This document shows, piece by piece, positions 1 to 64,000 of a DNA stretch of 64,000 nucleotides. Location: assembly GCA_025463925.1 (NCBI GenBank), contig JAODBK010000014.1, positions 1 to 64,000 on the forward strand, read 5' to 3'. The notes beneath the pieces were generated by a model that searched no databases, was not told the origin of the DNA, and worked only from the letters and a program-made list of their open reading frames with translations. The stretch is from Acidimicrobiales bacterium (lineage in GTDB: Bacteria; Actinomycetota; Acidimicrobiia; Acidimicrobiales; AC-14). How positions within the stretch are numbered: position 1 is the stretch's first letter; every line of letters starts with the position of its first letter. The position numbers were made by a program, and so were the translations under genes.

Positions 1-215
1 ACGTCGCGGCCGGGCCCGAAGCGACGGGCCGGCGCGCCGGCGCGCCGTCGCCGAACGGCATGCTGGTCGCCACGATGACGGGCACGATGCTCCACCGGCC
101 CGACTGCCCGGTGGTGGCCGGCAAGCCGCAGTCGGCGCTGCGGGCAGTGGCGGCCGACGATCCCGCGTTCAAACCCTGCAAGATCTGCGACCCGCTCGAA
201 GTGCCCGTCGGTTAG
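1..215 (+). CDS. C-terminal fragment of a protein with an Ada-like Cys motif
   Basis: The frame is open from the window edge to TAG at 213-215, so only the last 70 residues are visible and the start is outside. The end holds HRPDCPVVAGK followed about 30 residues later by PCKICDP. That is three cysteines spaced like the Zn-binding motif seen in Ada N-domains and in the tails of some actinobacterial membrane proteins. The role cannot be named from the fragment; a metal- or redox-sensing tail is an inference. The esterase gene begins 15 bases downstream on the same strand. Confidence 0.6.
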   Translation, partial: VAAGPEATGRRAGAPSPNGMLVATMTGTMLHRPDCPVVAGKPQSALRAVAADDPAFKPCKICDPLEVPVG

Positions 216-230
216 CAGTCGGGTAACACT

Positions 231-1493
231 GTGGCGGTGCCCAGCCTCCCCGTCCTCTATCTCATCGCGGCGGTGGTGGGCGTCCTGTTCACGGTCAACG
301 CCTTCCGCCCGGCGCATTTCCCGGCCGCCTTCACGGTGCCGAGCTTCTTCGCCGGCTGGCTGACGTCCGAGCTGCCGATCCACCACATCGTCTGGCAGGC
401 GGTCGCGTCGGCGGTCTTCATCGCGCTCGGCGCGCTCTCGGACTGGCCGGGTTGGGTCGCGCTCGGGCTGACGCTGCTGTCGTGGGTCGGGCTGGTGCAG
501 CTGGCCCGACTGGCGTCGATGTCGGAGGAGGTCACGGAACAGTCGCTGGTGGAGGTGCTCGGATCGGATTACCGCAGCCGGATCCCCGCCGAACTGATGG
601 AGGCGGCGCAGCCCGGGGTCGACTGGCGGCGGCTCGTGCTGCCGTTCTCGATGAAGGATCCCGAGGTCGAGGTCACCCGCAACGTCGTCTTCCACCACGA
701 CGGCAAGCTGAAGCTGAAGCTCGACGTCTACCGCAACCGGGCCCATCCGGTCGGCGCGCCGGTGCTGCTCTACCTCCACGGCGGCGCGTGGGTGTTCGGG
801 GACAAGCGCGAGCAGGGCATCCCGATGATGACCTACCTGGCCTCCCACGGGTGGCTGTGCGTCACTGCCAACTACCGCTTGGCACCGCGATCGCCGTTCC
901 CGGCGCAGATCATCGACGCCAAGCGGGCCATCGCGTGGGTCAAGGAGCACGCCGCCGAATACGGCGGCGATCCCGGGTTCGTCGCGATCAGCGGCGGCTC
1001 GGCCGGCGGACATCTCGCGGCCCTGGCGGCGCTGACCCCGAACGAGCCTGAATGGCAGCCGGGCTTCGAGGACGCCGACACGTCGGTGTCGGCCGCGGTG
1101 CCGTTCTATGGCGTCTACGACTTCACCAATCGCGATGGCCTCGGCCACCGCGGCATGCGCCGATTCCTCGAGCGATCGGTGCTGAAGAAGAAGCTGAACC
1201 GTGATCGCGACGCGTTCGAGGCGGCGTCGCCCATGTACCGCGTCGGGCCCGACGCGCCGCCGTTCTTCGTCGTGCACGGCCGCAACGACACCCTGGTCCC
1301 GGTCAAGCAGGCCCGGCTGTTCGTGAAGCTCCTCCGCGACGCGTCACGGTCGACCGTCGCGTACGCCGAGATTCCGGGCGCGCAGCACGCCTTCGAGATC
1401 TTCAAGTCGATTCGGACCGCCCACGTGGTGCAGGCGGCCGAGCGGTTCCTGGCCGTCGTGCGGGCCGGCGCCCACGATCGTGCGAGCCGATAG
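231..1493 (+). CDS. Membrane-anchored alpha/beta-hydrolase esterase (HSL-like)
   Basis: 420 residues. The N-terminal 95 residues carry about three hydrophobic segments (near 7-25, 53-70, 75-92), and an alpha/beta-hydrolase domain follows. The oxyanion motif YLHGGAW is near residue 182, nucleophile Ser257 sits in GGSAGG, Asp353 in GRNDTLVP and His386 in GAQHAF, so the triad is complete. This matches the hormone-sensitive-lipase/carboxylesterase type (alpha/beta-hydrolase fold 3) hydrolysing acyl esters, probably at the membrane. The GTG start puts the first hydrophobic segment at the very N-terminus. The substrate is unknown. A 49-codon gene starts 9 bases after the stop. Confidence 0.85.
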   Translation: MAVPSLPVLYLIAAVVGVLFTVNAFRPAHFPAAFTVPSFFAGWLTSELPIHHIVWQAVASAVFIALGALSDWPGWVALGLTLLSWVGLVQLARLASMSEEVTEQSLVEVLGSDYRSRIPAELMEAAQPGVDWRRLVLPFSMKDPEVEVTRNVVFHHDGKLKLKLDVYRNRAHPVGAPVLLYLHGGAWVFGDKREQGIPMMTYLASHGWLCVTANYRLAPRSPFPAQIIDAKRAIAWVKEHAAEYGGDPGFVAISGGSAGGHLAALAALTPNEPEWQPGFEDADTSVSAAVPFYGVYDFTNRDGLGHRGMRRFLERSVLKKKLNRDRDAFEAASPMYRVGPDAPPFFVVHGRNDTLVPVKQARLFVKLLRDASRSTVAYAEIPGAQHAFEIFKSIRTAHVVQAAERFLAVVRAGAHDRASR

Positions 1494-1502
1494 CCTCGCG
1501 AC

Positions 1503-1652
1503 ATGCGCGAGCAGCTGAGGACGACGATCGAGAACTTCCGCACCTACGACGCGCCGTTCGCGACCAAGGTACGGATGGCGATCAGCAACAACCTGAAGAA
1601 GGCCCGCACCCGGCAGGACTGCTGCGGCAACCACGGCCAGCCCGGCTGTTGA
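1503..1652 (+). CDS. Small Cys-rich protein, 49 aa
   Basis: ATG at 1503, TGA at 1650-1652. The body is basic and helical (AISNNLKKARTRQ) and ends in DCCGNHGQPGC, three cysteines with Gly/His/Pro spacing that suggests metal binding or disulfides. It follows the esterase by 9 bases and is probably co-transcribed. No family is named with confidence. The ordered composition and conserved-looking tail make a real gene more likely than chance. Confidence 0.6.
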   Translation: MREQLRTTIENFRTYDAPFATKVRMAISNNLKKARTRQDCCGNHGQPGC

Positions 1653-1710
1653 CGCAAGGCTGACGGGCCCGGTTCGGGCTCACCCGACCACCACCACCAT
1701 CACTGACCGG

Positions 1711-1839
1711 TTATTTGGTGTCCCAGGCCTTGCGGGTCTGCTTCTGCGCCTCCTGCTTGGACTGCTTGGCGGCGCGCTTCTCCTTGAGGGTCCGACTCGG
1801 TTTCTTCGGTTGGCTGGAAGGTGTCGATTTCGAGGCCAT
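1711..1839 (-). CDS. Small basic protein, 42 aa
   Basis: ATG complementary to 1837-1839, stop TAA complementary to 1711-1713. The sequence runs MASKSTPSSQPKKPSRTLKE, then a Lys/Gln/Ala/Glu-rich helical stretch and the end KAWDTK. Short highly basic proteins of this build are common in Actinobacteria and uncharacterised. Nucleic-acid or ribosome association is only a guess from charge. Its 5' end faces the gene at 1875, leaving a 35-base divergent gap. Confidence 0.55.
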   Translation of the reverse strand: MASKSTPSSQPKKPSRTLKEKRAAKQSKQEAQKQTRKAWDTK

Positions 1840-1874
1840 GACCTCAGGGTAAGCGGTTCTGGCAACCTGGGCGG

Positions 1875-2132
1875 GTGAGTCATCCGATCGACATCGATCG
1901 CGTCGACGCCGTCCTGCTCTCCGACGGATGGCACTTCGTCTTCCCGCAGACCTTCGACCTCGGCGTCTACTCGTTCATCCATCCGGCCGGCGGGAAGCAC
2001 GCGGTGCTGTTCGACGGCGGCACCGGCTTCGGCTTCAGCGAGAAGGACACCGCGGGCGAGATTCGGCGGCTCAGCGGACCGGTGGCGTCGATCCTTGCCG
2101 TGCGTTACACCCGCGAGTCGGACGACGACTAG
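1875..2132 (+). CDS. Hypothetical protein, 85 aa
   Basis: GTG start, 85 residues, mixed hydrophobic/acidic composition with an aromatic core (GWHFVFPQTFDLGVYSFIHP) and an acidic end (ESDDD). No motif I can name. It looks like a small folded soluble domain. It converges on the SnoaL-like gene, and the two stop codons overlap within 2129-2132. Confidence 0.55.
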   Translation: MSHPIDIDRVDAVLLSDGWHFVFPQTFDLGVYSFIHPAGGKHAVLFDGGTGFGFSEKDTAGEIRRLSGPVASILAVRYTRESDDD

Positions 2133-2617
2133 GCGGCGGGGACCGAGAAGTCGCGGTCGGGCTTCTCGGGCGGCATGTTCATGGGCCCCGTGGGTTGCCA
2201 GCCGCTGACCGCCAGGTCCTCGAGCACGTGCGCCATGTTGAGCACGTCCTCCTCGTAGCGGAACTTGCCACCGCCGGCATAGACGAGCCGGGACCAACCC
2301 GACTGCACGGCCGGACGACCGTCGGGCCGCGTGCCGGGGATCACCTCGGTCCACTTGACGATGACGTTGTCGCCTTCGACGGCGGTGAACTCGACCGGGA
2401 AGGTCCAGTCGTCGAGCCCGGCCATCGAGTCCTCGAGGAACGTCCGGAACGCGTCGATGCCCTCGACGCGGCCCCACGCCGGGTCGTTGAACACCACATC
2501 GTCGGTGAAGAACGGCAGCAGCGCGTCCCAGGTCGCCTCCTTGGCGTCGATCTGGGCCCGCACCTTCACGTAGCGGGCAACGGTGGCCTCGATCTCCTCG
2601 CGCGGGTGGGTCGCCAT
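2129..2617 (-). CDS. SnoaL/NTF2-like protein
   Basis: 162 residues with an N-terminal helix (EEIEATVARYVKVRAQIDAK), then LLPFFTDDVVFNDPAWGRVEG and WTFPVEF strands, the cone-shaped SnoaL/NTF2 alpha+beta fold. Members are small hydrolases, isomerases (for example ketosteroid isomerase) or ligand-binding proteins. No catalytic residue can be fixed here. The ATG start leaves a 58-base divergent gap to the membrane-protein gene at 2676. Confidence 0.75.
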   Translation of the reverse strand: MATHPREEIEATVARYVKVRAQIDAKEATWDALLPFFTDDVVFNDPAWGRVEGIDAFRTFLEDSMAGLDDWTFPVEFTAVEGDNVIVKWTEVIPGTRPDGRPAVQSGWSRLVYAGGGKFRYEEDVLNMAHVLEDLAVSGWQPTGPMNMPPEKPDRDFSVPAA

Positions 2618-2675
2618 GGCTGAGTTCTAGCGCTGCCGGCCGGTGGGCGGCGGGAGCCGTACGATTGGCGGACAC

Positions 2676-3935
2676 ATGTCGGTCGTCGCACCGGAGCAGG
2701 TTCTCGCCGATCTCGAGCCAGGTGACCCCGACGCGCCGGCCACGACCTTGGCGACACCGGTGTGGTGGGTGCTGGCGGCGTGCTCGCTCGGGGCGGCGGC
2801 GCTGCACTTCGGCTACGCGCCGTCGCACCTCGCCGAGTACTGGGTGTACGGCGTCTTCTTCATCGTCCTCGCCTGGTTCCAGCTCTTGTGGGCGGTCGGC
2901 GCGGTGGTGCGGCCGCGGCGATGGCTCCTCGCGCTCGGGATCGTCGCCAATGCGCTCGTGATCGCGGTGTGGGTGCTGTCGCGCACGCGCGGGGTCTGGG
3001 TCGGCCCGCACGCCGACGTCAAGGAGGCGGCGTCATTTCCCGACATCCTCGCGACCGCGCTCGAGGCCGTGGTCGTCGCCGGTGCCGTCGGCGCGCTCGC
3101 GGCGCGCCGGTTCCTCGGGCGCGGGTTGCGGCACCGCTGGCCGACGGCATTGGTGGCCGCGGCGAGTGTCGTGGTGATCGGCTCGGCGGCGAGCTACGGG
3201 CTCTCGCCGCGCTTCGCGGCCGCCCACGCCGCGAGCCACACCCACGCCGGCGCCGCCGGCCTCACGGGGTCCACGCCGTGCGAGAAGGCGGGGCCGCCGG
3301 CGTCACAGGGCCAGGTGTTCGACGGCGCAGGCCACTTCCACCGCGGCCCGAGCGTCCAGCAGCCGATCGACGAGACGACGCGGCTGGAGTTGCAACGCCA
3401 GCAGGTGGTCGCGCGGCAGGTCGCCGCCAGGTACCCGACGGTGGCCGACGCCGAGCGCGCCGGCTATCGCCAGTCCACGCCGTACGTTCCGTGCATCGGC
3501 GCGCACTACACCAACGTGGCGCTGGCGATCTCGTTCAACGCGGCCACCCCCTCGGAACTGCTGTACGACGGGACCACGCCGGCGGCGCGCATCGTCGGGC
3601 TGAGCTACCTCGTGTGGCATCCGAGCGGACCACCCGACGGCTTCGCCGGTCCCAACGACGCGTGGCACCAGCACAACTTCAACGGCGGATTGTGCATCAA
3701 CCTCTCGACGGGCATCGTCGTCGGCGCCGAAGCCACCAGCCCGGCGGAGTGCGCGGCGCGGGGAGGGAGCAAGATCCCGCTCACCGACGTGTGGATGCTG
3801 CACGACTGGGTCGTGCCGGGCTTCGAGTGCTCGTGGGGGATCTTCGCGCCCGAGTGCCCCGAGCTCGGAGGGCGGACCGGCGGCACCGCGTGGGACGCGC
3901 CCGATCCCAACCACACCGCGATCCCGGCCGGCTGA
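2676..3935 (+). CDS. Membrane protein with large exported His/Trp-rich domain, unknown
   Basis: 419 residues from ATG 2676; a GTG 33 bases upstream is possible but the ATG suits the N-terminus better. About five membrane helices in the first ~190 residues are followed by a His-rich linker (ASHTHAGAAG) and a ~200-residue domain that should lie outside the cytoplasm. That domain contains Cys residues (VPCIGAHYTNV, LCINLS, FECSWG, PECPELG) and motifs such as WHQHNFNGG and WMLHDWVVPG, suggesting metal sites and disulfides. I do not recognise the family. It stands alone between divergent and convergent neighbours. Confidence 0.7.
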   Translation: MSVVAPEQVLADLEPGDPDAPATTLATPVWWVLAACSLGAAALHFGYAPSHLAEYWVYGVFFIVLAWFQLLWAVGAVVRPRRWLLALGIVANALVIAVWVLSRTRGVWVGPHADVKEAASFPDILATALEAVVVAGAVGALAARRFLGRGLRHRWPTALVAAASVVVIGSAASYGLSPRFAAAHAASHTHAGAAGLTGSTPCEKAGPPASQGQVFDGAGHFHRGPSVQQPIDETTRLELQRQQVVARQVAARYPTVADAERAGYRQSTPYVPCIGAHYTNVALAISFNAATPSELLYDGTTPAARIVGLSYLVWHPSGPPDGFAGPNDAWHQHNFNGGLCINLSTGIVVGAEATSPAECAARGGSKIPLTDVWMLHDWVVPGFECSWGIFAPECPELGGRTGGTAWDAPDPNHTAIPAG

Positions 3936-3962
3936 CGCGACGCGATCAGCGATCCGCGACGA

Positions 3963-4745
3963 TCAACTGTCGGCGTACTCGGTGTGCACGCCGTGCGACG
4001 GCCCGGCCAGGTAGCCGCCGTCGATCACGAACTCGCTGCCCGTGCAGAACGAGCTGGCGTCCGACGCCAGCCAGCACACCAGCTCGGCGACGTCGGCGGG
4101 CTGGCCGATCCGCCGCAGCGGCATCATCTGCGCCAGCGCCGGCCGCATGTCCCAACCGCCGGGTTCGGCCGGCTGGATCATCGGCGTGTCGATGGGTCCG
4201 GGGTGCACCGAGTTGACGCGGATCCCCGATGGGCCCACCTCCAGCGCGGCCACCTTGGCCAGGCCGCGGATGGCGAACTTCGACGACACGTAGCTGGCGA
4301 TGCCGGCCGCGCCCTGGATGCCGTTGACCGAGGAGATGAGGACGATCGAGCCCGGTCGTCCGCCGGCCGTCATGGCGCGGATGCCGGACCGGAGCGCGAG
4401 GAAGGTGCCGATCTGGTTGACGTCGATCACCTGCCGGTAGGCGTCGAGTGGGGTGTTGGCGATCGGGAGCGGCGGCCGGGCGATGCCGGCATTGCTCACC
4501 AGCGCGTCGAGCCCGCCCAGCCCGGCGACGACCGACTCGGCCGCGGCCCAGTCGTCCTCGGACGTCACGTCGAGGTGGATCCAGGTGCCGCCGATCTCGG
4601 CGGCGAGCTTCCCGCCGACCTCGTCGTTGACGTCGCCGAGGACGACGTGGGCGCCCTCGGCCGCGAACAACCGCGCTTCGGCCTCACCCTGCCCCTGCGC
4701 GGCACCGGTGATCAGCGCGACCTTGCCGTCGAGCCGGCCGCTCAT
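3963..4745 (-). CDS. Short-chain dehydrogenase/reductase (SDR)
   Basis: 260 residues of classical SDR type: TGAAQGQGEAEARLF nucleotide-binding motif near residue 13, NAG motif (VSNAGIA), catalytic Ser in ISSVNG, and YVSSKFA giving the YxxxK dyad. The C-terminal DGGYLAGPS is typical of 3-hydroxyacyl/steroid dehydrogenase-like SDRs using NAD(P)H. ATG overlaps the stop of the amidohydrolase by 4 bases, so it is the last gene of the seven-gene operon led by the ABC lipoprotein. The substrate is unknown; a hydroxyl/ketone step in the imported compound's pathway is likely. Confidence 0.88.
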   Translation of the reverse strand: MSGRLDGKVALITGAAQGQGEAEARLFAAEGAHVVLGDVNDEVGGKLAAEIGGTWIHLDVTSEDDWAAAESVVAGLGGLDALVSNAGIARPPLPIANTPLDAYRQVIDVNQIGTFLALRSGIRAMTAGGRPGSIVLISSVNGIQGAAGIASYVSSKFAIRGLAKVAALEVGPSGIRVNSVHPGPIDTPMIQPAEPGGWDMRPALAQMMPLRRIGQPADVAELVCWLASDASSFCTGSEFVIDGGYLAGPSHGVHTEYADS

Positions 4746-5917
4746 GAGCGCTCGCTCGGGATCCAGTCGAGGCCGTACAACTCCTTGGCGTTGGTGTGCA
4801 GCATGAGCTTCACCTCGTCCCACGGGAGCCCGCGGAAGTTCCGCTCGATGGTGACACGGTTGTTCGGCCAGTCGCTCGCGGTGTGCGGGTAGTCGGTCGA
4901 CCAGAGCAGGTGCTTGATGTTCATGCGGTCGCGGAGTTGGATCCCGACGGTGTCGACGATGAAGGTCGACCAGATGTTGCGGTAGACGATCCGGCTCGGC
5001 AGCTCGTGCATCTGCTCGGCCGCTCCGGTGAACCAGCGATAGCGCATGAACATGTCGTCGAGCTGCTCGCACATCGTGGGGATCCAGCCGATGTTGGCCT
5101 CGACGAGGAGCACCCGGAGATCCGGATGGCGCTCGAAGATGCCCGAGAACACCAGGTCGCTGGCGACCGGGATGGTGTACGCGCCTGCCTTGCTCGCGCC
5201 AGCGGTCGCGAGGAACGCGCGCGACCGCAGGTCGTTGACCGCGGGCGGCACCGATCGCAGGAAGCTCCCGATGTGCACCGCGATCGGGTGCTGCGCCTCC
5301 TCGGCCAGCGACCAGAACTGGTGATCCTCGGGCTGCGGATCGAGGCCGCCGTTCGGGAAGGTGGAGATCACCGCGCCGCGATGGCCGAGCCCCATGCCGC
5401 GCTCCATCTCCTCGATGGCGTCGTCGACCCCGGTGGTGGGCAGGACGCTCTGGCCGATGAGCCGGCCGTCGGACCCGTCGCAGAACTCGGCGAGCCAGTC
5501 GTTGTATGCCCGCACGCACGCCAGCTGCAGCTCGCGATCCTGGCCGTAGGCCTTGGCCCCGGCCAGCGTGACGCTCGGGTACAGCACCTGGGCGAAGATC
5601 CCGTCGGCGTCGAGGTCGGCCAGCCGCGCCTTGGTGTCGAAGCTGCCGGGGCGCATGTCCTCGTACGTGTGGCCGGCCGGCTTGTACTGGAGGTAGCTCA
5701 GGCCGGCGGACGCGGTGAGGCCGACCGGTCGCGTCCGTTTGCCGTCGTCGAACGACCAGACGTCGCCCTCGTCGGTGTGGACCACCTTCGGCGCCCGATC
5801 GCGCACGTGGGCCGGCACCCGGCTCGTCCAGGTGTCGGGCGGCTCGTTGACGTGGGCATCGGCGTCGATCACCGGGTAGTCGATCGACGCGACGTCATGG
5901 AACAGGCGCTCAGGCAT
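4742..5917 (-). CDS. Amidohydrolase-2 family metal-dependent hydrolase
   Basis: 391 residues of the TIM-barrel amidohydrolase-2 family (ACMSD-like decarboxylases and C-C hydrolases). The N-terminal VIDADAHVNEP has D-x-H in place of the metal-binding HxH, mid-barrel His are in AVHIGSF, and WSTDYPHTASDWP near the C-terminus carries the conserved Asp. Related proteins abound in actinobacterial sterol and aromatic clusters. It overlaps the upstream membrane-protein gene by 8 bases and the SDR by 4, so it is translationally coupled. Decarboxylase or ring-cleaving hydrolase remain the main options. Confidence 0.82.
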   Translation of the reverse strand: MPERLFHDVASIDYPVIDADAHVNEPPDTWTSRVPAHVRDRAPKVVHTDEGDVWSFDDGKRTRPVGLTASAGLSYLQYKPAGHTYEDMRPGSFDTKARLADLDADGIFAQVLYPSVTLAGAKAYGQDRELQLACVRAYNDWLAEFCDGSDGRLIGQSVLPTTGVDDAIEEMERGMGLGHRGAVISTFPNGGLDPQPEDHQFWSLAEEAQHPIAVHIGSFLRSVPPAVNDLRSRAFLATAGASKAGAYTIPVASDLVFSGIFERHPDLRVLLVEANIGWIPTMCEQLDDMFMRYRWFTGAAEQMHELPSRIVYRNIWSTFIVDTVGIQLRDRMNIKHLLWSTDYPHTASDWPNNRVTIERNFRGLPWDEVKLMLHTNAKELYGLDWIPSERS

Positions 5918-6368
5918 TTGCTCTCCTCGCCCGGCGCGGTGCCGCGGCGGTCGTGTTGGCGGTCATGGTCGCTTCCAGTCGTTCGATCGCAACCGCGATG
6001 CGGCGGACATCGGCCGCGGTGTCCTCGGCGTGCGCCGCCGTCGTGCGGGCCGCGGTGACGAGCCGCGTGAGCCACGCGCCGACCAACAGCCCGGTGCCGG
6101 CGACGAGCAGGGCCAGGCCGAGGATCCCGCCCGAGATCAGGAACGGGATCTGCTCGTACTCGCGCGCGCTCCCGGCGGCGCCCCACCATCCCAGCAGCAC
6201 CAGGACGACGCCGGTCGGCGCCAGCACGGAACCGGCGAGCGCCAGCTTTCGGTCGTGGCTCAGGCGACGCGGGCGGGCGGCCCGCATGACCTCGGTCAGG
6301 CGGCTCACGCGGGCCACGGCGTCGTTCGGCCGCAGTCCGGCATCGCCGGTCGGTGCCACATCGGTCAC
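5910..6368 (-). CDS. Small membrane protein with two TM helices and a coiled-coil tail
   Basis: 152 residues from GTG (complement of 6366-6368), which overlaps the stop of the exported protein by 4 bases. Two hydrophobic helices (ALAGSVLAPTGVVLVLLGWW and ISGGILGLALLVAGTGLLVG) are followed by a helical segment with heptad spacing (AEDTAADVRRIAVAIERLEA) and a basic tail. No enzymatic motif. Its place inside the ABC-transporter operon suggests an accessory membrane component; this is inference from position only. Confidence 0.68.
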   Translation of the reverse strand: MTDVAPTGDAGLRPNDAVARVSRLTEVMRAARPRRLSHDRKLALAGSVLAPTGVVLVLLGWWGAAGSAREYEQIPFLISGGILGLALLVAGTGLLVGAWLTRLVTAARTTAAHAEDTAADVRRIAVAIERLEATMTANTTAAAPRRARRANA

Positions 6369-7636
6369 GGCAGCTCGCTCCTCTCGCGCCGACAGGCGGC
6401 CGGGTCCTCGGTGAGGATCCGGCCGAACCCGCCGTAGGTCTTGGCGGCGGCGATCGCGACGGCGGTCGTCGCCAGCAACAGCAGGCCGGTCGGGATCCGC
6501 ACCGGCCGGAAGGGCCGAGTCACCGCGGCCGGGGCCAGCCGGCCCGTTGCGGTCACCGGCGCGGTCGACGACGAGGCGGGCGCGCTCGGCGTTGGCGGCA
6601 CCGCGCTTCCGACATCGGTGGGCGACGGGGCCTGCGCCGCCGGCGCCCCGCCGGCCGACCCCGGAAGGGCCGGCGCGTCCGGCACCGGCAGGGGACCGGC
6701 GTCGGCGAGGACCAGCGCGGTGCGGGCCACCGCACCGCCGATCGCGAACACCAGGACGCTGTCGCTCGCCTTCTGCGTGACGATCAGGCTCCCTGCGGTG
6801 TACGACGCGGTGGACGCGCCGACCTGCCGCACCGGCTCCGACACCGCCATCGTGATGCCGGCCTGCCGCAGCACCTGCTGCACCGCCGACGCGGCTGCCG
6901 GGTTGGCGGCGTCGGTCCCGACGACATGCACGCCGGTCTCGTCGACGGCCGTCTTGACGCTGCCGACCGTCATGCCGGTCACGGTGGTGCCCCCGGTCGC
7001 GGCGACCGTCGTGCCGTCGACGGTGGCGACGGCCTCGCTGACCACCGCGCCGATGTGGACGACGCCGATGGTGATGTCGTCGACGCGCGTGGTCGCGGTC
7101 GACGCCGCCTTGGCGCCGTCGACGCGGCTGAGCGCGGTCGCCTGCTGGTTGCCGACCGAGAAGGTGCCCGGGGCCGACTCGTCCTGCACGAGTGCCTCGG
7201 CCTGCGCCGCGGCGCCTTCGGCGTGGGCGTGCATCTGCATCGGCCCCGACGCGTAGGTCGCATCCGGCGAGCCGCTGCCGGTGCGGGCCTCGGCGCGCAC
7301 CGGGTCGTTCACCGCCGTCGCCTGCGACGGCGCGCCCGCGAACACCGCCAGCGTTCCGGCGTCGGCGGCCGTCGGGCCGGGCCACGCCGACGCGGCCAGC
7401 GCGTAGCCGACCGGCCCGGTTCCCATCGTCGCCACCGCCTTGCCGAGGGTCCCCTCCGCCTGCGGGTGGATCGCCGACGACACCGAGTCCTGGACGATCT
7501 GCACGGTGCCGCCTTCGGCGAAGAGCTCGAAGCCGGCGGGCACCAGGCTGGTGCTTCCGGCCGCGGCCGACGCGACGGTGGCGGCTGCGAGCGCGACAGC
7601 CATCAAGGTGAGCGCGGTCGCGAGGCGGAACCTCAC
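6365..7636 (-). CDS. Exported protein with C-terminal membrane anchor, unknown
   Basis: 423 residues from GTG (complement of 7634-7636), chosen because it overlaps the ATPase stop and gives an immediate signal peptide (RFRLATALTLMAVALAAATV). The body is rich in Ala/Thr/Val/Ser beta-strand-like repeats. A Pro/Ala/Ser linker precedes a hydrophobic helix (IPTGLLLLATTAVAIAAA) and a short basic tail, a surface-anchor layout. Family not recognised. Co-transcribed with the ABC importer; it may pre-bind substrate or scaffold at the surface (inference). Confidence 0.7.
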   Translation of the reverse strand: MRFRLATALTLMAVALAAATVASAAAGSTSLVPAGFELFAEGGTVQIVQDSVSSAIHPQAEGTLGKAVATMGTGPVGYALAASAWPGPTAADAGTLAVFAGAPSQATAVNDPVRAEARTGSGSPDATYASGPMQMHAHAEGAAAQAEALVQDESAPGTFSVGNQQATALSRVDGAKAASTATTRVDDITIGVVHIGAVVSEAVATVDGTTVAATGGTTVTGMTVGSVKTAVDETGVHVVGTDAANPAAASAVQQVLRQAGITMAVSEPVRQVGASTASYTAGSLIVTQKASDSVLVFAIGGAVARTALVLADAGPLPVPDAPALPGSAGGAPAAQAPSPTDVGSAVPPTPSAPASSSTAPVTATGRLAPAAVTRPFRPVRIPTGLLLLATTAVAIAAAKTYGGFGRILTEDPAACRRERSELP

Positions 7637-8361
7637 GCGACCGTTCCCAGGTACGCGTCGGACAGTGCCGCGGCGATCTCGTCGGGCCGGCCGGCGGCGT
7701 GGATCACGCCGCTGCGCATGATCGCGGCGCCGTCGGCGAACGCCAGCGCGGTCTTCGCGAACTGCTCGACCAACAAGACGGTGATGCCGGTCTCGGTGAG
7801 GCGACGCACCGCGGCGTAGAGGTCGTCCACGATTTGGGGACCGAGCCCCATCGACAACTCGTCCAGCAACAGCACCGACGGCTCGACCGCGAGGGCGCGG
7901 GCCATCGCGAGCATCTGCTGCTCCCCGCCGGACAGCGTCCCGGCGAGCTGCCCGCGGCGCGTCGCCAGCGCGGGGAACTGCGCGTAGGCCCGCCCCTCGG
8001 CGTCGCGGTCGCGGCGCCAGCGCCGGAGTCCGAACAGCGCCAGGTTCTCGGTGACCGTGAGGTTGGGGAAGACGGCGCGCCCTTCCGGGATGGTGCACAC
8101 ACCGCTGCGGGCCAGGACGTGGGGTGCGGCGTCGTTCATGTGGACGCCGGCGATGTGGACGCAGCCCGCGGTCGGGGGGATCCGGCCGGCGAGCACGCCG
8201 AGCGTGGTGGTCTTCCCGGCGCCGTTGGCACCCAGGAGGGCGAACACCGAGCCGGCGGCGACGCTCAGGTCGACACCGTGCAGCACCTCGATGCGGCCGT
8301 AGCCGGCGCGCAGGCCGATGAGCTCGATCGCGGCCGGCGCCGGCCGGTCGTCAGCGGGCAA
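7633..8361 (-). CDS. ABC transporter ATPase, LivF type
   Basis: 242 residues if translation starts at TTG (complement of 8359-8361), which overlaps the permease stop by 11 bases. Longer in-frame extensions run into permease sequence and look like noise. Walker A is GANGAGKTT, the signature LSGGEQQ, Walker B VLLLDELSMGLGP, and the switch His is replaced in context by VLLVEQ, as in LivF. It powers uptake through the fused LivH-LivM permease. No LivG-type partner is encoded nearby, so it may act as a homodimer or pair with a distant LivG. Confidence 0.86.
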   Translation of the reverse strand: MPADDRPAPAAIELIGLRAGYGRIEVLHGVDLSVAAGSVFALLGANGAGKTTTLGVLAGRIPPTAGCVHIAGVHMNDAAPHVLARSGVCTIPEGRAVFPNLTVTENLALFGLRRWRRDRDAEGRAYAQFPALATRRGQLAGTLSGGEQQMLAMARALAVEPSVLLLDELSMGLGPQIVDDLYAAVRRLTETGITVLLVEQFAKTALAFADGAAIMRSGVIHAAGRPDEIAAALSDAYLGTVA

Positions 8362-10276
8362 GCTCCACCTCCGCGGTCGGAGCGAGCGCCGCCGGAGCGA
8401 CTGGTGCCGGCCGTCGCTCGCCCGGGAGCCGGGAGCGGAACCGGTCGACGGAATCGGCGAGCGCACCGATCGCCCCGTTGGGGTTGCGGCCCAGCGACAG
8501 CACGCCGAGCCCGGCGCCGAGGAACGACAGCGCGCGCAGCCACGGCACGTGCTCCTGGATCACTGGGAACAGCGCGAACGCCGCGCCGCCGAGCAGCGCG
8601 CCGGACACCGTCGCGATGCCGCCGACGGTCGCCAGCAGCAGCAGGACGAGGCTGTTGAGCATCACGAAGTCGCCGGCGCCCACGCTCGATCGCATGCTGC
8701 CGTACAGCGCGCCGGCGACGCCCGCCATCGCCGACGCGGTGGTGAAGACGGCGAGTCGGGTGACGGTGAGGTTGAGGCCCAGGGTCGCGCACGCCGCTTG
8801 ACTGTCCCGCATCGCCGCCAGCCGCCGGCCGAGGCTCCCGCGCCGGACGGCGAGCAGCGCGAGCGACGCCGCCGCGAACACGAACACCAGCAGCATGAAC
8901 GTGGCCCGCTCCCCGGCGAACGAGAATCCGAACAACCGCAGGCGCGGCACGAGAAGGCGACCGCCGAAGTCGAAGACGTGCCGGTCCTGGAAGATGACGT
9001 TGTCGGCGAACAGGGCGAAGCTCAAGGTGAACAGCGCGAAGTAGAGCCCTCGCAGGCGCAACGCCGGGAGCGCGACCAGCACGCCCAGCGGTGCGGTGAT
9101 CAGCACCGCGACGACCAGGCCCAGCGGCGAGCCGCCACCCGCGACCTTGCCCATGGCGAACGCGCCCAGCCCGGCGAAGGTGAACTGGCAGAGGGAGATC
9201 TGCCCGCTGTAGCCCGTGAGCAGCACGATCGAAAGCATCAGCAGCGCCAACGCGACACCGTTGCCGGCGTTGGCCAGGTTGCCGGGTGAGAGCTGGCCCG
9301 ACAGCACCCACGCGCCGAGCACGAACAGCGCGGCCGCGCCCAGCGCGGCGCGGGCCGACGGTATCCGCGGCGTGCGGGCGGTGATGGCCTGCGCCGTGCG
9401 GAGCCGGGCTTCGGGCACCAGCAGCAGGGTCCCGATGAGGAACACCGTGGGCAACGACGGCTTGAGCCGGGTGAGCCACGACGCGCCGCCGCTGCTCAGG
9501 TAGCCGATGGCGTACGACTCGAGGAGTCCGAGGGCCAGGCCGCCCACGAAGGTGAGCGGCAGGCTGCGGAGCCGGCCCACCATCGCGCTGGCGTACCCGT
9601 TGACGACGAGGAACGTCAGCACGAACGGGTCGAGTGACACTTGCGACGCCAGCAGGATCCCGGCCAGCGCGGCCAGCATCGTTCCCAAGGCCCAACTGAG
9701 CTGGCTCACCGTCGCCGCCGACATGCCGGTGAGGTCGGCGAGGTCGCGGTTGTCGACCACCGCCCGCATGGCGACGCCCAACGTCGTCCGGCGGAACAGC
9801 AGACGGAGGAGCGCGGCCACGGCCACCGCGGTCAGCACGACGATCAACTGCTGCCAGCTGACGACCACGCCGGCGACCTTGATCGTGTGGCCGGCGAACA
9901 TCTCGGGGAAGGGCCGCGACTTCGTCGGGTCCCAGATGACGGTCGCGCCACCGAGCAGGATCAGCAGGAGGCCCAGGCTGACGACGAGCGTCGTCTCGAC
10001 CGGTGCCCCGGAGAGGCGCCGCATGAGGACGCGCTCGACGGTCGCGCCCAGCAGCGGCGCCAGCACGAGCAGCACGACGACGAGGGCGATCGGCGCCGGC
10101 CAGTGGTGGTGGTAGCGGAGCTCCCAGTAGACGAACGCCAGCACCATCCCCATGGCACCGTGCGCGAAGTTGAAGACGCCCGACGTCACGTACGTCACCA
10201 CCAGGCCGCTGGCCGCCAGCGCGTAGATCGAGCCGGTGACGATGCCGACGACGGTGAAGGCGAGGAAGCTGGTCAC
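8351..10276 (-). CDS. Fused LivH-LivM ABC permease
   Basis: 641 residues, about twice the length of one permease. Residues 1-~300 are LivH-like (GSIYALAASGLVVTYVTSGVFNFAHGAMGM) and ~320-600 are LivM-like (SGQISLCQFTFAGLGAFA, LRLRGLYFALFTLSFALF). Both halves are multi-spanning and carry EAA-like cytoplasmic loops. It probably forms the whole channel as one chain for a branched-chain-amino-acid-like or acyl/organic-acid substrate. The GTG start lies 3 bases downstream of the lipoprotein stop. Frame is continuous across the junction, so this is a real fusion and not an annotation artefact. Confidence 0.85.
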   Translation of the reverse strand: MTSFLAFTVVGIVTGSIYALAASGLVVTYVTSGVFNFAHGAMGMVLAFVYWELRYHHHWPAPIALVVVLLVLAPLLGATVERVLMRRLSGAPVETTLVVSLGLLLILLGGATVIWDPTKSRPFPEMFAGHTIKVAGVVVSWQQLIVVLTAVAVAALLRLLFRRTTLGVAMRAVVDNRDLADLTGMSAATVSQLSWALGTMLAALAGILLASQVSLDPFVLTFLVVNGYASAMVGRLRSLPLTFVGGLALGLLESYAIGYLSSGGASWLTRLKPSLPTVFLIGTLLLVPEARLRTAQAITARTPRIPSARAALGAAALFVLGAWVLSGQLSPGNLANAGNGVALALLMLSIVLLTGYSGQISLCQFTFAGLGAFAMGKVAGGGSPLGLVVAVLITAPLGVLVALPALRLRGLYFALFTLSFALFADNVIFQDRHVFDFGGRLLVPRLRLFGFSFAGERATFMLLVFVFAAASLALLAVRRGSLGRRLAAMRDSQAACATLGLNLTVTRLAVFTTASAMAGVAGALYGSMRSSVGAGDFVMLNSLVLLLLATVGGIATVSGALLGGAAFALFPVIQEHVPWLRALSFLGAGLGVLSLGRNPNGAIGALADSVDRFRSRLPGERRPAPVAPAALAPTAEVELAR

Positions 10277-10279
10277 CGC

Positions 10280-11743
10280 TCAGGAGGCCATCTGGTAGAA
10301 GGGTCCTTTGTCGCAGATGAACCCGCGCGTCGGTGGATCGGCGCGGACGAACGCACCGTTGCGGACACCGAACACCATGAAGCACGACGGCGCTCGCTTG
10401 CTGGCCGGGCCGGCCGGTGGCACGAGTCCGTTGCTGTCGAAGTCGTCGATCTTCTGGAGCGCCGCGAGCACGGTTGCCCTCGTCGGGTTCTGGCCGGCGG
10501 CCTCGAGCGCCTGCGCGAACAGCCGGGCCGCGGCCCAGCTGTACGCGACGTAGGGGTCGGCGGTGAATCCCGGCGCGACCACCTTCATCCACTTCTGCAG
10601 CAACGCGACCTCCGGCACGGAGGGGGCGTCCTCGCCGCCGTACATCGCGAGCTGGGTGTCCACCAACGAGCCCTCGGCCGCCGAGCCGGCCTGACCGAGG
10701 AACTTCTGGTCGTACGAGGTCACGCCCCAGTCGGCGAGCTTCACCGAGAACTGCTGCTGTTGCATCGCGGTGGCGATGCGCGCCTGCGTCCCCGGGTCGT
10801 TGAGCGACATCACCCCCTGCACACCCTGGTTGCGCATCCGGACGACGTCGGCGGTGAAGTTGGCCTCGTTGGGTTCGACCGCGCGTGTGTAGATGAACTT
10901 CCACCCGACGGTCGCAGCCGCCGTCTGGATGTAGCGCGCCGCGTCGCGTGACACCTGCACGTCCGTGTAGAAGATCGCCATCTTGGTCACGACCGGGTCG
11001 CCGAGCTTCTCCTTGAAGTAGCGGAACGGTCCGGTCCGCCAGCCGGGCGGCAGTGGTTGGGGCGAGAAGTTGACGGGGGACTGGTACCGCGCCCGGCTCA
11101 GCGCGTAGCCGGCGTCGGGCACCGCCTTGCCTTTCAGCGCCTCGGCCATGCCGTCGTCGCTCGTCGAGAACGAGCCGACGAACCCGAACACCTTCGGCAG
11201 CAGGTCGAGGGTCGCCGCCCGGTTGGCGCCGGCGTCGAGGCGGTCGTCGGCGACGATGAGGTTGAGCTTGCGGCCGTGCACCCCGCCGAGACTGTTCTGG
11301 TACGCGAAGAAGGCCTGGGCCCCGACGGCGCCGCCCTTGAACAGCCCGGGCACCGGGCCGGTGAGGGTGGAGACGTTGCCGAGGGTGATGGCGTCGGGCG
11401 TGACCCCGATGTCGGACGCGGTGTTGCCCGGAGCGCCGGCACCGGTCGACCCGCCAATCCCGCCATTGCCGGCGATGGCGCCGGAAGCACCCGTCACGCC
11501 GGAACCGGCCGCGGCGGACGGACCGGCGGCGCCGCTGGCGGCCCCGACGTCACCGCCGACCGATCCGGCAGTCGCCGAACCGGCCGCCTGGCCGGCCGTG
11601 GGCGCGCCGGTGATCGTGGCCCGCTGGGCCGCGACCTGGCGCGGCGTGAGCCGGGTGCCGCAGCCGGCGGTGATGATCACCAGGCCGGCGAGCGCCACGA
11701 ACCGGCGCCCTCGGTCTCGCTCAGTGCCTCGCGTCAGCCGCAC
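10280..11743 (-). CDS. ABC transporter substrate-binding lipoprotein (Leu/Ile/Val-type)
   Basis: 487 residues. The signal peptide ends in the lipobox ITAGC near residue 28, giving a membrane-tethered lipoprotein. A Gly/Ala/Ser low-complexity linker (~residues 45-105) precedes a periplasmic-binding type-1 fold (ITLGNVSTLTGPVPGLFKGG, LNLIVADDRLDAG). A GGGGAGGAG-type Shine-Dalgarno lies about 7 bases before the GTG start. It leads the seven-gene operon and should define substrate specificity. The long flexible tether is unusual for the family. The ligand cannot be read from sequence; the downstream degradation genes suggest an organic acid or terpenoid/sterol intermediate. Confidence 0.85.
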   Translation of the reverse strand: MRLTRGTERDRGRRFVALAGLVIITAGCGTRLTPRQVAAQRATITGAPTAGQAAGSATAGSVGGDVGAASGAAGPSAAAGSGVTGASGAIAGNGGIGGSTGAGAPGNTASDIGVTPDAITLGNVSTLTGPVPGLFKGGAVGAQAFFAYQNSLGGVHGRKLNLIVADDRLDAGANRAATLDLLPKVFGFVGSFSTSDDGMAEALKGKAVPDAGYALSRARYQSPVNFSPQPLPPGWRTGPFRYFKEKLGDPVVTKMAIFYTDVQVSRDAARYIQTAAATVGWKFIYTRAVEPNEANFTADVVRMRNQGVQGVMSLNDPGTQARIATAMQQQQFSVKLADWGVTSYDQKFLGQAGSAAEGSLVDTQLAMYGGEDAPSVPEVALLQKWMKVVAPGFTADPYVAYSWAAARLFAQALEAAGQNPTRATVLAALQKIDDFDSNGLVPPAGPASKRAPSCFMVFGVRNGAFVRADPPTRGFICDKGPFYQMAS

Positions 11744-11816
11744 GCGCCGCTCCTCCCCAGAACGGGGTGTCCCCCAGAAGTCTCTCTACCATAAGAAACT
11801 TAGAGATGTTAGTCTA
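11744..11816. promoter_or_regulatory. Divergent AT-rich promoter region
   Basis: The 73 bases between the ABC lipoprotein gene and the E1 alpha gene contain the only notably AT-rich run nearby (about 11785-11816). A TANNNT hexamer (TACCAT at 11787-11792) is a possible -10 for the rightward operon. A clean Shine-Dalgarno serves the leftward gene, whereas the rightward GTG at 11817 has only a weak one. No recognisable operator; the site assignment is tentative. Confidence 0.4.
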
Positions 11817-12776
11817 GTGGGCATTCAGGGGGACGTCCGGCTCGAGATCTTCCGGAAGGCGCTGTTGGCCAGGCGCTTCGAGGAACGGGTGGCGCATCTG
11901 GCGCGCGCCGGCGAGGTCCCGGCGGCGCTCCATCTCGGCGCCGGCCACGAGGTCCTGCAGGTCGCGGCGCTGGCCGCGACCCGCCCGAGTGACCCAGTCC
12001 TGTACGGCCACCGCGGGACCGCGTACTGGATCGCCCGCGGCGTCCCGCTCGAGCGCATCCTGTGTGACATCGCGTACAAGGACGGCGGCACCAACGGCGG
12101 CCGCGGTGGCGTGATGCACGTCATCGACCCCGGGCGGGGCATCCTCGGCGAGAGCGGCACCCTCGGCGGCAACTTCGTGATCGGTGCCGGCGTGGCCTTC
12201 GCCGAGCAACGGTTGGGCACCGGGTCGGTGACCGTCGTCTTCTTCGGCGACGGCACCAGCAACCGCGGGCAGTTCCACGAGGCGGCCAACTTCGCGGCGC
12301 TCAGGCGATTGCCGTTGCTGCTCATCTGCGAGAACAACGGCTGGGGCCTGTCGGTTCCGGTGTCGGCGTCCACGTCGGTGGCGGACATCGCCGACCGGGC
12401 CGCCGGCTACGGGATGCCCGGCGTCGTGGTCGACGGGCGCGAGCCCGACGCCGTCCACGACGCCGTGGGCGCCGCCGCCGAGCGGGCCCGGAGCGGCGAG
12501 GGCCCGACGCTCATCGAGGCCAAGGTCGACCGGCTCGAGGGTCACTGGCTCGGGGACCGCGAGCCGTATCGATCGGCCGACGCCCGGGCGTCGTTGCACG
12601 ATCGTGATCCGCTCGTGCGGCTCGAAGCCGATGTGATCCGCCGGGGCCTGCTCGACCCGAGTGGACGCGACGACCTCGAGAAGGAGCTGACGGCGACGAT
12701 CGACGCCGCGGTCGAGCACATGCGGGCCCAACCGGCCGTCGACCCGACGAACGCCCGCACCGGTGTGTACGCGTGA
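11817..12776 (+). CDS. 2-oxoacid dehydrogenase E1 alpha (TPP-dependent)
   Basis: 319 residues, the short E1 alpha length of acetoin/branched-chain/pyruvate dehydrogenases. The GHRG...YWIARG region and the TPP/Mg motif FFGDGTSNRGQFHEAANFAA are present (GDG...N pattern). It decarboxylates a 2-oxo acid with its E1 beta partner and passes the acyl group to E2 lipoate. GTG 11817 is the first start after the AT-rich promoter; upstream frame is open but covers the divergent gene. Stop and next start overlap by 4 bases. Substrate not determinable. Confidence 0.88.
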   Translation: MGIQGDVRLEIFRKALLARRFEERVAHLARAGEVPAALHLGAGHEVLQVAALAATRPSDPVLYGHRGTAYWIARGVPLERILCDIAYKDGGTNGGRGGVMHVIDPGRGILGESGTLGGNFVIGAGVAFAEQRLGTGSVTVVFFGDGTSNRGQFHEAANFAALRRLPLLLICENNGWGLSVPVSASTSVADIADRAAGYGMPGVVVDGREPDAVHDAVGAAAERARSGEGPTLIEAKVDRLEGHWLGDREPYRSADARASLHDRDPLVRLEADVIRRGLLDPSGRDDLEKELTATIDAAVEHMRAQPAVDPTNARTGVYA

Positions 12777-13744
12777 CGCGCCAGTTGAAGTACGCGCACG
12801 CGATCCGCGAGGCGTTGGCGCTCGAGCTGGCACGTGACGAGCGGGTGATGGTGTTCGGCGAGGACGTCGGTGTGAACGGTGGCGTGTGGGGCGCGCTGCG
12901 CGGCTTGCACGAGGAGTTCGGCGACCGCGTCTTCGACACGCCGATCGCCGAGAACCTCATCGTGGGCATGGCAGTCGGCATGGCGATGCGCGGCCTGCGA
13001 CCCGTCGCCGAGCTCCAGTACAGCGACTTCGTGTTCTGCGCCGGCGACGAGGTGTTCCTGAAGGCGGCGACCTGGCGCTACGCCCACGGGGGCGGCGTCG
13101 ACCTCCCGCTCGTGGTGCGCATGGCCTCCGGCGGCAGCGGCTTCGGTCCGGAACACTCGCAGTGCACCGAGGCGTACCTCATGCACACGCCCGGCATCCG
13201 GGTGGCGGTGCCGTCGACCCCGGCCGACGCCAAGGGGCTGATGACGGCGGCGATCCGATCAGACGATCCGGTGTTCGTGCTCGAGCACAAGCTGCTGTAC
13301 CCGATGACCGGGCCGGTGCCGGAAGGCGAGCACATCGTCGCGTTCGGCCAGGCCGTCGTCCGGCGCACCGGCGACGCGGTGACGATCGTCGCGTGGCAGG
13401 ACATGTTGCGACGATCACTCGCCGCCGCCGAGCGTCTGGCCGCCGACGGCATCGAGGTCGAGGTGCTCGACCCGGTGACGCTCAACCCGTTCGACGTCGA
13501 GTCGCTGGTGCGATCGGTCGAGAAGACGGGCGCGTGCATCGTCGTGGAAGAGGCGCCGTTGACCCTCGGTGTCGGGGCCGAGATCGGCGCGTTGCTGATG
13601 GAGCACGCATTCGGCCACCTCGATCGGCCGCTCGTCCGGTTGGCCATTCCCGACGTCCCCGTGCCCACCGCTCCGCACCTGGTCGACGCGGTCGTCCCGA
13701 GCGTCGACCGCGTCGAGGCCGCGGTCCGCCGGCTGGTGGCCTGA
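12773..13744 (+). CDS. 2-oxoacid dehydrogenase E1 beta
   Basis: 323 residues with the E1 beta Pyr domain (VMVFGEDVGVNGGVWGALRGL, FDTPIAENLIVGMAVGMAM, ELQYSDFVF) and the C-terminal transketolase domain (GDAVTIVAWQDMLRRSLAAA). Forms the alpha2beta2 E1 with the overlapping upstream gene. GTG start inside the E1 alpha stop region shows translational coupling. The family reaction is oxidative decarboxylation of a 2-oxo acid. Confidence 0.9.
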   Translation: MTRQLKYAHAIREALALELARDERVMVFGEDVGVNGGVWGALRGLHEEFGDRVFDTPIAENLIVGMAVGMAMRGLRPVAELQYSDFVFCAGDEVFLKAATWRYAHGGGVDLPLVVRMASGGSGFGPEHSQCTEAYLMHTPGIRVAVPSTPADAKGLMTAAIRSDDPVFVLEHKLLYPMTGPVPEGEHIVAFGQAVVRRTGDAVTIVAWQDMLRRSLAAAERLAADGIEVEVLDPVTLNPFDVESLVRSVEKTGACIVVEEAPLTLGVGAEIGALLMEHAFGHLDRPLVRLAIPDVPVPTAPHLVDAVVPSVDRVEAAVRRLVA

Positions 13745-14823
13745 TGGCGGCCGAGGTGCGGGTCCCGCGCATGGGCCAGTCGGTCAGCGACGTGGTGCTG
13801 GTCGCGTGGTGCGCGCAGCCCGGCTCGGCGGTGCGCGCCGGCGACGTCGTGGCTCGGGTCGAGTCCGACAAGAGTGACATCGACGTCGAAGCTCCGGTCG
13901 ACGGCGTGCTCGGCCCGCACCAGGCAGACGAGGGCGACAGCTGCCCGGTCGGCGCCGTCCTGGTGCGCATCGTCACCGCCGGCGAGGCCGACGGGCCGAC
14001 CGCGCCGGGCATCTCGCCGAAGGCCCGCCGCCGGGCCGGTGAGCTCGGCGTCGACACCAGCGCGCTGCGCGGGAGCGGTCCGGACGGCCTGGTCACAGTC
14101 GCCGACGTCGAGGTGGCGGTGGCGACTGCCGGTGATGGATCGACCTGGCAGGGCCGGCGGGTGGCCTCGCGGCGCACGCTGTCGACGGTCGAGCGGGCGA
14201 CCGCCCGCCGGCTCGCCGAGTCCTGGCGGACGGCGCCGCACTTCGTGCAGATGGTCGACGTCGACCTCACCGAAGCGGCGTCGCTGCGGCAGCAATGGCG
14301 GGAACGGGCCTCGTCGCTGGCCGCGGTGACGTGGACCGACCTCGCCGTGGCGGCCTTGGCGCGCGCGCTGGCCCGACATCCGGAGATGAATGCCGCGTTC
14401 GACGGCGACGCGCTGGTGCTCTTCGACGAGGTCAACGTCGGCGTCGCCGTCGACGGTGTGGCCGGCCTCACGGTGCCGGTCGTAGCGGGCGCCGACCGGT
14501 TGTCACTGGCTGAGCTGTCGGCGGCCATCGCCGCGCTGGCCGACGGTGACGCCGGCGCCCCGGTGGCCAGCACCGCGACGGTGTCGAACCTCGGCGCGCT
14601 CGGCATCCGCGCCGGGACGCCGGTGCTCAACCCGCCGGAGACGGTGCTCTTGTTCGTCGGCGCGGTGGAGGACCGCGTCGTGGCCGTCGGCGGCGCGCCC
14701 GCGGTCCGGACGATGGCGACGTTGTCGTTCGCCTTCGACCACCGAGCGACGTCGGGCGCGGCGGCCGCCCGTTTCGTCGCCACTGTGCGATCGTTGCTCG
14801 AACGCCCGACCCGGAACTTGTAG
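13744..14823 (+). CDS. Dihydrolipoyl acyltransferase (E2) with altered DHRxxDG motif
   Basis: 359 residues. A lipoyl domain (~1-75) has lipoyl-Lys in ESDKSDIDVEAP, a peripheral-subunit-binding domain follows (ISPKARRRAGELGVD...GPDGLVTVADV, ~88-125), and then a catalytic domain of about 220 residues. The family active-site motif DHRxxDG reads DHRATSG, so His is kept but the usual Asp is Ser. ATG overlaps the E1 beta stop. No E3 (lipoamide dehydrogenase) gene is nearby, so a shared E3 is expected. It accepts the acyl group from E1 and forms acyl-CoA. Confidence 0.88.
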   Translation: MAAEVRVPRMGQSVSDVVLVAWCAQPGSAVRAGDVVARVESDKSDIDVEAPVDGVLGPHQADEGDSCPVGAVLVRIVTAGEADGPTAPGISPKARRRAGELGVDTSALRGSGPDGLVTVADVEVAVATAGDGSTWQGRRVASRRTLSTVERATARRLAESWRTAPHFVQMVDVDLTEAASLRQQWRERASSLAAVTWTDLAVAALARALARHPEMNAAFDGDALVLFDEVNVGVAVDGVAGLTVPVVAGADRLSLAELSAAIAALADGDAGAPVASTATVSNLGALGIRAGTPVLNPPETVLLFVGAVEDRVVAVGGAPAVRTMATLSFAFDHRATSGAAAARFVATVRSLLERPTRNL

Positions 14824-14833
14824 GGGGAACGCG

Positions 14834-15982
14834 ATGGCCACCGATGTCCAGGGCACGTGCGACCCGGCGTTCAAGGCGGTACGCGACGGCTTCGCCGCGA
14901 ACTTCGCCGACGGGCTCGAGCTCGGCGCGTCGTTGTCGATCAGCATCGACGGCCGCAACGTCGTCGACCTCTGGGGCGGGTGGGCCGATGGCGCGATGAG
15001 CCGGCGGTGGGAGCGCGACACCCTGGCGTGCGTCTTCTCCTGCACCAAGGGGATCGTCGCCGTCCTCGCGCTCCTCCTCGTGGAGCAGGGCCGGCTCGAC
15101 CTGGACGCGCCGGTCGCGGCGTACTGGCCGGAGTTCGCCCAGGCCGGCAAGTCCCACCTGCCGGTGCGTCACCTCCTGACCCACGAGGCCGGATTGCCGG
15201 CGCTGTCGCGCCAAATGCCGTTCGGGTCGTTGAGCGATTGGGACGCGATGGTCACGGCCCTCGCCGAGCAGGAGCCGTGGTGGGAACCGGGGTCCGGTCA
15301 CGGGTACCACGGCGTGACGTACGGGCACCTGGTCGGGGAGGTCATCCGCCGGGTGACCGGTTCGACCGTGCGCGTCGCGCTCGACGAGGCGATCGCCCGG
15401 CCGATGGACGTCGACCTGATGCTCGGGCTGCCGGCCGAGGAGGAGGCCCGCACCGCCGAGATGGTCCTTGGGCCGATGGGCGGCCCGACGTTCTTCGACC
15501 ATTGGCAGCCCGACGGGCTCGGGCCCAAGTCCTTCCGCAACCCGCCGGACTGCAGCGACGTGGGCTACACCAACACCCGCCCGTTCCGCGCCGCCGAGAT
15601 CCCGGCGGCCAACGGGTTCGGCACCGCCCGCGCCCTCGACCGCATGTACGCGATGTTGGCCGGCCGGGGCACGCTCGACGGCGTCCGCCACCTCAGCGCC
15701 GGCCTCGTCGCCGAGGGCGGCCGCGAGCACGTGCGCGGCCAGGACCTCGTGATGGATCTGCCGACGGCGTTCGGCCTCGGCTTCGAGCGCACCATCCCGG
15801 AGTGGCGGTTCGGACCGAACGCGAACACCTACGGCCACAACGGATCGGGCGGATCGCTCGGGGTCGTCGACCCGGATGCGCGCGTCAGCCTCGGCTACGT
15901 GATGAACCGCATGGTGTGGGGGCCGACGCGCGACGACCCCCGGTGGCCGGCGATCTTCGACGCGCTCTACGGGGCGATCTGA
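14834..15982 (+). CDS. Beta-lactamase-fold serine hydrolase/esterase (EstB-like)
   Basis: 382 residues; ATG 14834 has GGGGGA 6 bases upstream. The nucleophile motif SxxK is in FSCTKGIVA (~residue 60), the region HLLTHEAGLPAL is typical of this family, GYHGVTYGH occupies the Tyr motif position, and GHNGSGGSLG is the third motif. The class-C beta-lactamase-like family includes EstB esterases, transesterases and lactone hydrolases. No signal peptide, so it is cytoplasmic. In this operon an ester or lactone cleavage after a Baeyer-Villiger step would fit (inference). Confidence 0.85.
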   Translation: MATDVQGTCDPAFKAVRDGFAANFADGLELGASLSISIDGRNVVDLWGGWADGAMSRRWERDTLACVFSCTKGIVAVLALLLVEQGRLDLDAPVAAYWPEFAQAGKSHLPVRHLLTHEAGLPALSRQMPFGSLSDWDAMVTALAEQEPWWEPGSGHGYHGVTYGHLVGEVIRRVTGSTVRVALDEAIARPMDVDLMLGLPAEEEARTAEMVLGPMGGPTFFDHWQPDGLGPKSFRNPPDCSDVGYTNTRPFRAAEIPAANGFGTARALDRMYAMLAGRGTLDGVRHLSAGLVAEGGREHVRGQDLVMDLPTAFGLGFERTIPEWRFGPNANTYGHNGSGGSLGVVDPDARVSLGYVMNRMVWGPTRDDPRWPAIFDALYGAI

Positions 15983-15987
15983 TCCTG

Positions 15988-16752
15988 ATGCCCGGGCCCG
16001 ACTTCGACCGGTACTCGACGGCGTACCGGCACGTCGCCATGACGCGCCGAGACGGCATCATCGAGCTCCGGCTGCACACCGGCGACGGGCCGCTCGTGTG
16101 GGGGGACGGTCCGCACAGCGAGCTCGGTCACTGCTTCGCCGACGTGGGCGCCGATCCGGAGAACCGCGTCGTGATCATCACCGGCACCGGGGACGAGTTC
16201 ATCGGCCGGCTCGACGACAGCTGGGTCGGCGAGATGACGCCGGCGCTCTGGAACCGCATCTATTCGAACGGCAAGCGGCTGCTGCAGCGGTTGCTCGACA
16301 TCGAGGTGCCGGTGATCGCGGCCGTCAACGGGCGGGCGTCGGTGCATGCCGAGCTGGCGGTGCTGGCCGACATCGTGCTGGCCGCCGACGACGCGTGGTT
16401 CGCCGACGCGCCGCACTTCCGGTTCGGCACGGTGCCGGGCGACGGCGTGCACCAGGTGTGGCCGCTCCTCCTCGGGCCCAACCGCGGCCGCTACTTCCTC
16501 CTCACCGGCCAGCGCCTCTCGGCGGCGGAAGCGCACGCGCTCGGTGTCGTCGCCGAGGTGCTGCCGCGCGATCAGTTGTCCGACCGGGCGTGGGAGCTGG
16601 CGGCGCAGCTCGGCCAGCAGCCCGACACCACCCTGCGCTACACGCGGGTCGCGCTGACCGAGCACCTCCGCAACCAGCTCCTGGGTCAGCTCAGCCACGG
16701 CCTCGCCCTGGAGGGCCTCGGGGCCCACGCCGCCTGGCCGGGTGGTGACTGA
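15988..16752 (+). CDS. 6-oxocamphor-hydrolase-like crotonase (beta-diketone hydrolase)
   Basis: 254 residues of the crotonase fold, strikingly like 6-oxocamphor hydrolase of Rhodococcus: IEVPVIAAVNG, PHFRFGTVPGDG and GRYFLLTGQ occur in the same order. From memory that enzyme uses His45, His122, His145, Asp154 and Glu244; here His43, His120, His143, Asp152 and Glu242 fall at a constant offset of two. It should therefore cleave a C-C bond in a cyclic 1,3-diketone by a retro-Claisen reaction and not hydrate an enoyl-CoA. It sits 5 bases after the serine hydrolase and is followed by an overlapping acyl-CoA ligase, which could activate the released acid. Confidence 0.82.
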   Translation: MPGPDFDRYSTAYRHVAMTRRDGIIELRLHTGDGPLVWGDGPHSELGHCFADVGADPENRVVIITGTGDEFIGRLDDSWVGEMTPALWNRIYSNGKRLLQRLLDIEVPVIAAVNGRASVHAELAVLADIVLAADDAWFADAPHFRFGTVPGDGVHQVWPLLLGPNRGRYFLLTGQRLSAAEAHALGVVAEVLPRDQLSDRAWELAAQLGQQPDTTLRYTRVALTEHLRNQLLGQLSHGLALEGLGAHAAWPGGD

Positions 16753-16753
16753 G

Positions 16754-18307
16754 ATGGCCCACCTGCGCGATGTCGCGGCGCGCGCCCCCGACCGAGCGGC
16801 GGTCGTGATGGGCGACACCGGGACGGTGGTCACCTACGCCGAGCTCGACCGGGCCAGCAACCGGCTGGCCCACCTCCTTCGCGCTGCCGGGCTGGCGCGC
16901 GGCGACCACTACGCGGTGTTCGCCGAGAACCACCCCAGGTACCTCGAGGTCGTCGCCGCCGGCGACCGCTCGGGCCTGTACTGCACGCCGATCAACTCGC
17001 ACCTGACCGCCGACGAGCTGGCGTACATCCTCACCGACTCCGGGGCGCGCGTCCTGGTGACGACGGAGGCGCGCCAGCCGGTCGCCGCGGCGGCGGTGGC
17101 GCGCTGCCCGTCGGTGGAGCGGGTCCTCGTGCTCGACCCCGACGGCGGGACGGCCGACGTCCTCGACGGCTTCGAGCGTTACGCCGACGCGGTGGCGCGG
17201 CAGCCGTCGACGCCGCTCGCCGACGAGTCGCTCGGCGTGACGATGGTGTACAGCTCCGGCACCACCGGTCAGCCGAAGGGCGTCAAGCGGCCACTGCCGC
17301 AGCTGCCGTTCGACGCCGACTTGCCGATGGAGTCGACGTTCCGCGACCTGTACGGCTGCCGCGACGGCGATGTGTATCTGTCGCCGGCGCCGCTGTACCA
17401 CACCGCCCCGCTGGGCTTCTGCATGATCCTGCTGCGGCTCGGCGCGACGATCGTCGTGATGGAGCGTTTCGACGCCGCCGCGGCGCTCCGCCTGATCGAG
17501 CAGCACCGGGTGACGTTCGCCCAGTGGGTGCCCACGCACTTCGTGCGAATGCTGAAGCTGCCCGACCACGATCGCGCCGCGGCCGACGTGTCGAGCCTGC
17601 GCGCCGTGGTGCACGCCGCCGCGCCGTGCCCGGTGGAGGTGAAGGAGCGGATCATCGACTGGTGGGGGCCGATCGTGTGCGAGTACTACGGCGGCAGCGA
17701 GGCCAACGGCATCACCTTCATCACCGCCGAGGAGTGGCTGGCGCACAAGGGTTCCGTCGGGCGCGGGATCCTCGGGCGTCCGGTCATCCTCGACGACGAC
17801 GGGCGGGAGCTGCCGACCGGCGAGATCGGCAACGTGTACTTCGCCGACGGCGCCGCGTTCGCCTATCACAACGACGACGCCAAAACCGCCGGCGCCAAGC
17901 ACGCGAGCGGCGCGACCACCATCGGCGACGTCGGGTACGTCGACGACGACGGGTACCTCTACCTCACCGACCGCAAGGCGTACACGATCATCTCGGGCGG
18001 CGTGAACGTCTACCCGCAGGAAGCCGAGGATGTGCTGGTGCTGCACCCGGCGGTGACCGACGTGGCGGTCTTCGGCGTGCCCGATCCCGAGATGGGGGAG
18101 CAGGTGAAGGCGGTGGTGCAGCCGGCGGCCGGCGCGGTTGCCGGGCCGGACCTCGAACGCGAGCTGATCGCGTTCTGCCGTGAGCGGCTCGCGCACTACA
18201 AGTGCCCGGTCAGCTGCGACTTCCTGGACCAACTCCCGCGCCTCGACACCGGGAAGCTCTACAAGCGGGCGCTCCGCGACCGCTACTGGCAGGAGGTGCT
18301 GTCGTGA
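16754..18307 (+). CDS. Acyl-CoA ligase (ANL superfamily)
   Basis: 517 residues from ATG 16754; in-frame GTGs at 16742 and 16745 overlap the crotonase end and are alternatives. AMP-binding P-loop VYSSGTTGQPKGVK, A5 motif YYGGSEAN, A8 hinge (DRKAYTIISGGVNVYPQE) and C-terminal catalytic Lys in DTGKLYKRAL are present. It adenylates a carboxylic acid and forms its CoA thioester. Its position directly after the beta-diketone hydrolase fits activation of the ring-opened acid. Confidence 0.86.
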   Translation: MAHLRDVAARAPDRAAVVMGDTGTVVTYAELDRASNRLAHLLRAAGLARGDHYAVFAENHPRYLEVVAAGDRSGLYCTPINSHLTADELAYILTDSGARVLVTTEARQPVAAAAVARCPSVERVLVLDPDGGTADVLDGFERYADAVARQPSTPLADESLGVTMVYSSGTTGQPKGVKRPLPQLPFDADLPMESTFRDLYGCRDGDVYLSPAPLYHTAPLGFCMILLRLGATIVVMERFDAAAALRLIEQHRVTFAQWVPTHFVRMLKLPDHDRAAADVSSLRAVVHAAAPCPVEVKERIIDWWGPIVCEYYGGSEANGITFITAEEWLAHKGSVGRGILGRPVILDDDGRELPTGEIGNVYFADGAAFAYHNDDAKTAGAKHASGATTIGDVGYVDDDGYLYLTDRKAYTIISGGVNVYPQEAEDVLVLHPAVTDVAVFGVPDPEMGEQVKAVVQPAAGAVAGPDLERELIAFCRERLAHYKCPVSCDFLDQLPRLDTGKLYKRALRDRYWQEVLS

Positions 18308-19488
18308 CGCCCTACTTGTTGGTCGACGCCGACAACCACTACTACGAGCCTCGCGACGCCTTCACCCGCCACATGCCGGCGCGGCACGCGAGCCTGGCGG
18401 TGCGGGTGGAGGGCGAGAAGGTGTTCGTCGGCGACCGGCCGTTCACGTTCCTGCGCCAGAACTACGACCGGGTGGTGCGGCCGGGCGCGTTGCGCGAGCT
18501 GCTGCGGACGTTGAAGTCCGGCGGCGTCGGTGCCGGCGGCGGCAGCGTCGAGGAGGCGGTGCAGCCGGCATACATCGACCGCGACGCGCGCCTGGCGCTG
18601 ATGGACGAGCAGGGCGTCGAGAAGGTCCTGCTGTTCCCGACGCTGGCAGTGTGCGTCGAACACTTCATGCAGGACGATCCGGTGCAGCTGTACGCCAACT
18701 TCGAGGCGTTCAACCGGTGGCTGGAGGACGACTGGGGCTACGGGTGGCGCGACCGCATCTACGCCGCGCCGCTGGTCTCGCTGCGCGACCTCGATCGCGC
18801 CGTGGCCGAGCTCGACCGCGTGCTGGCCCTCGGTGCGCGGGTGATCGCGCTCCGGCCCGGCCCGGCGTACGGCGCGTCACCCGCCGACCCGCGCTTCGAC
18901 CCGTTCTGGGCGCGCGTCGACGAGGCCGGCGTGCTGGTCGGCCTGCACATCGGCGAGTCCGGGTACAACGAGCGCTTCTCGACCGCGTGGGGCGAGGACG
19001 CCAACCCGCCGTCGCACGAGCAATCGGCGTTCCAGTGGAGCTGCTTCTACGGCGACCGGCCGATCATGGACACCGTCGCCGCGCTCGTCCTGCACAACCT
19101 GTTCGGTCGGTTCCCGAACGTGCGGGTGGCGTCGGTCGAGAACGGCTCGCTGTGGGTGGCGTACCTGCTGGCGGTGCTCGACAAGATGAAGGGCATGGGC
19201 CGCAACGGGCCGTGGCTCGGCGGGAAGGTCGACGGCCGGCCGAGCGAGATCATCAAGCGCCACGTCTTCGTGTCGCCGTATCACGAGGAGGACATCCCGG
19301 CGCTCGTCCGGACCTTGGGCGAGTCGCAGGTGCTCTTCGGCTCCGACTTCCCGCACCCCGAGGGACTGGCCGAACCGGCGGACTACCTCGCCGGCTTGCC
19401 CGGTCTCGACGACCGCCAGGTGCGGATGGTCATGCGCGACAACACGCTCGGGCTGCTGGGCCCGGCGTCACTGGGAGGATCCACGTGA
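18304..19488 (+). CDS. Amidohydrolase-2 family hydrolase/decarboxylase
   Basis: 394 residues, GTG overlapping the ligase stop. The N-terminal LLVDADNHYYEPRDAF has D-x-D-x-H in place of the classical HxH. GLHIGESGYNERF supplies mid-barrel His and LFGSDFPHPEG the C-terminal Asp/His. Same family as the protein at 4742-5917 but not a close copy. Likely a metal-dependent C-C hydrolase or decarboxylase of the pathway; its substrate is not readable. The gene is tightly coupled to both neighbours. Confidence 0.8.
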   Translation: MTPYLLVDADNHYYEPRDAFTRHMPARHASLAVRVEGEKVFVGDRPFTFLRQNYDRVVRPGALRELLRTLKSGGVGAGGGSVEEAVQPAYIDRDARLALMDEQGVEKVLLFPTLAVCVEHFMQDDPVQLYANFEAFNRWLEDDWGYGWRDRIYAAPLVSLRDLDRAVAELDRVLALGARVIALRPGPAYGASPADPRFDPFWARVDEAGVLVGLHIGESGYNERFSTAWGEDANPPSHEQSAFQWSCFYGDRPIMDTVAALVLHNLFGRFPNVRVASVENGSLWVAYLLAVLDKMKGMGRNGPWLGGKVDGRPSEIIKRHVFVSPYHEEDIPALVRTLGESQVLFGSDFPHPEGLAEPADYLAGLPGLDDRQVRMVMRDNTLGLLGPASLGGST

Positions 19489-20414
19489 AGCTGTCCGTCC
19501 TGTTCCCCGAGACCCGCGACGTCGGTCGGGTCACCGAGTTGGCCCAGCAGTCCGAGGACCTCGGCTTCCACGGCATGTTCCTCGGCTCGGCGTTCGGGTT
19601 CGACCCGGTGATGGCGCTGGCCATCGCCGGCACTCGCACCGAGCGGATCCTGCTCGGCACCGCCGTGGTGCCGACCTGGCCGCGCCACCCGATCGTCATG
19701 GCGCAGCAGGCGGCCACCGCCAACGCCGCCGCCGGCGGACGGTTCCGGTTGGGTGTCGGCCCGAGCCACGTGCCGGTGATGGGCATGTACGGGATCCCGT
19801 TCGACAAGCCGATCCGGCATCTCACCGAGTACCTCACCGTCCTGCGGGCGCTCCTCGACGACGGCCGGGTGAAGTTCGCGGGTGCGCAGTACCAGGTGAC
19901 TGCGTTCCTCGACGTCGAGGGTGGCGGCCGGCCGCCGGTCATGCTGTCGGCGCTGCACGAGCAGATGAGCCGGCTGGCCGGCCGGTTGGCCGACGGCGTG
20001 CTGCCGTGGTTGGCGCCGCTCTCGTGGGTCGCCGACGTGATCATCCCCAACGTGCGGGCCGGCGCCGCCGAGGCCGGCCGGCCGGCGCCGCCGGTGATCG
20101 CCGAGCTTCCGTGCATCCTGTCGACGGACCGCGATCACGTCCGCGAGGTCGCCCAGCGCGACCTCGCGATCTACCCGCGCGCCGCCTTCTACGCCGACGT
20201 CCTGGCGAAGGCAGGCATTCCCGGCGCCGACGTGTGCCAGACCGAGGGGTGGTCGGACGCCATGATCGACGCCGTCGTCCCGTGGGGCGATGGCGACGCG
20301 CTGGCGGCGCGGGTGCAGGCGTACCTCGACGCCGGATGCGACGAAGTGGTGCTGTCCCCGTACGGCGGCGGCGAGAAGACCTTGGAGGTGCTCGGTGACA
20401 TCGCCCGAAGCTGA
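19485..20414 (+). CDS. LLM-class (F420-type) oxidoreductase
   Basis: 309 residues with the luciferase-like TIM barrel: KLSVLFPETRDVGRV, the typical LGTAVVPTWPRHPIVMAQQAAT run, and RFRLGVGPSHVPVM. The group includes F420-dependent dehydrogenases/reductases and FMN monooxygenases such as type II Baeyer-Villiger enzymes; sequence alone does not decide. GTG 19485 has GGAGGA 6 bases ahead and overlaps the amidohydrolase stop. In this operon a ring-oxygenating or ketone-reducing step is plausible. Confidence 0.83.
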   Translation: MKLSVLFPETRDVGRVTELAQQSEDLGFHGMFLGSAFGFDPVMALAIAGTRTERILLGTAVVPTWPRHPIVMAQQAATANAAAGGRFRLGVGPSHVPVMGMYGIPFDKPIRHLTEYLTVLRALLDDGRVKFAGAQYQVTAFLDVEGGGRPPVMLSALHEQMSRLAGRLADGVLPWLAPLSWVADVIIPNVRAGAAEAGRPAPPVIAELPCILSTDRDHVREVAQRDLAIYPRAAFYADVLAKAGIPGADVCQTEGWSDAMIDAVVPWGDGDALAARVQAYLDAGCDEVVLSPYGGGEKTLEVLGDIARS

Positions 20415-20817
20415 CGTGCGCCAGCGCAACGAGGAGCAGGTGCGGCAGGTCATCGCGCTGATCTCTGCCGGGAGGTACGACGACATCCTGGAGCTGCTCC
20501 ACGACGATCTCGTGTTCGAGCTGCCTTACGGCCCGGCCGGATACCCGCCGTCGTTCGACAAGCCGACGTTCACGCAGATGCAGCGGGCCACGTTCGCACT
20601 GTTCAGCTCGTTCCACCTCGAGCTGGTCGACGTGCACCACCTCGCCGACCCCGACGGGCTCGTCGCCGAGTACCGGAGCGACTGCGTGGTCAAGGCGTCC
20701 GGCGGCCCGTACCGCAACCGGTACATCGGCGTGTTCGGCTTCCGGGACGGGAAGATCGCTGCCTGGCGCGAGTACCACAACCCGGAGATCTCGAACGCCG
20801 CGCTGCGGCCGGGCTGA
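20395..20817 (+). CDS. SnoaL-like protein
   Basis: 140 residues from GTG 20395, overlapping the LLM gene by 20 bases. NTF2-like fold: NEEQVRQVIALISAGRYDDI helix, LLHDDLVFELPYG, then VFGFRDGKIAAWREYHNPE. Related proteins act as ketosteroid isomerases, limonene-epoxide-hydrolase-like enzymes or cyclases. Last gene of the 11817-20817 operon; converges on the GntR gene with 1 base between stops. Isomerase or epoxide hydrolase of the pathway is an inference. Confidence 0.78.
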   Translation: MTSPEADVRQRNEEQVRQVIALISAGRYDDILELLHDDLVFELPYGPAGYPPSFDKPTFTQMQRATFALFSSFHLELVDVHHLADPDGLVAEYRSDCVVKASGGPYRNRYIGVFGFRDGKIAAWREYHNPEISNAALRPG

Positions 20818-20818
20818 G

Positions 20819-21580
20819 CTATTGCAGGAGGTCGAGCACCGTGCGAGCGCCGTGGCGCGACAGCGTGTACCGGGCCGACTCCTCCATCTGCTCCCGCCAG
20901 AAGCGCTCGGCGCCGTCGCTGTCGCGGGCGTCGATCAACGCGACCAGCCGTTCCGTCGCCTCGCACACGTGCTCGGCCTCGCGGGTGTGCGGCCGGACCT
21001 CCCAGTCGCGCACGACGGACTCGAGGTGCAGCTCGACGATGTCGGTGAGCATGCGGGCCAGGCCGGCGACGGCGCGGTTGCCGGCCAGCTCGAGCACCAG
21101 CAGGTTGAAGCTGGCGGCGGCCGCGAGGAACTCCGCCGGCTGGTCGACCAGCTCCCGCAGGCCGGCCACCGCGGCGCGCAGGTCGCGCAGATCGCTCTTG
21201 GTGCGGCGCTCGGCCAGCAGGCGCGCCGCGGCCGAGAACAGGCACGCGCGCGCCTCGTAGACCTCGGCCAACGTGGTGCCGGCGACCTGGAGCACCAGCC
21301 CGGTGTGCCGGGACGCCACCTCGCGACTGGGCAGGTGCACCCGCGCGCCCGACCGCACGCCGCGGCCGATGCTGATCAACGACTCCGACTCCAGGATCCG
21401 GAGCGCTTCTCGCACGGTCGGCCGCGAGATCGAGAACTGCTCGGACAGCTCGGCTTCCGGCGGGAGGGCGTCGCCCTCCCGCAGCTCACCGCGCACGATC
21501 CGGTCGCGGACGGCGGCCGCGACGAGCACCGCGGTCTTCGCCGGCCGGACGTGCCGGGCCGAGCTGGCAAAGCTGGTCAC
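20819..21580 (-). CDS. GntR-family regulator, FadR/FCD subfamily
   Basis: 253 residues. The winged-helix domain at ~15-85 (LPPEAELSEQFSISRPTVREALRILESESL) is followed by an all-helical FCD ligand domain with candidate metal-binding residues (RMLTDIVELHLESV, EHVCEATERLVALI). Such regulators sense organic acids or acyl compounds. GTG start next to the 41-base divergent region shared with the crotonase at 21622, so local and self-regulation are likely. It could also control the convergent operon ending at 20817. Confidence 0.87.
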   Translation of the reverse strand: MTSFASSARHVRPAKTAVLVAAAVRDRIVRGELREGDALPPEAELSEQFSISRPTVREALRILESESLISIGRGVRSGARVHLPSREVASRHTGLVLQVAGTTLAEVYEARACLFSAAARLLAERRTKSDLRDLRAAVAGLRELVDQPAEFLAAAASFNLLVLELAGNRAVAGLARMLTDIVELHLESVVRDWEVRPHTREAEHVCEATERLVALIDARDSDGAERFWREQMEESARYTLSRHGARTVLDLLQ

Positions 21581-21621
21581 AACGGCATCTTACTTGACTT
21601 GTTTAGAGAACTGGAGCGCTG
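21581..21621. promoter_or_regulatory. GntR/crotonase divergent promoter and operator region
   Basis: 41 bases, AT-rich at 21588-21608. Contains the direct-repeat-like ACTTGACTTG (21592-21601). Read leftward, it gives TAAGAT just before the GTG start of gntR. GGAG at 21613-21616 is the Shine-Dalgarno of the crotonase. Its small size means any GntR-bound operator must cover both promoters. Confidence 0.45.
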
Positions 21622-22446
21622 ATGGACCAGCAGTACGAGACGATCCGGGTGCGGTCCGACGGGGGCGTGCTGCACCTCACCGTCGACCACCCACCGATCA
21701 ACCTGCTCGACGGCCCGCTCATCGCGGATCTGGCCGCGGTCGTCGAGCACGCCGCCGCCGACCCGGCGGTGCGCGTGCTGGTGTTCGACAGCGCCGATCC
21801 CGACTTCTTCATCGCGCACGCCGACGTCCAGGCCATCCTTGCGATGCCGGTCGAGCGCCATCCGCGGCGCGACCGGCTGCACCGGTTCCACGAGCTCGTC
21901 GAACGGGTGCGCACCTTGCCGAAGGTCACGATCGCAGCGGTCGCCGGGCGAGCGCGGGGCGGCGGGGCCGAGCTGGTGTGGTCGATGGACCTTCGATTCG
22001 CGGCTGCCGGGCGCGCCGTCTTCGGCCAGCCCGAAGTCGCCATCGGGATCATCCCCGGTGGCAGCGGCACCCAACGCCTCCCGTCGCTCGTCGGCCGCGG
22101 CCGGGCCCTCGAGATGATCCTGGGGTGTGACGACGTCGTCGCGGAGCAGGCCGAGCGGTGGGGCCTGGTGAACCGGGTGCTGCCCGACGCCGAGCTCATC
22201 CCGTTCGTGCTGGATCTGGCGTCGCGGATCGCGTCGTTCCCGCCGGAGGCCGTCGCCGCGGCGAAGGAGGCGGTGGACGTCGCCCTCGGCGATCCGGTGC
22301 CGGGCCTGCGCGCCGAGGCCGACCTGTTCAACCGAGCGTGGTCGACCGGGTCGGGCCGGCCGCGCATCGAGCGATTCCTCGCGCTGGGCGGGCAGACGCG
22401 CGAGATCGAGCGCGACCTGCCCGCCGTGCTGGCGCGTCTCGACTAG
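21622..22446 (+). CDS. Enoyl-CoA hydratase/isomerase (crotonase)
   Basis: 274 residues. The oxyanion-hole segment is IAAVAGRARGGGAELVWSMDLRFA and the second region PEVAIGIIPGGSGTQRLP, where the catalytic Glu (PExxxGI) is present. It probably hydrates or isomerises an enoyl-CoA. Alone on this strand, divergent from the GntR regulator and convergent with the nitronate monooxygenase (stop codons overlap), so it is the most direct target of that regulator. Confidence 0.86.
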   Translation: MDQQYETIRVRSDGGVLHLTVDHPPINLLDGPLIADLAAVVEHAAADPAVRVLVFDSADPDFFIAHADVQAILAMPVERHPRRDRLHRFHELVERVRTLPKVTIAAVAGRARGGGAELVWSMDLRFAAAGRAVFGQPEVAIGIIPGGSGTQRLPSLVGRGRALEMILGCDDVVAEQAERWGLVNRVLPDAELIPFVLDLASRIASFPPEAVAAAKEAVDVALGDPVPGLRAEADLFNRAWSTGSGRPRIERFLALGGQTREIERDLPAVLARLD

Positions 22447-23387
22447 GACCAGCGGCCGGCCGCGTCGCGCATCGCGCCGCGGAATTCGGCCACGGTGCGC
22501 TGGATGATCGTGGCCACCGGCTCGATCTTGTCGATGCGGCCCGCGACCTGGCCGCCGAACGCGAAGCCGGCGTCGAGGTCGCCCTCGAAGTACACCTTCA
22601 GGAGCTGGTCGAGCGCCGGGAACGCGACCCGCTCGTCGCGCTCGCGGGCTTCGGAGTAGGGCGTGGCCAGCACCCGAAAGGCGGGCTTGCCCCACCGGTT
22701 GAGCATCACGCTGTCGGTCTCGGCCGACCGGACGATGAGTTCCTTCCAGTTGGTGTGCACCGGCGATTCCTCGGCCGACACCATCCGCGTTCCCATCTGC
22801 ACCCCTTCGGCGCCGAGCACGAACGCCGCCGCCATCGACCGCCCGTCGACGATGCCACCGGCCGCGATCACGGGGACGTCGACCGCACCGCACACCAGCG
22901 GGAGCAGCACCATGGTGGCGACGTCGCGCGACTGCTTGAACCCGCCGCCTTCGCCGCCCTCGACGACCAGGCCGTCGACCCCGGCGGCCACGGCCTTCAG
23001 CGCGCCCCGCAGGTGGGGCACGACGTGGAACACGGTGATCGCGACCGCGTGGAGGCGCTCGGTGAGCACCGCCGGGTCGCCGGCCGACGTCGTCACGAAC
23101 TTCACGCCCTGCTCGGCGACGAACTCGACGATCTCCGTGGGGTCGCGCACGAAGAGCTGGGCGATGTTCACGCCGAACGGCTTGTCGGTGAGGTCGCGCA
23201 TCTTGCGGATCTCGTCGCGCACCTGGTCGAGCTGGCCCGACGACGTCTCGATGATGCCGAGCCCGCCGGCGTTGGACACCGCCGATGCCAGCTGGGCCCG
23301 GGCGATGTAGCCCATCGGTGCCTGCACGATCGGGTAGTCGACGCCGAGCAGGTCGGTCACCCGCGTGCTGATCGCCGGCTCACTCAC
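22443..23387 (-). CDS. Nitronate monooxygenase-like FMN enzyme
   Basis: 314 residues from GTG (complement of 23385-23387). TIM barrel of the 2-nitropropane dioxygenase/enoyl-reductase type: YPIVQAPMGYIA, GLGIIETSSG, VDGLVVEGGEGGGF and VIAAGGIVDGRS for FMN phosphate binding, GVQMGTRMVSAEES. Such proteins oxidise nitronates or act as flavin oxidoreductases in acyl-CoA metabolism; in sterol clusters the true substrate is usually unknown. Last gene of the leftward 22443-30693 operon, 35 bases after the ligase. Confidence 0.83.
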   Translation of the reverse strand: MSEPAISTRVTDLLGVDYPIVQAPMGYIARAQLASAVSNAGGLGIIETSSGQLDQVRDEIRKMRDLTDKPFGVNIAQLFVRDPTEIVEFVAEQGVKFVTTSAGDPAVLTERLHAVAITVFHVVPHLRGALKAVAAGVDGLVVEGGEGGGFKQSRDVATMVLLPLVCGAVDVPVIAAGGIVDGRSMAAAFVLGAEGVQMGTRMVSAEESPVHTNWKELIVRSAETDSVMLNRWGKPAFRVLATPYSEARERDERVAFPALDQLLKVYFEGDLDAGFAFGGQVAGRIDKIEPVATIIQRTVAEFRGAMRDAAGRWS

Positions 23388-23422
23388 CGCGGGAACCGTA
23401 GTGTCCGCGCCCCGGCGTGGGC

Positions 23423-25057
23423 TCAGACGGTGAGCACGTGGCCGCGGCCGCGGGCCTCGAACTGGGCGCGCAGGGTGGCGGTGTCGGCCGGCGTCATGCG
23501 GGTGTAGCGGCCGTCCTTGTCCGCCTGCCACCACACCGGCTCGGCGCACTCCCAGTGCTCCCGGCGGAGCTCGCGCTTGAGGACCTTGCTCGTCTGCGTG
23601 ATCGGCAGCTCGGGCGTCACCCGCACGAACCGCGGCGCCCACTTGGTGCCGAGGTCGGCCTGTGCGGCGAGGAACGCCGCGAACCCGTCGGGGTCGAACG
23701 ACGCGCCGGCGCGCAGCTGCATCGCGGCCATGACCCGATCGCCGACGTCGGGGTCCGGCACCGCGTACACCGCGGCGAGGACGACGTCCGGGTGCCGGCC
23801 GAGGATGCGCTCCACTGGCGCGGCCGCGAAGTTCTCGCCGTCGACGCGCAGCCAGTCGTGGTCGCGGCCGGCGAAGTACACGAAGCCGTCGGCGTCGCGG
23901 TACCCGAGGTCACCGGTCCAGTAGACCCCGTCGCGCACGCGCGCCCGGTCCGCCTCGTCGTTGTTCCAGTACCCCTCGAACCCGGCCGCGCCGAGCCGGT
24001 TGACGATCTCGCCGATCGCCTCCTCGGCGTTGAGCAGCCGACCGGCCTCGTCGAACCGCGCCGGCGGGCACTCCTCGCCGGTCTCGGCGTCGATGATGCA
24101 GATCCCGTCGACGGCGGGCCCGAGCGCGCCCTTGGGGGTGCCGGGCACACGGCTCACCGCGGCGCCGCCTTCGGTCGACCCGTAGCTGTCGAACACCGTG
24201 CAACCGAATCGTTCGCCGAACCGGGCCACGTCGCGCTCGTCGCCCTCGTTGCCGAACACCTGCCGCAACGGGTTGTCGGCGTCGTCGGGCCGCTCGGGGG
24301 TGGCCAGCACGTACGTGAGCGGCTTGCCGACGTAGTTGAAGAACGTGGCGCCGAACCGGCGGACGTCCGGCAGGAAGCCCGACGCGGTGAATCGCCGGCG
24401 CAGCGCGCTCGTGGCCCCGGCCGCGAGCGACGGCGCCCATCCGGCCATCAGCGCGTTGGAGTGGAACATCGGCATCGCGAGGTAGCACACGTCGTCGGGC
24501 CCGAGTTGGAACATGTCCCGCACCCGGCCACCGATGTACGCCAACCGGCCCTGTGTGCAGCGCACCGCCTTGGGCGCGCCGGTGGTGCCGGACGTGAACA
24601 GCAGCAGGTACAGGTCGTCCGACTGCACCTCGACGTCCGGCAGCGCGGCCGCCGGGTAGGCGTCGCCGCGCTCGTCGGTGACGATCCGCCGCGCCGCCTC
24701 GATGCCGAGGTCCAGGCCGTCGACCAGCGGCAGGTACGCGGTCTCGGTGACGAGGAACTGGCAGTCGGTGTGGGTGATGTCCCGCGCCAGCTCGGCGCCC
24801 CGGCGCGTGGGGTTGATGCCGACGACGACCGCGCCGCTCACCGCCGCCGCCATCAGCCACATGGGGAACTCGGGCACGTTCTCGAGGAGGACGCCGACGT
24901 GGAACGGCCGCTCGCGGTCGCGGTGCTCGAGCAGCCAGCCGGCCCGCCGGGCGGCGGCGTCCACCACCTCGGCGTGCGTCCAGCGCTGGTCCTCGAACAG
25001 GAGGCCGGCCCGGTCGACGCCGGCGAGGGCCCGCACGAGGTCGGCCACGGTGCCCAT
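23423..25057 (-). CDS. Fatty-acid/sterol-acid CoA ligase (FATP/FadD6-17 type)
   Basis: 544 residues. ANL motifs LFTSGTTGAPKAV, DSYGSTEGG and YWTGDLGYRD, with C-terminal Lys in TSKVLKREL. The tail region WLRVDGENFAAAPVERIL resembles mycobacterial FadD6/FadD17 and the FATP group, ligases for long or steroid-side-chain acids. ATG is complementary to 25055-25057, 11 bases after the upstream kinase-like stop. Activates a carboxylic acid in the operon behind the KstR-like box at 30716. Confidence 0.85.
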   Translation of the reverse strand: MGTVADLVRALAGVDRAGLLFEDQRWTHAEVVDAAARRAGWLLEHRDRERPFHVGVLLENVPEFPMWLMAAAVSGAVVVGINPTRRGAELARDITHTDCQFLVTETAYLPLVDGLDLGIEAARRIVTDERGDAYPAAALPDVEVQSDDLYLLLFTSGTTGAPKAVRCTQGRLAYIGGRVRDMFQLGPDDVCYLAMPMFHSNALMAGWAPSLAAGATSALRRRFTASGFLPDVRRFGATFFNYVGKPLTYVLATPERPDDADNPLRQVFGNEGDERDVARFGERFGCTVFDSYGSTEGGAAVSRVPGTPKGALGPAVDGICIIDAETGEECPPARFDEAGRLLNAEEAIGEIVNRLGAAGFEGYWNNDEADRARVRDGVYWTGDLGYRDADGFVYFAGRDHDWLRVDGENFAAAPVERILGRHPDVVLAAVYAVPDPDVGDRVMAAMQLRAGASFDPDGFAAFLAAQADLGTKWAPRFVRVTPELPITQTSKVLKRELRREHWECAEPVWWQADKDGRYTRMTPADTATLRAQFEARGRGHVLTV

Positions 25058-25068
25058 CGAGTCGGAAG

Positions 25069-25590
25069 CTAATCGGCGGCGGCCGCGAAGCCGCGCGCGA
25101 TGCCGTCGGCGATGTCCCCGGCCGAGTGGCCCTCGACGTCGACGATGACGTCGGCGACGGCGCGATAGCGCGGGTCGCGCGCCGCGGCCATCTTCGCCAG
25201 CGCGCCGGCCGCGTCGTGCGTCAGGAAGGGCCGGTGCGGTCCTCGCGCCGCCCGCTCGGCCAGCAACGCCGGCGACGCCCTCAGCCACACGACGTGGTGC
25301 GGCAGCAAGGCTGCTCGCGACGCCGGGTCCATCACCGTCGCCGCGGCCGCACTGATCACCGACGGCGTCTCGCGGGAGAGACCCTGCAACAATGCCTCGG
25401 CCTCGATCCGGTGCAGCGCGTCCGCGCCGGCCTCGGTCGCCAGCTCCCTCGCGGTGCGGCCGGTGGTCGCCTCGACCAGCTCGTCGTTGTCGACATAGGG
25501 CCGGCCGAGCCGCTTGGCGAGCAGCCGGCCGACGGTGGTCTTGCCCGCACCCATCAAACCCACGAGCACCACGTGCCGACCGCGCGGCAT
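25069..25590 (-). CDS. Shikimate-kinase-like P-loop kinase
   Basis: 173 residues. Walker A GLMGAGKTTVGRLLAKRLG at the N-terminus, YVDNDELVE for the acidic substrate/Mg region, and an HRIEAEAL segment in place of the family F-R-x-x-E. The lid area is RGPHRPFL. Length and fold match shikimate/gluconate kinases. It is placed 5 bases after the DUF35 gene and 11 before the ligase, inside a catabolic operon and far from any aro gene, so a small-molecule kinase for a pathway alcohol is as likely as true AroK. Confidence 0.8.
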   Translation of the reverse strand: MPRGRHVVLVGLMGAGKTTVGRLLAKRLGRPYVDNDELVEATTGRTARELATEAGADALHRIEAEALLQGLSRETPSVISAAAATVMDPASRAALLPHHVVWLRASPALLAERAARGPHRPFLTHDAAGALAKMAAARDPRYRAVADVIVDVEGHSAGDIADGIARGFAAAAD

Positions 25591-25595
25591 CGCGG

Positions 25596-26024
25596 CTACC
25601 GCGGGCGGAAGAACGGCGCGGTCACCGTCCGTTCGATGCCGGGGAAGGCGAGGTCGCGATACGCGACTTCGAGCGGCTGCTCGAAGGTCAACGCCGAAAG
25701 GTCGCAGTCGACGAGCCGCGTGGCCAACCGCACCGACGGGTCCTCGTCGAGCGCGGCCAGGCCGGTGGCGTAGGGCACCTCGTCGGCGAACTGCTTCAGG
25801 AACGCGTGGCGGACGACCGTCCAGGAGAACAACGTCGCCCGGCCGCTCATCGGCGTCCAGGTGAACGACTCGCCTTTGCACTGCCGGCAGGTCGGTCGGG
25901 GGTACCAGCAGTACGCCGCGCAGGTGTCGCATCGCGGGATCAGCAGCTCGTGGCGGGCGGCGCCGGCCCAGAACTCGCGCGCCGGCTCCCAGTCGGTGTC
26001 GGGCAGGGGGAAGTCGTCGCGCAC
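25596..26024 (-). CDS. DUF35 Zn-ribbon/OB-fold protein (thiolase partner)
   Basis: 142 residues from GTG (complement of 26022-26024), 2 bases after the thiolase stop. An N-terminal helix is followed by the zinc ribbon CDTC...CRQC and an OB-fold (TLFSWTVVRHAF, DEVPYATGLAAL). DUF35 proteins bind thiolase-like partners. In sterol side-chain degradation the Ltp2/ChsH2-DUF35 complex acts as a retro-aldolase. Pairing with the adjacent thiolase is strongly implied by gene order. Confidence 0.85.
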   Translation of the reverse strand: MRDDFPLPDTDWEPAREFWAGAARHELLIPRCDTCAAYCWYPRPTCRQCKGESFTWTPMSGRATLFSWTVVRHAFLKQFADEVPYATGLAALDEDPSVRLATRLVDCDLSALTFEQPLEVAYRDLAFPGIERTVTAPFFRPR

Positions 26025-26026
26025 CT

Positions 26027-27226
26027 TCAACCCTTCCGCAGCACGAGCGTCGAGGCCTGCGGGCCGGTGTACCCGCCGTAGACACCGATCTCGGCGTCGG
26101 GCACCTGGCGATCGCCGCACTCGCCTCGCAGCTGGCGGACGACCTCGACCACGTGCGCGATGCCGAGGACGTAGGCATGGGAGAGGAGGCCGCCGTGGGT
26201 GTTGTACGGCAGCACCCCGGAGTCGAACGCCAGTGAGCCCGCTTCGGCGAACGGGCCGCCGTCGCCCTTCTGGCAGAACCCCATGTCCTCGACCTGCATG
26301 ATCGAATGGATCGTGAACGGGTCGTAGCACGCCAGCACGTCGACATCAGCCGGCGAGATGCCGGCCATCGCGAATCCGCCGGGCGCGGCGAACGCCTGCG
26401 GCGTCGAGCAGAACGCCCCTTGCTGGGCCCAGTACGTCCCGGTGCGCGAGCTGCCGAGCCCGACGCCGGCGACGTCGATCGGCTGGGATCGCAGGTCGCG
26501 CGCCCGATCGGCGCTCGTCATCACGTAGGCGCCGCCGCCGTCGGAGATCAGGCAGCAGTCCTCCTTGCGGAACGGGTCGACGATCGTCGGCGACGCCAGG
26601 TACTGCTCGAGCGAGAGCGGTCGGTCGCGCATGACGGCCGCCGGCGTGAGGTTGGCGTGGCGGCGCAGGGTCACCGCGACCGCGCCGAGCTGCTCCTGCG
26701 TGGTGCCGTACTGGTGCATGTGCCGGCGGGCGATCGTCGCGAAGTACACCGGCTGCGGGAACCAGCCGAACGGGACCTCGAGGTTCTGCTTGGCCAGCTC
26801 CTGCGCGTGCGACTGGCCCGGGCCGCCGACCATGCTGCCGCGCTGGGTCGCCCACGCAACGGCGAACGCGTTGACGATGCACGTCGCCTTGCCGTCGCGC
26901 AACGCCTGCGCGGCCTCGTAGGGCGCGGTGCCGGCCCACACCATGCCGCCGCCGCGGTCGGACTCCCACATCTCGTGCGATGTTCCGAAGTGGTCGCGGA
27001 AGGCGGCGGCGTCGAAGCGATCGGCGAGCATCGGGACGTGCATGATGCCGTCGACGTCGCCCGGCTCGAGCCCGGCGTCGGCGAGGGCCCGCTCGACCGC
27101 CTGGCCGGCGATCTCGGCGGCAGTTCGGCCCGACGCCTTGGTGTGATCGGCCTCGCCGACGCCCGCGATCGCGACCTGGCCGGAGATGTCGTCCAAGTCG
27201 TGGGCGAAGCCCCAATCACTCGTCAT
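26027..27226 (-). CDS. SCPx/Ltp-type thiolase-fold protein
   Basis: 399 residues. Opens with QVAIAGVGEADHTKASGRTA, has CCLISDGGGAYVM in mid-protein and [20 protein letters not shown] near the end, the pattern of lipid-transfer-protein thiolases. The degradative-thiolase nucleophile motif (DCQCGSG type) is absent, as in Ltp2-like proteins that do retro-aldol chemistry. ATG overlaps the CoA-transferase stop by 4 bases. With the DUF35 gene it probably forms an aldolase or thiolase complex on a CoA thioester. Confidence 0.84.
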   Translation of the reverse strand: MTSDWGFAHDLDDISGQVAIAGVGEADHTKASGRTAAEIAGQAVERALADAGLEPGDVDGIMHVPMLADRFDAAAFRDHFGTSHEMWESDRGGGMVWAGTAPYEAAQALRDGKATCIVNAFAVAWATQRGSMVGGPGQSHAQELAKQNLEVPFGWFPQPVYFATIARRHMHQYGTTQEQLGAVAVTLRRHANLTPAAVMRDRPLSLEQYLASPTIVDPFRKEDCCLISDGGGAYVMTSADRARDLRSQPIDVAGVGLGSSRTGTYWAQQGAFCSTPQAFAAPGGFAMAGISPADVDVLACYDPFTIHSIMQVEDMGFCQKGDGGPFAEAGSLAFDSGVLPYNTHGGLLSHAYVLGIAHVVEVVRQLRGECGDRQVPDAEIGVYGGYTGPQASTLVLRKG

Positions 27227-29538
27227 CGGCTCATCATCGTGTCGCCGATGATCGCCTGGTCTCGCAGCGCCTGCATCTCCTCGGCCGTCAGGCCGAGCTC
27301 GCCGGACAGCACCTCGTCGTTGTGCTGTCCGAGCACGGGCGCGGCCCGGTGCATCCACGGCTCGCCGGCGGCCACCCTCGACGCGAACCGGAACGGCAGC
27401 GACGGCACGTCGATGCGGCCGAGCACGGGGTGCTCCACCGGCTCGAAGAACCGGCGGGTCGCGAGCTGCGGGTTGAACGCGATGTCGCGCGCCACGACGA
27501 CCACCGCGGCGGGTACCCCGGCGGCGAGCAGCTCGTCGACCGCCGACTCCACCTCGCTGATCGCGCACCAGTCGCCGATGGCGGCGTCGGCGGCGTCGTG
27601 GTCGGCCCGGAGCTCCGGATGGAGACCCATCACGCGACAGCACGCGGCCCACTGCTCGTCGGTCGCCACCGCCAGCGCCAGCCACTGTTCCTCGCCGGCG
27701 CACGGGTAGACGCCCTGCGGCCGGGCGAACGGGCCGCGGTTGGTGTCGCGCGAGAGCAGCTCGCCCAACGCGGTCCATTCGACGACCTGCTCGGCGGCGG
27801 CGTTGAGCGCCGCTTCGACCAGCGTCACCTCGATCAGCCGGCCCTCGCCGTCGGCGTCGCGCTGTTCCAGCGCGACCATCAGCGCGAACACCGCGTGCAT
27901 GCCGGCGAGCGGGTCGCACGCGCCACGGGGGATCAGCGGAGGCCCGTCCCGGCGCCCGGTGACCCACGCCATGCCGCTGATCTGCTCCATCGTCTGCGCG
28001 AAGCCCGTGCGGTCGCGCCACGGACCGTCGAGACCGAACGCCGGCATGCGGACCATGATCGCCCGCGGGTTGACGCGGTGGACCTCGTCCCAGTCGAGCC
28101 CGAAGTTCTCCATCACCCGCGGGCTGAAGTTCTCGATGACGACGTCGGCGCCGGCGATCAGGCGCTTGGCGAGGTCGATGCCCTGCGGTCGCGACAGATC
28201 GATGGTGACGGCGCGCTTGTTGAGGTTGGCGCCGTGGTACACCGGCCCGTACTCCCACCACTGCGGCACCTTCGGGTTGGATGTCGTCGCGAACCGCATG
28301 CCGTCGGGCCGCTGGGCGGACTCGATCTTCACCACGTCCGCGCCCAGGCTGGCGAGCATCATCGACGCCGCCGGGCCGGCCCAGAACGCGGTGAAGTCGA
28401 CGATCCTGACCCCCGCCAACGGCAGGCTCGGTCGGGCGCGGCCGGCGGCCGGCGCCGCTCGCGGTTCCGCCTCCCAGTCGACCCGACCGGCGTCGGCCGC
28501 CAACGCGGGGGCGGGCGCGAACGGCCGGGACGCGGCGCCGGCGATCCGGTACGGGACGCGCGGCTGGCGGAAGGCACCGTCGGCTGACGGCACGAAGGTG
28601 CCCCGATCGGCGAAGTGGTCCATCGCCAGCAGCGACTGCCCGTTGCCGATCAGCGCGACCGGGATGCGCAAGAGGCTGGCCAGCTCGATGCACTCGGCGG
28701 TGGTGTGCTTCGTCGTCCAGGTGTGGATGATGTCGAGCACCTCGTGCAGCCGCTTGCTCCGCCCGATCGCGGTCGCCAGCTCGGCGTCGTCGAGCAGGTC
28801 CGGCCGCTCGATGAGCACGAGGAAGTCCTGGAACTGCTGCGCGGTGATGGTGCAGAACCCGACGTACCCGTCGATGGTCGGCTCGATCGACGGCGTCTCG
28901 ATGGTGCGGGCCGGGCCGGGCGGCATGGGCTTCCAGCCGAGGAACTGCGCGAACAACGTGGTGTACGTGTTCATCGTGAGGCACATGCAGTCGAGCAGCG
29001 CGAGGTCGACGTGCTCACCGGTTCCGGTGGCCCGGGCCACCCGGAGCGCGGCCAGCGCCGCGACCGCGGCGTAGCTCCCGCCGATGTACTCGCCGAGGCG
29101 GCCGCCGGCCGAGAGGGGCGGGTCGGCCGGCATCCCGCGGTTGCCGGTCGAACCGCACCACGCCTGCAGCGTGAACTCGGTCGCCGGGCGCCCGGCCCAC
29201 GGTCCGTCGAGCCCGAACGGTGAGATCGAGACGACGACCTGACCGGGCGGCGGCGCATGGCGGGGCGCGCCGTCGACCAGCACGATGTCGGCCGCCGCCA
29301 CGACGCGCTCACCCTCGTCGCCGTCGACCAGTGAGCGCTTCGACTGGTTGAGGAAGCGGAACAGGGGCCCGTCGTCGCCCTCGGCCAGCGCATGGCCGGA
29401 CGCGACCCAGCGCCGCAACGGGTCGCCGCCAGCCGGTTCGACCTTGACGACGTCGGCCCCGGCGTCGGCGAACAGCTTCCCGGCATACGGGCCGGCGATG
29501 CCGGTGGCGCACTCGGCGACGCGGACCCCCGACAACAC
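27223..29538 (-). CDS. Double-domain CaiB/BaiF (family III) CoA-transferase
   Basis: 771 residues, two complete CaiB/BaiF domains in tandem: LSGVRVAECATGIAGPYAGKLFADAGADVV at residue 2 and LAGVRIVDFTAFWAGPAASMMLASLGADVV near 375. At the position of the family catalytic Asp, domain 1 reads VDLALLD and domain 2 reads IEVTLVE, so only the first half keeps Asp. Family III enzymes move CoA between acids or racemise alpha-methylacyl-CoA as dimers; here one chain could form the pseudo-dimer. Lies between the LLM gene (15-base gap) and the thiolase (overlap). Confidence 0.85.
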   Translation of the reverse strand: MLSGVRVAECATGIAGPYAGKLFADAGADVVKVEPAGGDPLRRWVASGHALAEGDDGPLFRFLNQSKRSLVDGDEGERVVAAADIVLVDGAPRHAPPPGQVVVSISPFGLDGPWAGRPATEFTLQAWCGSTGNRGMPADPPLSAGGRLGEYIGGSYAAVAALAALRVARATGTGEHVDLALLDCMCLTMNTYTTLFAQFLGWKPMPPGPARTIETPSIEPTIDGYVGFCTITAQQFQDFLVLIERPDLLDDAELATAIGRSKRLHEVLDIIHTWTTKHTTAECIELASLLRIPVALIGNGQSLLAMDHFADRGTFVPSADGAFRQPRVPYRIAGAASRPFAPAPALAADAGRVDWEAEPRAAPAAGRARPSLPLAGVRIVDFTAFWAGPAASMMLASLGADVVKIESAQRPDGMRFATTSNPKVPQWWEYGPVYHGANLNKRAVTIDLSRPQGIDLAKRLIAGADVVIENFSPRVMENFGLDWDEVHRVNPRAIMVRMPAFGLDGPWRDRTGFAQTMEQISGMAWVTGRRDGPPLIPRGACDPLAGMHAVFALMVALEQRDADGEGRLIEVTLVEAALNAAAEQVVEWTALGELLSRDTNRGPFARPQGVYPCAGEEQWLALAVATDEQWAACCRVMGLHPELRADHDAADAAIGDWCAISEVESAVDELLAAGVPAAVVVVARDIAFNPQLATRRFFEPVEHPVLGRIDVPSLPFRFASRVAAGEPWMHRAAPVLGQHNDEVLSGELGLTAEEMQALRDQAIIGDTMMSR

Positions 29539-29553
29539 GGCGATCAGTTTGGC

Positions 29554-30693
29554 CTACGCCGACAGTGCGGTGCCGACCTGCGCCTCCCGTTGCCGGGTGG
29601 TCGAGTGGACGGGGTCCTTGTCGAACTTCGGCAACACGTGCTTCCCGAAGGTCGCGACCGCCTCCAGCGCGATGTCGCGCGGCATCGTCGTCGACAGCAT
29701 CCCGAACACCAGCTGGTCGGCGCCGATGTCGGCGAACCCTTTCACGCCCTTCTCGACCTCGTCGGGCGTGCCGATGCAGACGAGCCCGGATTGGATCGCG
29801 GCTTCCAGCGTCTCGGGCGTCGGCTCCGGGATGAGGTTCGGCCACTCGGGCAGCCCCGGAGGCCGGGGGAAGGTGTCGAGGTACCGGAAGACCAGGCTGT
29901 TCTGGTAGCCGCTCGTCATGTTGCACGCGATGTCGCGGGCCTTCTGCCCGTCCTCGAGGCACAGCATCTGGCTCGTCACCATGATGTTGTTGTTCACGTA
30001 GTCGCCGACCGGCTCGGCGTGCTCGATCTCCTTCTTGTACTTCTCGACCAGCGGGGCCAGCGTCGCCGGGGTGCCGGTGGTGAAGCACAGCACGCCGAGG
30101 CCCATGCGGGCCGCCTTCTCGAACGTCGACGGGCTGCCGGCCGCGACCCACATCGGCGGGTGCGGCTTGGTGAACGGCTTGGGCAGCACGTTGCGCTCGG
30201 GCATCGAGAAGAACTTGCCGTCGAACGAGTAGTTCGTCTCCGACCACATGCGCCGGAACTGCGGCACCACCTCGTCGAACATCTCGCGCGTGAGCTCGGG
30301 GTCGTCGATGCCGAAGCCCCGCTGCTCGGTAGTCGACGAACCCCGCCCCATGCCGAACTCGAACCGCCCGCCCGACAGGTGGTCGAGGACCGCGACCCGC
30401 TCGGCGACCCGCGCCGGGTGATTGACCGGCGGGGTGACGTTGAAGATGCCGCTGCCCAGGTGGATGTTGGTGGTGAGGGCGGCGACGTACGCGAGGAACG
30501 ACTCGTTGGCCGACAGGTGGGAGTACTCGTCGAGGAAGTGGTGCTCGGTGGCCCACGTGTACTTGAAGCCGGCCTTGTCGGCGGCGACCGTCCACGCCAC
30601 CTCGTCCATCAGCCGGTTGTGCTCGGCCCCGTCCGGATCACGTTCACGGAGGTGGTAAGGAAGGTAGAGGCTGTTGAAGATGCCGAACTCCAT
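29554..30693 (-). CDS. LLM-class (F420/FMN) oxidoreductase, monooxygenase-like
   Basis: 379 residues from ATG (complement of 30691-30693); a longer in-frame extension covers only the divergent promoter. MEFGIFNSLYLPYH, TWATEHHFLDEYSHLS, LTTNIHLGSGIFNVTPPVNHP and FEFGMGRGSS are typical of alkanal-monooxygenase-like LLM enzymes. First gene of the seven-gene leftward operon, with the best KstR-like box of the window 23 bases upstream of its start. Probably oxygenates or reduces a sterol or fatty-acid-derived substrate. Confidence 0.84.
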   Translation of the reverse strand: MEFGIFNSLYLPYHLRERDPDGAEHNRLMDEVAWTVAADKAGFKYTWATEHHFLDEYSHLSANESFLAYVAALTTNIHLGSGIFNVTPPVNHPARVAERVAVLDHLSGGRFEFGMGRGSSTTEQRGFGIDDPELTREMFDEVVPQFRRMWSETNYSFDGKFFSMPERNVLPKPFTKPHPPMWVAAGSPSTFEKAARMGLGVLCFTTGTPATLAPLVEKYKKEIEHAEPVGDYVNNNIMVTSQMLCLEDGQKARDIACNMTSGYQNSLVFRYLDTFPRPPGLPEWPNLIPEPTPETLEAAIQSGLVCIGTPDEVEKGVKGFADIGADQLVFGMLSTTMPRDIALEAVATFGKHVLPKFDKDPVHSTTRQREAQVGTALSA

Positions 30694-30715
30694 GGCCGGG
30701 CACGGTAAAGGAAAA

Positions 30716-30729
30716 TAGAACATGTTGCA
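30716..30729. promoter_or_regulatory. KstR-like operator (8/8 fixed positions)
   Basis: TAGAACATGTTGCA matches all fixed bases of the mycobacterial KstR box TNNAACNNGTTNNA. It lies between the divergent LLM operon and the aldo/keto reductase and overlaps the latter's ATG (30722-30724). Repressor bound here would block both promoters. Confidence 0.65.
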
Positions 30730-31705
30730 AAAGCGAGCATTGGGCCGGCGGGGCCTGGAGGTGGGGGAGATCGGCCTCGGCTGCATGCCGATGTCGGACA
30801 CCTACGGCCCGGCCGACGAGGCCGAGTCGATCGCGACGATCCACCGAGCGGTCGAGCTGGGCGTCACCCTGTTCGACACCGCCAACGTCTACGGGATGGG
30901 CCACAACGAGACCCTGGTCGGCCGGGCGCTCGCCGGCTTCCGCGAGGACGTGATCATCGCGACGAAGTTCGGCATCGCCGGTCGCAACGAGCTGGGCGCG
31001 CCGCTGGCCGACGGCCGGCCCGAGTACGTGCACGAGTGCTGCGAGGCCTCGCTGCGGCGGCTCGGCATCGACCACATCGACCTCTACTACCAGCACCGGG
31101 TCGACAAGACCGTGCCGATCGAGGACACCGTCGGTGCGATGGCCGAGCTGGTCGCGCAGGGCAAGGTGCGCTACCTCGGCCTGTCAGAGGCGAGCGCCGC
31201 GACCATCCGCCGGGCCGACGCCGTCCATCCGATCAGCGCGCTGCAGAGCGAGTGGTCGCTGTTCGAGCGCGGCCTCGAACGCGACGTCGTGCCGGCCTGC
31301 CGCGAGCTCGGTGTCGGGATCGTGCCGTTCAGCCCGTTGGGGCGCGGCTTCCTCACCGGTGAGATCCGGGCCTACGACGACTTCGCGCCCGACGACTTCC
31401 GGCGCTCGTCGCCGCGGTACATGGGCGAGAACTTCGATCGGAACCTCGAGCTCGTCGACCGCGTGCGGGCCCTCGCCCAGCAGAAGGGCTGCCCGCCCGC
31501 GCAGCTCGCGCTGGCGTGGCTCCTGCACAAGGGCCCCGACGTCGTGCCGATCCCCGGCACCAAGCGCCGCACCTGGCTGGACCAGAACGTGGGCGCAGCC
31601 GATGTCGCGCTCACGCCGGGCGAGATCCAAGAGCTCGAGGGCGCGCTGCCCGTCGGCGCGGCGTCAGGCCCGCGCTACACGGACATGAGCCACATCGACA
31701 CGTAA
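30722..31705 (+). CDS. Aldo/keto reductase
   Basis: 327 residues of the AKR TIM barrel: [39 protein letters not shown] (catalytic Asp and Tyr), ATKFG (Lys), [10 protein letters not shown] (His region), and C-terminal [14 protein letters not shown] for NADP binding. Close to YajO/aryl-alcohol-dehydrogenase-like AKRs. The upstream 28 bases are AT-rich and hold the KstR-like box overlapping the start, so a leaderless mRNA is possible. Reduces an aldehyde or ketone. Confidence 0.88.
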
Positions 31706-31723
31706 GTCGCACGCCGCCCGGCG

Positions 31724-32173
31724 TCAGTTGGCGTTGGCTCCCTTGGCCTTGGCCCACTTCCCGATCATCTTGCCGAACTCGACCGGGCTGTAGATGTCCT
31801 CCTCGTACGACCACGTGTCGTCGCCGGCGTACTTGAGGAGGGTCCAGTTCGGGGCTTGATGGACCTGGCCGTCGCCCGGGTCGTTCATCACGTTCTGGAT
31901 GCAGCAGACGACCCAGCCCTTGCCTTCGTCGATGACGTACCACTCGATCGGGAACGACGTCATCTCGTCGTTGGGCGACTGGTGCATGGTCTCCATGATC
32001 CAGTCGTAGATCGCCTGGCGGCCGTGGAACTCGCCGTAGTGGTGCTCGATGTAGTGCACGTCGTCGGTGAAGAGCTCGCTCCAGGCCTTCCAGTCGTTGG
32101 TGCGGGCCGACTCGGCCGCCACCTCCTGGTAGTGCGCGAACGCCCGCTCCATCTCCTCACGGGTGAATGCCAT
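31724..32173 (-). CDS. SnoaL/NTF2-like protein
   Basis: 149 residues. FTREEMERAFAHYQEVAAES helix, ELFTDDVHYIEHHYGEFHGR with a His/Glu cluster, IEWYVIDEGKGWVVCCIQNV and a C-terminal helix with KMIGKWAKAKG. SnoaL-like fold; possible isomerase or hydratase. ATG with a GGGGGAAG-type Shine-Dalgarno, 36 bases after the thioesterase stop, so the two form a small operon. Confidence 0.78.
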   Translation of the reverse strand: MAFTREEMERAFAHYQEVAAESARTNDWKAWSELFTDDVHYIEHHYGEFHGRQAIYDWIMETMHQSPNDEMTSFPIEWYVIDEGKGWVVCCIQNVMNDPGDGQVHQAPNWTLLKYAGDDTWSYEEDIYSPVEFGKMIGKWAKAKGANAN

Positions 32174-32209
32174 GCTTCCCCCTTCTTGTCGTTGCCGATG
32201 TTTGACGGA

Positions 32210-32644
32210 TCAGACGGCCGAGAACCCCACGACGTCGGTGTCGGTCATGTCGACCGCGAACGTGCACGTGCCGCGGGCCATCAGCTGGCCGGTGTCGTCG
32301 CGGATCAAGCTGTCGGCGACCGTCACGCGGCGGCCGACCCGAACGACGAGGCTCTCCACCGCGAACGAGTTGCCGATCCTGATGCCCCGCAGGAAGTCGA
32401 CGTTCATGTTGACCGTCGGGAAGGCGCGGACCGCCGCCAGCAGCGACTGGACGGCGATGCCGCAGGAGTCGTCGACCATCGTGGCCACGAAGCCACCGTG
32501 CACCATGCCGACCGGGTTGCTGAGCTCGTCAGTGGGTGTCCACTCGAGCAGCCCGCGCCCCTCGCCGAACTCCTTCACCACGTAGCCCATCAGCGAGTGG
32601 CGCATGCCCCGGAAGGCTGCGGGCACCGCCGGCACATCACGCAT
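32210..32644 (-). CDS. PaaI-type hotdog thioesterase
   Basis: 144 residues. VVKEFGEGRGLLEW, then MVHGGFVATMVDDSCGIAVQ, the hotdog HGG motif with the acidic residue on the central helix, followed by NMNVDFLRGIRIG and RRVTVADSLIRDD strands. Such enzymes hydrolyse acyl-CoA esters to free CoA. Single-domain hotdog of normal length. First gene of a two-gene leftward operon. Confidence 0.84.
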   Translation of the reverse strand: MRDVPAVPAAFRGMRHSLMGYVVKEFGEGRGLLEWTPTDELSNPVGMVHGGFVATMVDDSCGIAVQSLLAAVRAFPTVNMNVDFLRGIRIGNSFAVESLVVRVGRRVTVADSLIRDDTGQLMARGTCTFAVDMTDTDVVGFSAV

Positions 32645-32755
32645 CGCCGGACACTAGTTGTCAACCGACCACGCGAGCCCGGACGACGATCTGCGCACCA
32701 TGAGTGTGCGCAACTCGCCACTCGCAGGTGACCCGTGGGCTAGACCGTGTTCCCG

Positions 32756-33685
32756 ATGCGAGTCTCGTTGGGGTTGCCGACGCACCGGGTCGACCGGTTC
32801 GACGAGTTCTGCACCGGCCCCGCCATCGGCGAGCTGGCGGCCGCGGCCGAGGCGGCCGGCTTCGACGCGGTGTTCGTCACCGACCACCCGGCGCCCGGTG
32901 ACGCGTGGCTGCAGCACGGCGGCCACCACACCCTGGACCCGTTCGTGGCGCTGGCGTTCGCGGCCGCCGCGACCACCACGCTGCGACTGCACACCAACCT
33001 GCTCGTGCTGGCGTACCGCAACCCGTTCCTGTCGGCCAAGGCCGTCGCCACCCTCGATGCCGCGTCCGGCGGCCGGGTGATCCTCGGTGTCGGCGCCGGC
33101 TACCTCGAACCCGAGTTCGCGGCGCTCGGCGTCGACTTCGACGAGCGCAACGATCTCACCGACGAGGCCATCGTGACGATGAAGGCGGTCTGGACCGGCG
33201 ACAGCGTCGCGACGCGGGGCCGGCACTTCGACGCCATCGGCAACACCACGTGGCCCCGCCCGGCGGCCGCGTCGGGACCGCCGATCTGGATCGGCGGCAA
33301 CAGCCGGCGGGCGATTCGCCGCGCCGTCGAGCTGGCCGACGGCTGGTCACCGATGCCCAACCCGGCCAAGTTCTCGAAGCGCCGGCACAGCCCGCCGCTC
33401 GAAACCGTCGACGACCTGCGGGCCGGCATCGAGTACGCGCACTCGCACGCGGCGTCGGTCGGTCGCGATCTCGCGGGCTTCGACATCGCCTTCATGCCGA
33501 TGGGCCTGGACATGTCGAGCTTCGCCGTCCCGCCGGCCGGCGCGGTCGAGAAGAGCGCCCGCGAGCTCCAGGACGCCGGCGTCACGTACCTCGTCACCGG
33601 CGTGCCGGGGGAGAGCCGGGCCGAGTTGCTCGCCAACATCGAGCGCTACGGGGCCGACGTCCTGCCGGGCGTGACCGCGGTCTGA
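32756..33685 (+). CDS. LLM-class F420-dependent oxidoreductase
   Basis: 309 residues from ATG 32756; a GTG at 32747 is possible. MRVSLGLPTHRVDRFDEF, FVTDHPAPGDAWLQHGGHHT, LHTNLLVLAYRNPFLSAK and VILGVGAGYLEPEF follow the F420-LLM pattern (TIGR03619-like). Preceded by 111 bases of non-coding sequence containing a GTTGTCAAC inverted repeat (32657-32665), converging on the SDR at 33695. Substrate unknown. Confidence 0.83.
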   Translation: MRVSLGLPTHRVDRFDEFCTGPAIGELAAAAEAAGFDAVFVTDHPAPGDAWLQHGGHHTLDPFVALAFAAAATTTLRLHTNLLVLAYRNPFLSAKAVATLDAASGGRVILGVGAGYLEPEFAALGVDFDERNDLTDEAIVTMKAVWTGDSVATRGRHFDAIGNTTWPRPAAASGPPIWIGGNSRRAIRRAVELADGWSPMPNPAKFSKRRHSPPLETVDDLRAGIEYAHSHAASVGRDLAGFDIAFMPMGLDMSSFAVPPAGAVEKSARELQDAGVTYLVTGVPGESRAELLANIERYGADVLPGVTAV

Positions 33686-33694
33686 CGCGGTCCG

Positions 33695-34423
33695 TCAGTT
33701 GGTCGCGACGCCGCCGTTCACGGGGATCGTCTGGCCGGTGATCCAGTCGGCCTCGTCGGACGCCAGCCACACCACCGCCGCGGCGACGTCCTCGGGCCGG
33801 CCGTGGCGGCCGCGCGGGATGGCGCGCGCCGACAGCGTCATGCCATCGCGCTGGATCGTCCCGAGCGACAGCGTGTTGACGGTGACGCCACTGGGCCCGA
33901 GCTCGACCGCGAGGTGACGCGAGAGGCCGACGGCCCCGGCCTTGGCGGCGCCGTAGACCGAGACCCCGAAGCCCACGCCGATCCGGCCGGCGTCGGACGA
34001 GATCGTGATGATCCGACCGAACCCCCGCTCGCACATCCCTCCGGCGACCGCATACGCGCCGTTCAGCACCCCGTAGAGGTTGAGGTCGACGAACCGCTTC
34101 CATTCCTCCGGTGCGATGTCGAGGAACTTCGTCAGCGCCATGCCTTCGACTGGGATGCCGGCGTTGTTGACGAGGATGTCGACCGGACCGAGCCGGCCTT
34201 CCACGTCGGCGACCATGGCCCGCCAGCCGTCGAGATCGCGGACGTCGCACGCGACGGCGATCGCCTTGCCACCGAGCTCGGCCGCGACGGCGTCGGCCCG
34301 CTCACGGTGCAGGTCGTTGACCGCGACCGCGGCGCCTTGCCCGGCGAGCGCCATGGCGATGCCGCGGCCGACGCCCTGCCCGGCGCCGGTGACCAACGCG
34401 ACCCGCCCCGACAGATCGAACAT
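33695..34423 (-). CDS. Short-chain dehydrogenase/reductase (FabG-like)
   Basis: 242 residues. [32 protein letters not shown] (Ser) and VYGAAKAG (YxxxK) complete the classical SDR site; C-terminal [13 protein letters not shown]. Probably a 3-oxoacyl/3-hydroxyacyl-CoA or hydroxysteroid dehydrogenase. Divergent from the thiolase at 34444 with a 20-base gap, and convergent with the LLM gene. Confidence 0.87.
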
Positions 34424-34443
34424 GGATGGCAGGATACGCAGCC

Positions 34444-35619
34444 GTGACGCTCTCGGGACGGGCCGCGATCGCGGGCATCGGCGAGACCGACTACGTGCGC
34501 GGCAGCGACCGGCTGCCGGTCGAGTTGATGCTCGACGCGTCGCTGGCCGCGATCGCCGACGCCGGCCTCGATCGCGCCGACATCGACGGCATCATCCCGC
34601 CGTCGGGCTTCACCAGCGCGGAAGAGCTCGCCGCCAATCTCGGCATCGAGGACCTGCGGTTCGCCGTCACGGTGATGATGGGCGGCGCCTCTCCGGTCGC
34701 ATCACTCCAGAGCGCGGCGATGGCGGTCGCGGCGGGCGTCGCCAATGCGGTGCTCGTCGTCGTCGGGTGGAACGGGTACTCGGCCTTCCGGCCGAAGCCC
34801 GGTGCGCCACGACCGCGTCATGGCTTCCTCCCGACGTCGGTTACCGACGTGATCGTGGACTACGCCCGGCCGTACGGAGCAATGGCGGCGGCCCACTTCT
34901 ACGGCTGGATCGCCACGCGGTACAAGCAGCTCTACCGGGTTCCCGACGAGGCGGCCGGCGCGGTGGCGCTGGCGTGCCGGAAGCACGCGCAGCTGAACGA
35001 CAAGGCGCTCATGCGGGGCCGGGAGATGACGCTCGACGACTACCTCGGGTCGCGCTGGGTCGCCGAGCCGTTCCGCTTGCTCGACTGCTGCCTCGAGACG
35101 GACTGCGCCGCCGCGGTCGTCGTCACCACCACCGAGCGGGCGCGTGATCTCGCGCACGCGCCGGTCGCCATCCTCGGCGTCGCCGAGGGGCATCCCGACC
35201 CGGCCGACGACATCGCCAGCCGGCGCGACCTCTTCCATCTCGGGTTGTCGTTCGCGGCGCCCGCCGCATACGCGATGGCCGGTGTCACCGCGACCGACGT
35301 CGACTTCCTCGAGATCTACGACTGCTTCACCTACGTGGTGCTGCTCGAGCTCGAGGCGCTGGGTCTGTGCGGGCCCGGGGAGGCCGCCGGCCTGGTGGCC
35401 GACGGCGCGCTCGAGCTCGGCGGGAAGCGCCCGATGAACACCCACGGCGGCCTCTTGTCGCAGGGCCACATGTGGGGCATGAACCACGTCGTCGAGGCGA
35501 CCCGGCAGCTTCGCCACGAAGCCGGCGCGGCACAGGTCGACGGGTGCGAGCTCGGCCTGGTCACCGGCTGGGGCGACATGGGCGACGGCTCGATCGCCAT
35601 CCTCGGGCGCGATCGATGA
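34444..35619 (+). CDS. SCPx/Ltp-type thiolase-fold protein
   Basis: 391 residues from GTG 34444, which has AGGA about 9 bases upstream; ATG 34426 would add six residues. [15 protein letters not shown] start, [17 protein letters not shown] and [26 protein letters not shown] mark the lipid-transfer/SCPx thiolase group. Nucleophile motif of degradative thiolases is not evident. Coupled to the DUF35 gene by a 4-base overlap, repeating the arrangement at 25596-27226 on the other strand; the two thiolases are clearly different in sequence. Confidence 0.83.
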
Positions 35620-36023
35620 GCAGCGTCCCTCGCCCGATGCCGGTGCTCGAGGGCCTCACCGCAGCGTTCTACGGCCACCTCCGGCGAAGGGAGCTGCGGT
35701 TCCAGCGCTGCTCGGCCTGTGGCGAGTGGCGGCACCCACCGCGGGCGCGCTGCCGGTCGTGCGGCTCGGAACAGTGGCAGTGGGAGACGTCGACGGGCCG
35801 CGGCCGGGTCTTCAGCTGGACCACGGTTCACCAGCCGATCCACCCGGCGTTCGCCGACGTCCCGTACGCGGTGCTCGTGGTCGAGATGGACGAAGGGGTG
35901 CGCATGATCGGCGGCCTGGCCGGGCTCGAGCCGTCCGGTCTGGCGCTCGACCTTCCGGTGGTCGCGACCTTCGACCCCATCGACGAGATGCTGACCCTCG
36001 TACGATTCACACCGGGGCGTTAG
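35616..36023 (+). CDS. DUF35 Zn-ribbon/OB-fold protein
   Basis: 135 residues, ATG overlapping the thiolase stop. Zinc ribbon CSAC...CRSC near residue 32, then OB-fold strands [34 protein letters not shown]. Expected partner of the adjacent thiolase in a retro-aldolase or thiolase complex. Its stop overlaps that of the convergent phosphatase gene (36020-36023). Confidence 0.85.
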
Positions 36024-36541
36024 AGGTGCGCGGCGAGTTGCTCGATGAGTGAGAGCACCTCGCGGGCGCAGAGGACGAAGACGGGGGCGTCGCCGCCGGC
36101 GGGATCGTCGATGTCCTCCCATCCGTCGAGCTCGACCCCGTCGAGCGCGAGCGAGGCGATCCGCTCGGACAGGTCGCCGGACGTCGCCGGCAGGTCGCGA
36201 GCCAGTCGCTTGAGCGTCGCGGTGCGGGCCGCCGCTTCCGGGTGGGTCCGCCGGACATAGCGGACGTGCTCGATGGCGGCGCACACCACCACGTCGACAT
36301 CGGCCAGGTCGGACGCCCGCAGCTGCCGGCTGCGATGGTTCGGGACGTCGACCTCGATGTCCTTCAGCGCGTCGCGCGTCCGCCAGCTCATCGGCTGGCC
36401 CTCGATCACGTGGGTTCCGGCGGTGGTGACCTCGACGTGCGGTGCCAGTCGTGACAAAGCGGCGCCGGCCATCACCGAGCGGGCGGCGTTGCCGGTGCAG
36501 AGCATGAGGACTTGCGGCGAGCCGGCCGACATGTCTGCCAT
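36020..36541 (-). CDS. Low-molecular-weight protein-tyrosine phosphatase-like
   Basis: 173 residues from ATG complementary to 36539-36541; ATGs 3 bases upstream or 9 bases downstream are alternatives. The P-loop VLMLCTGNAARS gives CX5R (Cys15, Arg21), and the C-terminal DIDDPAGGD supplies the general-acid Asp-Pro. Acts on phosphotyrosine or as an arsenate-reductase-like phosphatase. Divergent from the sulfatase with only 12 bases between starts. No clear link to the sterol genes. Confidence 0.85.
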   Translation of the reverse strand: MADMSAGSPQVLMLCTGNAARSVMAGAALSRLAPHVEVTTAGTHVIEGQPMSWRTRDALKDIEVDVPNHRSRQLRASDLADVDVVVCAAIEHVRYVRRTHPEAAARTATLKRLARDLPATSGDLSERIASLALDGVELDGWEDIDDPAGGDAPVFVLCAREVLSLIEQLAAHL

Positions 36542-36553
36542 CATCCACTGCTG

Positions 36554-38050
36554 ATGGCCGAGCCGGCGAAACGACCGAACATCCTCCTCGTCCTCACCGA
36601 CCAGGAGCGGCAGCGCAGCTGGATCCCGCCGCACCTCGAGCTGCCGCACCGCCAGCGCCTGCTCGACACCGGCATCGAGTTCACGAACTTCTACACGAAC
36701 TCGGTCCCGTGCTCGCCGTCGCGCGCGTGTCTCTTCACCGGTCAGTACATCTTCCAGCACGGCGTCACCGAGAACGTCCTGTCACCGAACCACACCGAGC
36801 TGGCGACCTCGATCCCGACGCTCGGGTCGATCCTCCGCGGCGCCGGTTACCGCACGTCCTACGTCGGCAAGTGGCACCTGTCGCACAGCAACACGCCGGA
36901 CATGGAGGCCTACGGCTTCAGCGACTGGACCGGTGACGACCGGCTCTACATGGGCCTCTCGGGCACCGCGCTCGAGTTCGATCCCGACATCGCCGGGCAG
37001 GCGACCCGCTGGCTCGCGGCCAACGCATCGGCGTCGCCCGACCCGTGGTTCCTCACCGTCGCGCTGGTGAACCCGCACGACGTCATGTGGTTCCCGATCG
37101 ACCAGCCCTGGTACCAGCGGGCGCACGCCGAGGAGGTCGGGAAGGTCAAGGACTTCCTGCGGGCCGGCGCGTGGCGCGGCGACGATCCCATCCCGCCGTT
37201 CCCGTTCGAGTACGACGAGGTCTTCGAGCAGCTCCCGCCCAACTTCGACGACGATCTCTTCACCAAGCCGGACGTGCACCGCTCGTGGCTCGACGCCCAG
37301 AACTCCACTTACTACGGCTCGGTGTCGCGGGACGACACCAAGGCGTGGCTGCGGATGCTCGACTACTACTGGTGGCAGCACCAGCAGAGTGACGCCAACC
37401 TCGGCAAGGTCCTCGACGCGCTCGACGCCACCGGTCAGGCCGACGAGACGATCGTCATCTTCACGTCCGACCACGGCGAGATGTGCGGGTCGCACGGCCT
37501 GCGCAGCAAGGGACCGTTCATCTACCAGGAGAACATGAACGTCCCGCTGTACGTCGTCGCGCCGGGGACGACGTCGGCCGGCACCGTCACCGACTCGCTC
37601 GCGACCCACGTCGACCTGGCCGCCACCGTCGTCGCGATGGCCGGCGCGTCCGCACGCGATGACGCCGTCGGCATCAAGGGCCGCGACCTGGGCCCAGTGC
37701 TGGCCGATCCCGGCGCGTCCGTGCGCGACGAGGTGCTGTTCTGCCAGGACATGGCGTGGTACGGCTCGACCGTCGGCACCCGCTACGCGATCCGCGGCTT
37801 CTTCGACGGCGCGGTGAAGTACGGCCGCTACTACGGCGTCGGCGGCAGCACCGACCAGTACGGCACCCCGACGCGGCACCCGAAGCGGGTGGATTCCGAC
37901 GCGCCCTACGAGGACCAGGACCACGAGCTGTACGACCTCGGCGAGGATCCCCACGAGCTCGACAACCTCGCCAACGACCGCGCCCGTCGCAAGGAGACGC
38001 GCGCCCGGTTCCATCATCTGCGTGAGCTCGAGCTCGCGCAGATGGAGTGA
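36554..38050 (+). CDS. Arylsulfatase-type sulfatase
   Basis: 498 residues from ATG 36554. RPNILLVLTDQERQ binds Ca/metal at the N-terminus, and CSPSRACLFTGQ holds Cys53 in C-x-P-S-R, the formylglycine site. YVGKWHLS and the FTSDHGEMCGSHGLRSKG block complete the active site. No signal peptide is visible, so it is probably cytoplasmic and would need a formylglycine-generating enzyme elsewhere. Hydrolyses a sulfate ester; in this neighbourhood sterol or other alcohol sulfates are attractive candidates (inference). Confidence 0.9.
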   Translation: MAEPAKRPNILLVLTDQERQRSWIPPHLELPHRQRLLDTGIEFTNFYTNSVPCSPSRACLFTGQYIFQHGVTENVLSPNHTELATSIPTLGSILRGAGYRTSYVGKWHLSHSNTPDMEAYGFSDWTGDDRLYMGLSGTALEFDPDIAGQATRWLAANASASPDPWFLTVALVNPHDVMWFPIDQPWYQRAHAEEVGKVKDFLRAGAWRGDDPIPPFPFEYDEVFEQLPPNFDDDLFTKPDVHRSWLDAQNSTYYGSVSRDDTKAWLRMLDYYWWQHQQSDANLGKVLDALDATGQADETIVIFTSDHGEMCGSHGLRSKGPFIYQENMNVPLYVVAPGTTSAGTVTDSLATHVDLAATVVAMAGASARDDAVGIKGRDLGPVLADPGASVRDEVLFCQDMAWYGSTVGTRYAIRGFFDGAVKYGRYYGVGGSTDQYGTPTRHPKRVDSDAPYEDQDHELYDLGEDPHELDNLANDRARRKETRARFHHLRELELAQME

Positions 38051-38470
38051 CTACGCGCGGCGCAGGATGATGACGGGAATGTCCCGCACGCCCTTCGTCT
38101 TCTCCTCGTACTCGGCGAAGCCGGAGTGCCGCTCCTTCTGCGTCGACCAGATGCGCTCGCGCTCGTCTCCCTCGGCGACGTGCGCCACGACGTCGTAGGA
38201 CTCGGTGCCGACCTCGACCTTGGCCCGCGGGTTGGCGCGGAGGTTGTGGTACCAGTCCGGGTTGGTCGGCGATCCGCCCTTGGACGCGAAGACGGCGAGG
38301 TCGTCGCCCACCGCCTGGTACGCGAGCGGGTTGACCCGCTCGGTACCCGTCTTGGCGCCGGTGTGGTGGAGGAGCAGGACGGGCACGCCGGCGAACGGGC
38401 CGCCGACCTTGCCGTCGTTGGTGCGGAACTCCTCGATGATCGAGCGGTTCCAATCCGTGACGTCGGTCAT
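38051..38470 (-). CDS. Deazaflavin (F420)-dependent nitroreductase family (Ddn-like)
   Basis: 139 residues. VLLLHHTGAKTGTERVNPLAY, GSPTNPDWYHNLRANPRAKVEVG and FAEYEEKTKGVRDIPVIIL are hallmarks of the Ddn/DUF385 split-barrel family, which uses reduced F420 to reduce quinones, nitro compounds or enones. Directly abuts the convergent sulfatase stop. Supports an F420-producing host. Physiological role probably quinone protection or reduction of an unsaturated intermediate. Confidence 0.87.
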   Translation of the reverse strand: MTDVTDWNRSIIEEFRTNDGKVGGPFAGVPVLLLHHTGAKTGTERVNPLAYQAVGDDLAVFASKGGSPTNPDWYHNLRANPRAKVEVGTESYDVVAHVAEGDERERIWSTQKERHSGFAEYEEKTKGVRDIPVIILRRA

Positions 38471-38510
38471 GGCACCGGTCTACCCGCGCTCCGATCGCTA
38501 GTTTCGCGAG

Positions 38511-39461
38511 GTGGGTTGGCTCGAGCTCCTGCGCTCACCCTTCGCGCTCGACGACCTCGCCGGTCCGCCGTTCGTCGCCGACGTCCATACCGACGAGGAG
38601 CCGACGTCCGCCGATGTCGTCGTCCTGCGGTCATTGGCCGCGGTGACGGTGGCGGTGGTCGAGGACACCGACCGCCCGCCATCGGGGTCGGCGGCGTTCG
38701 ACGTCGTCGTGGACCGGGCCGGCCTCGACGCGGTCACCACCGCCGCCCAGCGCTCGCCGCAGGCGGCGGTCGTCCTCGCGCAGGTGCTGAGGGCGGGTGA
38801 GACGCGGGACCCGGTCAGCGGGCTGGTGGCCGAATCGCTGGCCTATTCGACGCTCCAGGGTGGGCCCGAGTTCCGCGCGTGGCTCGCGTCGCGCCCCATC
38901 GCGCCGCCCAAGCCGGCGACGCGCCCGCCGGTCCGGGTGGAGAGCGACGGTGACGTGCGACGGGTCGTGCTCGACCGGCCCGACGTTCACAACGCGTTCA
39001 GCGCCGCGATGCGGGACCACCTCGTCGAGGCCCTGCGGGGCGCGCTGGCCGATGCCGGCACGCGCGTGATCCTCCTCGGAGACGGTCCGTCGTTCTCGAG
39101 TGGCGGCGACCTCACCGAGTTCGGGTCGTTCCGTGATCCGGCGTCCGCCCATGTGATCCGGACGACGCGAAGCCCGGCGTGGTGGTTGGCGACCCACGCC
39201 GAGCGCGTCGATGCGCATGTGCATGGCGCGTGCGTGGGCGCGGGCGCCGAGCTCAGCGCGTTCTGCGGACGCGTCACCGCGGCCGCCGACGCGTGGTTCG
39301 CGCTCCCCGAGGTCGCGATGGGCCTGGTTCCCGGCGCCGGCGGGACGGTGAGCATCCCGCGGCGGATCGGCCGGCAACGCGCCGCGTGGCTGGCGTTGAC
39401 CGGCGCGCGCATCGACGCCGCCCGCGCCCTGGCGTGGGGCCTGGTCGACGCCGTCGAGTGA
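38511..39461 (+). CDS. Crotonase with ~130-residue N-terminal extension
   Basis: 316 residues from GTG 38511. Residues ~145-316 form a crotonase domain (RRVVLDRPDVHNAFSAAMRDHL, FSSGGDLTEFGSF, HVHGACVGAGAELSAFCGRV, PEVAMGLVPGAGGTVSIPRRIG). It is truncated at the C-terminus compared with ordinary ~260-residue members, ending soon after ALAWGLVDAVE. The first ~130 residues (LELLRSPFALDDLAG, DVVVLRSLAAVTVAVVEDTD) themselves look like a degraded crotonase N-half, consistent with an internal fusion. Enoyl-CoA hydratase/isomerase role is likely but altered oligomerisation is expected. Confidence 0.75.
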   Translation: MGWLELLRSPFALDDLAGPPFVADVHTDEEPTSADVVVLRSLAAVTVAVVEDTDRPPSGSAAFDVVVDRAGLDAVTTAAQRSPQAAVVLAQVLRAGETRDPVSGLVAESLAYSTLQGGPEFRAWLASRPIAPPKPATRPPVRVESDGDVRRVVLDRPDVHNAFSAAMRDHLVEALRGALADAGTRVILLGDGPSFSSGGDLTEFGSFRDPASAHVIRTTRSPAWWLATHAERVDAHVHGACVGAGAELSAFCGRVTAAADAWFALPEVAMGLVPGAGGTVSIPRRIGRQRAAWLALTGARIDAARALAWGLVDAVE

Positions 39462-39492
39462 CATCGGTCGCAGGGCGTTTCCCGCATTTCTC

Positions 39493-39512
39493 GGCCGGGC
39501 AAACCCCCGGCC
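39493..39512 (+). other. GC-rich hairpin in a 153-base convergent gap
   Basis: GGCCGGG at 39493-39499 pairs with CCCGGCC at 39506-39512 across a 6-base loop, about 31 bases after the crotonase stop. No U-tract follows, so it would be an imperfect terminator. Directly after it an ATG at 39513 opens a 32-codon frame to TGA 39609-39611 (MLPWLVGILFG...), too short to call. The remainder of 39462-39614 shows nothing I recognise. Confidence 0.4.
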
Positions 39513-39614
39513 ATGTTGCCTTGGCTGGTGGGAATCCTGTTCGGGGCGCGACCGGTGCGAGACCCGTGGCCGAGCGAGCCGTTCGCACCGGAGCGATGCG
39601 AGCGGCCCTGAGCG

Positions 39615-40400
39615 TTACGCGAAGACCTCGCCGCCGTTGGCGTCGAGTGACTGGCCGCTGACCGCGCTCGACAGGTCGGACGCGAAGAAGACGACGGCCT
39701 CGGCCACGTCCTCGTCGGGCGGGATGATCCCGAGCGGGATGTCGCGCGTGAGCTTCGCGATCTCCTCGTCGACCGTGGTCCCGCCGACCTGGGCCTGGTA
39801 GTTGACGTAGCCCTCGACCGGCGGGCCCCACATCCACCCGGGGACCACCGAGTTCACGCGGATCCCGTACGGGCCGAGTTCGATCGACAGCTGGTGGGCG
39901 GCCGTCGCCAGCCCGCCCTTCGACGTGGCGTAGCCGCCCTGCAACGGCAGCGGCTTGCGCCGGATCATCGAGTTGACGAACACGATGCTGCCGCCGCCCT
40001 GCGCCTTCATCGTCGGCACGACCGCCTGGCAGAGCTGCAGCGTGCCGAACACGTTGACATCCGTGATGCTCCGCCACTGGTCCAGGTCCACCGACTCGAA
40101 CGGCTGGAAGACGTCGGCCTTGAACGCGTTGTTGACCAACGCGTCGACGCGGCCGTACCCGTCGACCGCGGCGGCGACGAGCCGGGCGCATTGATCCCGG
40201 TCGGTGATGTCGGTCGGCACGAAGGCGACCACGCCGCCCGCAGCCCGGATCTCGTCGGCGACCTTCTGCAGGTACTGCTCGGTGCGGGCGCCCATGATCA
40301 CCGACGCGCCCTCGCGGGCACACGCGATCGCGATCTCCTGGCCGAGGCCGGGGCCGATGCCCGACACGATCACGACCTTGTCCTGGAGCAGGCCGGTCAT
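39615..40400 (-). CDS. Short-chain dehydrogenase/reductase
   Basis: 261 residues. SGIGPGLGQEIAIACAREG, NNAFKADV, VFVNSMIRRK (Ser) and YATSKGGL (YxxxK). The NNAF in place of NNAG also occurs in its neighbour at 41350 and in the pair at 52640, marking one SDR subgroup. The C-terminal GQSLDANGGEVFA ends the Rossmann fold. ATG overlaps the LLM stop by 4 bases; last gene of a three-gene operon behind the KstR-like box at 42136. Confidence 0.86.
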   Translation of the reverse strand: MTGLLQDKVVIVSGIGPGLGQEIAIACAREGASVIMGARTEQYLQKVADEIRAAGGVVAFVPTDITDRDQCARLVAAAVDGYGRVDALVNNAFKADVFQPFESVDLDQWRSITDVNVFGTLQLCQAVVPTMKAQGGGSIVFVNSMIRRKPLPLQGGYATSKGGLATAAHQLSIELGPYGIRVNSVVPGWMWGPPVEGYVNYQAQVGGTTVDEEIAKLTRDIPLGIIPPDEDVAEAVVFFASDLSSAVSGQSLDANGGEVFA

Positions 40401-41344
40401 GCCTTGTCCACCAGTGGGATGACGTCGGACGCGAACGCGTCGATCTGCTCCTCGAGCTCGTCCACCGAGCGCGACTTGAACCGGACCTGCGCGTGGTTCA
40501 CGCCCATCTCCTTGAACTCCACCAGCGACTCGGCGATGCGCTCGGGGGCGCCGCTGATCGTGAACTTGCCGACGTCGAACGGCGGGTCGCCGACGTAGAA
40601 GAACTCGCTGATCGTGCCGATGTCGATGGGGTCGTCGACGCCCGCGTCGGCCCGAGCCTGCCGCACCGCCGCGATCTGCTCGGGCATCTGCGCCCGGGGG
40701 GTGCCCTGCGGCAACCAGCCGTCACCCTTGCGACCGGCGCGCCGCTGCGCCGCCGGCGACGACCCGCCGACCCAGATCGGCGGGCGCGGCCGCTGCACCG
40801 GGCGGGGCGCGATGCCGAAGCCGGCGAAGTCCCACCGGGCGCCGTGGTGCACCGGGAACTCGTCGGTCAGCGCGACCTTGAGCGCGTCGATGGACTCGTC
40901 GAGCACACCCCCGCGGTGCTCGAACTCGGCGCCGAGCACGGCGAACTCGTCCTCCACGTGGCCGGCGCCGACGCCGACGATGATCCGGCCCTTCGACAGG
41001 TGGTCGAGCGTGGCGAACGACTTGGCCGACTGCAGCGGATGGCGGTAGCCCATGACCCAGACGTGCGACATCAGTCGGATGTGATCGGTCTCGGCCGCGA
41101 GGAAGCCGAGGGTCGCGATGGTGTCGTACCAGGTGGTCCCCATCGCCGGTGCCAGGCGCTCGGGGATGGCGACGTGGTCGCAGACCGCGACGTAGAAGAA
41201 CCCCGAGCGGTCGGCCTTGCGGGCCAAGCGGGCGAGCTCGTCGGGTCCGCAGTCCCGTTCCCATTCCTCGACGAAGACGGTGCTCTGCGCCTGGATCGGC
41301 AGTTGCATGCCGTAGACGAGCTGCCCGTCGGGGACGATGCGCAT
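40397..41344 (-). CDS. LLM-class F420-dependent oxidoreductase
   Basis: 315 residues from ATG complementary to 41342-41344. VYGMQLPIQAQSTVF, FFYVAVCDHVAIPER, SHVWVMGYRHPLQSAKSFATL and IIVGVGAGHVEDEF fit the F420-LLM group (similar to mycobacterial Rv3520c-type proteins, which are KstR-controlled). Five bases separate it from the SDR stop upstream. Likely redox step on a sterol-derived CoA ester or ketone. Confidence 0.85.
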   Translation of the reverse strand: MRIVPDGQLVYGMQLPIQAQSTVFVEEWERDCGPDELARLARKADRSGFFYVAVCDHVAIPERLAPAMGTTWYDTIATLGFLAAETDHIRLMSHVWVMGYRHPLQSAKSFATLDHLSKGRIIVGVGAGHVEDEFAVLGAEFEHRGGVLDESIDALKVALTDEFPVHHGARWDFAGFGIAPRPVQRPRPPIWVGGSSPAAQRRAGRKGDGWLPQGTPRAQMPEQIAAVRQARADAGVDDPIDIGTISEFFYVGDPPFDVGKFTISGAPERIAESLVEFKEMGVNHAQVRFKSRSVDELEEQIDAFASDVIPLVDKA

Positions 41345-41349
41345 CCGTC

Positions 41350-42129
41350 CTACTCCGTGGTCCGGCCGCAGTTGACGGCGAGGCTCTGCCCGGTGATGAC
41401 ACGGGACCGCGGCGACGCGAAGAACAACACGACGTCGGCGACCTCTTCGGCGGTGGTGATGCGGTTGAGGGAGTTGCCGGCCGCGATCTCGTCGTGCACC
41501 GTCTGCGCGTCGACGCCCCGACGCTCGCCGAGGTGGGAGAAGTAGTTCCGCAGCGAGTCGCCCATGATGTGGCCGGGGGCCACGCAGTTGACCCGGATGC
41601 CGTCCGGGCCCAGCTCCTTGGCCAGGACGTGCGACGCGGTCGTCAGCGCCGCCTTCGACGCCGCGTACCCGCCGAGCACCGGGTTCACCGTCTTGATCGA
41701 CAACGACGTGATGTTGACGATCGAGCCGCCGCCGGCGCGTCGCAGGTGGGGGACGGCGGCGTCGATCATGTTCAGCGTGCCGAAGAGGTTGACGTCGACG
41801 GGGGTGCGCCACCGCTTCGGGTCGAAGCCGGTGAACGGCTCGCGCCAGTCCTCCTCGGCGAAGGCGTTGTTGACGAGGATGTCGACCCGGCCCAGCTCCG
41901 CCGCGGCCTGGTCGACCAGCGCCCGGCACTGGTCGGCGTCGGTCACGTCGGTCGGGCGGGTGACGGCGCGGCGGCCCCGCGTCTCGATCTCCTTGCCGAC
42001 CAGCTCGAGCTGGGCGGCCCGGCGGGCGCCGATGGCCACGTCGGCGCCGGCGTCGGCCAGCCGGAGCGCGATGGCGCGACCGAGGCCCGGGCCGACACCG
42101 GAAACGACCGCCACCTGCCCATCCAGCAT
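41350..42129 (-). CDS. Short-chain dehydrogenase/reductase
   Basis: 259 residues from ATG (complement of 42127-42129); GTG six bases upstream is an alternative. SGVGPGLGRAIALRL, NNAFAEEDW, ITSLSIKTVN (Ser), YAASKAAL (YxxxK) and GQSLAVNCGRTTE. First gene of SDR-LLM-SDR, with the KstR-like box beginning 7 bases before the start codon. Two SDRs of one subgroup flanking an LLM enzyme suggest alcohol/ketone interconversion around one substrate. Confidence 0.86.
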   Translation of the reverse strand: MLDGQVAVVSGVGPGLGRAIALRLADAGADVAIGARRAAQLELVGKEIETRGRRAVTRPTDVTDADQCRALVDQAAAELGRVDILVNNAFAEEDWREPFTGFDPKRWRTPVDVNLFGTLNMIDAAVPHLRRAGGGSIVNITSLSIKTVNPVLGGYAASKAALTTASHVLAKELGPDGIRVNCVAPGHIMGDSLRNYFSHLGERRGVDAQTVHDEIAAGNSLNRITTAEEVADVVLFFASPRSRVITGQSLAVNCGRTTE

Positions 42130-42135
42130 CGTCAC

Positions 42136-42149
42136 GAGAACGTGTTCTA
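42136..42149. promoter_or_regulatory. KstR-like operator (7/8 fixed positions)
   Basis: GAGAACGTGTTCTA differs from TNNAACNNGTTNNA only at the first base, and its arms AGAAC/GTTCT form an inverted repeat. It is immediately upstream of the SDR-LLM-SDR operon start, where a repressor would block initiation. The gap to the next gene (stop at 42214) is otherwise featureless. Confidence 0.6.
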
Positions 42150-42213
42150 ATCGAGCGGCGCTCCAGCGTCCAGCAGCGCGACCGCCTGGCCCGGCTCGCG
42201 GCGCGCCACTGAC

Positions 42214-43596
42214 CTACCGCGCGAACTGCGGCAGCCAGTCCTTGGTCGCGGCCAACAGCTCGCTCGTCATCGCGACGACGTGCTCGTGCGGAAGGCGCCC
42301 GGTCATCTGGTCGGTGAGCATGGCCTCGAGCACGGTGGTGGGATCGCCGGTGACCGCGGCGTCGACGGTGAGCTCCTGCGAGACGACGATCCGCCGCAGG
42401 TACTCGCCGAGCACCGACGGCACGGTCACCGTGTCGCGGGGTCGGACGCCTGCCGCGCCGGAGAGCCCGATGCACTCGACCACCGCGCCGTCGGCGAGGT
42501 TGGTGACCTGGCCGGTGTTGGGCAGGTTCACCGGCAGGTGGCGCTCGACGCCGGACACGAGCCCGTCGAGCAACGGCGCGACGAGCTCGCCCGAGGGGAA
42601 CTCGGGGATCTCGTCGGCCCCGAAGAGCTCGGCGGCGTTGGCCTCGTCGTCGCGCTTGTCGGCCATGTGGCCGGTGAGGCCGTAGTGGTGGACCGCCCAG
42701 TCGCGCCCGAAGTCGGAGGCCTCGGTGACGAACCCGGGGAAGAACTCGCCGACGTGGGTGTCCGACGATCCGGGCAGGACGCCGAACCGCGTGAACAGCT
42801 CGAGCTTCAACCGGTTGCCGGCGACGACGTCCGCCTTGGTCCACGTCGGGCCCGGCGACACCTTGCGGTAGTGCATGGCATCGGGCAACGTCGGCAACCA
42901 GAGCCCGGTGGCCTGCCGTTCGTCGTCGGCCAGCAGGTCGCGGAGCCGGTCGAAGCCGTCGGCTCTGCCGTCGACCCGCAGCTCGGTGACGAGCGGCAGG
43001 TGGTTGACGCCGCCGACGACCGGGTCCACCGCCCGCATGTCGGCGTCGAGCAACAGGCTGGTGACGAACATCAACCCGACGAGCTCGTTGCAGAGGCCGA
43101 CCGCGGTGATCGACGTCTCGCGCGTCACCGCCCGGACGAGCGCGGTCAGCGGGTTGCTGACGTTGACGAGCAATGCGTCCGGGCAACGCCGCTCCATCTC
43201 GCGCGCGATGCCGAGCATCACCGGGATGGTGCGCAGTGAGCGGGCGATGCCACCGGGGCCGACGCTGTCGCCGACCGGCTGGCGGAGGCCGTACCGGGCC
43301 GGGATCTCGAGGTCGTGCCGCATGCTCGTGAAACCGCCCACCGACAGCGCGGTGATGACGAACTCGGCACCGTCGAGCCCCTCGGCCAGGTCGGTGGTCG
43401 CGGTCGCGGCGATGCCGATGTCCCGCAGCTTGGCGATGCGAGCGCAGAAGTCGACCATCGGCGGCAACGACGCGGCGTCGATGTCCACCAAGGTGACGCC
43501 GGCGTCGCGCAGCGACGGTGTGTTTGCGAAGTCGAGCAGCAGACGCGGTGTCCAGTGCGTGCTGCCGCCGCCGACGATCGTGATGCGCGGTGCCAT
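42214..43596 (-). CDS. Glycoside hydrolase family 4 (NAD-dependent)
   Basis: 460 residues. ITIVGGGSTHWTPRLLLDF is the GH4 Rossmann motif, TLVDIDAASLPP follows, NVSNPLTALVRAV and GLCNELVG hold the metal-binding Cys/Asn/Glu region, and GGVNHLPLV the His. GH4 enzymes use NAD and Mn to cleave 6-phospho- or plain glycosides by oxidation-elimination. ATG at 43594-43596, 21 bases after the upstream gene. No sugar transporter or phosphotransferase gene is nearby, so the physiological glycoside is unclear; a conjugated lipid is possible. Confidence 0.87.
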   Translation of the reverse strand: MAPRITIVGGGSTHWTPRLLLDFANTPSLRDAGVTLVDIDAASLPPMVDFCARIAKLRDIGIAATATTDLAEGLDGAEFVITALSVGGFTSMRHDLEIPARYGLRQPVGDSVGPGGIARSLRTIPVMLGIAREMERRCPDALLVNVSNPLTALVRAVTRETSITAVGLCNELVGLMFVTSLLLDADMRAVDPVVGGVNHLPLVTELRVDGRADGFDRLRDLLADDERQATGLWLPTLPDAMHYRKVSPGPTWTKADVVAGNRLKLELFTRFGVLPGSSDTHVGEFFPGFVTEASDFGRDWAVHHYGLTGHMADKRDDEANAAELFGADEIPEFPSGELVAPLLDGLVSGVERHLPVNLPNTGQVTNLADGAVVECIGLSGAAGVRPRDTVTVPSVLGEYLRRIVVSQELTVDAAVTGDPTTVLEAMLTDQMTGRLPHEHVVAMTSELLAATKDWLPQFAR

Positions 43597-43617
43597 GCCC
43601 CTCCTTCGGCTTTCGGC

Positions 43618-44337
43618 CTACAGCAGCCGGCCCGTCCTGGTCGGGTTCAGCGGCGAATCGACCATCAGGTTGCGCTCCCAGTCGACCACGATCTCGTCGC
43701 TCGCGCGGCGCCATCGCGCGACGTCGGCGTCGTCCTCGTAGGCCGCTTCGATCGCGCCCCATCGGTCCCAGGTGTCGATGGCCCAGATGACGATGGCCTC
43801 CGACCCGTTGATCATCGCGTTCCGGTACGCGCCGAACAGTTGCAGCCCGACGCCTTTGGCGATCGGCAGGAACTCCTGCTCGAGCAGGTCCAGATAGCGG
43901 TGCACCGTGCCGGGCACGAGTCGCACCACCTCGTGCATGTACACCTCGGCGCCCACCAAGCCGGCCTCGATCACACCTTCGATCGTCGGCGAGTACGGCG
44001 CCGGCCGGAGGATGCGGTCGATGCCGCCGCGCCGGAGCGGCGCCGCCTTGGCCCACCACGCGGCGAGCGCCGGGTCCTGCATGCCGGGGTGCTTGACCTC
44101 GTAGCCGAAGTTGTCGGCCAGGCCGGGCCAGCCGTCGAGCTCCCACAGGTTCACCGTCTCGGGCCACCGGCCGGTGCTGCCCACGGTTCCCCACACGCCG
44201 GCGCACAGCATGTTGCGCTCGACCCGGGCGGTCTCACCCCAACCGGCGGTCATGTGCTCCATGTACTTGGCGCGGTTCTGTCCGATGATGTCGATGAACT
44301 CGTGGATGTAGACCTTGTCGTTCCCGGCGCCGACCAC
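43618..44337 (-). CDS. Unknown protein, probably NIPSNAP-like dimeric alpha/beta barrel
   Basis: 239 residues from GTG (complement of 44335-44337); ATG complementary to 44362-44364 would add nine residues but overlap the crotonase start. Two similar halves: KVYIHEFIDIIGQNRAKYMEHM...VNLWELDGWPGL, then EVYMHEVVRLVPGTVHRYLDLL...AIVIWAIDTWDRWG. Each resembles a NIPSNAP/dimeric alpha-beta barrel unit. Function unknown. Likely co-transcribed with the GH4 gene 21 bases downstream, and divergent from the crotonase at 44363. Confidence 0.68.
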   Translation of the reverse strand: MVGAGNDKVYIHEFIDIIGQNRAKYMEHMTAGWGETARVERNMLCAGVWGTVGSTGRWPETVNLWELDGWPGLADNFGYEVKHPGMQDPALAAWWAKAAPLRRGGIDRILRPAPYSPTIEGVIEAGLVGAEVYMHEVVRLVPGTVHRYLDLLEQEFLPIAKGVGLQLFGAYRNAMINGSEAIVIWAIDTWDRWGAIEAAYEDDADVARWRRASDEIVVDWERNLMVDSPLNPTRTGRLL

Positions 44338-44362
44338 GGCGGCAGAGTAGATGGAGAGGAAC

Positions 44363-45133
44363 ATGCTCCGCATCGAGGACCGCGCTGGCGTCCGCCTCAT
44401 CGCGTTCAACCGACCCGAGGTCCTGAACGCGTTCGACACCGCGCTGTACGAGGCGACCGGCCACGCGTTGGGCGACGCCGCGTCCGACGACGGTGTGTCC
44501 GTCGTGGTGCTCACCGGCGAGGGCCGCGCCTTCTCCGCCGGCCAGGACCTCGCCGAGATGCTGGCGTTGGCCGACGAACGGGAGCGCCCGACGTCGACGG
44601 CCGGGTCCGGTCACGGGTTCGGCGTGTTCATGGACGCGCTGATGGACTTCCCCAAGCCGGTGATCGCCGCGGTGAACGGCGTCGGCGTGGGCGTCGGGCT
44701 CACCATGCTCGGGTACTGCGATCTCGTGCTGATGTCGGAGGACGCCCGGCTGCGGGCGCCGTTCACGAGCCTCGGGCTGGTGCCCGAGGCGGGCGGCAGC
44801 GTGACGTTGCCCGAGCTGATGGGCCGCCAGCCGGCGGCGCACGCCATCTTCACCTCGGCGTGGATCGACGCCGAGCAGGCGGTGGCGAGCGGGCTGGCCT
44901 GGAAGGTGGTCGCGGCGGACCGGCTGGTCGACGACGCGATGGCGGTGGCCGCCGAGATGGCGGCCATGCCGCTCGTCTCGCTGGTCGAGAGCAAGAAGCT
45001 GTTGTCGGCCGGCCGCATCGACGCGGCGCGGGCGGCGCGGGCCCGCGAGGAAGCGGTGTTCGCGCGCCTCACCGGCGCGCCCGACAACCGCGCCGCGCTC
45101 GAGAGCTTCCTGGAGAAGCGCCCGACCACGTGA
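44363..45133 (+). CDS. Enoyl-CoA hydratase/isomerase (crotonase)
   Basis: 256 residues from ATG 44363, preferred over ATG 44351 because GGAGAGG lies 4-10 bases upstream. FNRPEVLNAFDTALY, FSAGQDLAEML, IAAVNGVGVGVGLTMLGYCDL and FTSLGLVPEAGGSVTLPELMG; the second catalytic Glu (PEAG) is present. Typical enoyl-CoA hydratase or isomerase of side-chain beta-oxidation. It ends 57 bases before the KstR-like gene, with that gene's operator in between. Confidence 0.87.
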   Translation: MLRIEDRAGVRLIAFNRPEVLNAFDTALYEATGHALGDAASDDGVSVVVLTGEGRAFSAGQDLAEMLALADERERPTSTAGSGHGFGVFMDALMDFPKPVIAAVNGVGVGVGLTMLGYCDLVLMSEDARLRAPFTSLGLVPEAGGSVTLPELMGRQPAAHAIFTSAWIDAEQAVASGLAWKVVAADRLVDDAMAVAAEMAAMPLVSLVESKKLLSAGRIDAARAARAREEAVFARLTGAPDNRAALESFLEKRPTT

Positions 45134-45150
45134 CGCCCGGCGGTTGCCGC

Positions 45151-45175
45151 GAAAACTGGAATGTGTTCTCATTTC
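45151..45175. promoter_or_regulatory. Extended inverted repeat and KstR-like box before the TetR gene
   Basis: A 25-base imperfect palindrome with GAAA and TTTC at its ends; the core 45157-45170 (TGGAATGTGTTCTC) keeps 6 of 8 fixed KstR-box bases. It lies 15-40 bases before the regulator ATG, a natural autoregulatory operator. Confidence 0.55.
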
Positions 45176-45190
45176 GCCGTGGCCGACCGC

Positions 45191-45778
45191 ATGACCGAGC
45201 TGGAGCGGCCGACCGCCTCTTCGCTGAGCCGCAGCCAGGAAGCCCGACGCCAGCGCGTGATCCAAGCGGCCATCGAGCTCGCCACCGAAGGCGGGTACGA
45301 CGCGGTGCAGATGCGCGATGTCGCGACCCGCGCCCGGGTGGCGATGGGCACGATCTACCGCTACTTCACGTCGAAGGACCACCTGCTGTCCGCCGCCCAG
45401 GTCGAATGGGCGCTCACGCTGCAGCGACGGGTCACGCAGCGGCCGCGTCCCGAGGCGCCCGCCGCGGACCGGGTCGTCGAGGTGCTGCGCCGGGCGACCC
45501 GGGCGATGGAGCGGCAACCGCTCCTCAGCGCGGCGTTCGTCACCGCGGCGTCGTCGACCGACCCGGCGGTCTCCGAGCGCCAACGTGAGGTCGCGGCGAT
45601 CGTCGAGGCGACGATCGGATTCGCACTGGGCGACGACGACGTCGGCGACACCGCCGGCATCATCCGCGTGCTCGGGTACGTCTGGCAGGGCGCGCTGGTG
45701 GTCTGGCTCAACGGCCAGAACACCGCGGCGCAGATGAGCGAAGAGCTCGAGCGCGCCGCCCGCCTGCTGCTGCGGTAG
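45191..45778 (+). CDS. KstR-like TetR-family regulator
   Basis: 195 residues from ATG 45191; the frame opens 30 bases earlier but inside the operator. N-terminal HTH: GGYDAVQMRDVATRARVAMG followed by TIYRYFTSKDHLL, nearly residue-for-residue the recognition region of mycobacterial KstR (GGYEAVQMR..., GTLYRYFPSKVHLL). The C-terminal domain (AMERQPLLSAAFVTA, VWQGALVVWLNG) also follows KstR. KstR represses sterol catabolism and is released by a 3-oxo-cholestenoyl-CoA-type ligand. Similar operators in the window suggest it controls these genes and itself. Confidence 0.85.
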   Translation: MTELERPTASSLSRSQEARRQRVIQAAIELATEGGYDAVQMRDVATRARVAMGTIYRYFTSKDHLLSAAQVEWALTLQRRVTQRPRPEAPAADRVVEVLRRATRAMERQPLLSAAFVTAASSTDPAVSERQREVAAIVEATIGFALGDDDVGDTAGIIRVLGYVWQGALVVWLNGQNTAAQMSEELERAARLLLR

Positions 45779-45784
45779 CCCTTT

Positions 45785-45836
45785 GGGCTTGTAGGGTGGC
45801 GCGGGCTCGCAAGCGCGAGTCACTCGGCCCAAGCCC
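45785..45836 (+). other. Nested inverted repeat upstream of the desaturase gene
   Basis: GGGCTTG (45785-45791) pairs with CAAGCCC (45830-45836), and inside it CTCGC (45806-45810) pairs with GCGAG (45815-45819) across a 4-base loop. Lies 7 bases after the regulator stop and 39 before the desaturase start. It could be a terminator without a U-tract or a structured 5' leader. Confidence 0.4.
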
Positions 45837-45874
45837 TCGGTCGTGCACCCACTGACGAGGTCGAGGAGGCCGAG

Positions 45875-46813
45875 ATGTCGGCTACCGCGCTTTTGGACCG
45901 TGAGGTCGCGCCGGATCCTCCGGAGCGCGGGCCCGTCGGACCGGTGGGCGGGCGGCGCCGCGAGCAGGTGCTCACCGGAGTGATCGCGTTCGGCCCGCTC
46001 GTCGTGACGCTGGCCGCCATCGTCGGTCTGATGGGTCGGGCCATGACCGTCCGCGACCTGGTGCTGGCGGTGCTGTTCTACGTCGTCGCCGGCCACGGCG
46101 TGACCGTGGGCTTCCATCGCCTGTTCGCCCACCGGAGCTTCCGGGCGTCCCGAACGCTGAAGATCGTGCTGGCGGTGAGTGGCTCGATGGCCTTCCAAGG
46201 CCCGCTGATCGGTTGGGTCGCCGATCATCGCCGCCATCATGCCCACAGCGATCGCGCCGGTGACCCGCACTCACCGCACGCCTTCGGTGCCGGCTCGGCG
46301 GCCCTGGGCCGCGGCCTCTGGCACGCCCACATGGGCTGGTTGTTCGCGCACGACCCCACCTGTCGCGAGCGCTACACCCGGGACCTGACTGCCGACCTCG
46401 ACTTGGTCGCCATCGATCGGCTGTTCCCCGTGTGGTGCGTCCTGTCGTTGGGGTTGCCGTTCGCGGCCGGTTGGCTCGTCGGCGGCACCCTCGCGGCCGC
46501 GGTCGGCGCACTGATCTGGGCCGGTGCCGTGCGGGTGTGCGTGCTGCACCACGTCACCTGGAGCATCAACTCGGTCTGCCACACCTTCGGCCGGCGTGAC
46601 CATGCGACCAAGGACCGCAGCACGAACGTCGGGGCGCTGGCGCTGCTCGCCATGGGGGAGTCCTGGCACAACAACCATCACGCCTTCCCGACCTCGGCGC
46701 GCCATGGACTCGGCCCCGGGCAGCACGATTCGTCGGCCGTGGTGATCGACTGGTGCGAGCGCCTGGGTTGGGCGACCGACGTCCGGCGGCCCGACCACGC
46801 CGGCGCGCGCTGA
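45875..46813 (+). CDS. Acyl-CoA (delta-9 type) fatty-acid desaturase
   Basis: 312 residues, integral membrane di-iron desaturase. Histidine boxes are HRLFAH (~residue 78), HRRHHAH (~115) and HNNHHAFP (~264), with TM pairs (FGPLVVTLAAIVGLMG, LVLAVLFYVVAGHG; LSLGLPFAAGWLVGG). Introduces a double bond into acyl-CoA chains for membrane lipids. Not evidently part of the sterol genes. GAGGAGG-type Shine-Dalgarno sits just upstream of ATG 45875. Confidence 0.9.
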   Translation: MSATALLDREVAPDPPERGPVGPVGGRRREQVLTGVIAFGPLVVTLAAIVGLMGRAMTVRDLVLAVLFYVVAGHGVTVGFHRLFAHRSFRASRTLKIVLAVSGSMAFQGPLIGWVADHRRHHAHSDRAGDPHSPHAFGAGSAALGRGLWHAHMGWLFAHDPTCRERYTRDLTADLDLVAIDRLFPVWCVLSLGLPFAAGWLVGGTLAAAVGALIWAGAVRVCVLHHVTWSINSVCHTFGRRDHATKDRSTNVGALALLAMGESWHNNHHAFPTSARHGLGPGQHDSSAVVIDWCERLGWATDVRRPDHAGAR

Positions 46814-46851
46814 TCTGCCGTCGCAGCCGCGCAAGTCGGGGTGTACCGTTG

Positions 46852-47877
46852 ATGGGTGCGGAGCTCCTGACCCCGGCAGCGCATCGATCATCGATCATCG
46901 AGCGGAAGCGCCAGGGGGCCGCAGTGTCTGAACGGGCCTTGGGTCTGCAATCCGGGACCGAGCGCGCACCGCGGGCGCTCCCGATCGTCTCGCGGGAGCC
47001 CGGTTGCTCGGTGGTGATCCTCCGTGGCGACCTCGACATTGCCGGCACCGCCGCCTTCGTCGACGCCCTGGCGACGGTCATCGGTCGCGACGACGCCGAC
47101 GTGGTCGTCGACTTCGCCAAGGTGCGGACCATGGGTGTCGCCGCGGTGGCCAAGCTCGCTCGGGGCCGTGACTACCTCCACTCGCACGGGCGCTCGCTCG
47201 TCGTCCGGTTCGCCTCGGAGCCGGTGCAGCGGGTGCTCGCCGAATGCGGCGTCAGCGATTTGGTGGAGTCAGTCGGTGATCTCGATGGAGCCGGGTTCGA
47301 CGCCGGCGACGATCCGGCGGCGGCCGCGGCGCAGCTCCTCCGGGAGGCGTTGATGGAGCGGCGGGCCGCGGCCGCCGACCGCGAGAAGGCGGCGCTGCTC
47401 TACCGGCAGGCCGCGCTCGACCGGGCGGCGGCGGGCGTCGACGACCTCACCGGCGCGCTCCGCCGGGACCGCGGCTTCGGCGCGATTCGACTCGAGATCG
47501 ACCGATGCCGCCGCACGGGCGATCGCCTGGTGATCGGCTTCGTCGACGTCGACGGGCTGAAGCGGGTCAACGACACCCGTGGCCATCAGTCCGGTGATCT
47601 GCTCCTGAAGGCGGTCGTGTCGGAGCTCATCGGGTCCTTGCGCTCGTACGACATCGTCGTCCGGTTCGGGGGCGACGAGTTCGTCTACTCGCTGGCCGGC
47701 GCCGACATCGGCGCCGCCCGCGGCCGGTTCGAGGCGATGCGGGCGTCGCTGATGGCGTCCCACGGCGACTCGGTCAGCGCCGGCTTCGCCGAGCTGCGCG
47801 CCGACGACACGCTGGAGGCCCTCATCGCCCGCGCCGACGCCGACCTCTACCACCAACGTGGCCTGACCCCGGACTGA
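46852..47877 (+). CDS. STAS-GGDEF diguanylate cyclase
   Basis: 341 residues from ATG 46852; GTG 46924 with AGGGGG upstream is a credible alternative. An N-terminal STAS-like domain (SVVILRGDLDIAGTAAFVDAL, VVVDFAKVRTMGVAAVAKLA) is followed by a helical linker (ERRAAAADREKAALLYRQAA) and a GGDEF domain (IGFVDVDGLKRVNDTRGHQSGD, VRFGGDEFVYSL). The I-site RxxD (RSYD) lies five residues before GGDEF, so product inhibition by c-di-GMP is expected. Synthesises c-di-GMP, gated by a STAS protein-interaction domain. No membrane segment. Confidence 0.86.
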   Translation: MGAELLTPAAHRSSIIERKRQGAAVSERALGLQSGTERAPRALPIVSREPGCSVVILRGDLDIAGTAAFVDALATVIGRDDADVVVDFAKVRTMGVAAVAKLARGRDYLHSHGRSLVVRFASEPVQRVLAECGVSDLVESVGDLDGAGFDAGDDPAAAAAQLLREALMERRAAAADREKAALLYRQAALDRAAAGVDDLTGALRRDRGFGAIRLEIDRCRRTGDRLVIGFVDVDGLKRVNDTRGHQSGDLLLKAVVSELIGSLRSYDIVVRFGGDEFVYSLAGADIGAARGRFEAMRASLMASHGDSVSAGFAELRADDTLEALIARADADLYHQRGLTPD

Positions 47878-47913
47878 CCGGCGGAATCCGCCGATTGGGC
47901 CGGGGAGATGGCC

Positions 47914-48435
47914 TCAGGGGAGCGCCGCCAGGACGTCGGCGATGGGGGCGTGGTCGGCCGACGTACGGTCGACGTGGTCGTAGTGCACGACGTCGCCCGG
48001 GCCGACGACGAAGGTGCCACCGAGCTGGTCGACGCGCTTTCCGGGCTTCTTGGTGTGGAACCCGCGCTTGCGCGTCGCCATCGTCGCCCGCCACGTCCGC
48101 GGCGTCATGATCCGGACGCCGACGCGGGGGAGTGATGCCGCCCGGGCGGCAGCGCCGTCGTCGTCGACGAGAACCGGGAACGGGATGTCCTCCTCGGCCA
48201 TGAAGTTCCGGGCGTAGTCGAGGTTGCCGGTGCCGATGGCGACGAGCTCGGCGCCCCGGCTGCGAATGTCGTCATAGGAGCGTCGCAACTGCGACGCGTG
48301 CTCGCGGCAGTGCAGTCAACCGAAGTGCCGCAGGAAGACGAGGATCACCGGCCGCTCGGCCCAAAGATCGCCCAACCGGTGGTCGGCCCCGTCGGCTCCG
48401 GGGAGCGTCATCGCGGAGAGTGCGGCGAGATCCAT
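47914..48435 (-). CDS. AhpC/TSA-like redox protein, probable selenoprotein (Sec40)
   Basis: Read from ATG (complement of 48433-48435), which has AAGGAG 7 bases upstream, the frame gives MDLAALSAMTLPGADG, then RPVILVFLRHFG, an in-frame TGA (complement of 48316-48318, codon 40), LHCREHASQL, and continues open to the stop at 47914. With TGA as selenocysteine the protein has 173 residues and a UxxC site exactly where AhpC/TSA-like (PRXL2-type) relatives have CxxC in FGCxxCREH. A strong stem-loop follows the TGA. Likely a thiol peroxidase or thiol oxidoreductase. Alternative: a nonsense pseudogene, less likely because the frame is intact on both sides. Translation from an internal ATG (complement 48286-48288) would lose the active site. 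Confidence 0.8.
48280..48297 (-). promoter_or_regulatory. Candidate bacterial SECIS stem-loop
   Basis: In mRNA sense GCGUCGCAGUUGCGACGC is a perfect inverted repeat, drawn as a 6-bp stem with loop CAGUUG that carries the GU expected in bacterial SECIS apical loops. It begins 18 bases after the UGA codon, placing the loop G about 27 bases downstream, within the known spacing range. Confidence 0.65.
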
Positions 48436-48516
48436 CGTCAAGCTCCTTCGGCGAGTTCCGGCGTCGGGCTCAGTCTACGGGCGGACCTGACAGCACATCA
48501 GACCGCGCCGCAGCCG

Positions 48517-50109
48517 TCACTCGCCTTCGAGGGCCCGGGCCTTGGCCCAGCGGTAGTCGGGCTTGGCGGCCGGCGTGCGGACGATCTCGCCGACCAGGTG
48601 GAGCTGGCGGGGCACCTTGTAGCTGGCGATCAAGGTGCGGCAGTGCGCGGCGAGATCCTCGAGCGTCGGCGCGCCGCCCGGCCGCGGGACGACGATCGCG
48701 GCAACCCGCTCGACGAAGCGCGCGTCGGGGACGCCGACGACGACGGCGTCGAACACGGCGGGATGCGACTTGAGCGCGGCCTCGACCTCCTCGGGGAAGA
48801 CCTTCTCGCCACCGGTGTTGATCGACACCGAGCCGCGCCCGAGCAGCATGATCGAGCCGTCGGCCTCGACGGTGGCGAAGTCGCCGGGCAGCACCCAGCG
48901 CTCGCCGTCGGCGTCGACGAAGAAGGTGGCCGCGGTCTTCTCCTCGTCCTTGTAGTAGCCGAGCGGGATGTGACCCTTGCGCGCCAGGCGGCCCACGACG
49001 CCACTGCCCGGCGTCACCGGGCGCAGGTCGTCGTCGAGCACCGTGGTGTGCGGGCCCATCGTGAAGCGCGGCCCGGCGGCCGGTCCGGCGATGTCGAGCA
49101 CCGAGCCGTTGGCCCCGGTCTCCGATGCGCCGAAGCTGTCCATCACGACGACGCCGGGAAGCTGCTCGCGCAGCTGCGTCTTGACCGCCTTCGAGAGGAT
49201 CGACCCGCCGCTGCCGATCGTGGCGACCGTCGACAGGTCCCACCGGCCCGGTTCGGTGGCCAGCGCTTCCGCCAGCGGCCGCGCCATCGCGTCGCCGACC
49301 ACCATCAGCGATGTGGCGCGCTCGCGCTCGGCGATCGTCCACACTGCCACCGGGTCGAACCGGCGGCCGGTGTACATGACGTAGGTGTGGCCGTTGTAGA
49401 AGCCGATGCAGCACGACCACTGGCCACCGCCGTGCATCAGCGGCGCGTTGCCGATCGCCACCATCGACGGCTTGTCGGCGTTCTCGGCGAGCTGGTCCGG
49501 CGTGGTGATCGGCGGGCCGCCGAAGTTCCCGCCGCCCATGGCGCCGAAGAAGATGTCCTCGCTGCGCCACATCACGCCCTTGGGCATGCCCGTCGTCCCG
49601 CCCGTGTAGAGGACATAGAGATCGTCGGGCGAGCGCGGGCCGAAGCCGCGGTCACCGGACGCCGACGCCAGCGCCTCCTCGTATCCGACCGCGCCGTCGA
49701 TCGGGCCGTCGATCGAGACGACGTGGCGCAGCGTCGGGACGTCGGGGCGAACCTCGGTCACGTTGGCCGCGAACTCGGACTCGACGATCAGCGCCACCAG
49801 GTCGGCGTTGGTGAAGAGGTAGCGCAGCTCGTCGGTGACGTAGCGGTAGTTGATGTTGATCGGCACCGCCCGCGCCTTCCACGCGCCGAACATCGACTCG
49901 ACCCACTCGGCCCGGTTCCACGAGTAGATGCCGACGTGGTCGCCCGGGCCGATGCCGTTGTCGAGAAGGTGATGGGCCACGCGGTTGGTCCGCTCGTCCA
50001 GCTGGCGGTACGTCAGCCGCACGTCGCCGGCGACGAGCGCGGTGCGGTCGGGGCAGGCGTCCGCCATGACCTCGAACAGGTCGGCCAGGTTGAAGACGCG
50101 GTCGCTCAT
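48517..50109 (-). CDS. FadD19-like steroid-acid CoA ligase
   Basis: 530 residues from ATG complementary to 50107-50109. FNLADLFEVMADACPDRTAL, YRYVTDELRYLFTNADL, LYTGGTTGMPKGVMWR, MDSFGASETG, LLGRGSVSINTGGEKVFPEEVEAALKSHP and C-terminal AAKPDYRWAKARA (catalytic Lys) follow the FadD19 family, which activates C24-branched and other sterol side-chain acids. A paralogue lies at 60866-62428. Its start overlaps the LLM stop by 1 base; third gene of cyclase-LLM-ligase. Confidence 0.87.
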   Translation of the reverse strand: MSDRVFNLADLFEVMADACPDRTALVAGDVRLTYRQLDERTNRVAHHLLDNGIGPGDHVGIYSWNRAEWVESMFGAWKARAVPININYRYVTDELRYLFTNADLVALIVESEFAANVTEVRPDVPTLRHVVSIDGPIDGAVGYEEALASASGDRGFGPRSPDDLYVLYTGGTTGMPKGVMWRSEDIFFGAMGGGNFGGPPITTPDQLAENADKPSMVAIGNAPLMHGGGQWSCCIGFYNGHTYVMYTGRRFDPVAVWTIAERERATSLMVVGDAMARPLAEALATEPGRWDLSTVATIGSGGSILSKAVKTQLREQLPGVVVMDSFGASETGANGSVLDIAGPAAGPRFTMGPHTTVLDDDLRPVTPGSGVVGRLARKGHIPLGYYKDEEKTAATFFVDADGERWVLPGDFATVEADGSIMLLGRGSVSINTGGEKVFPEEVEAALKSHPAVFDAVVVGVPDARFVERVAAIVVPRPGGAPTLEDLAAHCRTLIASYKVPRQLHLVGEIVRTPAAKPDYRWAKARALEGE

Positions 50110-50996
50110 CAGCGATAGACGGACACGATCGTCTCCGCGAACTGCTCCATGGCGGCCCGGCGGGCGTCGGACCGGTTGTCGACCTTGTCGGCGTGCGCCT
50201 TGCCGCCGCCCATCATCCACGGCGCGCACAAGGTCGACGTGACGCCCGCCGCCGCGGCCCGCTCGTACAGCTCGGCGCTCGGCATCGCCATGAAGCTGAC
50301 GACGATCTCGTAGTCCTCGCGGTCGCGGGTGCCTTCGGCCTTGCGCAGCTCGTTGAGCCGGCCGACGATGGCGAACGCCTCGTCCGGCTCGTAGGCGTTG
50401 CCGATCCAGCCGTCGGCCTTGGCGGCCCGGCGCAGCGCAGGCTCGGAGTGGCCGCCGACCAGGATCGGGATCGGCTTGGCCGGCGCCGGCGACAGCTGCA
50501 CGGGGGCGAAGTCGAAGTACGTGCCGTGGAACTCCTGCATGCCACCGCGCCAAAGCGTCCGGAGGACCTCGATCATCTCGTCGAGCCGCTTGCCGCGGTT
50601 GGTGTAGTCCTGCCCGAGCAGCTCGAACTCCTCGCGCATCCACCCGGCGGCCAGCCCCAAGGCGACGCGATCGCGCGAGATCACCGCCGCGGTGCCCACG
50701 GCCTTCGCCACGACGAACGGGTTGCGGGCCGGCGCGATGTAGATGTTGGTGGCGAAGCGAAGCTCGGTGGTGACCGCGGCCATGGCGCCGATGAGGACCC
50801 ACGGATCGGGCCACGCGGTGTCGGGCGACCAGATCGGCGAACCGTCGGGCGAGTACGGGTACGGCGACTCGATGTCCTGCGGGTAGAGCACGTGGTCGGA
50901 GACCATGATGCCGTGGTAGCCGAGGCCGTCGGCCACGCGCGCCACGTCGACCATGTCGTTGGTGTCGAGGAATGCCACTGCCAGCCAGAACTTCAC
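50109..50996 (-). CDS. LLM-class F420-dependent oxidoreductase
   Basis: 295 residues from GTG (complement of 50994-50996), with AGGTG about 7 bases upstream; GTG at 51005 would add three residues. VKFWLAVAFLDTNDMVDVARV, MVSDHVLYPQDIESPYPYS, NIYIAPARNPFVVAKAVGTAAV and VALGLAAGWMREEFELLG show the F420-LLM fold. Ten bases downstream of the cyclase stop and overlapping the ligase start. Substrate unknown. Confidence 0.84.
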   Translation of the reverse strand: MKFWLAVAFLDTNDMVDVARVADGLGYHGIMVSDHVLYPQDIESPYPYSPDGSPIWSPDTAWPDPWVLIGAMAAVTTELRFATNIYIAPARNPFVVAKAVGTAAVISRDRVALGLAAGWMREEFELLGQDYTNRGKRLDEMIEVLRTLWRGGMQEFHGTYFDFAPVQLSPAPAKPIPILVGGHSEPALRRAAKADGWIGNAYEPDEAFAIVGRLNELRKAEGTRDREDYEIVVSFMAMPSAELYERAAAAGVTSTLCAPWMMGGGKAHADKVDNRSDARRAAMEQFAETIVSVYR

Positions 50997-51006
50997 GACC
51001 TGCACC

Positions 51007-51933
51007 TCACTTGATCGCAACCGGGTTCACGGGAGTGCCGAGGCCGCCGACGAACGGCTGCGGCGTGGCGTCGAGGAAGAACGCGTAGCGGCCGTCGGCC
51101 GCGCAGTCGGCGGCCAGCGCCTCGAGGTCGAAATTCTGGCCCTGGGTCATGCCCATCTCGACGAGGTGCAGCAGGTGCACCGGCAGCTGCATGTCGTCGC
51201 GCTCGCACGGATAGACCTCGTAGGTCAGCGTGTCGGTGGCCACCGCGGCGACGTCGTGGTCGTGGAACCACGTCACCGTCTTGGTGGAGGGTCCGGACGT
51301 CGGGAAGGTGTAACCGATCTTGTCGCCGGCCTTCAGGATCTGGATCTGACCGGTGCGCAGCAGGATGACGTCGCCGGGCAGCACGTCGACCCCGGCCAGC
51401 GCCACCGCGGCGTCGAGGTCCTCGGCGCTGATGGCATAGCCGCCCGCCAACCGGTCGACGCCCTTGGCCCGGGCCACGTCGAGCAGGATGCCGCGCCCGG
51501 CGATCGCGGTGATCTTGTCGATGCCGCAGCGACCGGCGCCGTCGGTGGTGATGGATTCGACGGGGTGGCCGTTGTAGAGGCGACCGTCGTAGGTGACGTG
51601 GGCCAGCGAGTCCCAGTGGGTCGCGGCTTGCAAGCCCATGACGACGACGTCGTCGCTGGTGCAGAACTCGCTCGGGTCGCCGGTGAGCGGAGCGTTGATG
51701 GCGACCATCGTCTTCAGCGGGTTCACCCGGCCCTTGATCGCGCCGATCTGCGGGCCGTCGTCGGAGAGCGGGAGGCCGAGCGCGAACACCGCGCCGGTCT
51801 CGATGCACGCCGCGCCTCGACGCACCACCTCGGGCGTGATGAGGTTGATGGTGCCGATCTCGTCGTCGGGTCCCCAGCGGCCCCAGTTGTTCACCTGACG
51901 GGCCAGCTCGTGGAACTCGGGCGGAAGCGGCAT
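51007..51933 (-). CDS. Cyclase/kynurenine-formamidase-like metal hydrolase
   Basis: 308 residues of the cyclase (KFA/BH0342) family: WGPDDEIGTINLITPEVVRRG at the N-terminus, LQAATHWDSLAHVTYDG at the metal site and GDVILLRTG later. The usual HxGTHxDxxxH appears as QAATHWDSLAH, so THxDxxxH is kept and the leading His is absent. Members hydrolyse cyclic amides or lactones, or dehydrate cyclic ketones. First gene of the cyclase-LLM-ligase operon, divergent from the SDR pair at 51963. Confidence 0.8.
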   Translation of the reverse strand: MPLPPEFHELARQVNNWGRWGPDDEIGTINLITPEVVRRGAACIETGAVFALGLPLSDDGPQIGAIKGRVNPLKTMVAINAPLTGDPSEFCTSDDVVVMGLQAATHWDSLAHVTYDGRLYNGHPVESITTDGAGRCGIDKITAIAGRGILLDVARAKGVDRLAGGYAISAEDLDAAVALAGVDVLPGDVILLRTGQIQILKAGDKIGYTFPTSGPSTKTVTWFHDHDVAAVATDTLTYEVYPCERDDMQLPVHLLHLVEMGMTQGQNFDLEALAADCAADGRYAFFLDATPQPFVGGLGTPVNPVAIK

Positions 51934-51962
51934 CGACGGCGAGGTTAGATTCCCGCGCCTCT

Positions 51963-52643
51963 ATGGTGCTGACCGGTCGGGTGGCGGTGGTGACGGGCGG
52001 CGGCTCGGCGCTGGCCGACGGCCTGGCCGCCGGGCTGCGGGCGGCCGGCGCGTCGGTGGGCGTCGTCGACGGCCGCCGGCTGCGCTCACGCGATGACGCC
52101 GAGGCGGCGTTCGCGGAGATCTCGACCGGCGCCGGCGCGCCGATCGACGCATTGATCCACGCCTTTGTCGACCCGGCCGCGATGGTGCCGGGCCCGTTCG
52201 CGGACGTGGACCCGTCGGCCTTCGAGGCCGCGTGGGAAGGCACGATGCAGGCGGCGCTCTTCGCGTTGCAGGCGGCCTTCGGCCAGATGCGCGGGCGCGG
52301 CGGGCGCATCCTCGTGGTGACGCCGACGTCGTCGATGTCCGGGGAGCCTGGCCTGGTCGCGGCCACGATGGCGATCGAGGGCCTCCGCCTCCTGGCCAAG
52401 TCGGCGGCCCGCCAGTGGGGCGCCGACGGCATCACCGTGAACTGCCTGGCGCCCGCGCCGGAGGTGGCGTTCGGCGACGCGGTCGCGGGAGCCGCGGTGT
52501 CGCTGGCGCCGCCGGCCCTCGGGCGGCCCGGCGACCCGGAGGTCGACCTCGGCCCGGTCGCGGCCTGGCTCGTCGGCCCCGACTCGGGATTCGTCACCGG
52601 CGTGACGGTCTGCGCCGACGGCGGCACGTGGATGGCGCCGTGA
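51963..52643 (+). CDS. Degenerate SDR lacking the YxxxK dyad
   Basis: 226 residues with an SDR fold: RVAVVTGGGSALADGLAAGL (glycine motif altered from TGxxxGxG), ILVVTPTSSMSG (Ser region kept), then VAATMAIEGLRLLAKSAARQWG where Tyr and Lys of YxxxK are Val and Met. It ends like other SDRs (GVTVCADGGTWMAP). Probably non-catalytic. Its stop overlaps the start of an intact SDR by 4 bases, suggesting a heteromeric enzyme with this as structural or regulatory chain (inference). Confidence 0.78.
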   Translation: MVLTGRVAVVTGGGSALADGLAAGLRAAGASVGVVDGRRLRSRDDAEAAFAEISTGAGAPIDALIHAFVDPAAMVPGPFADVDPSAFEAAWEGTMQAALFALQAAFGQMRGRGGRILVVTPTSSMSGEPGLVAATMAIEGLRLLAKSAARQWGADGITVNCLAPAPEVAFGDAVAGAAVSLAPPALGRPGDPEVDLGPVAAWLVGPDSGFVTGVTVCADGGTWMAP

Positions 52644-53410
52644 CTGCCGGTCCGCTCGCCGGCCGCACCGCGGTCGTCACCGGCGCCGGCCAAGGCGTCG
52701 GCGAGGGCATCGCCAAAGCGCTGGCCTCGGCCGGCGCCAACGTGGTGATCGCGGCCCGGCGGGCCGAGACGGGTGAGCCGGTCGCCGAGGTCATCCGCGA
52801 GCGCGGCCACGTCGCCGAGTGCGTCGTCACCGACGTGACGGACGAGCACTCGGTCACGGCCTGCGTCGCCGCCACGCTCGACCGTTTCGGCGCGCTCGAG
52901 ATCATGGTGCACAACGCCTTCCGTGGCAGCGCGAACCACCGGCTGGAGGACGTCGACCTGAAGCTGTGGTCGAACTACTCGGGGACCGCGGTTTGGGGCT
53001 CGTACTTCTGCGCCCGCGCCGCGTTCCCGCACCTGCGCGCCGCCGGCAGGTCCGGCCGGCTCGTGCTCGTGACCTCGCCGTCGGGCGTGGAGGGCAGCGT
53101 CAACATGCCGGTCTACTCGCCGGTGAAAGCCGCGCAGCGGGCGATGGCCAAGAGTCTCGCCCGCGAGTGGGGCGAGCACGGGATCACCGTCAACTGCATC
53201 GCGCCGGTCGCGGAGACACCGGCGCTGATGGGCGCGTTCGCGCTCAACCCGGTGCTGAAGGAGCGGCTCACCGCCCGCACCCCGCTGGGCCGCGTCGGCG
53301 ACCCCGAGCACGACATCGGATCGGTCGTCGCGTTCCTCGCGTCCGACGCCGCCGGGTACGTCACCGGGCAGACCGTGGTGTGCGACGGCGGGAGCTTCAC
53401 CGGCCTCTAA
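52640..53410 (+). CDS. Short-chain dehydrogenase/reductase (intact partner)
   Basis: 256 residues from GTG 52640. [29 protein letters not shown] (NAF variant of NAG), VTSPSGVEG (Ser), VYSPVKAA (YxxxK) and GQTVVCDGGSFTGL. Catalytic set complete. Coupled to the degenerate SDR upstream; converges on the amidohydrolase with overlapping stops. Likely 3-hydroxyacyl-CoA or hydroxysteroid dehydrogenase. Confidence 0.86.
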   Translation: MTAGPLAGRTAVVTGAGQGVGEGIAKALASAGANVVIAARRAETGEPVAEVIRERGHVAECVVTDVTDEHSVTACVAATLDRFGALEIMVHNAFRGSANHRLEDVDLKLWSNYSGTAVWGSYFCARAAFPHLRAAGRSGRLVLVTSPSGVEGSVNMPVYSPVKAAQRAMAKSLAREWGEHGITVNCIAPVAETPALMGAFALNPVLKERLTARTPLGRVGDPEHDIGSVVAFLASDAAGYVTGQTVVCDGGSFTGL

Positions 53411-54297
53411 CTCCGACCAAGCGGCTGCGAGTCGAGGTCGAACACCCGCACCGCGTTGTCGCGGAGGAACCTGGGCCACACGTGGTCGCGGAAGGGCACC
53501 GACGGAAGCTCGGTCATGATCCGCTCGAGGCTCAGCCCCATCGGGAAGTAGCCGGCGTACATCACCTGGTCGGTGCCGCGGGTGTTGGCGAACTGCACGA
53601 CGTCGGCCGGGTAGTAGCGCGGCGCGAACGCGCTGGTCGAGTACGAGAGGTTCGGCCACTTCAGCATGAGCTTCACCGCCAGCGCGGCCCACGGCTCGGC
53701 GCCGTGGCGCATCACGATCCGCAGGTCGGGGAAGTCGTAGCAGACGGCGTCGAAGCGCATCACGTCCTGCGTCGCTGCCGGGAGCCGCGGCCCGGGCACC
53801 CCGGCGTTCACGCAGACGGGAATGCCGAGGTCGACGCACGTCGCGTAGACGAGGTACATGGCGGCGTCGTCGACTGCGACCTGCGGGAAGGTGCCGGCCG
53901 GGAACACTGTCGCCGCCTTCGCGCCGAGTTCGGCGACCGCTCGCCGCAACGCCCGCAGCGCCGACGCGCCGCCGTTCGGGTCCACGTCGAACGCGCCGAA
54001 GAACCGGTCGGGGTGATCGCGCACCGCGGCGGCGCCGGGGTCGCCAGGGGCGAGGCCGACGCCCACCATCGCCCGGGCCACGCCCCAGCGGTCCATCTCG
54101 GCGATCACTGCCGCGAGCGGGTCGTCGCCGAGCCGCGCCGACGGCCGGTCCTTGAACAGGTGCTCCGCCGGTCCCCGGTACGTCGTCAGTGTCTCGGCGT
54201 CGCGGAGCAGCGGTGTGAGCGCCGCACGCCACGCGGTGTCATCGGGTCCCTTCGGGAGGCCGACCATCAGGTCGACGATCCCGATTCCCTCGGGCAT
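53407..54297 (-). CDS. Amidohydrolase-2 family protein
   Basis: 296 residues from ATG (complement of 54295-54297), sharing a base with the racemase stop; a GTG one codon earlier is possible. GIVDLMVGLPKGPDD at the N-terminus lacks the HxH of the family, IPVCVNAGVPGPRL lacks the usual mid-barrel His, and VMYAGYFPMGLSLERIM replaces the typical GSDxPH block. Metal ligands are therefore partly lost, so a divergent or non-hydrolytic member is likely. Operon partner of the alpha-methylacyl-CoA racemase. Confidence 0.72.
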   Translation of the reverse strand: MPEGIGIVDLMVGLPKGPDDTAWRAALTPLLRDAETLTTYRGPAEHLFKDRPSARLGDDPLAAVIAEMDRWGVARAMVGVGLAPGDPGAAAVRDHPDRFFGAFDVDPNGGASALRALRRAVAELGAKAATVFPAGTFPQVAVDDAAMYLVYATCVDLGIPVCVNAGVPGPRLPAATQDVMRFDAVCYDFPDLRIVMRHGAEPWAALAVKLMLKWPNLSYSTSAFAPRYYPADVVQFANTRGTDQVMYAGYFPMGLSLERIMTELPSVPFRDHVWPRFLRDNAVRVFDLDSQPLGRS

Positions 54298-55436
54298 CAC
54301 CCGATGGCGCCCGACGCGCGCCGCGCCGCGATCTCGTCGGGCGCGAAGCCCCACGCCGCGAGGGCGGTGTCCGTGTCGTCGCCGACATGGGTCGGCGGCC
54401 CGGCCACCTCCGCGGGCGTGCGGCTGAACCGGGGCGCCGGGGCCGGTTGTGGCGCGCCGTTGATCTCCAGGAACGCGTGGCGCGCGACGGCGTGCGGGTG
54501 CATCGGTGCCTCGGTCGGCGAGAGCACCGGTGAGAAGCACGCATCGGTCATCTCGAGGTCCGCGCACCATTGCGCCCGGGTGCGCGACTCGAAGATGTCC
54601 TTCAGCCGCGCGCGCGTCGCGGGCCACGTCGACCGGTCGTACTGGTCGGCGACGTCGAGGTCGTCGGCGCCGATCCGCCGGAGCAGCTCGGCGTAGAAGT
54701 GCGGCTCGACCGCGCCGATCGCGATCCAGTGCCGGTCGGCCGTCTCGTAGGTGTCGTAGAACGGCGCGCCGCTGTCGAGGAAGTTGGTGCCGCGCGGGCC
54801 CCAGAAGCCGCTGGCCCGAGCGGCGTAGAACGGCGCCAGCATCGTCGCCGCGCCGTCCACCATCGCGGCATCCACGACCTGGCCCAATCCTGACGACGCC
54901 CGTTCCACCAGCGCGCAGGCCATCCCCCAGGCGAGCAGCATGCCGCCGCCGGCGAAGTCGCCGAGCACGTTGATCGGCGGTGTCGGTGGCTGGCCGGCCC
55001 GGCCCAGCGGCTCGAGCGCGCCGGCCAGCGCGATGTAGTCGATGTCGTGCCCGGCGGCCTGCGCGTAGGGGCCGTCCTGGCCCCACCCGGTCAGCCGGCC
55101 GTAGACGAGCCGCGGGTTCCGGGCCAGGCAGGCGTCCGGGCCGAAGCCCAAACGCTCGGCGACGCCCGGCCGGAAGACCTCGAAGAAGGCGTCGGCCCGA
55201 TCGGTGAGCCGGAGCAGCGTCTCGAGGCCTTCGGGTTGCTTGAGGTCGATGGCGATCGATTGCTTGCCGCGGTTCATGGCGCTGGTCGCCGGGAGCGAGT
55301 GATCGATCTTGGCGACCTCGTCCACGCGGTCGACGCGCAGAACCTCGGCGCCCATGTCGGCGAGCAGCATCCCGGCGAACGGGCCGGGGCCGAGGCCGAC
55401 CAGCTCGACGACTTTCACACCGGCGAGCGGACCCAT
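54297..55436 (-). CDS. Alpha-methylacyl-CoA racemase (Amacr/MCR)
   Basis: 379 residues. LAGVKVVELVGLGPGPFAGM start; catalytic His130 and Asp131 region in GHDIDYIALAG, Asp160 in NVLGDFAGGG and Glu244 in GAVEPHFY correspond to the mycobacterial MCR catalytic residues at a constant +4 offset for His/Asp. It inverts the alpha-methyl centre of acyl-CoAs, needed after P450 oxidation of a sterol side-chain methyl gives the 25R form. Divergent from the ferredoxin gene with a 13-base gap. Confidence 0.9.
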   Translation of the reverse strand: MGPLAGVKVVELVGLGPGPFAGMLLADMGAEVLRVDRVDEVAKIDHSLPATSAMNRGKQSIAIDLKQPEGLETLLRLTDRADAFFEVFRPGVAERLGFGPDACLARNPRLVYGRLTGWGQDGPYAQAAGHDIDYIALAGALEPLGRAGQPPTPPINVLGDFAGGGMLLAWGMACALVERASSGLGQVVDAAMVDGAATMLAPFYAARASGFWGPRGTNFLDSGAPFYDTYETADRHWIAIGAVEPHFYAELLRRIGADDLDVADQYDRSTWPATRARLKDIFESRTRAQWCADLEMTDACFSPVLSPTEAPMHPHAVARHAFLEINGAPQPAPAPRFSRTPAEVAGPPTHVGDDTDTALAAWGFAPDEIAARRASGAIG

Positions 55437-55449
55437 CTAACCTGCCGCC

Positions 55450-55641
55450 ATGCGCGTGGTCGTGGACTTCAACGTGTGCGAGAGCAACGCACTCTGCATG
55501 GGTGTCGCCCCGGAGGTGTTCGAGGTGCGCGACGACGACTTCCTGTACATCCTCGACGAGAACCCGCCGGAATCGCTGCGGGCGAAGGTCGAGGAGGCGG
55601 TGCGCGTCTGCCCCAAGCAGGCCATCACGATCGAGGGGTAG
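55450..55641 (+). CDS. 3Fe-4S ferredoxin (P450 redox partner type)
   Basis: 63 residues: VVVDFNVCESNALCMGVAPEVFEV with Cys spaced C-x5-C, and a later CPKQAI, the three ligands of actinobacterial [3Fe-4S] ferredoxins that feed cytochrome P450s. ATG 55450. Probably delivers electrons to the P450 at 58602. Its 3' end overlaps the convergent thioesterase by 17 bases. Confidence 0.9.
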   Translation: MRVVVDFNVCESNALCMGVAPEVFEVRDDDFLYILDENPPESLRAKVEEAVRVCPKQAITIEG

Positions 55642-56251
55642 CGCCCGGCCGGTACCGGTCGTCGTCCACGACGACGAATATGCCCTCCGCCTCGGCGGTG
55701 ATCTCGCCGTCCGGGCCGCTGACCGTCGCCGACGACCGGACCTTGCGGCCGTCGATGCCGTCCAATCCGCCGTCGAACCGGAGCTCGATCCCGAGCGGCG
55801 TCGGCCGGCGGTAGCGCACCGACAGCGTGCCGGTGACGAGCATGCGGCCGCACTTGGCGGCTCCCAAGGCCAGCACGAGGTCGAACGCCGCTGCCAGCAT
55901 CCCGCCGTGCACGCATCCGGGCGGCCCTTCGTACTGATGGCCATACGTCACCGTGGCGACGACGCGGTCGCCGCCGCCATCGATGATCATGAACGGCGCG
56001 ATGGGATTCGACGGGCCGACCACGGTGTGGGACTCCATCACCGCGGCGTTGCCCTCGCCCCCCGGGCTCAGCCCGTCGGTGCCCTCGTAGCGCGACCGGC
56101 GGGCGCCCTTCGCGATCCGGTCGACGATGTCGTCGATCTCGCCGGCCACCGACCGGAGCTCGTGGTCGTCGGCCGCGGTGTTGACCAGCGTCTCGATCAG
56201 CCGGCGGGTCGCGGCGGCGGCGCGACGGGTCGACTCGATGGACGCGCTCAC
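55625..56251 (-). CDS. PaaI/4HBT hotdog thioesterase
   Basis: 208 residues from GTG complementary to 56249-56251. A helical N-terminal ~65 residues (TRRAAAATRRLIETLVNTAA) precedes a hotdog domain with VTYGHQYEGPPGCVHGGMLAAAFDLVLALG, the HGG motif and central-helix Asp, then VRYRRPTPLGIEL. Hydrolyses acyl-CoA, perhaps relieving CoA trapping during sterol breakdown. Divergent from the FadA5-like gene with a KstR-like box directly at its start. Confidence 0.83.
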   Translation of the reverse strand: MSASIESTRRAAAATRRLIETLVNTAADDHELRSVAGEIDDIVDRIAKGARRSRYEGTDGLSPGGEGNAAVMESHTVVGPSNPIAPFMIIDGGGDRVVATVTYGHQYEGPPGCVHGGMLAAAFDLVLALGAAKCGRMLVTGTLSVRYRRPTPLGIELRFDGGLDGIDGRKVRSSATVSGPDGEITAEAEGIFVVVDDDRYRPGATPRS

Positions 56252-56265
56252 TGGAACAGATTCTA
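56252..56265. promoter_or_regulatory. KstR-like operator (7/8 fixed positions)
   Basis: TGGAACAGATTCTA differs from TNNAACNNGTTNNA at one fixed base. It abuts the thioesterase GTG and lies 50 bases before the FadA5-like start, so it could control both divergent genes. Confidence 0.58.
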
Positions 56266-56266
56266 A

Positions 56267-57475
<1,209 letters not shown>

Positions 57476-57539
57476 CGTGTGACTGGGCCGCACGGCCCAA
57501 TGACCTCAATCCGGATCACGGAGCGGTCGATGAGATGTC

Positions 57540-57728
57540 GTGATCGAGTCCGCGCGTGAGATCTGTGCCTATCTGCAGGCCCGATTCGCCCGGACCGAGC
57601 GAGGGGCGAGCCTGGTCGAGTACGCCCTCCTCGTGGGCCTCATCGCCATCGTGTGCGTCGGCGCGGTCAGCTTCTTCGGCAGTCGCACGTCGGCGAAGTA
57701 CTCGACCATCGGCTCCAGCATGAACTAG
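57540..57728 (+). CDS. Flp/Fap-type (type IVb) pilin
   Basis: 62 residues from GTG 57540. A hydrophilic leader ends in RTERGASLVEYALLVGLIAIV: prepilin-peptidase site after Gly, Glu at the +5 position, then one hydrophobic helix, the class III signal of Flp pilins. No assembly genes (cpa/tad) are nearby, so it is an orphan dependent on a distant Tad system. It lies 64 bases after the FadA5-like stop and overlaps the convergent gene by 4 bases. Oddly placed in a sterol cluster. Confidence 0.82.
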   Translation: MIESAREICAYLQARFARTERGASLVEYALLVGLIAIVCVGAVSFFGSRTSAKYSTIGSSMN

Positions 57729-58123
57729 CGCGCGTCGCGCGCATCCCGGAGCGCTTCCTTCCACGCCCGGAACCGCTCGTGCCGGGCGCCGTCCGGTCCG
57801 ATGCCCTCGCCGCGACCGTCGGCGTACAGGCGGAACGTCCACTGGTCGGACAGGTCGCCGGCCGCCACCGCGAAGTAGCGCGCGTCCGCGTCGGTGGCCG
57901 GCCCGGCGCGCCAGAGCAGCCATCGACCGATGCGCCGCTTGTACGCGGCGACCGGCCCTCCGATGTCGTCGCCCAGCGCGAGCAGTTCGGGCGGCGCTTC
58001 GACCCATGCGGTCGCCGGGATCGTGCGGTCGCGCTGCGGGGTGGCCGGCAGGTCGTCGGTGTGGACCGGGGTGTCGTCGACCGGGCGCTGGTCGTACCGC
58101 AGGGGCTTACCCGACGAGGACAT
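57725..58123 (-). CDS. Hypothetical protein, 132 aa
   Basis: ATG complementary to 58121-58123, overlapping the cupin gene by 17 bases. MSSSGKPLRYDQRPVDDTPV, AYKRRIGRWLLWRAGPATDADARYFAV, FRLYADGRGEGIGPDG and a C-terminal helix RFRAWKEALRDARDAR. No known motif; soluble. Its coupling to the cupin suggests a shared role. Confidence 0.6.
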   Translation of the reverse strand: MSSSGKPLRYDQRPVDDTPVHTDDLPATPQRDRTIPATAWVEAPPELLALGDDIGGPVAAYKRRIGRWLLWRAGPATDADARYFAVAAGDLSDQWTFRLYADGRGEGIGPDGARHERFRAWKEALRDARDAR

Positions 58124-58565
58124 TGGGCCGGGGCAGGCCGGCCGCCTCGCAGAGCAGGTGGTAGGCGGCGAGCACACCAGCGGCGTCGGTGATGCTCTCG
58201 ACGTTGCCCTCGGCGTCGAGGTTGAGGTTGGCGCCGTAGATCTGGAACCAGACCTGGGTGGCGTCCTCGACCGCGGTCAGCGAGTGGACCGACCCCGCGG
58301 GCTCGTACAGGAAGGAGCCGGCGCGGTTCACGTACTCGTACTCCTTGTACTTCCACGCGCCCGACACGGTGTAGGCGTACACCGGCCCGGTGTGCTTGTG
58401 CTTCTGCACGTCGTAGCCGGCCTGGAAGATGTTCTCGACGATCCAGAGCCCGGCGTTCACGTCGACGTGGATCACCTTGAGCTTCGAGCCGTCCCCGATG
58501 TCGACGAAGGGCAGGTCGTCCTTGCCGATGTGGACCGCGGTCGGGACCTCATGGAGCATCGTCAT
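58107..58565 (-). CDS. Cupin-domain protein (acetylacetone/dihydroxyacetophenone dioxygenase-like)
   Basis: 152 residues. QKHKHTGPVYAYTVSGAWKYKEY forms cupin motif 1 with two His, and FLYEPAGSVHSLTAVED motif 2 with the third His. The single-cupin form resembles 2,4'-dihydroxyacetophenone dioxygenase-like and beta-diketone-cleaving Fe enzymes. May cleave a C-C bond in a diketone or hydroxyketone. Divergent from the P450 with a KstR-like box between, so probably in the same regulon. Confidence 0.8.
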   Translation of the reverse strand: MTMLHEVPTAVHIGKDDLPFVDIGDGSKLKVIHVDVNAGLWIVENIFQAGYDVQKHKHTGPVYAYTVSGAWKYKEYEYVNRAGSFLYEPAGSVHSLTAVEDATQVWFQIYGANLNLDAEGNVESITDAAGVLAAYHLLCEAAGLPRPNVLVG

Positions 58566-58575
58566 GAGCCAAGAC

Positions 58576-58589
58576 TAGAACGAGTTCCT
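58576..58589. promoter_or_regulatory. KstR-like operator (7/8 fixed positions)
   Basis: TAGAACGAGTTCCT departs from TNNAACNNGTTNNA only at the last base. It sits in the 36-base gap between the divergent cupin (start at 58565) and P450 (start at 58602), 12 bases before the P450 ATG, which has no clear Shine-Dalgarno. Confidence 0.6.
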
Positions 58590-58601
58590 ACACTGCGGTC
58601 C

Positions 58602-59813
58602 ATGGCGATCCCCATCTTCGACCCCGACATCTACGTCGACGGTCCGCCCCATGAGGAGCTCGAGCGCCTGCGCCGCGAGGAACCGGTGTCGTGGCAGCCG
58701 CTCTACGAGGAGGGCGACGGTTGCTGGGCGGTGCTGCGCCATGCCGACCTGGTGCACGTGGCCCGGGAGGCGCGCCTGTTCTCGGCCGAGGAGGGCGGGG
58801 TGGTCGTCGAGGACCTGGCGCCGGACCAGCTGGCGATGATGCGCAACATGTTGCTGGCGATGGACCCACCGCGCCACCAGGACTACCGCCGCCCGCTGGC
58901 ACCGAGCTTCACCCGCAAGGTCATCGGCGGGATGGAGGATCGGGTCCGGACGATCTGCCGCGAGATCATGGACACCGCGCGCGAGCGTCGCGAGGTGGAG
59001 TTCGTGCACGAGGTGTGCGCGCTCCTCCCGTCGCAGGTGATCGGCGAGCTCATGGGCCTCCCGCGCGAAGACTGGCCGCGCATCCACGAGATGGCCGAGC
59101 GCAACACCAGCGGGCAGGACCCGGACATCTCCGGATACGACGTCGCCGACGACCGCGAGTTGCGCAATGCCTCCATGGACATGGCGATGTACGCCATCCA
59201 GTTCGCGGCCGACCGCCGCCAGCAGCCGGTGCGGGAGGACCTGACGTCGCTCATCCTCGGGTCGGACTTCGGCGGCAAGGAGATGTCGGACCTCGACTTC
59301 GGCAGCTTCTTCGTCCAACTCGTCACCGCCGGCAACGACACCACCAAGACGATGCTGTCGTCCGGGCTCGAGGCGCTGCTCGATCATCCCGAGCAGTTGA
59401 AGGCGGTGCGGTCCGATCCTTCGCTGATCGGCGGCGCGGTCGAGGAGATCCTCCGCTGGGCGAACCCGCTGCACTACTTCCGGCGCACCACGACCGCGCC
59501 GGTCGAGCTGCACGGCGTGCCGATCGAGACCGGCCAGAAGGTGGCGATGTTCTACACCTCGGCCAACCGCGACGAGGCGGTGTTCGACGACCCGCACGCG
59601 TTCGACATCCGCCGCGACCCGAACCCCCATGTGAGCTTCGGCATCGCCGAGCACTTCTGCCTCGGCGCCCACCTGGCCCGACTCGAAGGCCGGGTGTTCT
59701 TCGAGGAGCTGCTGTCGGCGTTCGGCACCATCGAGCAGACGGATCCGGCCAAGCGCACGCGGTCGAACCTCAACAACGCGCTCAAGTCGCTGCCGGTCCG
59801 CCTGGCCGCCTGA
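58602..59813 (+). CDS. Cytochrome P450 (CYP125/142-like steroid side-chain oxidase)
   Basis: 403 residues. I-helix AGNDTTK (243-249), ExxR E282-R285, MFYTSANRDEAVFDDP before the heme loop, and NPHVSFGIAEHFCLGAHLAR with heme-ligand Cys353. The overall pattern matches the CYP124/125/142 clan that oxidises the terminal methyl of sterol or branched lipid side chains to the acid. Ferredoxin partner probably at 55450. Followed by a convergent MDR-FadD operon; the neighbourhood FadD19/EchA19/P450 resembles the mycobacterial cyp142 region. Confidence 0.9.
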   Translation: MAIPIFDPDIYVDGPPHEELERLRREEPVSWQPLYEEGDGCWAVLRHADLVHVAREARLFSAEEGGVVVEDLAPDQLAMMRNMLLAMDPPRHQDYRRPLAPSFTRKVIGGMEDRVRTICREIMDTARERREVEFVHEVCALLPSQVIGELMGLPREDWPRIHEMAERNTSGQDPDISGYDVADDRELRNASMDMAMYAIQFAADRRQQPVREDLTSLILGSDFGGKEMSDLDFGSFFVQLVTAGNDTTKTMLSSGLEALLDHPEQLKAVRSDPSLIGGAVEEILRWANPLHYFRRTTTAPVELHGVPIETGQKVAMFYTSANRDEAVFDDPHAFDIRRDPNPHVSFGIAEHFCLGAHLARLEGRVFFEELLSAFGTIEQTDPAKRTRSNLNNALKSLPVRLAA

Positions 59814-59826
59814 CCGGGGAGAAGCC

Positions 59827-60861
59827 TCAGCGGAGCTCGACCAGGGTGCGGCCCACCGTCGTGCGGCCGTCCATCTCGTCGAGCGCGGCCGGCAGCGCCT
59901 CGAACGGCACCCGGGCGCCGATGACCGGCCGGATGGCGCCCCGGTCGAGCAGGTCGGTGAGCGCGAGATGGATCCGCTCGCCGACGGCGCGAGGAACGAG
60001 GTTGAACCCGGAGGCCGCTCGCACGGCGGCGGTGTCGCTCGAGTAGCCGAGGAGCACTCCGAGCACCGACACGTTCCCGAACATGAGCGCGCGGGGCACG
60101 ATCACCGCCTGATCCTCGGTCTCGATGCCACCCGCGAAGCCGATCATGAGGTGGCGGCCGTTGCGGGCCAGGCAGCGGATCGATGTCGGAAACGTGTCAC
60201 CGCCCACGCCGTCGAAGACGAGGTCGACCCCTTGGCCACCGGTGGCCTCGTTCACCGCCTCGAGCACGTCGGCGCTGGTGTGGTCCACCGCGACATCGGC
60301 GCCGAGCTCCTGGCAGAGGGCCGCCTTTCGCGCGCCACCGGCGACGGCAATCACGCGGGCCCCCGCCGCCACCGCCAACTGGACGGCCGCCGAGCCGACT
60401 CCGCCGGCCGCCGCCTGCACCAGCACGGTCTCGCCGGGCTGCACACGGCCCCGTTCGTGCAGCCCGAGCCACGCCAGGTGGAAGGGAAAGAAGAACGCCG
60501 CGGCGTCGGCGCCCGGCAGCGCCGCCGGAGCGTCGAAGGTCATGTCGGCCATGCACGAGACGAGCTCGGCGTGGGCTCCAAAGGCACCGGTCGCGGTCGC
60601 GACGACGCGGCGGCCGAGCCAGGACTCCCCGCCCGGCCCGGCGGCCTCGACCATGCCGGTGAGCTCCATGCCCAGCGTGTAGGGCACCGGCGGATTGACG
60701 GTGAGGTAGCGGCCGTGGCAACCGTCGACCTCGTTGTAGTTCAGGACGCTGGCGGTGGTGCGCACCAGCACCTCGCCGGGGCCCGCAACCGGGTCGGCCA
60801 CCTCGTCGAGCTCGAGGGCGTCCGACGGTCGGCCGAATCGGTGAACACGCCAGGCTCGCAC
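59827..60861 (-). CDS. Zn-independent MDR quinone/enoyl reductase-like oxidoreductase
   Basis: 344 residues. MRAWRVHRFGRPSDALELDE start, GROES-like domain, nucleotide motif QAAAGGVGSAAVQLA and GVDLVFDGVGGDTF. The catalytic zinc Cys/His set of alcohol dehydrogenases is not evident, so it belongs with NADPH:quinone reductases/2-enoyl reductases. Four bases after the FadD19-like stop, so in that operon. Could reduce an enoyl-CoA or ketosteroid double bond. Confidence 0.86.
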   Translation of the reverse strand: MRAWRVHRFGRPSDALELDEVADPVAGPGEVLVRTTASVLNYNEVDGCHGRYLTVNPPVPYTLGMELTGMVEAAGPGGESWLGRRVVATATGAFGAHAELVSCMADMTFDAPAALPGADAAAFFFPFHLAWLGLHERGRVQPGETVLVQAAAGGVGSAAVQLAVAAGARVIAVAGGARKAALCQELGADVAVDHTSADVLEAVNEATGGQGVDLVFDGVGGDTFPTSIRCLARNGRHLMIGFAGGIETEDQAVIVPRALMFGNVSVLGVLLGYSSDTAAVRAASGFNLVPRAVGERIHLALTDLLDRGAIRPVIGARVPFEALPAALDEMDGRTTVGRTLVELR

Positions 60862-60865
60862 GGCG

Positions 60866-62428
60866 CTACGCCTCGGCCTGCTCCTTGGCCCAGCGGTAGT
60901 CGGGCTTGCCGCTCGGTGAGCGGACGAAGTCGTCGACCACCTTCAGCTCACGCGGGACCTTGTAACCGGCGATCTTCGTGCGGCAGTGCTGTTGGATGCC
61001 TTCGAGCGTCGTCGACGCGCCGGGCCGGAGCTGCACCACTGCGACGACCCGCTGGCCCCACCGCTCGTCGGGCACGCCGACAACGGTGCAGTCGTAGACC
61101 TCGGGATGGCTCTTCACCGCGGCCTCGACCTCCTCGGGGAAGATCTTCTCGCCGCCGGAGTTGATCGACACCGAGCCGCGGCCCAGCAAGGTGATGCGGC
61201 CGTCGGCTTCGACGGTGGCGAAGTCACCGGGGATCGCGTACCGCACGCCGTTGATGACGGGGAACGTCTCGGCCGTCTTCTGCTCGTCCTTGTAGTACCC
61301 GAGCGGGATGTTGCCGCGCCTCGCGACCTTGCCGACGACGCCAGATCCGGGTTGGACGAGATTGCCGTCGTCGTCGAGCACGACGGTGTCGAGGATGCCG
61401 GTGACGGTGGGACCGCCCTTCATCGCGGTGTGGCCGGCTTCCACGCGCGTCATGCCGTTGCTGCCGGTCTCGGACGACCCGATGGCGTCGGTCATGATGA
61501 TGTTCGGGAAGTACTTGAAGAACTGGTCCTTCACCGACGGCGAGAACACCGCCGCGGTGCTCGAGATCGCGAACAGCGACGACAGGTCCCACTGGTCGCC
61601 GGACGCTTCGAGCGCCTCGATCATCGGCCGGCCCATGGCGTCGCCGGTCATCATCACCGACATGACCTTCTCGTCCTGGACGTACTGCCACACCCGGCTG
61701 GGGTCGAACTTGGCCATCAGGACGAGCTTGTTGCCCTGGAACGCGCCGCCCATGACCGACCACTGGCTGGCGCCGTGCATCAACGGCGCGATCGGCATCA
61801 TCGAGATGCCGCCGGCCCGGCCCTTCTCGACCATCTCTTCCGGCTTCGTCACCCGGGTGTTCGTCATGGGGTCGATCCCGCCGCCCAGCGCGAAGAACAC
61901 GTCTTCGTGCCGCCACACGACGCCCTTCGGCATGCCGGTCGTGCCGCCGGTGTAGAGGATGTAGATGTCGTCGGGGGAGCGGGGGCCGAAGTCGCGCGCC
62001 GACGACTGCGCCGCGATCGCCGATTCGTATTCGGGGCCGATCACCAGCGCGTGCTTCAACTCGGGGAGGGTGTCGCGCACCGACTTCACCCGGTCGGTGA
62101 ACTCCTCCTGGTAGACGAGCGCCTTGAGGTCGGCGTTGTCGAACAGGTACCGCAGCTCGTCCTCGACGTACCGGTAGTTGATGTTGATCCACGTGGCCCG
62201 CAGCTTGAACGTGGCCCACAGGATCTCGACCCACTCGACCGAGTTGTACGCGTAGATCCCGACGTGGTCGCCCGGCCCGACGCCTTCGGCGGCCAGATGG
62301 TGGGCCAGCGCGTTGGCGCGGGCCTCCATCTCACCGTACGTTCGCCGGTCGCCGTCGGCGACGACGTACACGCGATCGGGGTACTCGTCCGCCGCCCGCT
62401 CGAACAGATCGGCGAGGTTGAACTCCAT
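60866..62428 (-). CDS. fadD19: FadD19-like steroid side-chain CoA ligase
   Basis: 520 residues. EFNLADLFERAADEYPDRVYV, YRYVEDELRYLFDNADLKAL, LYTGGTTGMPKGVVWRHED, ISSTAAVFSPSVKDQFF, TDAIGSSETGSNG, GSVSINSGGEKIFPEEVEAAVKSHPEV and SGKPDYRWAKEQAEA (catalytic Lys) match mycobacterial FadD19 throughout. Activates the sterol C26/C27 acid made by the P450. Divergent from the EchA19-like gene, as fadD19/echA19 are in mycobacteria, with a KstR-like box in the gap. Confidence 0.9.
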   Translation of the reverse strand: MEFNLADLFERAADEYPDRVYVVADGDRRTYGEMEARANALAHHLAAEGVGPGDHVGIYAYNSVEWVEILWATFKLRATWININYRYVEDELRYLFDNADLKALVYQEEFTDRVKSVRDTLPELKHALVIGPEYESAIAAQSSARDFGPRSPDDIYILYTGGTTGMPKGVVWRHEDVFFALGGGIDPMTNTRVTKPEEMVEKGRAGGISMMPIAPLMHGASQWSVMGGAFQGNKLVLMAKFDPSRVWQYVQDEKVMSVMMTGDAMGRPMIEALEASGDQWDLSSLFAISSTAAVFSPSVKDQFFKYFPNIIMTDAIGSSETGSNGMTRVEAGHTAMKGGPTVTGILDTVVLDDDGNLVQPGSGVVGKVARRGNIPLGYYKDEQKTAETFPVINGVRYAIPGDFATVEADGRITLLGRGSVSINSGGEKIFPEEVEAAVKSHPEVYDCTVVGVPDERWGQRVVAVVQLRPGASTTLEGIQQHCRTKIAGYKVPRELKVVDDFVRSPSGKPDYRWAKEQAEA

Positions 62429-62437
62429 GGCGCGTAG

Positions 62438-62451
62438 TAGAACACGTTACG
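62438..62451. promoter_or_regulatory. KstR-like operator (7/8 fixed positions)
   Basis: TAGAACACGTTACG differs from TNNAACNNGTTNNA only at the last base. Lies 9 bases before the FadD19-like start and 29 before the EchA19-like start, placed to repress both. Confidence 0.6.
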
Positions 62452-62480
62452 ATCCCGCCCGCCAAGGAGAGGGGTAGCGC

Positions 62481-63281
62481 GTGGCTGGCACCGAAAACCT
62501 GACCGTCGAGCGCGACGGGCACACCGTGATCGTCACGATGAACCGGCCCGAGGCCAAGAACGCGTTGAGCCCGGCGATGCTCGTCGGCATGGCCGACGCG
62601 TGGGTCGAGATCGACGCCGACGACGACGTCCGGTGCGCCATCCTCACCGGCGCCGGCGGCGACTTCTGCACGGGCATGGACCTCAAGGCGTTCGCCGCCG
62701 GTGGTGGCGCCGACCCGAAGTTCGCCGACCGCATGAAGGCCGATCCCGACCTCCACTGGAAGGCGCTGTTGCGTCACCACCACGTCAGGAAGCCGCTCAT
62801 CGCGGCGGTCGAGGGGTACGCGGTCGCCGGTGGCAGCGAGATCCTGCAGGCCACCGACATCCGGGTTGCCGGCGAGTCGGCCATCTTCGGCATCTTCGAG
62901 GCCAAGCGGGGCCTGTTCCCCCAGGGCGGATCCACGGTGCGGTTGCCCCGCCAGATCCCGTTCACGGTCGCGATGGAGCTGCTGCTCACCGCTCGCGCGG
63001 TCCCGGCGCAGGAGGCCAAGGAGATCGGGCTCATCGGCCACGTGGTGCCCGACGGCACCGCGCTCGACAAGGCGCTCGAGATAGCGGCGGTGATCGCGGC
63101 CAACGGGCCGCTGGCGGTCGAGGCCATCAAGAGGTCGGTGCGGGCGACCGAGGCCCTGCCCGAGGACGAGGCGCTGAAGATCGAGCTGGAGATCGGTTGG
63201 CCGATCTTCTCGACCGAGGACGCCAAGGAAGGCACCAAGGCCTTCGCCGAGAAGCGTCCGCCGCAGTTCACGCGGAAGTAA
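62481..63281 (+). CDS. echA19: EchA19-like steroid enoyl-CoA hydratase
   Basis: 266 residues from GTG 62481 with AAGGAG 11 bases upstream. [99 protein letters not shown] and [17 protein letters not shown] follow EchA19 closely. The second catalytic Glu (EAKRGL) is kept. Hydrates the steroid enoyl-CoA of the side chain. Followed 12 bases later by the SCPx-type thiolase. Confidence 0.9.
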
Positions 63282-63293
63282 GGGGCTCGCGAC

Positions 63294-64000
63294 GTGGCTG
63301 TCGACCGAACGCCGGTGATCGCCGGCATCGGCCTCTCCGACTATCCCAAGGCCCCCGACCTCGACGGCGTGCAGCACCACGTGCTGGCGATGCAGCGCGC
63401 GCTCGCCGATTGCGGCGTCGCGAAGGCCGACATCGACGGCTACGTCGGCGCCGGCGGCAGCGGCGTGATGATCGACGACCCGGTGACGATGGCCGAGTAC
63501 CTCCGCGTCGACCACACCTACATCGACTCGACGATGACCGGTGGGTCGAGCTTCGAGTTCCACGTCCAGCACGCCGCCGCGGCCATCAAGGACGGGCTGT
63601 GCGACACCGTCCTCGTCACGTACGGCTCGGACCAGTTGAGCCGGATGGGCCGCACCCTCGGCACCGGTGGCTTCCATCGAGCGGGCCAGCGGATCGGGGG
63701 CCCCATCCAGTACGAGGCGCCGTACGGCAACTCGCTGGTCGGCGCGTACGCGATGGTCGCCCAGCGGCACATGCACGAGTACGGGACGACCTCGGCGCAG
63801 TTGGCCGAGATCGCGGTCGGGGTGCGGGAGTTCGCAGCGCTCAACCCGGACGCGATGTACCGCGACCCGATCACGGTCGACGACGTCCTCGACTCCCGGA
63901 TGATCGCCGACCCGCTGCACAAGCTCGACTGCTGCGTGATCTCCGACGGCGGCGGCGCCCTCATCATCACGACCGCCGAGCGGGCGCGCGACCTGGCCAA
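63294..64000 (+). CDS. SCPx/Ltp-type thiolase, 5' part (cut by window end)
   Basis: GTG 63294 opens a frame with no stop before 64000, giving the first 235 residues. TPVIAGIGLSDYPKAPDLDG, GAGGSGVMIDDP, YIDSTMTGGSSFEFHVQHAAAAI, AQRHMHEYGTTSAQLAEIAV, LDCCVISDGGGALIITT match the Ltp3/Ltp4 lipid-transfer thiolase group found beside echA19/cyp142 in mycobacteria. Third such gene in the window and co-directional with EchA19. A DUF35 gene may follow outside. Confidence 0.85.
   Translation, partial: MAVDRTPVIAGIGLSDYPKAPDLDGVQHHVLAMQRALADCGVAKADIDGYVGAGGSGVMIDDPVTMAEYLRVDHTYIDSTMTGGSSFEFHVQHAAAAIKDGLCDTVLVTYGSDQLSRMGRTLGTGGFHRAGQRIGGPIQYEAPYGNSLVGAYAMVAQRHMHEYGTTSAQLAEIAVGVREFAALNPDAMYRDPITVDDVLDSRMIADPLHKLDCCVISDGGGALIITTAERARDLA

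Follow-up and report, generated by a model that had tools for sequence, protein, structure and literature searches.

A predicted OCH/ABDH-family beta-diketone hydrolase in an operon with a probable dinuclear-metal hydroxylase in an Acidimicrobiales genome

Introduction

What would a protein resembling 6-oxocamphor hydrolase (OCH) act on in an Acidimicrobiales bacterium, and which of its neighbors could supply the substrate? The question is raised by one gene in a 64,000-nucleotide stretch of contig (hereafter, the window), originally predicted to encode an OCH-like enzyme in a new operon context. In OCH, a His/Asp dyad binds the carboxylate-to-be, water attacks one carbonyl, and Trp40 holds the other; our comparisons assume His45, His122, His145, Asp154 and Glu244, together with Trp40, as the active-site residues, and likewise assume their roles. 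OCH-family enzymes desymmetrize diketones to give enantiopure keto acids, and we know of few native pathways in which they take part. The Rhodococcus camphor route is P450-based and proceeds in the order hydroxylation, oxidation, cleavage. Proteins of family PF04909, one of which is encoded in the same operon, are usually read as hydrolases; to our knowledge, only a handful have been shown to be oxygenases.

The OCH-like protein and its active-site residues

The open reading frame at 15988–16752 has the codon composition of the neighboring genes and is separated from the serine hydrolase gene by 5 bases (Table 1). A phmmer search of its product against PDB sequences recovered the Anabaena beta-diketone hydrolase (ABDH; 2j5g/2j5s, 6.8e-70) and OCH (1o8u, 9e-69; the H122A form 1szo, 2.2e-67), with EchA15 (3qk8, 2e-21) as the first match outside OCH/ABDH; identity is about 49% to OCH and about 49% to ABDH. 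Residues 7–248 of OCH align without gaps with residues 5–246 of the query, and, as originally predicted, all five OCH residues are present at a constant offset, −2 throughout: H45, H122, H145, D154 and E244 correspond to H43, H120, H143, D152 and E242. The counterpart of Trp40 in this alignment is W38. The residue set given for ABDH is D153, H144, E243 and H43 (PMC3584854).

These positions were counted in 28 relatives, comprising 26 genes from 21 genomes, the own-genome paralog and a gene from an alphaproteobacterial MAG (L009); the count leaves out the window gene and its duplicate L001, OCH, ABDH, two outgroup rows, the partial second copy on L009, and L012 (a duplicate of L003). All five catalytic positions are complete in 26 of the 28, the exceptions lying at H43 (Asp in L032, Val in L026). 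H143, D152 and E242 are each present in every relative, and W38 in 24. H120 is found in 28/28 relatives versus 0/8 other distinct crotonases, which have Gly, Phe, Tyr or Met there; it is the discriminating residue, because the other four also occur in EchA15-like crotonases, of which L003 is an instance. Judged from these counts in relatives versus other crotonases, the five-residue match exceeds what chance would give.

Two further observations concern individual loci. L003 (G000:C90:27372–28067), a crotonase, keeps four of the five OCH residues but has Phe at the His122 position; 3q1t, which is similar to it, has been proposed as a beta-diketone hydrolase (PMC3584854). On the L009 contig there are two OCH-family genes, one complete and the other partial (from base 2; 647–1390).

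Table 1. Coordinates of the operon genes and adjacent features in the window.
Feature	Coordinates	Strand	Remarks
2-oxoacid dehydrogenase E1 alpha, first operon gene	11817..12776	+	GTG start; Pfam E1_dh 5.7e-66
2-oxoacid dehydrogenase E1 beta	12773..13744	+	Pfam Transket_pyr, Transketolase_C
2-oxoacid dehydrogenase E2	13744..14823	+	Pfam lipoyl, E3-binding, acyltransferase domains
LipL/EstB-like serine hydrolase, class C beta-lactamase fold	14834..15982	+	Pfam Beta-lactamase 5.9e-68 (longer ORF)
OCH/ABDH-family beta-diketone hydrolase (predicted)	15988..16752	+	ATG start, 254 aa
FadD4-like acyl-CoA ligase	16742..18307	+	Pfam AMP-binding; start possibly 16754
PF04909 protein, predicted dinuclear-metal monooxygenase (ARO)	18304..19488	+	
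F420-dependent LLM oxidoreductase, candidate alcohol dehydrogenase	19485..20414	+	TIGR03564 245.9 bits, above cutoff 234.25
SnoaL_2/NTF2-like protein, last operon gene	20416..20817	+	Pfam SnoaL_2 3.5e-15
GntR/FCD regulator at operon end	20819..21580	-	Pfam
ChsH2-type zinc ribbon/OB-fold protein	25596..26024	-	Pfam OB_ChsH2_C, zf-ChsH2
Thiolase-like protein beside ChsH2-type gene, aldolase-pair candidate	26027..27226	-	Pfam Thiolase_C_1

Predicted fold and phylogenetic placement

The AlphaFold model of the protein (pLDDT 92.4) matches 1szo, 1o8u, 2j5s and 2j5g at Z 38.1–38.5 and rmsd 1.3–1.4; among the matches listed, which for this model and for the PF04909 model below do not in themselves exclude unlisted families, the best crotonase outside OCH/ABDH stands at Z 31.1. 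Superposition on OCH had been suggested as a test of the OCH-like claim, and, performed here as a fold comparison, it did not refute that claim: residues 2–250 of the model fall on residues 4–252 of the 1o8u chain (Z 38.2, rmsd 1.4 over 248 residues), with the −2 offset at both ends. An OCH-like identity, that is, a predicted beta-diketone hydrolase, is borne out by sequence, residues and fold.

In a tree of 33 proteins (the 28 relatives, OCH, ABDH, the window gene and two outgroup rows), the window gene forms one clade with its own-genome paralog (L002) and single genes from genomes G132 (L025) and G669 (L052), with support of 100/99. This four-member clade stands apart from both OCH and ABDH, and the deeper forks are unsure or weakly supported. 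The protein is thus placed in a subfamily of its own, the third within the OCH/ABDH family, and because that subfamily is distinct, "camphor" is not implied by the resemblance. Camphor was accordingly rejected as a named substrate, the protein being equally far from OCH and ABDH and grouping with neither. The original expectation, catabolism of a cyclic diketone, is plausible for a 1,3-diketone, and its more specific candidates (camphor, bornane, hydrindane or a sterol fragment) are not supported for a protein of its own clade at such distances. A role as a steroid C/D-ring hydrolase was considered and not adopted; the nearby ChsH2/thiolase-like pair is no more than suggestive.

The operon and its surroundings

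The gene belongs to a series of nine same-strand genes that begins with the GTG at 11817 and ends at 20817; adjacent genes overlap or lie no more than 10 bases apart (Table 1). All of the partners originally named (a serine hydrolase, an acyl-CoA ligase, an LLM enzyme, a SnoaL-like protein and a 2-oxoacid dehydrogenase) were recovered by Pfam and NCBIfam. The E1 alpha product scores 241 bits with TIGR03182, under its cutoff, and the ligase scores 650.8 bits with NF038341 (FadD4), where the cutoff of 850 was not reached. PDB matches of the LipL/EstB-like protein are the carboxylesterases 7y3z, 5gmx, 8j5v and 5gkv; those of the LLM protein include F420-dependent alcohol and hydroxymycolic acid dehydrogenases; and the weak matches of the SnoaL_2 protein include limonene-1,2-epoxide hydrolases. 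The HRxxDG motif of E2 reads HRATSG in the window and HRVLDG in the G132 relative, and the window E2, from this sequence, may be altered or inactive. A sigma-70 promoter scan found none.

About 5 kb past the operon lie genes for the ChsH2-type and thiolase-like proteins, a CoA-transferase and a second LLM protein. The ChsH2-type/thiolase-like pair at 25596–27226 resembles the retro-aldol side-chain-cleaving pairs of steroid catabolism.

The original list of operon genes did not include the PF04909 gene, and its product is the most informative operon neighbor. Its presence suggests a shift in the picture of the locus, from a hydrolase among CoA enzymes to a hydroxylase plus a hydrolase.

A dinuclear hydroxylase signature in the PF04909 protein

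PF04909 comprises more than 100,000 proteins, many of them mononuclear enzymes, and the amidohydrolase-related dinuclear oxygenases (AROs) were defined in the same work (PMC10811679). AibH2 binds its metals through D25, H27, H211, E265, D337 and H340; two positions past the last His lies an acidic residue that is conserved only in binuclear members (PMC7782822). The window protein has D10, H12, H215, E279, D348 and H351 as ligands and E353 as the acidic residue; the six ligands and the acidic residue are invariant in 15/15 of its close homologs. All seven are kept in 10 of the 14 PF04909 proteins from the OCH loci and the window, and position 353 is Thr or Ala in those of some OCH loci.

The strongest PDB sequence match of the protein is 4dzi (uncharacterized, 1.2e-80), followed by PtmU3 (3.1e-28) and DitZ (1.2e-14), and decarboxylases match at 0.004 or worse. 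PtmU3 is a non-heme diiron monooxygenase, and its substrate is a diterpenoid-CoA (PMC10127204). In the fold comparison of the predicted model (pLDDT 89.8), among the matches listed, 4dzi ranks first and PtmU3 second; ranks 2–13 are occupied by PtmU3, DitZ, SfbO and its relatives, and AibH1H2, all before any decarboxylase. The Z scores, again among the matches listed, are 36.0 for PtmU3, 32.0 for SfbO, 31.0 for AibH1H2 and 29.9 for the best decarboxylase, so that only PtmU3 stands well clear of the decarboxylases. Because of the seven-residue signature and this ranking, the protein is predicted to be a dinuclear hydroxylase, probably an O2-dependent enzyme with two metals (Fe/Fe or Mn/Fe) and not a hydrolase. 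A small Rieske reductase co-occurs with AibH2-like proteins in 90% of cases (PMC10401708); none was found among the nine operon genes with Pfam and NCBIfam. In genome G692, a second, shorter PF04909 gene adjoins that of the predicted hydroxylase (L096, 4712–5575 and 5578–6768), an arrangement comparable to the AibH1/AibH2 pair.

Recurrence and gene contexts in other genomes

In G132, which belongs to the same class and a different order, the genes form two divergent arms. One encodes E1 alpha (64% identity), E1 beta (79%), E2 (42%) and the LipL-like protein (58%); the other encodes an SDR, the PF04909 protein (74%) and the OCH-family protein (73%), with a 4-base overlap between the genes of the last two. 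The SDR gene is directly upstream of the PF04909 gene in G132, and in the window the LLM gene is directly downstream of it. Three small contigs of G692 hold seven of the nine operon genes: E1 alpha, a partial E1 beta (86%), the ligase (70%, cut at a contig end), and the PF04909 (79%), LLM (69%), LipL-like (69%) and SnoaL-like (48%) genes. A 54% ortholog of the GntR/FCD regulator adjoins this cluster, a 54% ortholog of the ChsH2-type gene immediately precedes E1 alpha, and a 70% ortholog of the thiolase-like gene lies on a G692 contig. Neither the OCH gene nor E2 was found in G692. This may reflect true absence or an assembly gap, and a gap is possible because the contigs break off within the E1 beta gene and within the ligase gene. 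Across the 22 genomes tested, close orthologs of E1 beta occur only in the window's own genome (G000), G132 and G692, where the gene is a contig-end fragment.

A close PF04909 ortholog stands beside the OCH gene in only two of the four subclade members (the window and G132). In G775, a PF04909 homolog (49%) and an OCH-family gene (48–49%) are about 5 kb or less apart. The own-genome OCH paralog (74% identity; L011, G000:C63:9001–29000) has CoA-transferase, SDR-fragment, ChsH2-type and thiolase-like genes upstream and an ABC permease downstream, and both PF04909 proteins at that locus have Thr in place of the seventh, acidic residue. Among the six members of the group sister to OCH, the adjoining gene scanned encodes a P450 in L030 (10317–11570) and L065 (8541–9884), a Rieske oxygenase in L028 (10447–11739) and L035 (8184–9488), and an aldehyde dehydrogenase in L029 and L031; an oxygenase thus stands beside the OCH-family gene in four of six. 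An oxygenase gene beside an OCH-family gene is thus a repeated pattern, with P450 and Rieske enzymes in that position elsewhere, and this suggests interchangeable hydroxylases. The operon of the window differs from the P450 and Rieske oxygenase contexts of the other OCH-family genes compared, and its description as a new context stands.

At E ≤ 1e-45, OCH-family matches were obtained from 6 of the 296 genomes sampled for the class, from 7 of 396 for the phylum and from 14 of 298 for the order; the samples overlap, and each count takes in the window's genome. The window's own genome is the only positive among the 10 of its family; the family of G132 is represented by G132 alone. The OCH-family gene is a patchy accessory gene. 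A single-protein search of genome contigs returned two loci, L009 (53%) and L010 (a distant crotonase). In the order sample of 298 genomes, PF04909 matches at E ≤ 1e-70 occur in 7/14 OCH-positive versus 97/284 OCH-negative genomes (p 0.26). At E ≤ 1e-100, a cut chosen after viewing the list, the counts are 5/14 versus 15/284 (p 0.001), or 4/13 OCH-positive (p 0.006) once the window's genome is removed, all p values being uncorrected for relatedness. The link between OCH and PF04909 across the 298 genomes of the order is weak.

Discussion

From the families, catalytic residues, metal-ligand signature, folds, operon layout and partial conservation described above, we infer a set of reactions, their order and a class of substrate. 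The PF04909 two-metal hydroxylase would install an alcohol on the substrate, and a dehydrogenase, either F420-dependent (the LLM protein) or NAD-dependent, would oxidize it to a second ketone; in an arrangement like that of G132, an SDR would take this part. In the OCH-like enzyme, the His/Asp/Glu set would activate water for attack on one carbonyl of the (probably cyclic) 1,3-diketone, and CoA-independent retro-Claisen C–C cleavage would release a keto acid. The acyl-CoA ligase would convert this acid to a CoA thioester, and the serine hydrolase may open a lactone or an ester; oxidative cleavage of a 2-oxo acid arising later in the route may be the task of the dedicated E1/E2 components. By analogy, the proposed order of hydroxylation, oxidation and cleavage mirrors that of the Rhodococcus camphor route. 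We lean modestly toward the central proposal, in which a CoA-independent diketone hydrolase of the OCH/ABDH type is fed by a two-metal hydroxylase and a dehydrogenase from one operon. A P450-free route is offered more tentatively, as a realistic possibility: a cyclic ketone would be hydroxylated by a monooxygenase of amidohydrolase fold (Fe/Fe or Mn/Fe), and LLM/SDR oxidation and OCH-family ring opening would follow.

The same locus could be read differently. The OCH-like protein may be a beta-diketone hydrolase and the PF04909 protein an ordinary mononuclear hydrolase or decarboxylase that carries out a second hydrolytic step or a decarboxylation, the diketone being made elsewhere. Many mononuclear enzymes fall within PF04909 (PMC10811679), decarboxylases come only 1–2 Z units below most oxygenase entries in the fold comparison, the operon has no Rieske partner, position 353 is Thr or Ala in the PF04909 proteins of some OCH neighbors, and a steroid ring-A beta-diketone hydrolase is, by title, on record. 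We nevertheless regard a mononuclear enzyme as unlikely, given that the dinuclear signature is complete in all seven residues and that PtmU3 is clearly the best characterized match in both sequence and fold.

The remaining alternatives concern the OCH-like protein itself. It would be a CoA-dependent ring hydrolase if its substrate were a CoA-bound cyclic 1,3-diketone or beta-keto acid from a steroid or terpenoid side chain or ring; an acyl-CoA ligase within the operon, the nearby CoA-transferase, thiolase-like and ChsH2-type genes, and the diterpenoid-CoA substrate of PtmU3 (PMC10127204) are consistent with this. However, the closest structures include ABDH, called CoA-independent in a reference title (PMC3584854), and at column 120, where the generic crotonases in the alignment have Gly, the protein has His; we consider CoA dependence quite improbable. 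Extremely improbable is an ordinary enoyl-CoA hydratase or isomerase of the crotonase superfamily. The Pfam ECH_1 match (2.3e-32) would fit such an enzyme, but the best enoyl-CoA hydratase match lies about 155 bits below the OCH match, and at the two columns where an enoyl-CoA hydratase would show a catalytic Glu and the oxyanion-hole Gly the protein has neither: the generic Glu of column 143 (L005, L007) and the generic Gly of column 120 (L004, L005, L007, L008, L010) are both His, and a plain enoyl-CoA hydratase was rejected on these grounds.

The proposed coupling of hydroxylase and diketone hydrolase has practical consequences. The gene pair predicts a product class for the hydroxylase (a 1,3-diketone precursor) and a substrate class for the hydrolase, and each member can be used to find the substrate of the other. 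If the P450-free route is correct, it would be the non-heme equivalent of camphor degradation in Rhodococcus, and the 4dzi-like PF04909 subfamily would gain a natural role. In the open-access literature searched, dinuclear PF04909 oxygenases were not found paired with OCH-family enzymes.

Comparison with known systems

The window protein resembles OCH (1o8u, 1szo) in its ungapped alignment at about 49% identity, its five residues and Trp40 counterpart, and its fold (Z 38), but it falls in a separate clade, and its operon has a dinuclear-oxygenase candidate, a 2-oxoacid dehydrogenase and a serine hydrolase in contrast to the P450-based camphor route. With ABDH (2j5g, 2j5s) it likewise has about 49% identity, the five residues and a fold match of Z 38 in common, whereas ABDH has Phe at the Trp40 position and belongs to a different clade. 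EchA15-like crotonases (3q1t, 3qk8) share the H43, H143, D152 and E242 positions; unlike the window protein, the two relatives in the compared set (L003, L036_12904) have Phe or Tyr at the H120 position, and the group stands at 24–27% identity on a separate long branch of the tree. The PF04909 protein at 18304–19488, for its part, shares six ligands, a seventh acidic residue (Glu, as in PtmU3) and a TIM barrel with PtmU3, AibH2 and SfbO. It differs from them in its 19–29% identity, in an operon that has no Rieske partner, and in being encoded alongside an OCH-family hydrolase.

Follow-up and report, generated by a model that had tools for sequence, protein, structure and literature searches.

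The window analysed here is a stretch of 64,000 nucleotides belonging to contig C59 of a draft actinobacterial genome (4.08 Mb in 119 contigs, 96.7% complete, 3.1% contamination). It contains, on the reverse strand, a gene whose reading frame runs from MDLAALSAM through VILVFLRHFG, a TGA codon and LHCREHASQLR to LAALP and the terminal stop. Translation reproduces what had been predicted from the sequence, namely a frame that is open except for one TGA at codon 40, located on the first Cys column of the family motif, and the strong Shine-Dalgarno sequence preceding the ATG is likewise present (Table 1). Reading the TGA as selenocysteine (Sec, U) gives FGULHC, a UxxC motif. As also anticipated, a gene caller is left with a 124-residue fragment only, and the corresponding entry in the list of open reading frames lacks the UxxC. 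Genes for an acyl-CoA ligase and a luciferase-like monooxygenase lie upstream, and a GGDEF/STAS gene is convergent downstream. A search for a conserved operon found that these neighbours are not kept around the homologues. AMP-ligase genes near three homologues (L081, L022 and L023) were considered and rejected, the matches being weak and giving no clear orthologues.

Table 1. Features of the selenoprotein gene, in window coordinates
Feature	Position	Strand	Remark
Selenoprotein gene	48435-47914	-	173 residues; Sec is residue 40; stop TGA at 47916-47914
Recoded UGA (Sec40), position 1 of UxxC	48318-48316	-	Column holds UGA or Cys in all homologues
TGC codon, Cys43 of UxxC	48307..48309	-	Invariant in alignment; resolving role inferred
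SECIS apical hairpin	48297-48280	-	Covariation and synonymous-recoding test
Shine-Dalgarno AAGGAG	48448-48443	-	7 nt 5' of the ATG at 48435
Spurious 124-residue ORF, TTG start	47914..48288	-	From the mechanical ORF list

The hairpin is found exactly at the place given in the original prediction. It has the sequence GCGUCGC-AGUU-GCGACGC with 7 base pairs, follows the UGA after an 18-nt spacer, and has a loop that begins 25 nt past the UGA; a hairpin at the same distance is present in 33 UGA copies of the gene. The folding energy by itself is unremarkable (z = -0.58), and significance was judged by covariation and synonymous recoding in place of energy. Across an alignment of 32 UGA homologues, the paired fraction of cells is 94.6% compared with 79.9% after shuffling, changes on both sides occur in six of the seven stem pairs, and 28 cells show double changes against 7.6. 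Sliding the stem by 1 to 3 columns leaves far less pairing. When the window gene is recoded synonymously, seven of 20,000 sequences give all seven pairs together with the AGTT loop. Of 231 cells 219 are paired, against a null mean of 142.7 (sd 6.1, maximum 163) from recodings drawn with pooled codon usage. The inner 5 bp with the AGTT loop occur in 31 of 33 UGA copies (null mean 0.16, maximum 2), a test that is selected on this feature since the 33 copies were picked as carriers of CAGTTG. A codon count offsets this selection, as CAG-TTG is the sole codon pair by which UGA copies encode Gln-Leu. The loop overlies these Gln-Leu codons, and every one of the 33 UGA copies with Gln-Leu here uses CAG-TTG, unlike the four Cys copies with Gln-Leu, which have CAG-CTG or CAA-CTG instead; because the sequences are related, these counts are not independent events. 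Elsewhere in the same genes TTG accounts for 6.5% of Leu codons, and the whole window holds a single instance of the pattern TGA-N24-CAGTTG. The Rfam model SECIS_1 gives no match, and is uninformative because no control genome gave a match either. Judged by covariation and against synonymous recoding, the hairpin is far beyond chance.

The exact AGUU-type loop is absent from 16 more distant UGA copies. About ten of these, with the motif RHLAULPC or RHIHULPC (L030-L032, L034-L036, L038, L041, L042 and L047; RH[LI][AH]ULPC), have by eye another G-containing candidate hairpin, resembling GUCGC-CGUGC-GCGAC and longer in its loop, which may represent a second type of SECIS within the family.

Homologues were collected from two samples. 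A homologue occurs in 21 of the 298 genomes sampled from the order, with UGA at the codon-40 column in 20 (the window genome included) and Cys in one. Among 396 genomes of the phylum the number is 30, which besides the window genome comprises 25 with UGA and four with Cys. Two further Cys copies (L022 and L023), 57-60% identical, come from named actinobacterial metagenome-assembled genomes, so that UGA is found in 45 genomes and Cys in seven. No residue other than Sec (UGA) or Cys occupies this column in the homologues sampled, in line with the original prediction, and proteins down to about 30% identity keep the UGA at the same position. Arg36, Sec/Cys40, Cys43 and Asp91 are invariant in the alignment. 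Mapped on a maximum-likelihood tree, the Sec/Cys label has to change three times, and well-supported branches force these changes. In a genome listed outside the class of the window genome, two tandem UGA copies lie at L082:3623-4716 (also L052), with identities of 62% and 53% to the window gene; together with the tree, they hint at a possible transfer between classes.

All four genes for Sec biosynthesis and insertion, for which a search of the genome had been proposed, are found. The tRNA-Sec gene (selC) is on contig C54, with a score of 68 bits, which is over the cut-off, and ARAGORN concurs with anticodon TCA. A contig break interrupts selA, whose two pieces occupy the ends of contigs C29 and C95 and cover consecutive ranges of the model (61-257 and 273-454). 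The same gene is read up to ...GPPAWL at one contig end and from RQTLAAGAALVTFSGDKLLGG at the other, and from the two frames it follows that at least one base is missing between them. Directly downstream of selA on C95 is selB, and selD (320 bits) is on C2. Selenoproteins had been thought uncommon in actinobacteria of this type. This expectation is wrong for the order, where 182 of the 298 sampled genomes have a tRNA-Sec match over the cut-off and Sec is therefore common.

The form of the gene follows the Sec trait, with tRNA-Sec in 41 of 45 UGA-form genomes versus one of seven Cys-form genomes (Fisher p = 7e-5); the genomes are drafts, and absences are therefore weak evidence. Of the four UGA-form genomes without a tRNA-Sec match, three have selA and selB over the cut-off. 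The fourth (G365, 98% complete) has no tRNA-Sec, no selA, and a selB match below the cut-off only. The Cys-form genomes G291 and G419 and those of L022 and L023 show no selA and no selB match over the cut-off. The remaining three (G345, G546 and G573, with L073, L068 and L069, respectively) retain selA and selB, and acquisition of the Cys form thus needs no loss of the whole trait; tRNA-Sec is matched over the cut-off in G345, and not in G546 or G573.

A profile search combined with inspection gives at least three further UGA selenoprotein candidates in the same genome. One is a UxxC paralogue with the motif FLRGFGUPFC (L088, C26:94714-95016), which has a UGA codon and a CAG-TTG SECIS loop with a covarying stem; it is about 40% identical to the window protein over 87-90 residues, and its C-terminal half is shorter. 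The other two are candidates by motif alone, a PrxQ/Bcp-like protein with STPGUT of the TxxU type (L093, C94:10571-10891) and a protein with ASWUGC that resembles the UGC Prx/ResA type (L094, C33:30438-30728).

The protein matches Pfam AhpC-TSA_2 (PF13911) with 61.4 bits (1e-16), over the gathering cut-off of 27, and also matches AhpC-TSA and Redoxin. The NCBIfam model NF040769, 'SelL-related redox protein', is matched over nearly its full length with 111.4 bits, below its cut-off of 120. The model is also matched by each of the 44 homologues in the alignment, and L057 (128.6) and L030 (145.8) pass the cut-off. An AlphaFold model based on a 44-row alignment (pLDDT 95, pTM 0.91) has a thioredoxin fold, with Sec40 immediately before helix 41-52. 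In a ranking of PDB folds, human prostamide/prostaglandin F synthase (9usa) is best, followed by PrxQ/Bcp and ResA. The peroxiredoxin signature PxxxT(S)xxC/U is absent from the window protein, where the sequence is VFLRHFGU with His at the Thr position. The original designation 'AhpC/TSA-like' thus holds for the superfamily and not for the function, because PxxxTxxC is lacking, the nearest model is SelL-related, and the nearest fold is that of prostamide/prostaglandin F synthase.

We conclude that the window gene encodes a selenol oxidoreductase of Prx-like, SelL-related type, produced through recoding of UGA, with a probability of about 0.96. The recoding context, the SECIS hairpin, the Sec machinery, the Sec/Cys exchange and the fold on which this reading stands are all established computationally. 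A sequencing or assembly error, in which the codon is really TGC or TGT, could be imagined in a 119-contig draft since TGA is one base away from either, as could a dead gene with a premature stop. However, 45 genomes share the UGA at this column, and the SECIS loop is kept with UGA and lost with Cys. Because independent genomes carry the same UGA plus a co-evolving SECIS, sequencing error is excluded, and the intact and conserved remainder of the frame argues against a pseudogene; judged by this conservation across genomes, both appear refuted for practical purposes, and we give them next to no credence. The same minimal weight is assigned to a true stop at the UGA, with the 124-residue TTG frame and/or a 39-residue peptide as products. 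This agrees with the output of gene callers, but cuts a thioredoxin fold through its active site, where Cys homologues read straight through, and selection for CAG-TTG would not be expected. Residual UGA read-through is present in many bacteria, and the codon could in principle be read without Sec, by mis-insertion of Cys or through a Trp-type change of the code. Against this, non-UGA homologues have Cys and never Trp at the column, the gene ends on UGA as its final stop, and the UGA form accompanies tRNA-Sec and has a SECIS hairpin downstream, which makes such a reading very improbable.

A different matter is whether the Sec-containing product is a dedicated peroxidase rather than a thiol-disulfide oxidoreductase, which is compatible with recoding. 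The Pfam AhpC-TSA and Redoxin matches, and PrxQ/Bcp among the top folds, speak for peroxiredoxin function. The UxxC architecture and the sequence FLRHFGU in place of PxxxTxxC do not, nor does the human prostamide/prostaglandin F synthase, which is both the best fold and the sole near-full-length sequence match. We regard a dedicated peroxidase as a serious possibility that falls short of even odds. The missing PxxxTxxC signature, the fold matches and the invariant residues together favour a Prx-like selenol/thiol oxidoreductase.

For this oxidoreductase, we propose that the gene is translated at full length, with SelB carrying Sec-tRNA-Sec binding to the hairpin while the ribosome is at UGA codon 40, which would lead to insertion of Sec, and with the terminal UGA serving as the stop. 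The 173-residue product would be a thioredoxin-fold oxidoreductase (Prx-like, SelL-related, AhpC-TSA_2), probably cytosolic. In the favoured chemistry, which we infer along with location, substrate and reductant, the selenolate of Sec40, placed at the N-terminal end of helix 41-52, would attack an oxidised substrate, either a peroxide or a disulfide. Cys43 would then resolve the selenenyl sulfide, and thioredoxin or cellular thiols would re-reduce the protein.

Standard gene calling breaks the gene in two and drops its active site, and dozens of related genomes are expected to be affected likewise. A clean natural data set on the retention and loss of Sec is provided by the Sec/Cys pairs, together with the co-occurrence of tRNA-Sec and the trace that the SECIS leaves at codon level. 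With at least four selenoprotein candidates, the genome shows selenium use to be ordinary, not exceptional, in this actinobacterial order.

Human prostamide/prostaglandin F synthase, which we take to be a member of the eukaryotic PRXL2/SelU family, is the only protein matched in sequence over nearly the full length, and the match is weak (E 9e-5, about 23% identity). As the best fold match it scores E 3.9e-12 and TM 0.83/0.88 (9us9 and 9usa). According to the titles of these entries, Cys44 and Cys47 are redox residues, a CxxC close in position to the UxxC of the window protein, but with Cys in the human enzyme. The group might be a large family of actinobacterial selenoproteins, for the most part mis-annotated, that represents the Sec-containing bacterial counterpart of PRXL2/SelU (prostamide/prostaglandin F synthase), in which Sec prevails and repeated losses to Cys took place, some together with the whole Sec trait. 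We put this forward tentatively, as a proposal that is rather unlikely to hold.

In SelL, which is a Prx-like selenoprotein, there are two Sec residues, placed two positions apart (PMC3316567). The window protein shares with the SelL-related proteins the near-full-length match to NF040769, but differs in the sub-cut-off score and in having a single Sec. Whereas SelL proper has UxxU, the window protein and all UGA homologues have UxxC and none has UxxU, and the protein is thus not SelL in the strict sense. Prx-like selenoproteins with UxxC and with UxxU are listed families (PMC2398784, PMC13188914, PMC9312934). Among these, the UxxC protein 'Prx-like 1' (pfam00578), known from marine metagenome data (PMC2398784, PMC13188914), has in common with the window protein the AhpC-TSA fold, UxxC, a bacterial SECIS and Cys homologues, in a comparison made at the level of these features. 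The text of the 2026 review (PMC13188914) makes no mention of actinobacteria or NF040769, and in the papers searched Acidimicrobiia and selenocysteine come together in a sponge microbiome study alone, in which selenocysteine is mentioned once. For Blastococcus, also an actinobacterium, an AhpC selenoprotein decoded from UAG has been described (PMC5330540). The kind of protein described here is itself already known, and the window gene is a solid new example within a widespread and mostly uncharacterised group of bacterial selenoproteins.
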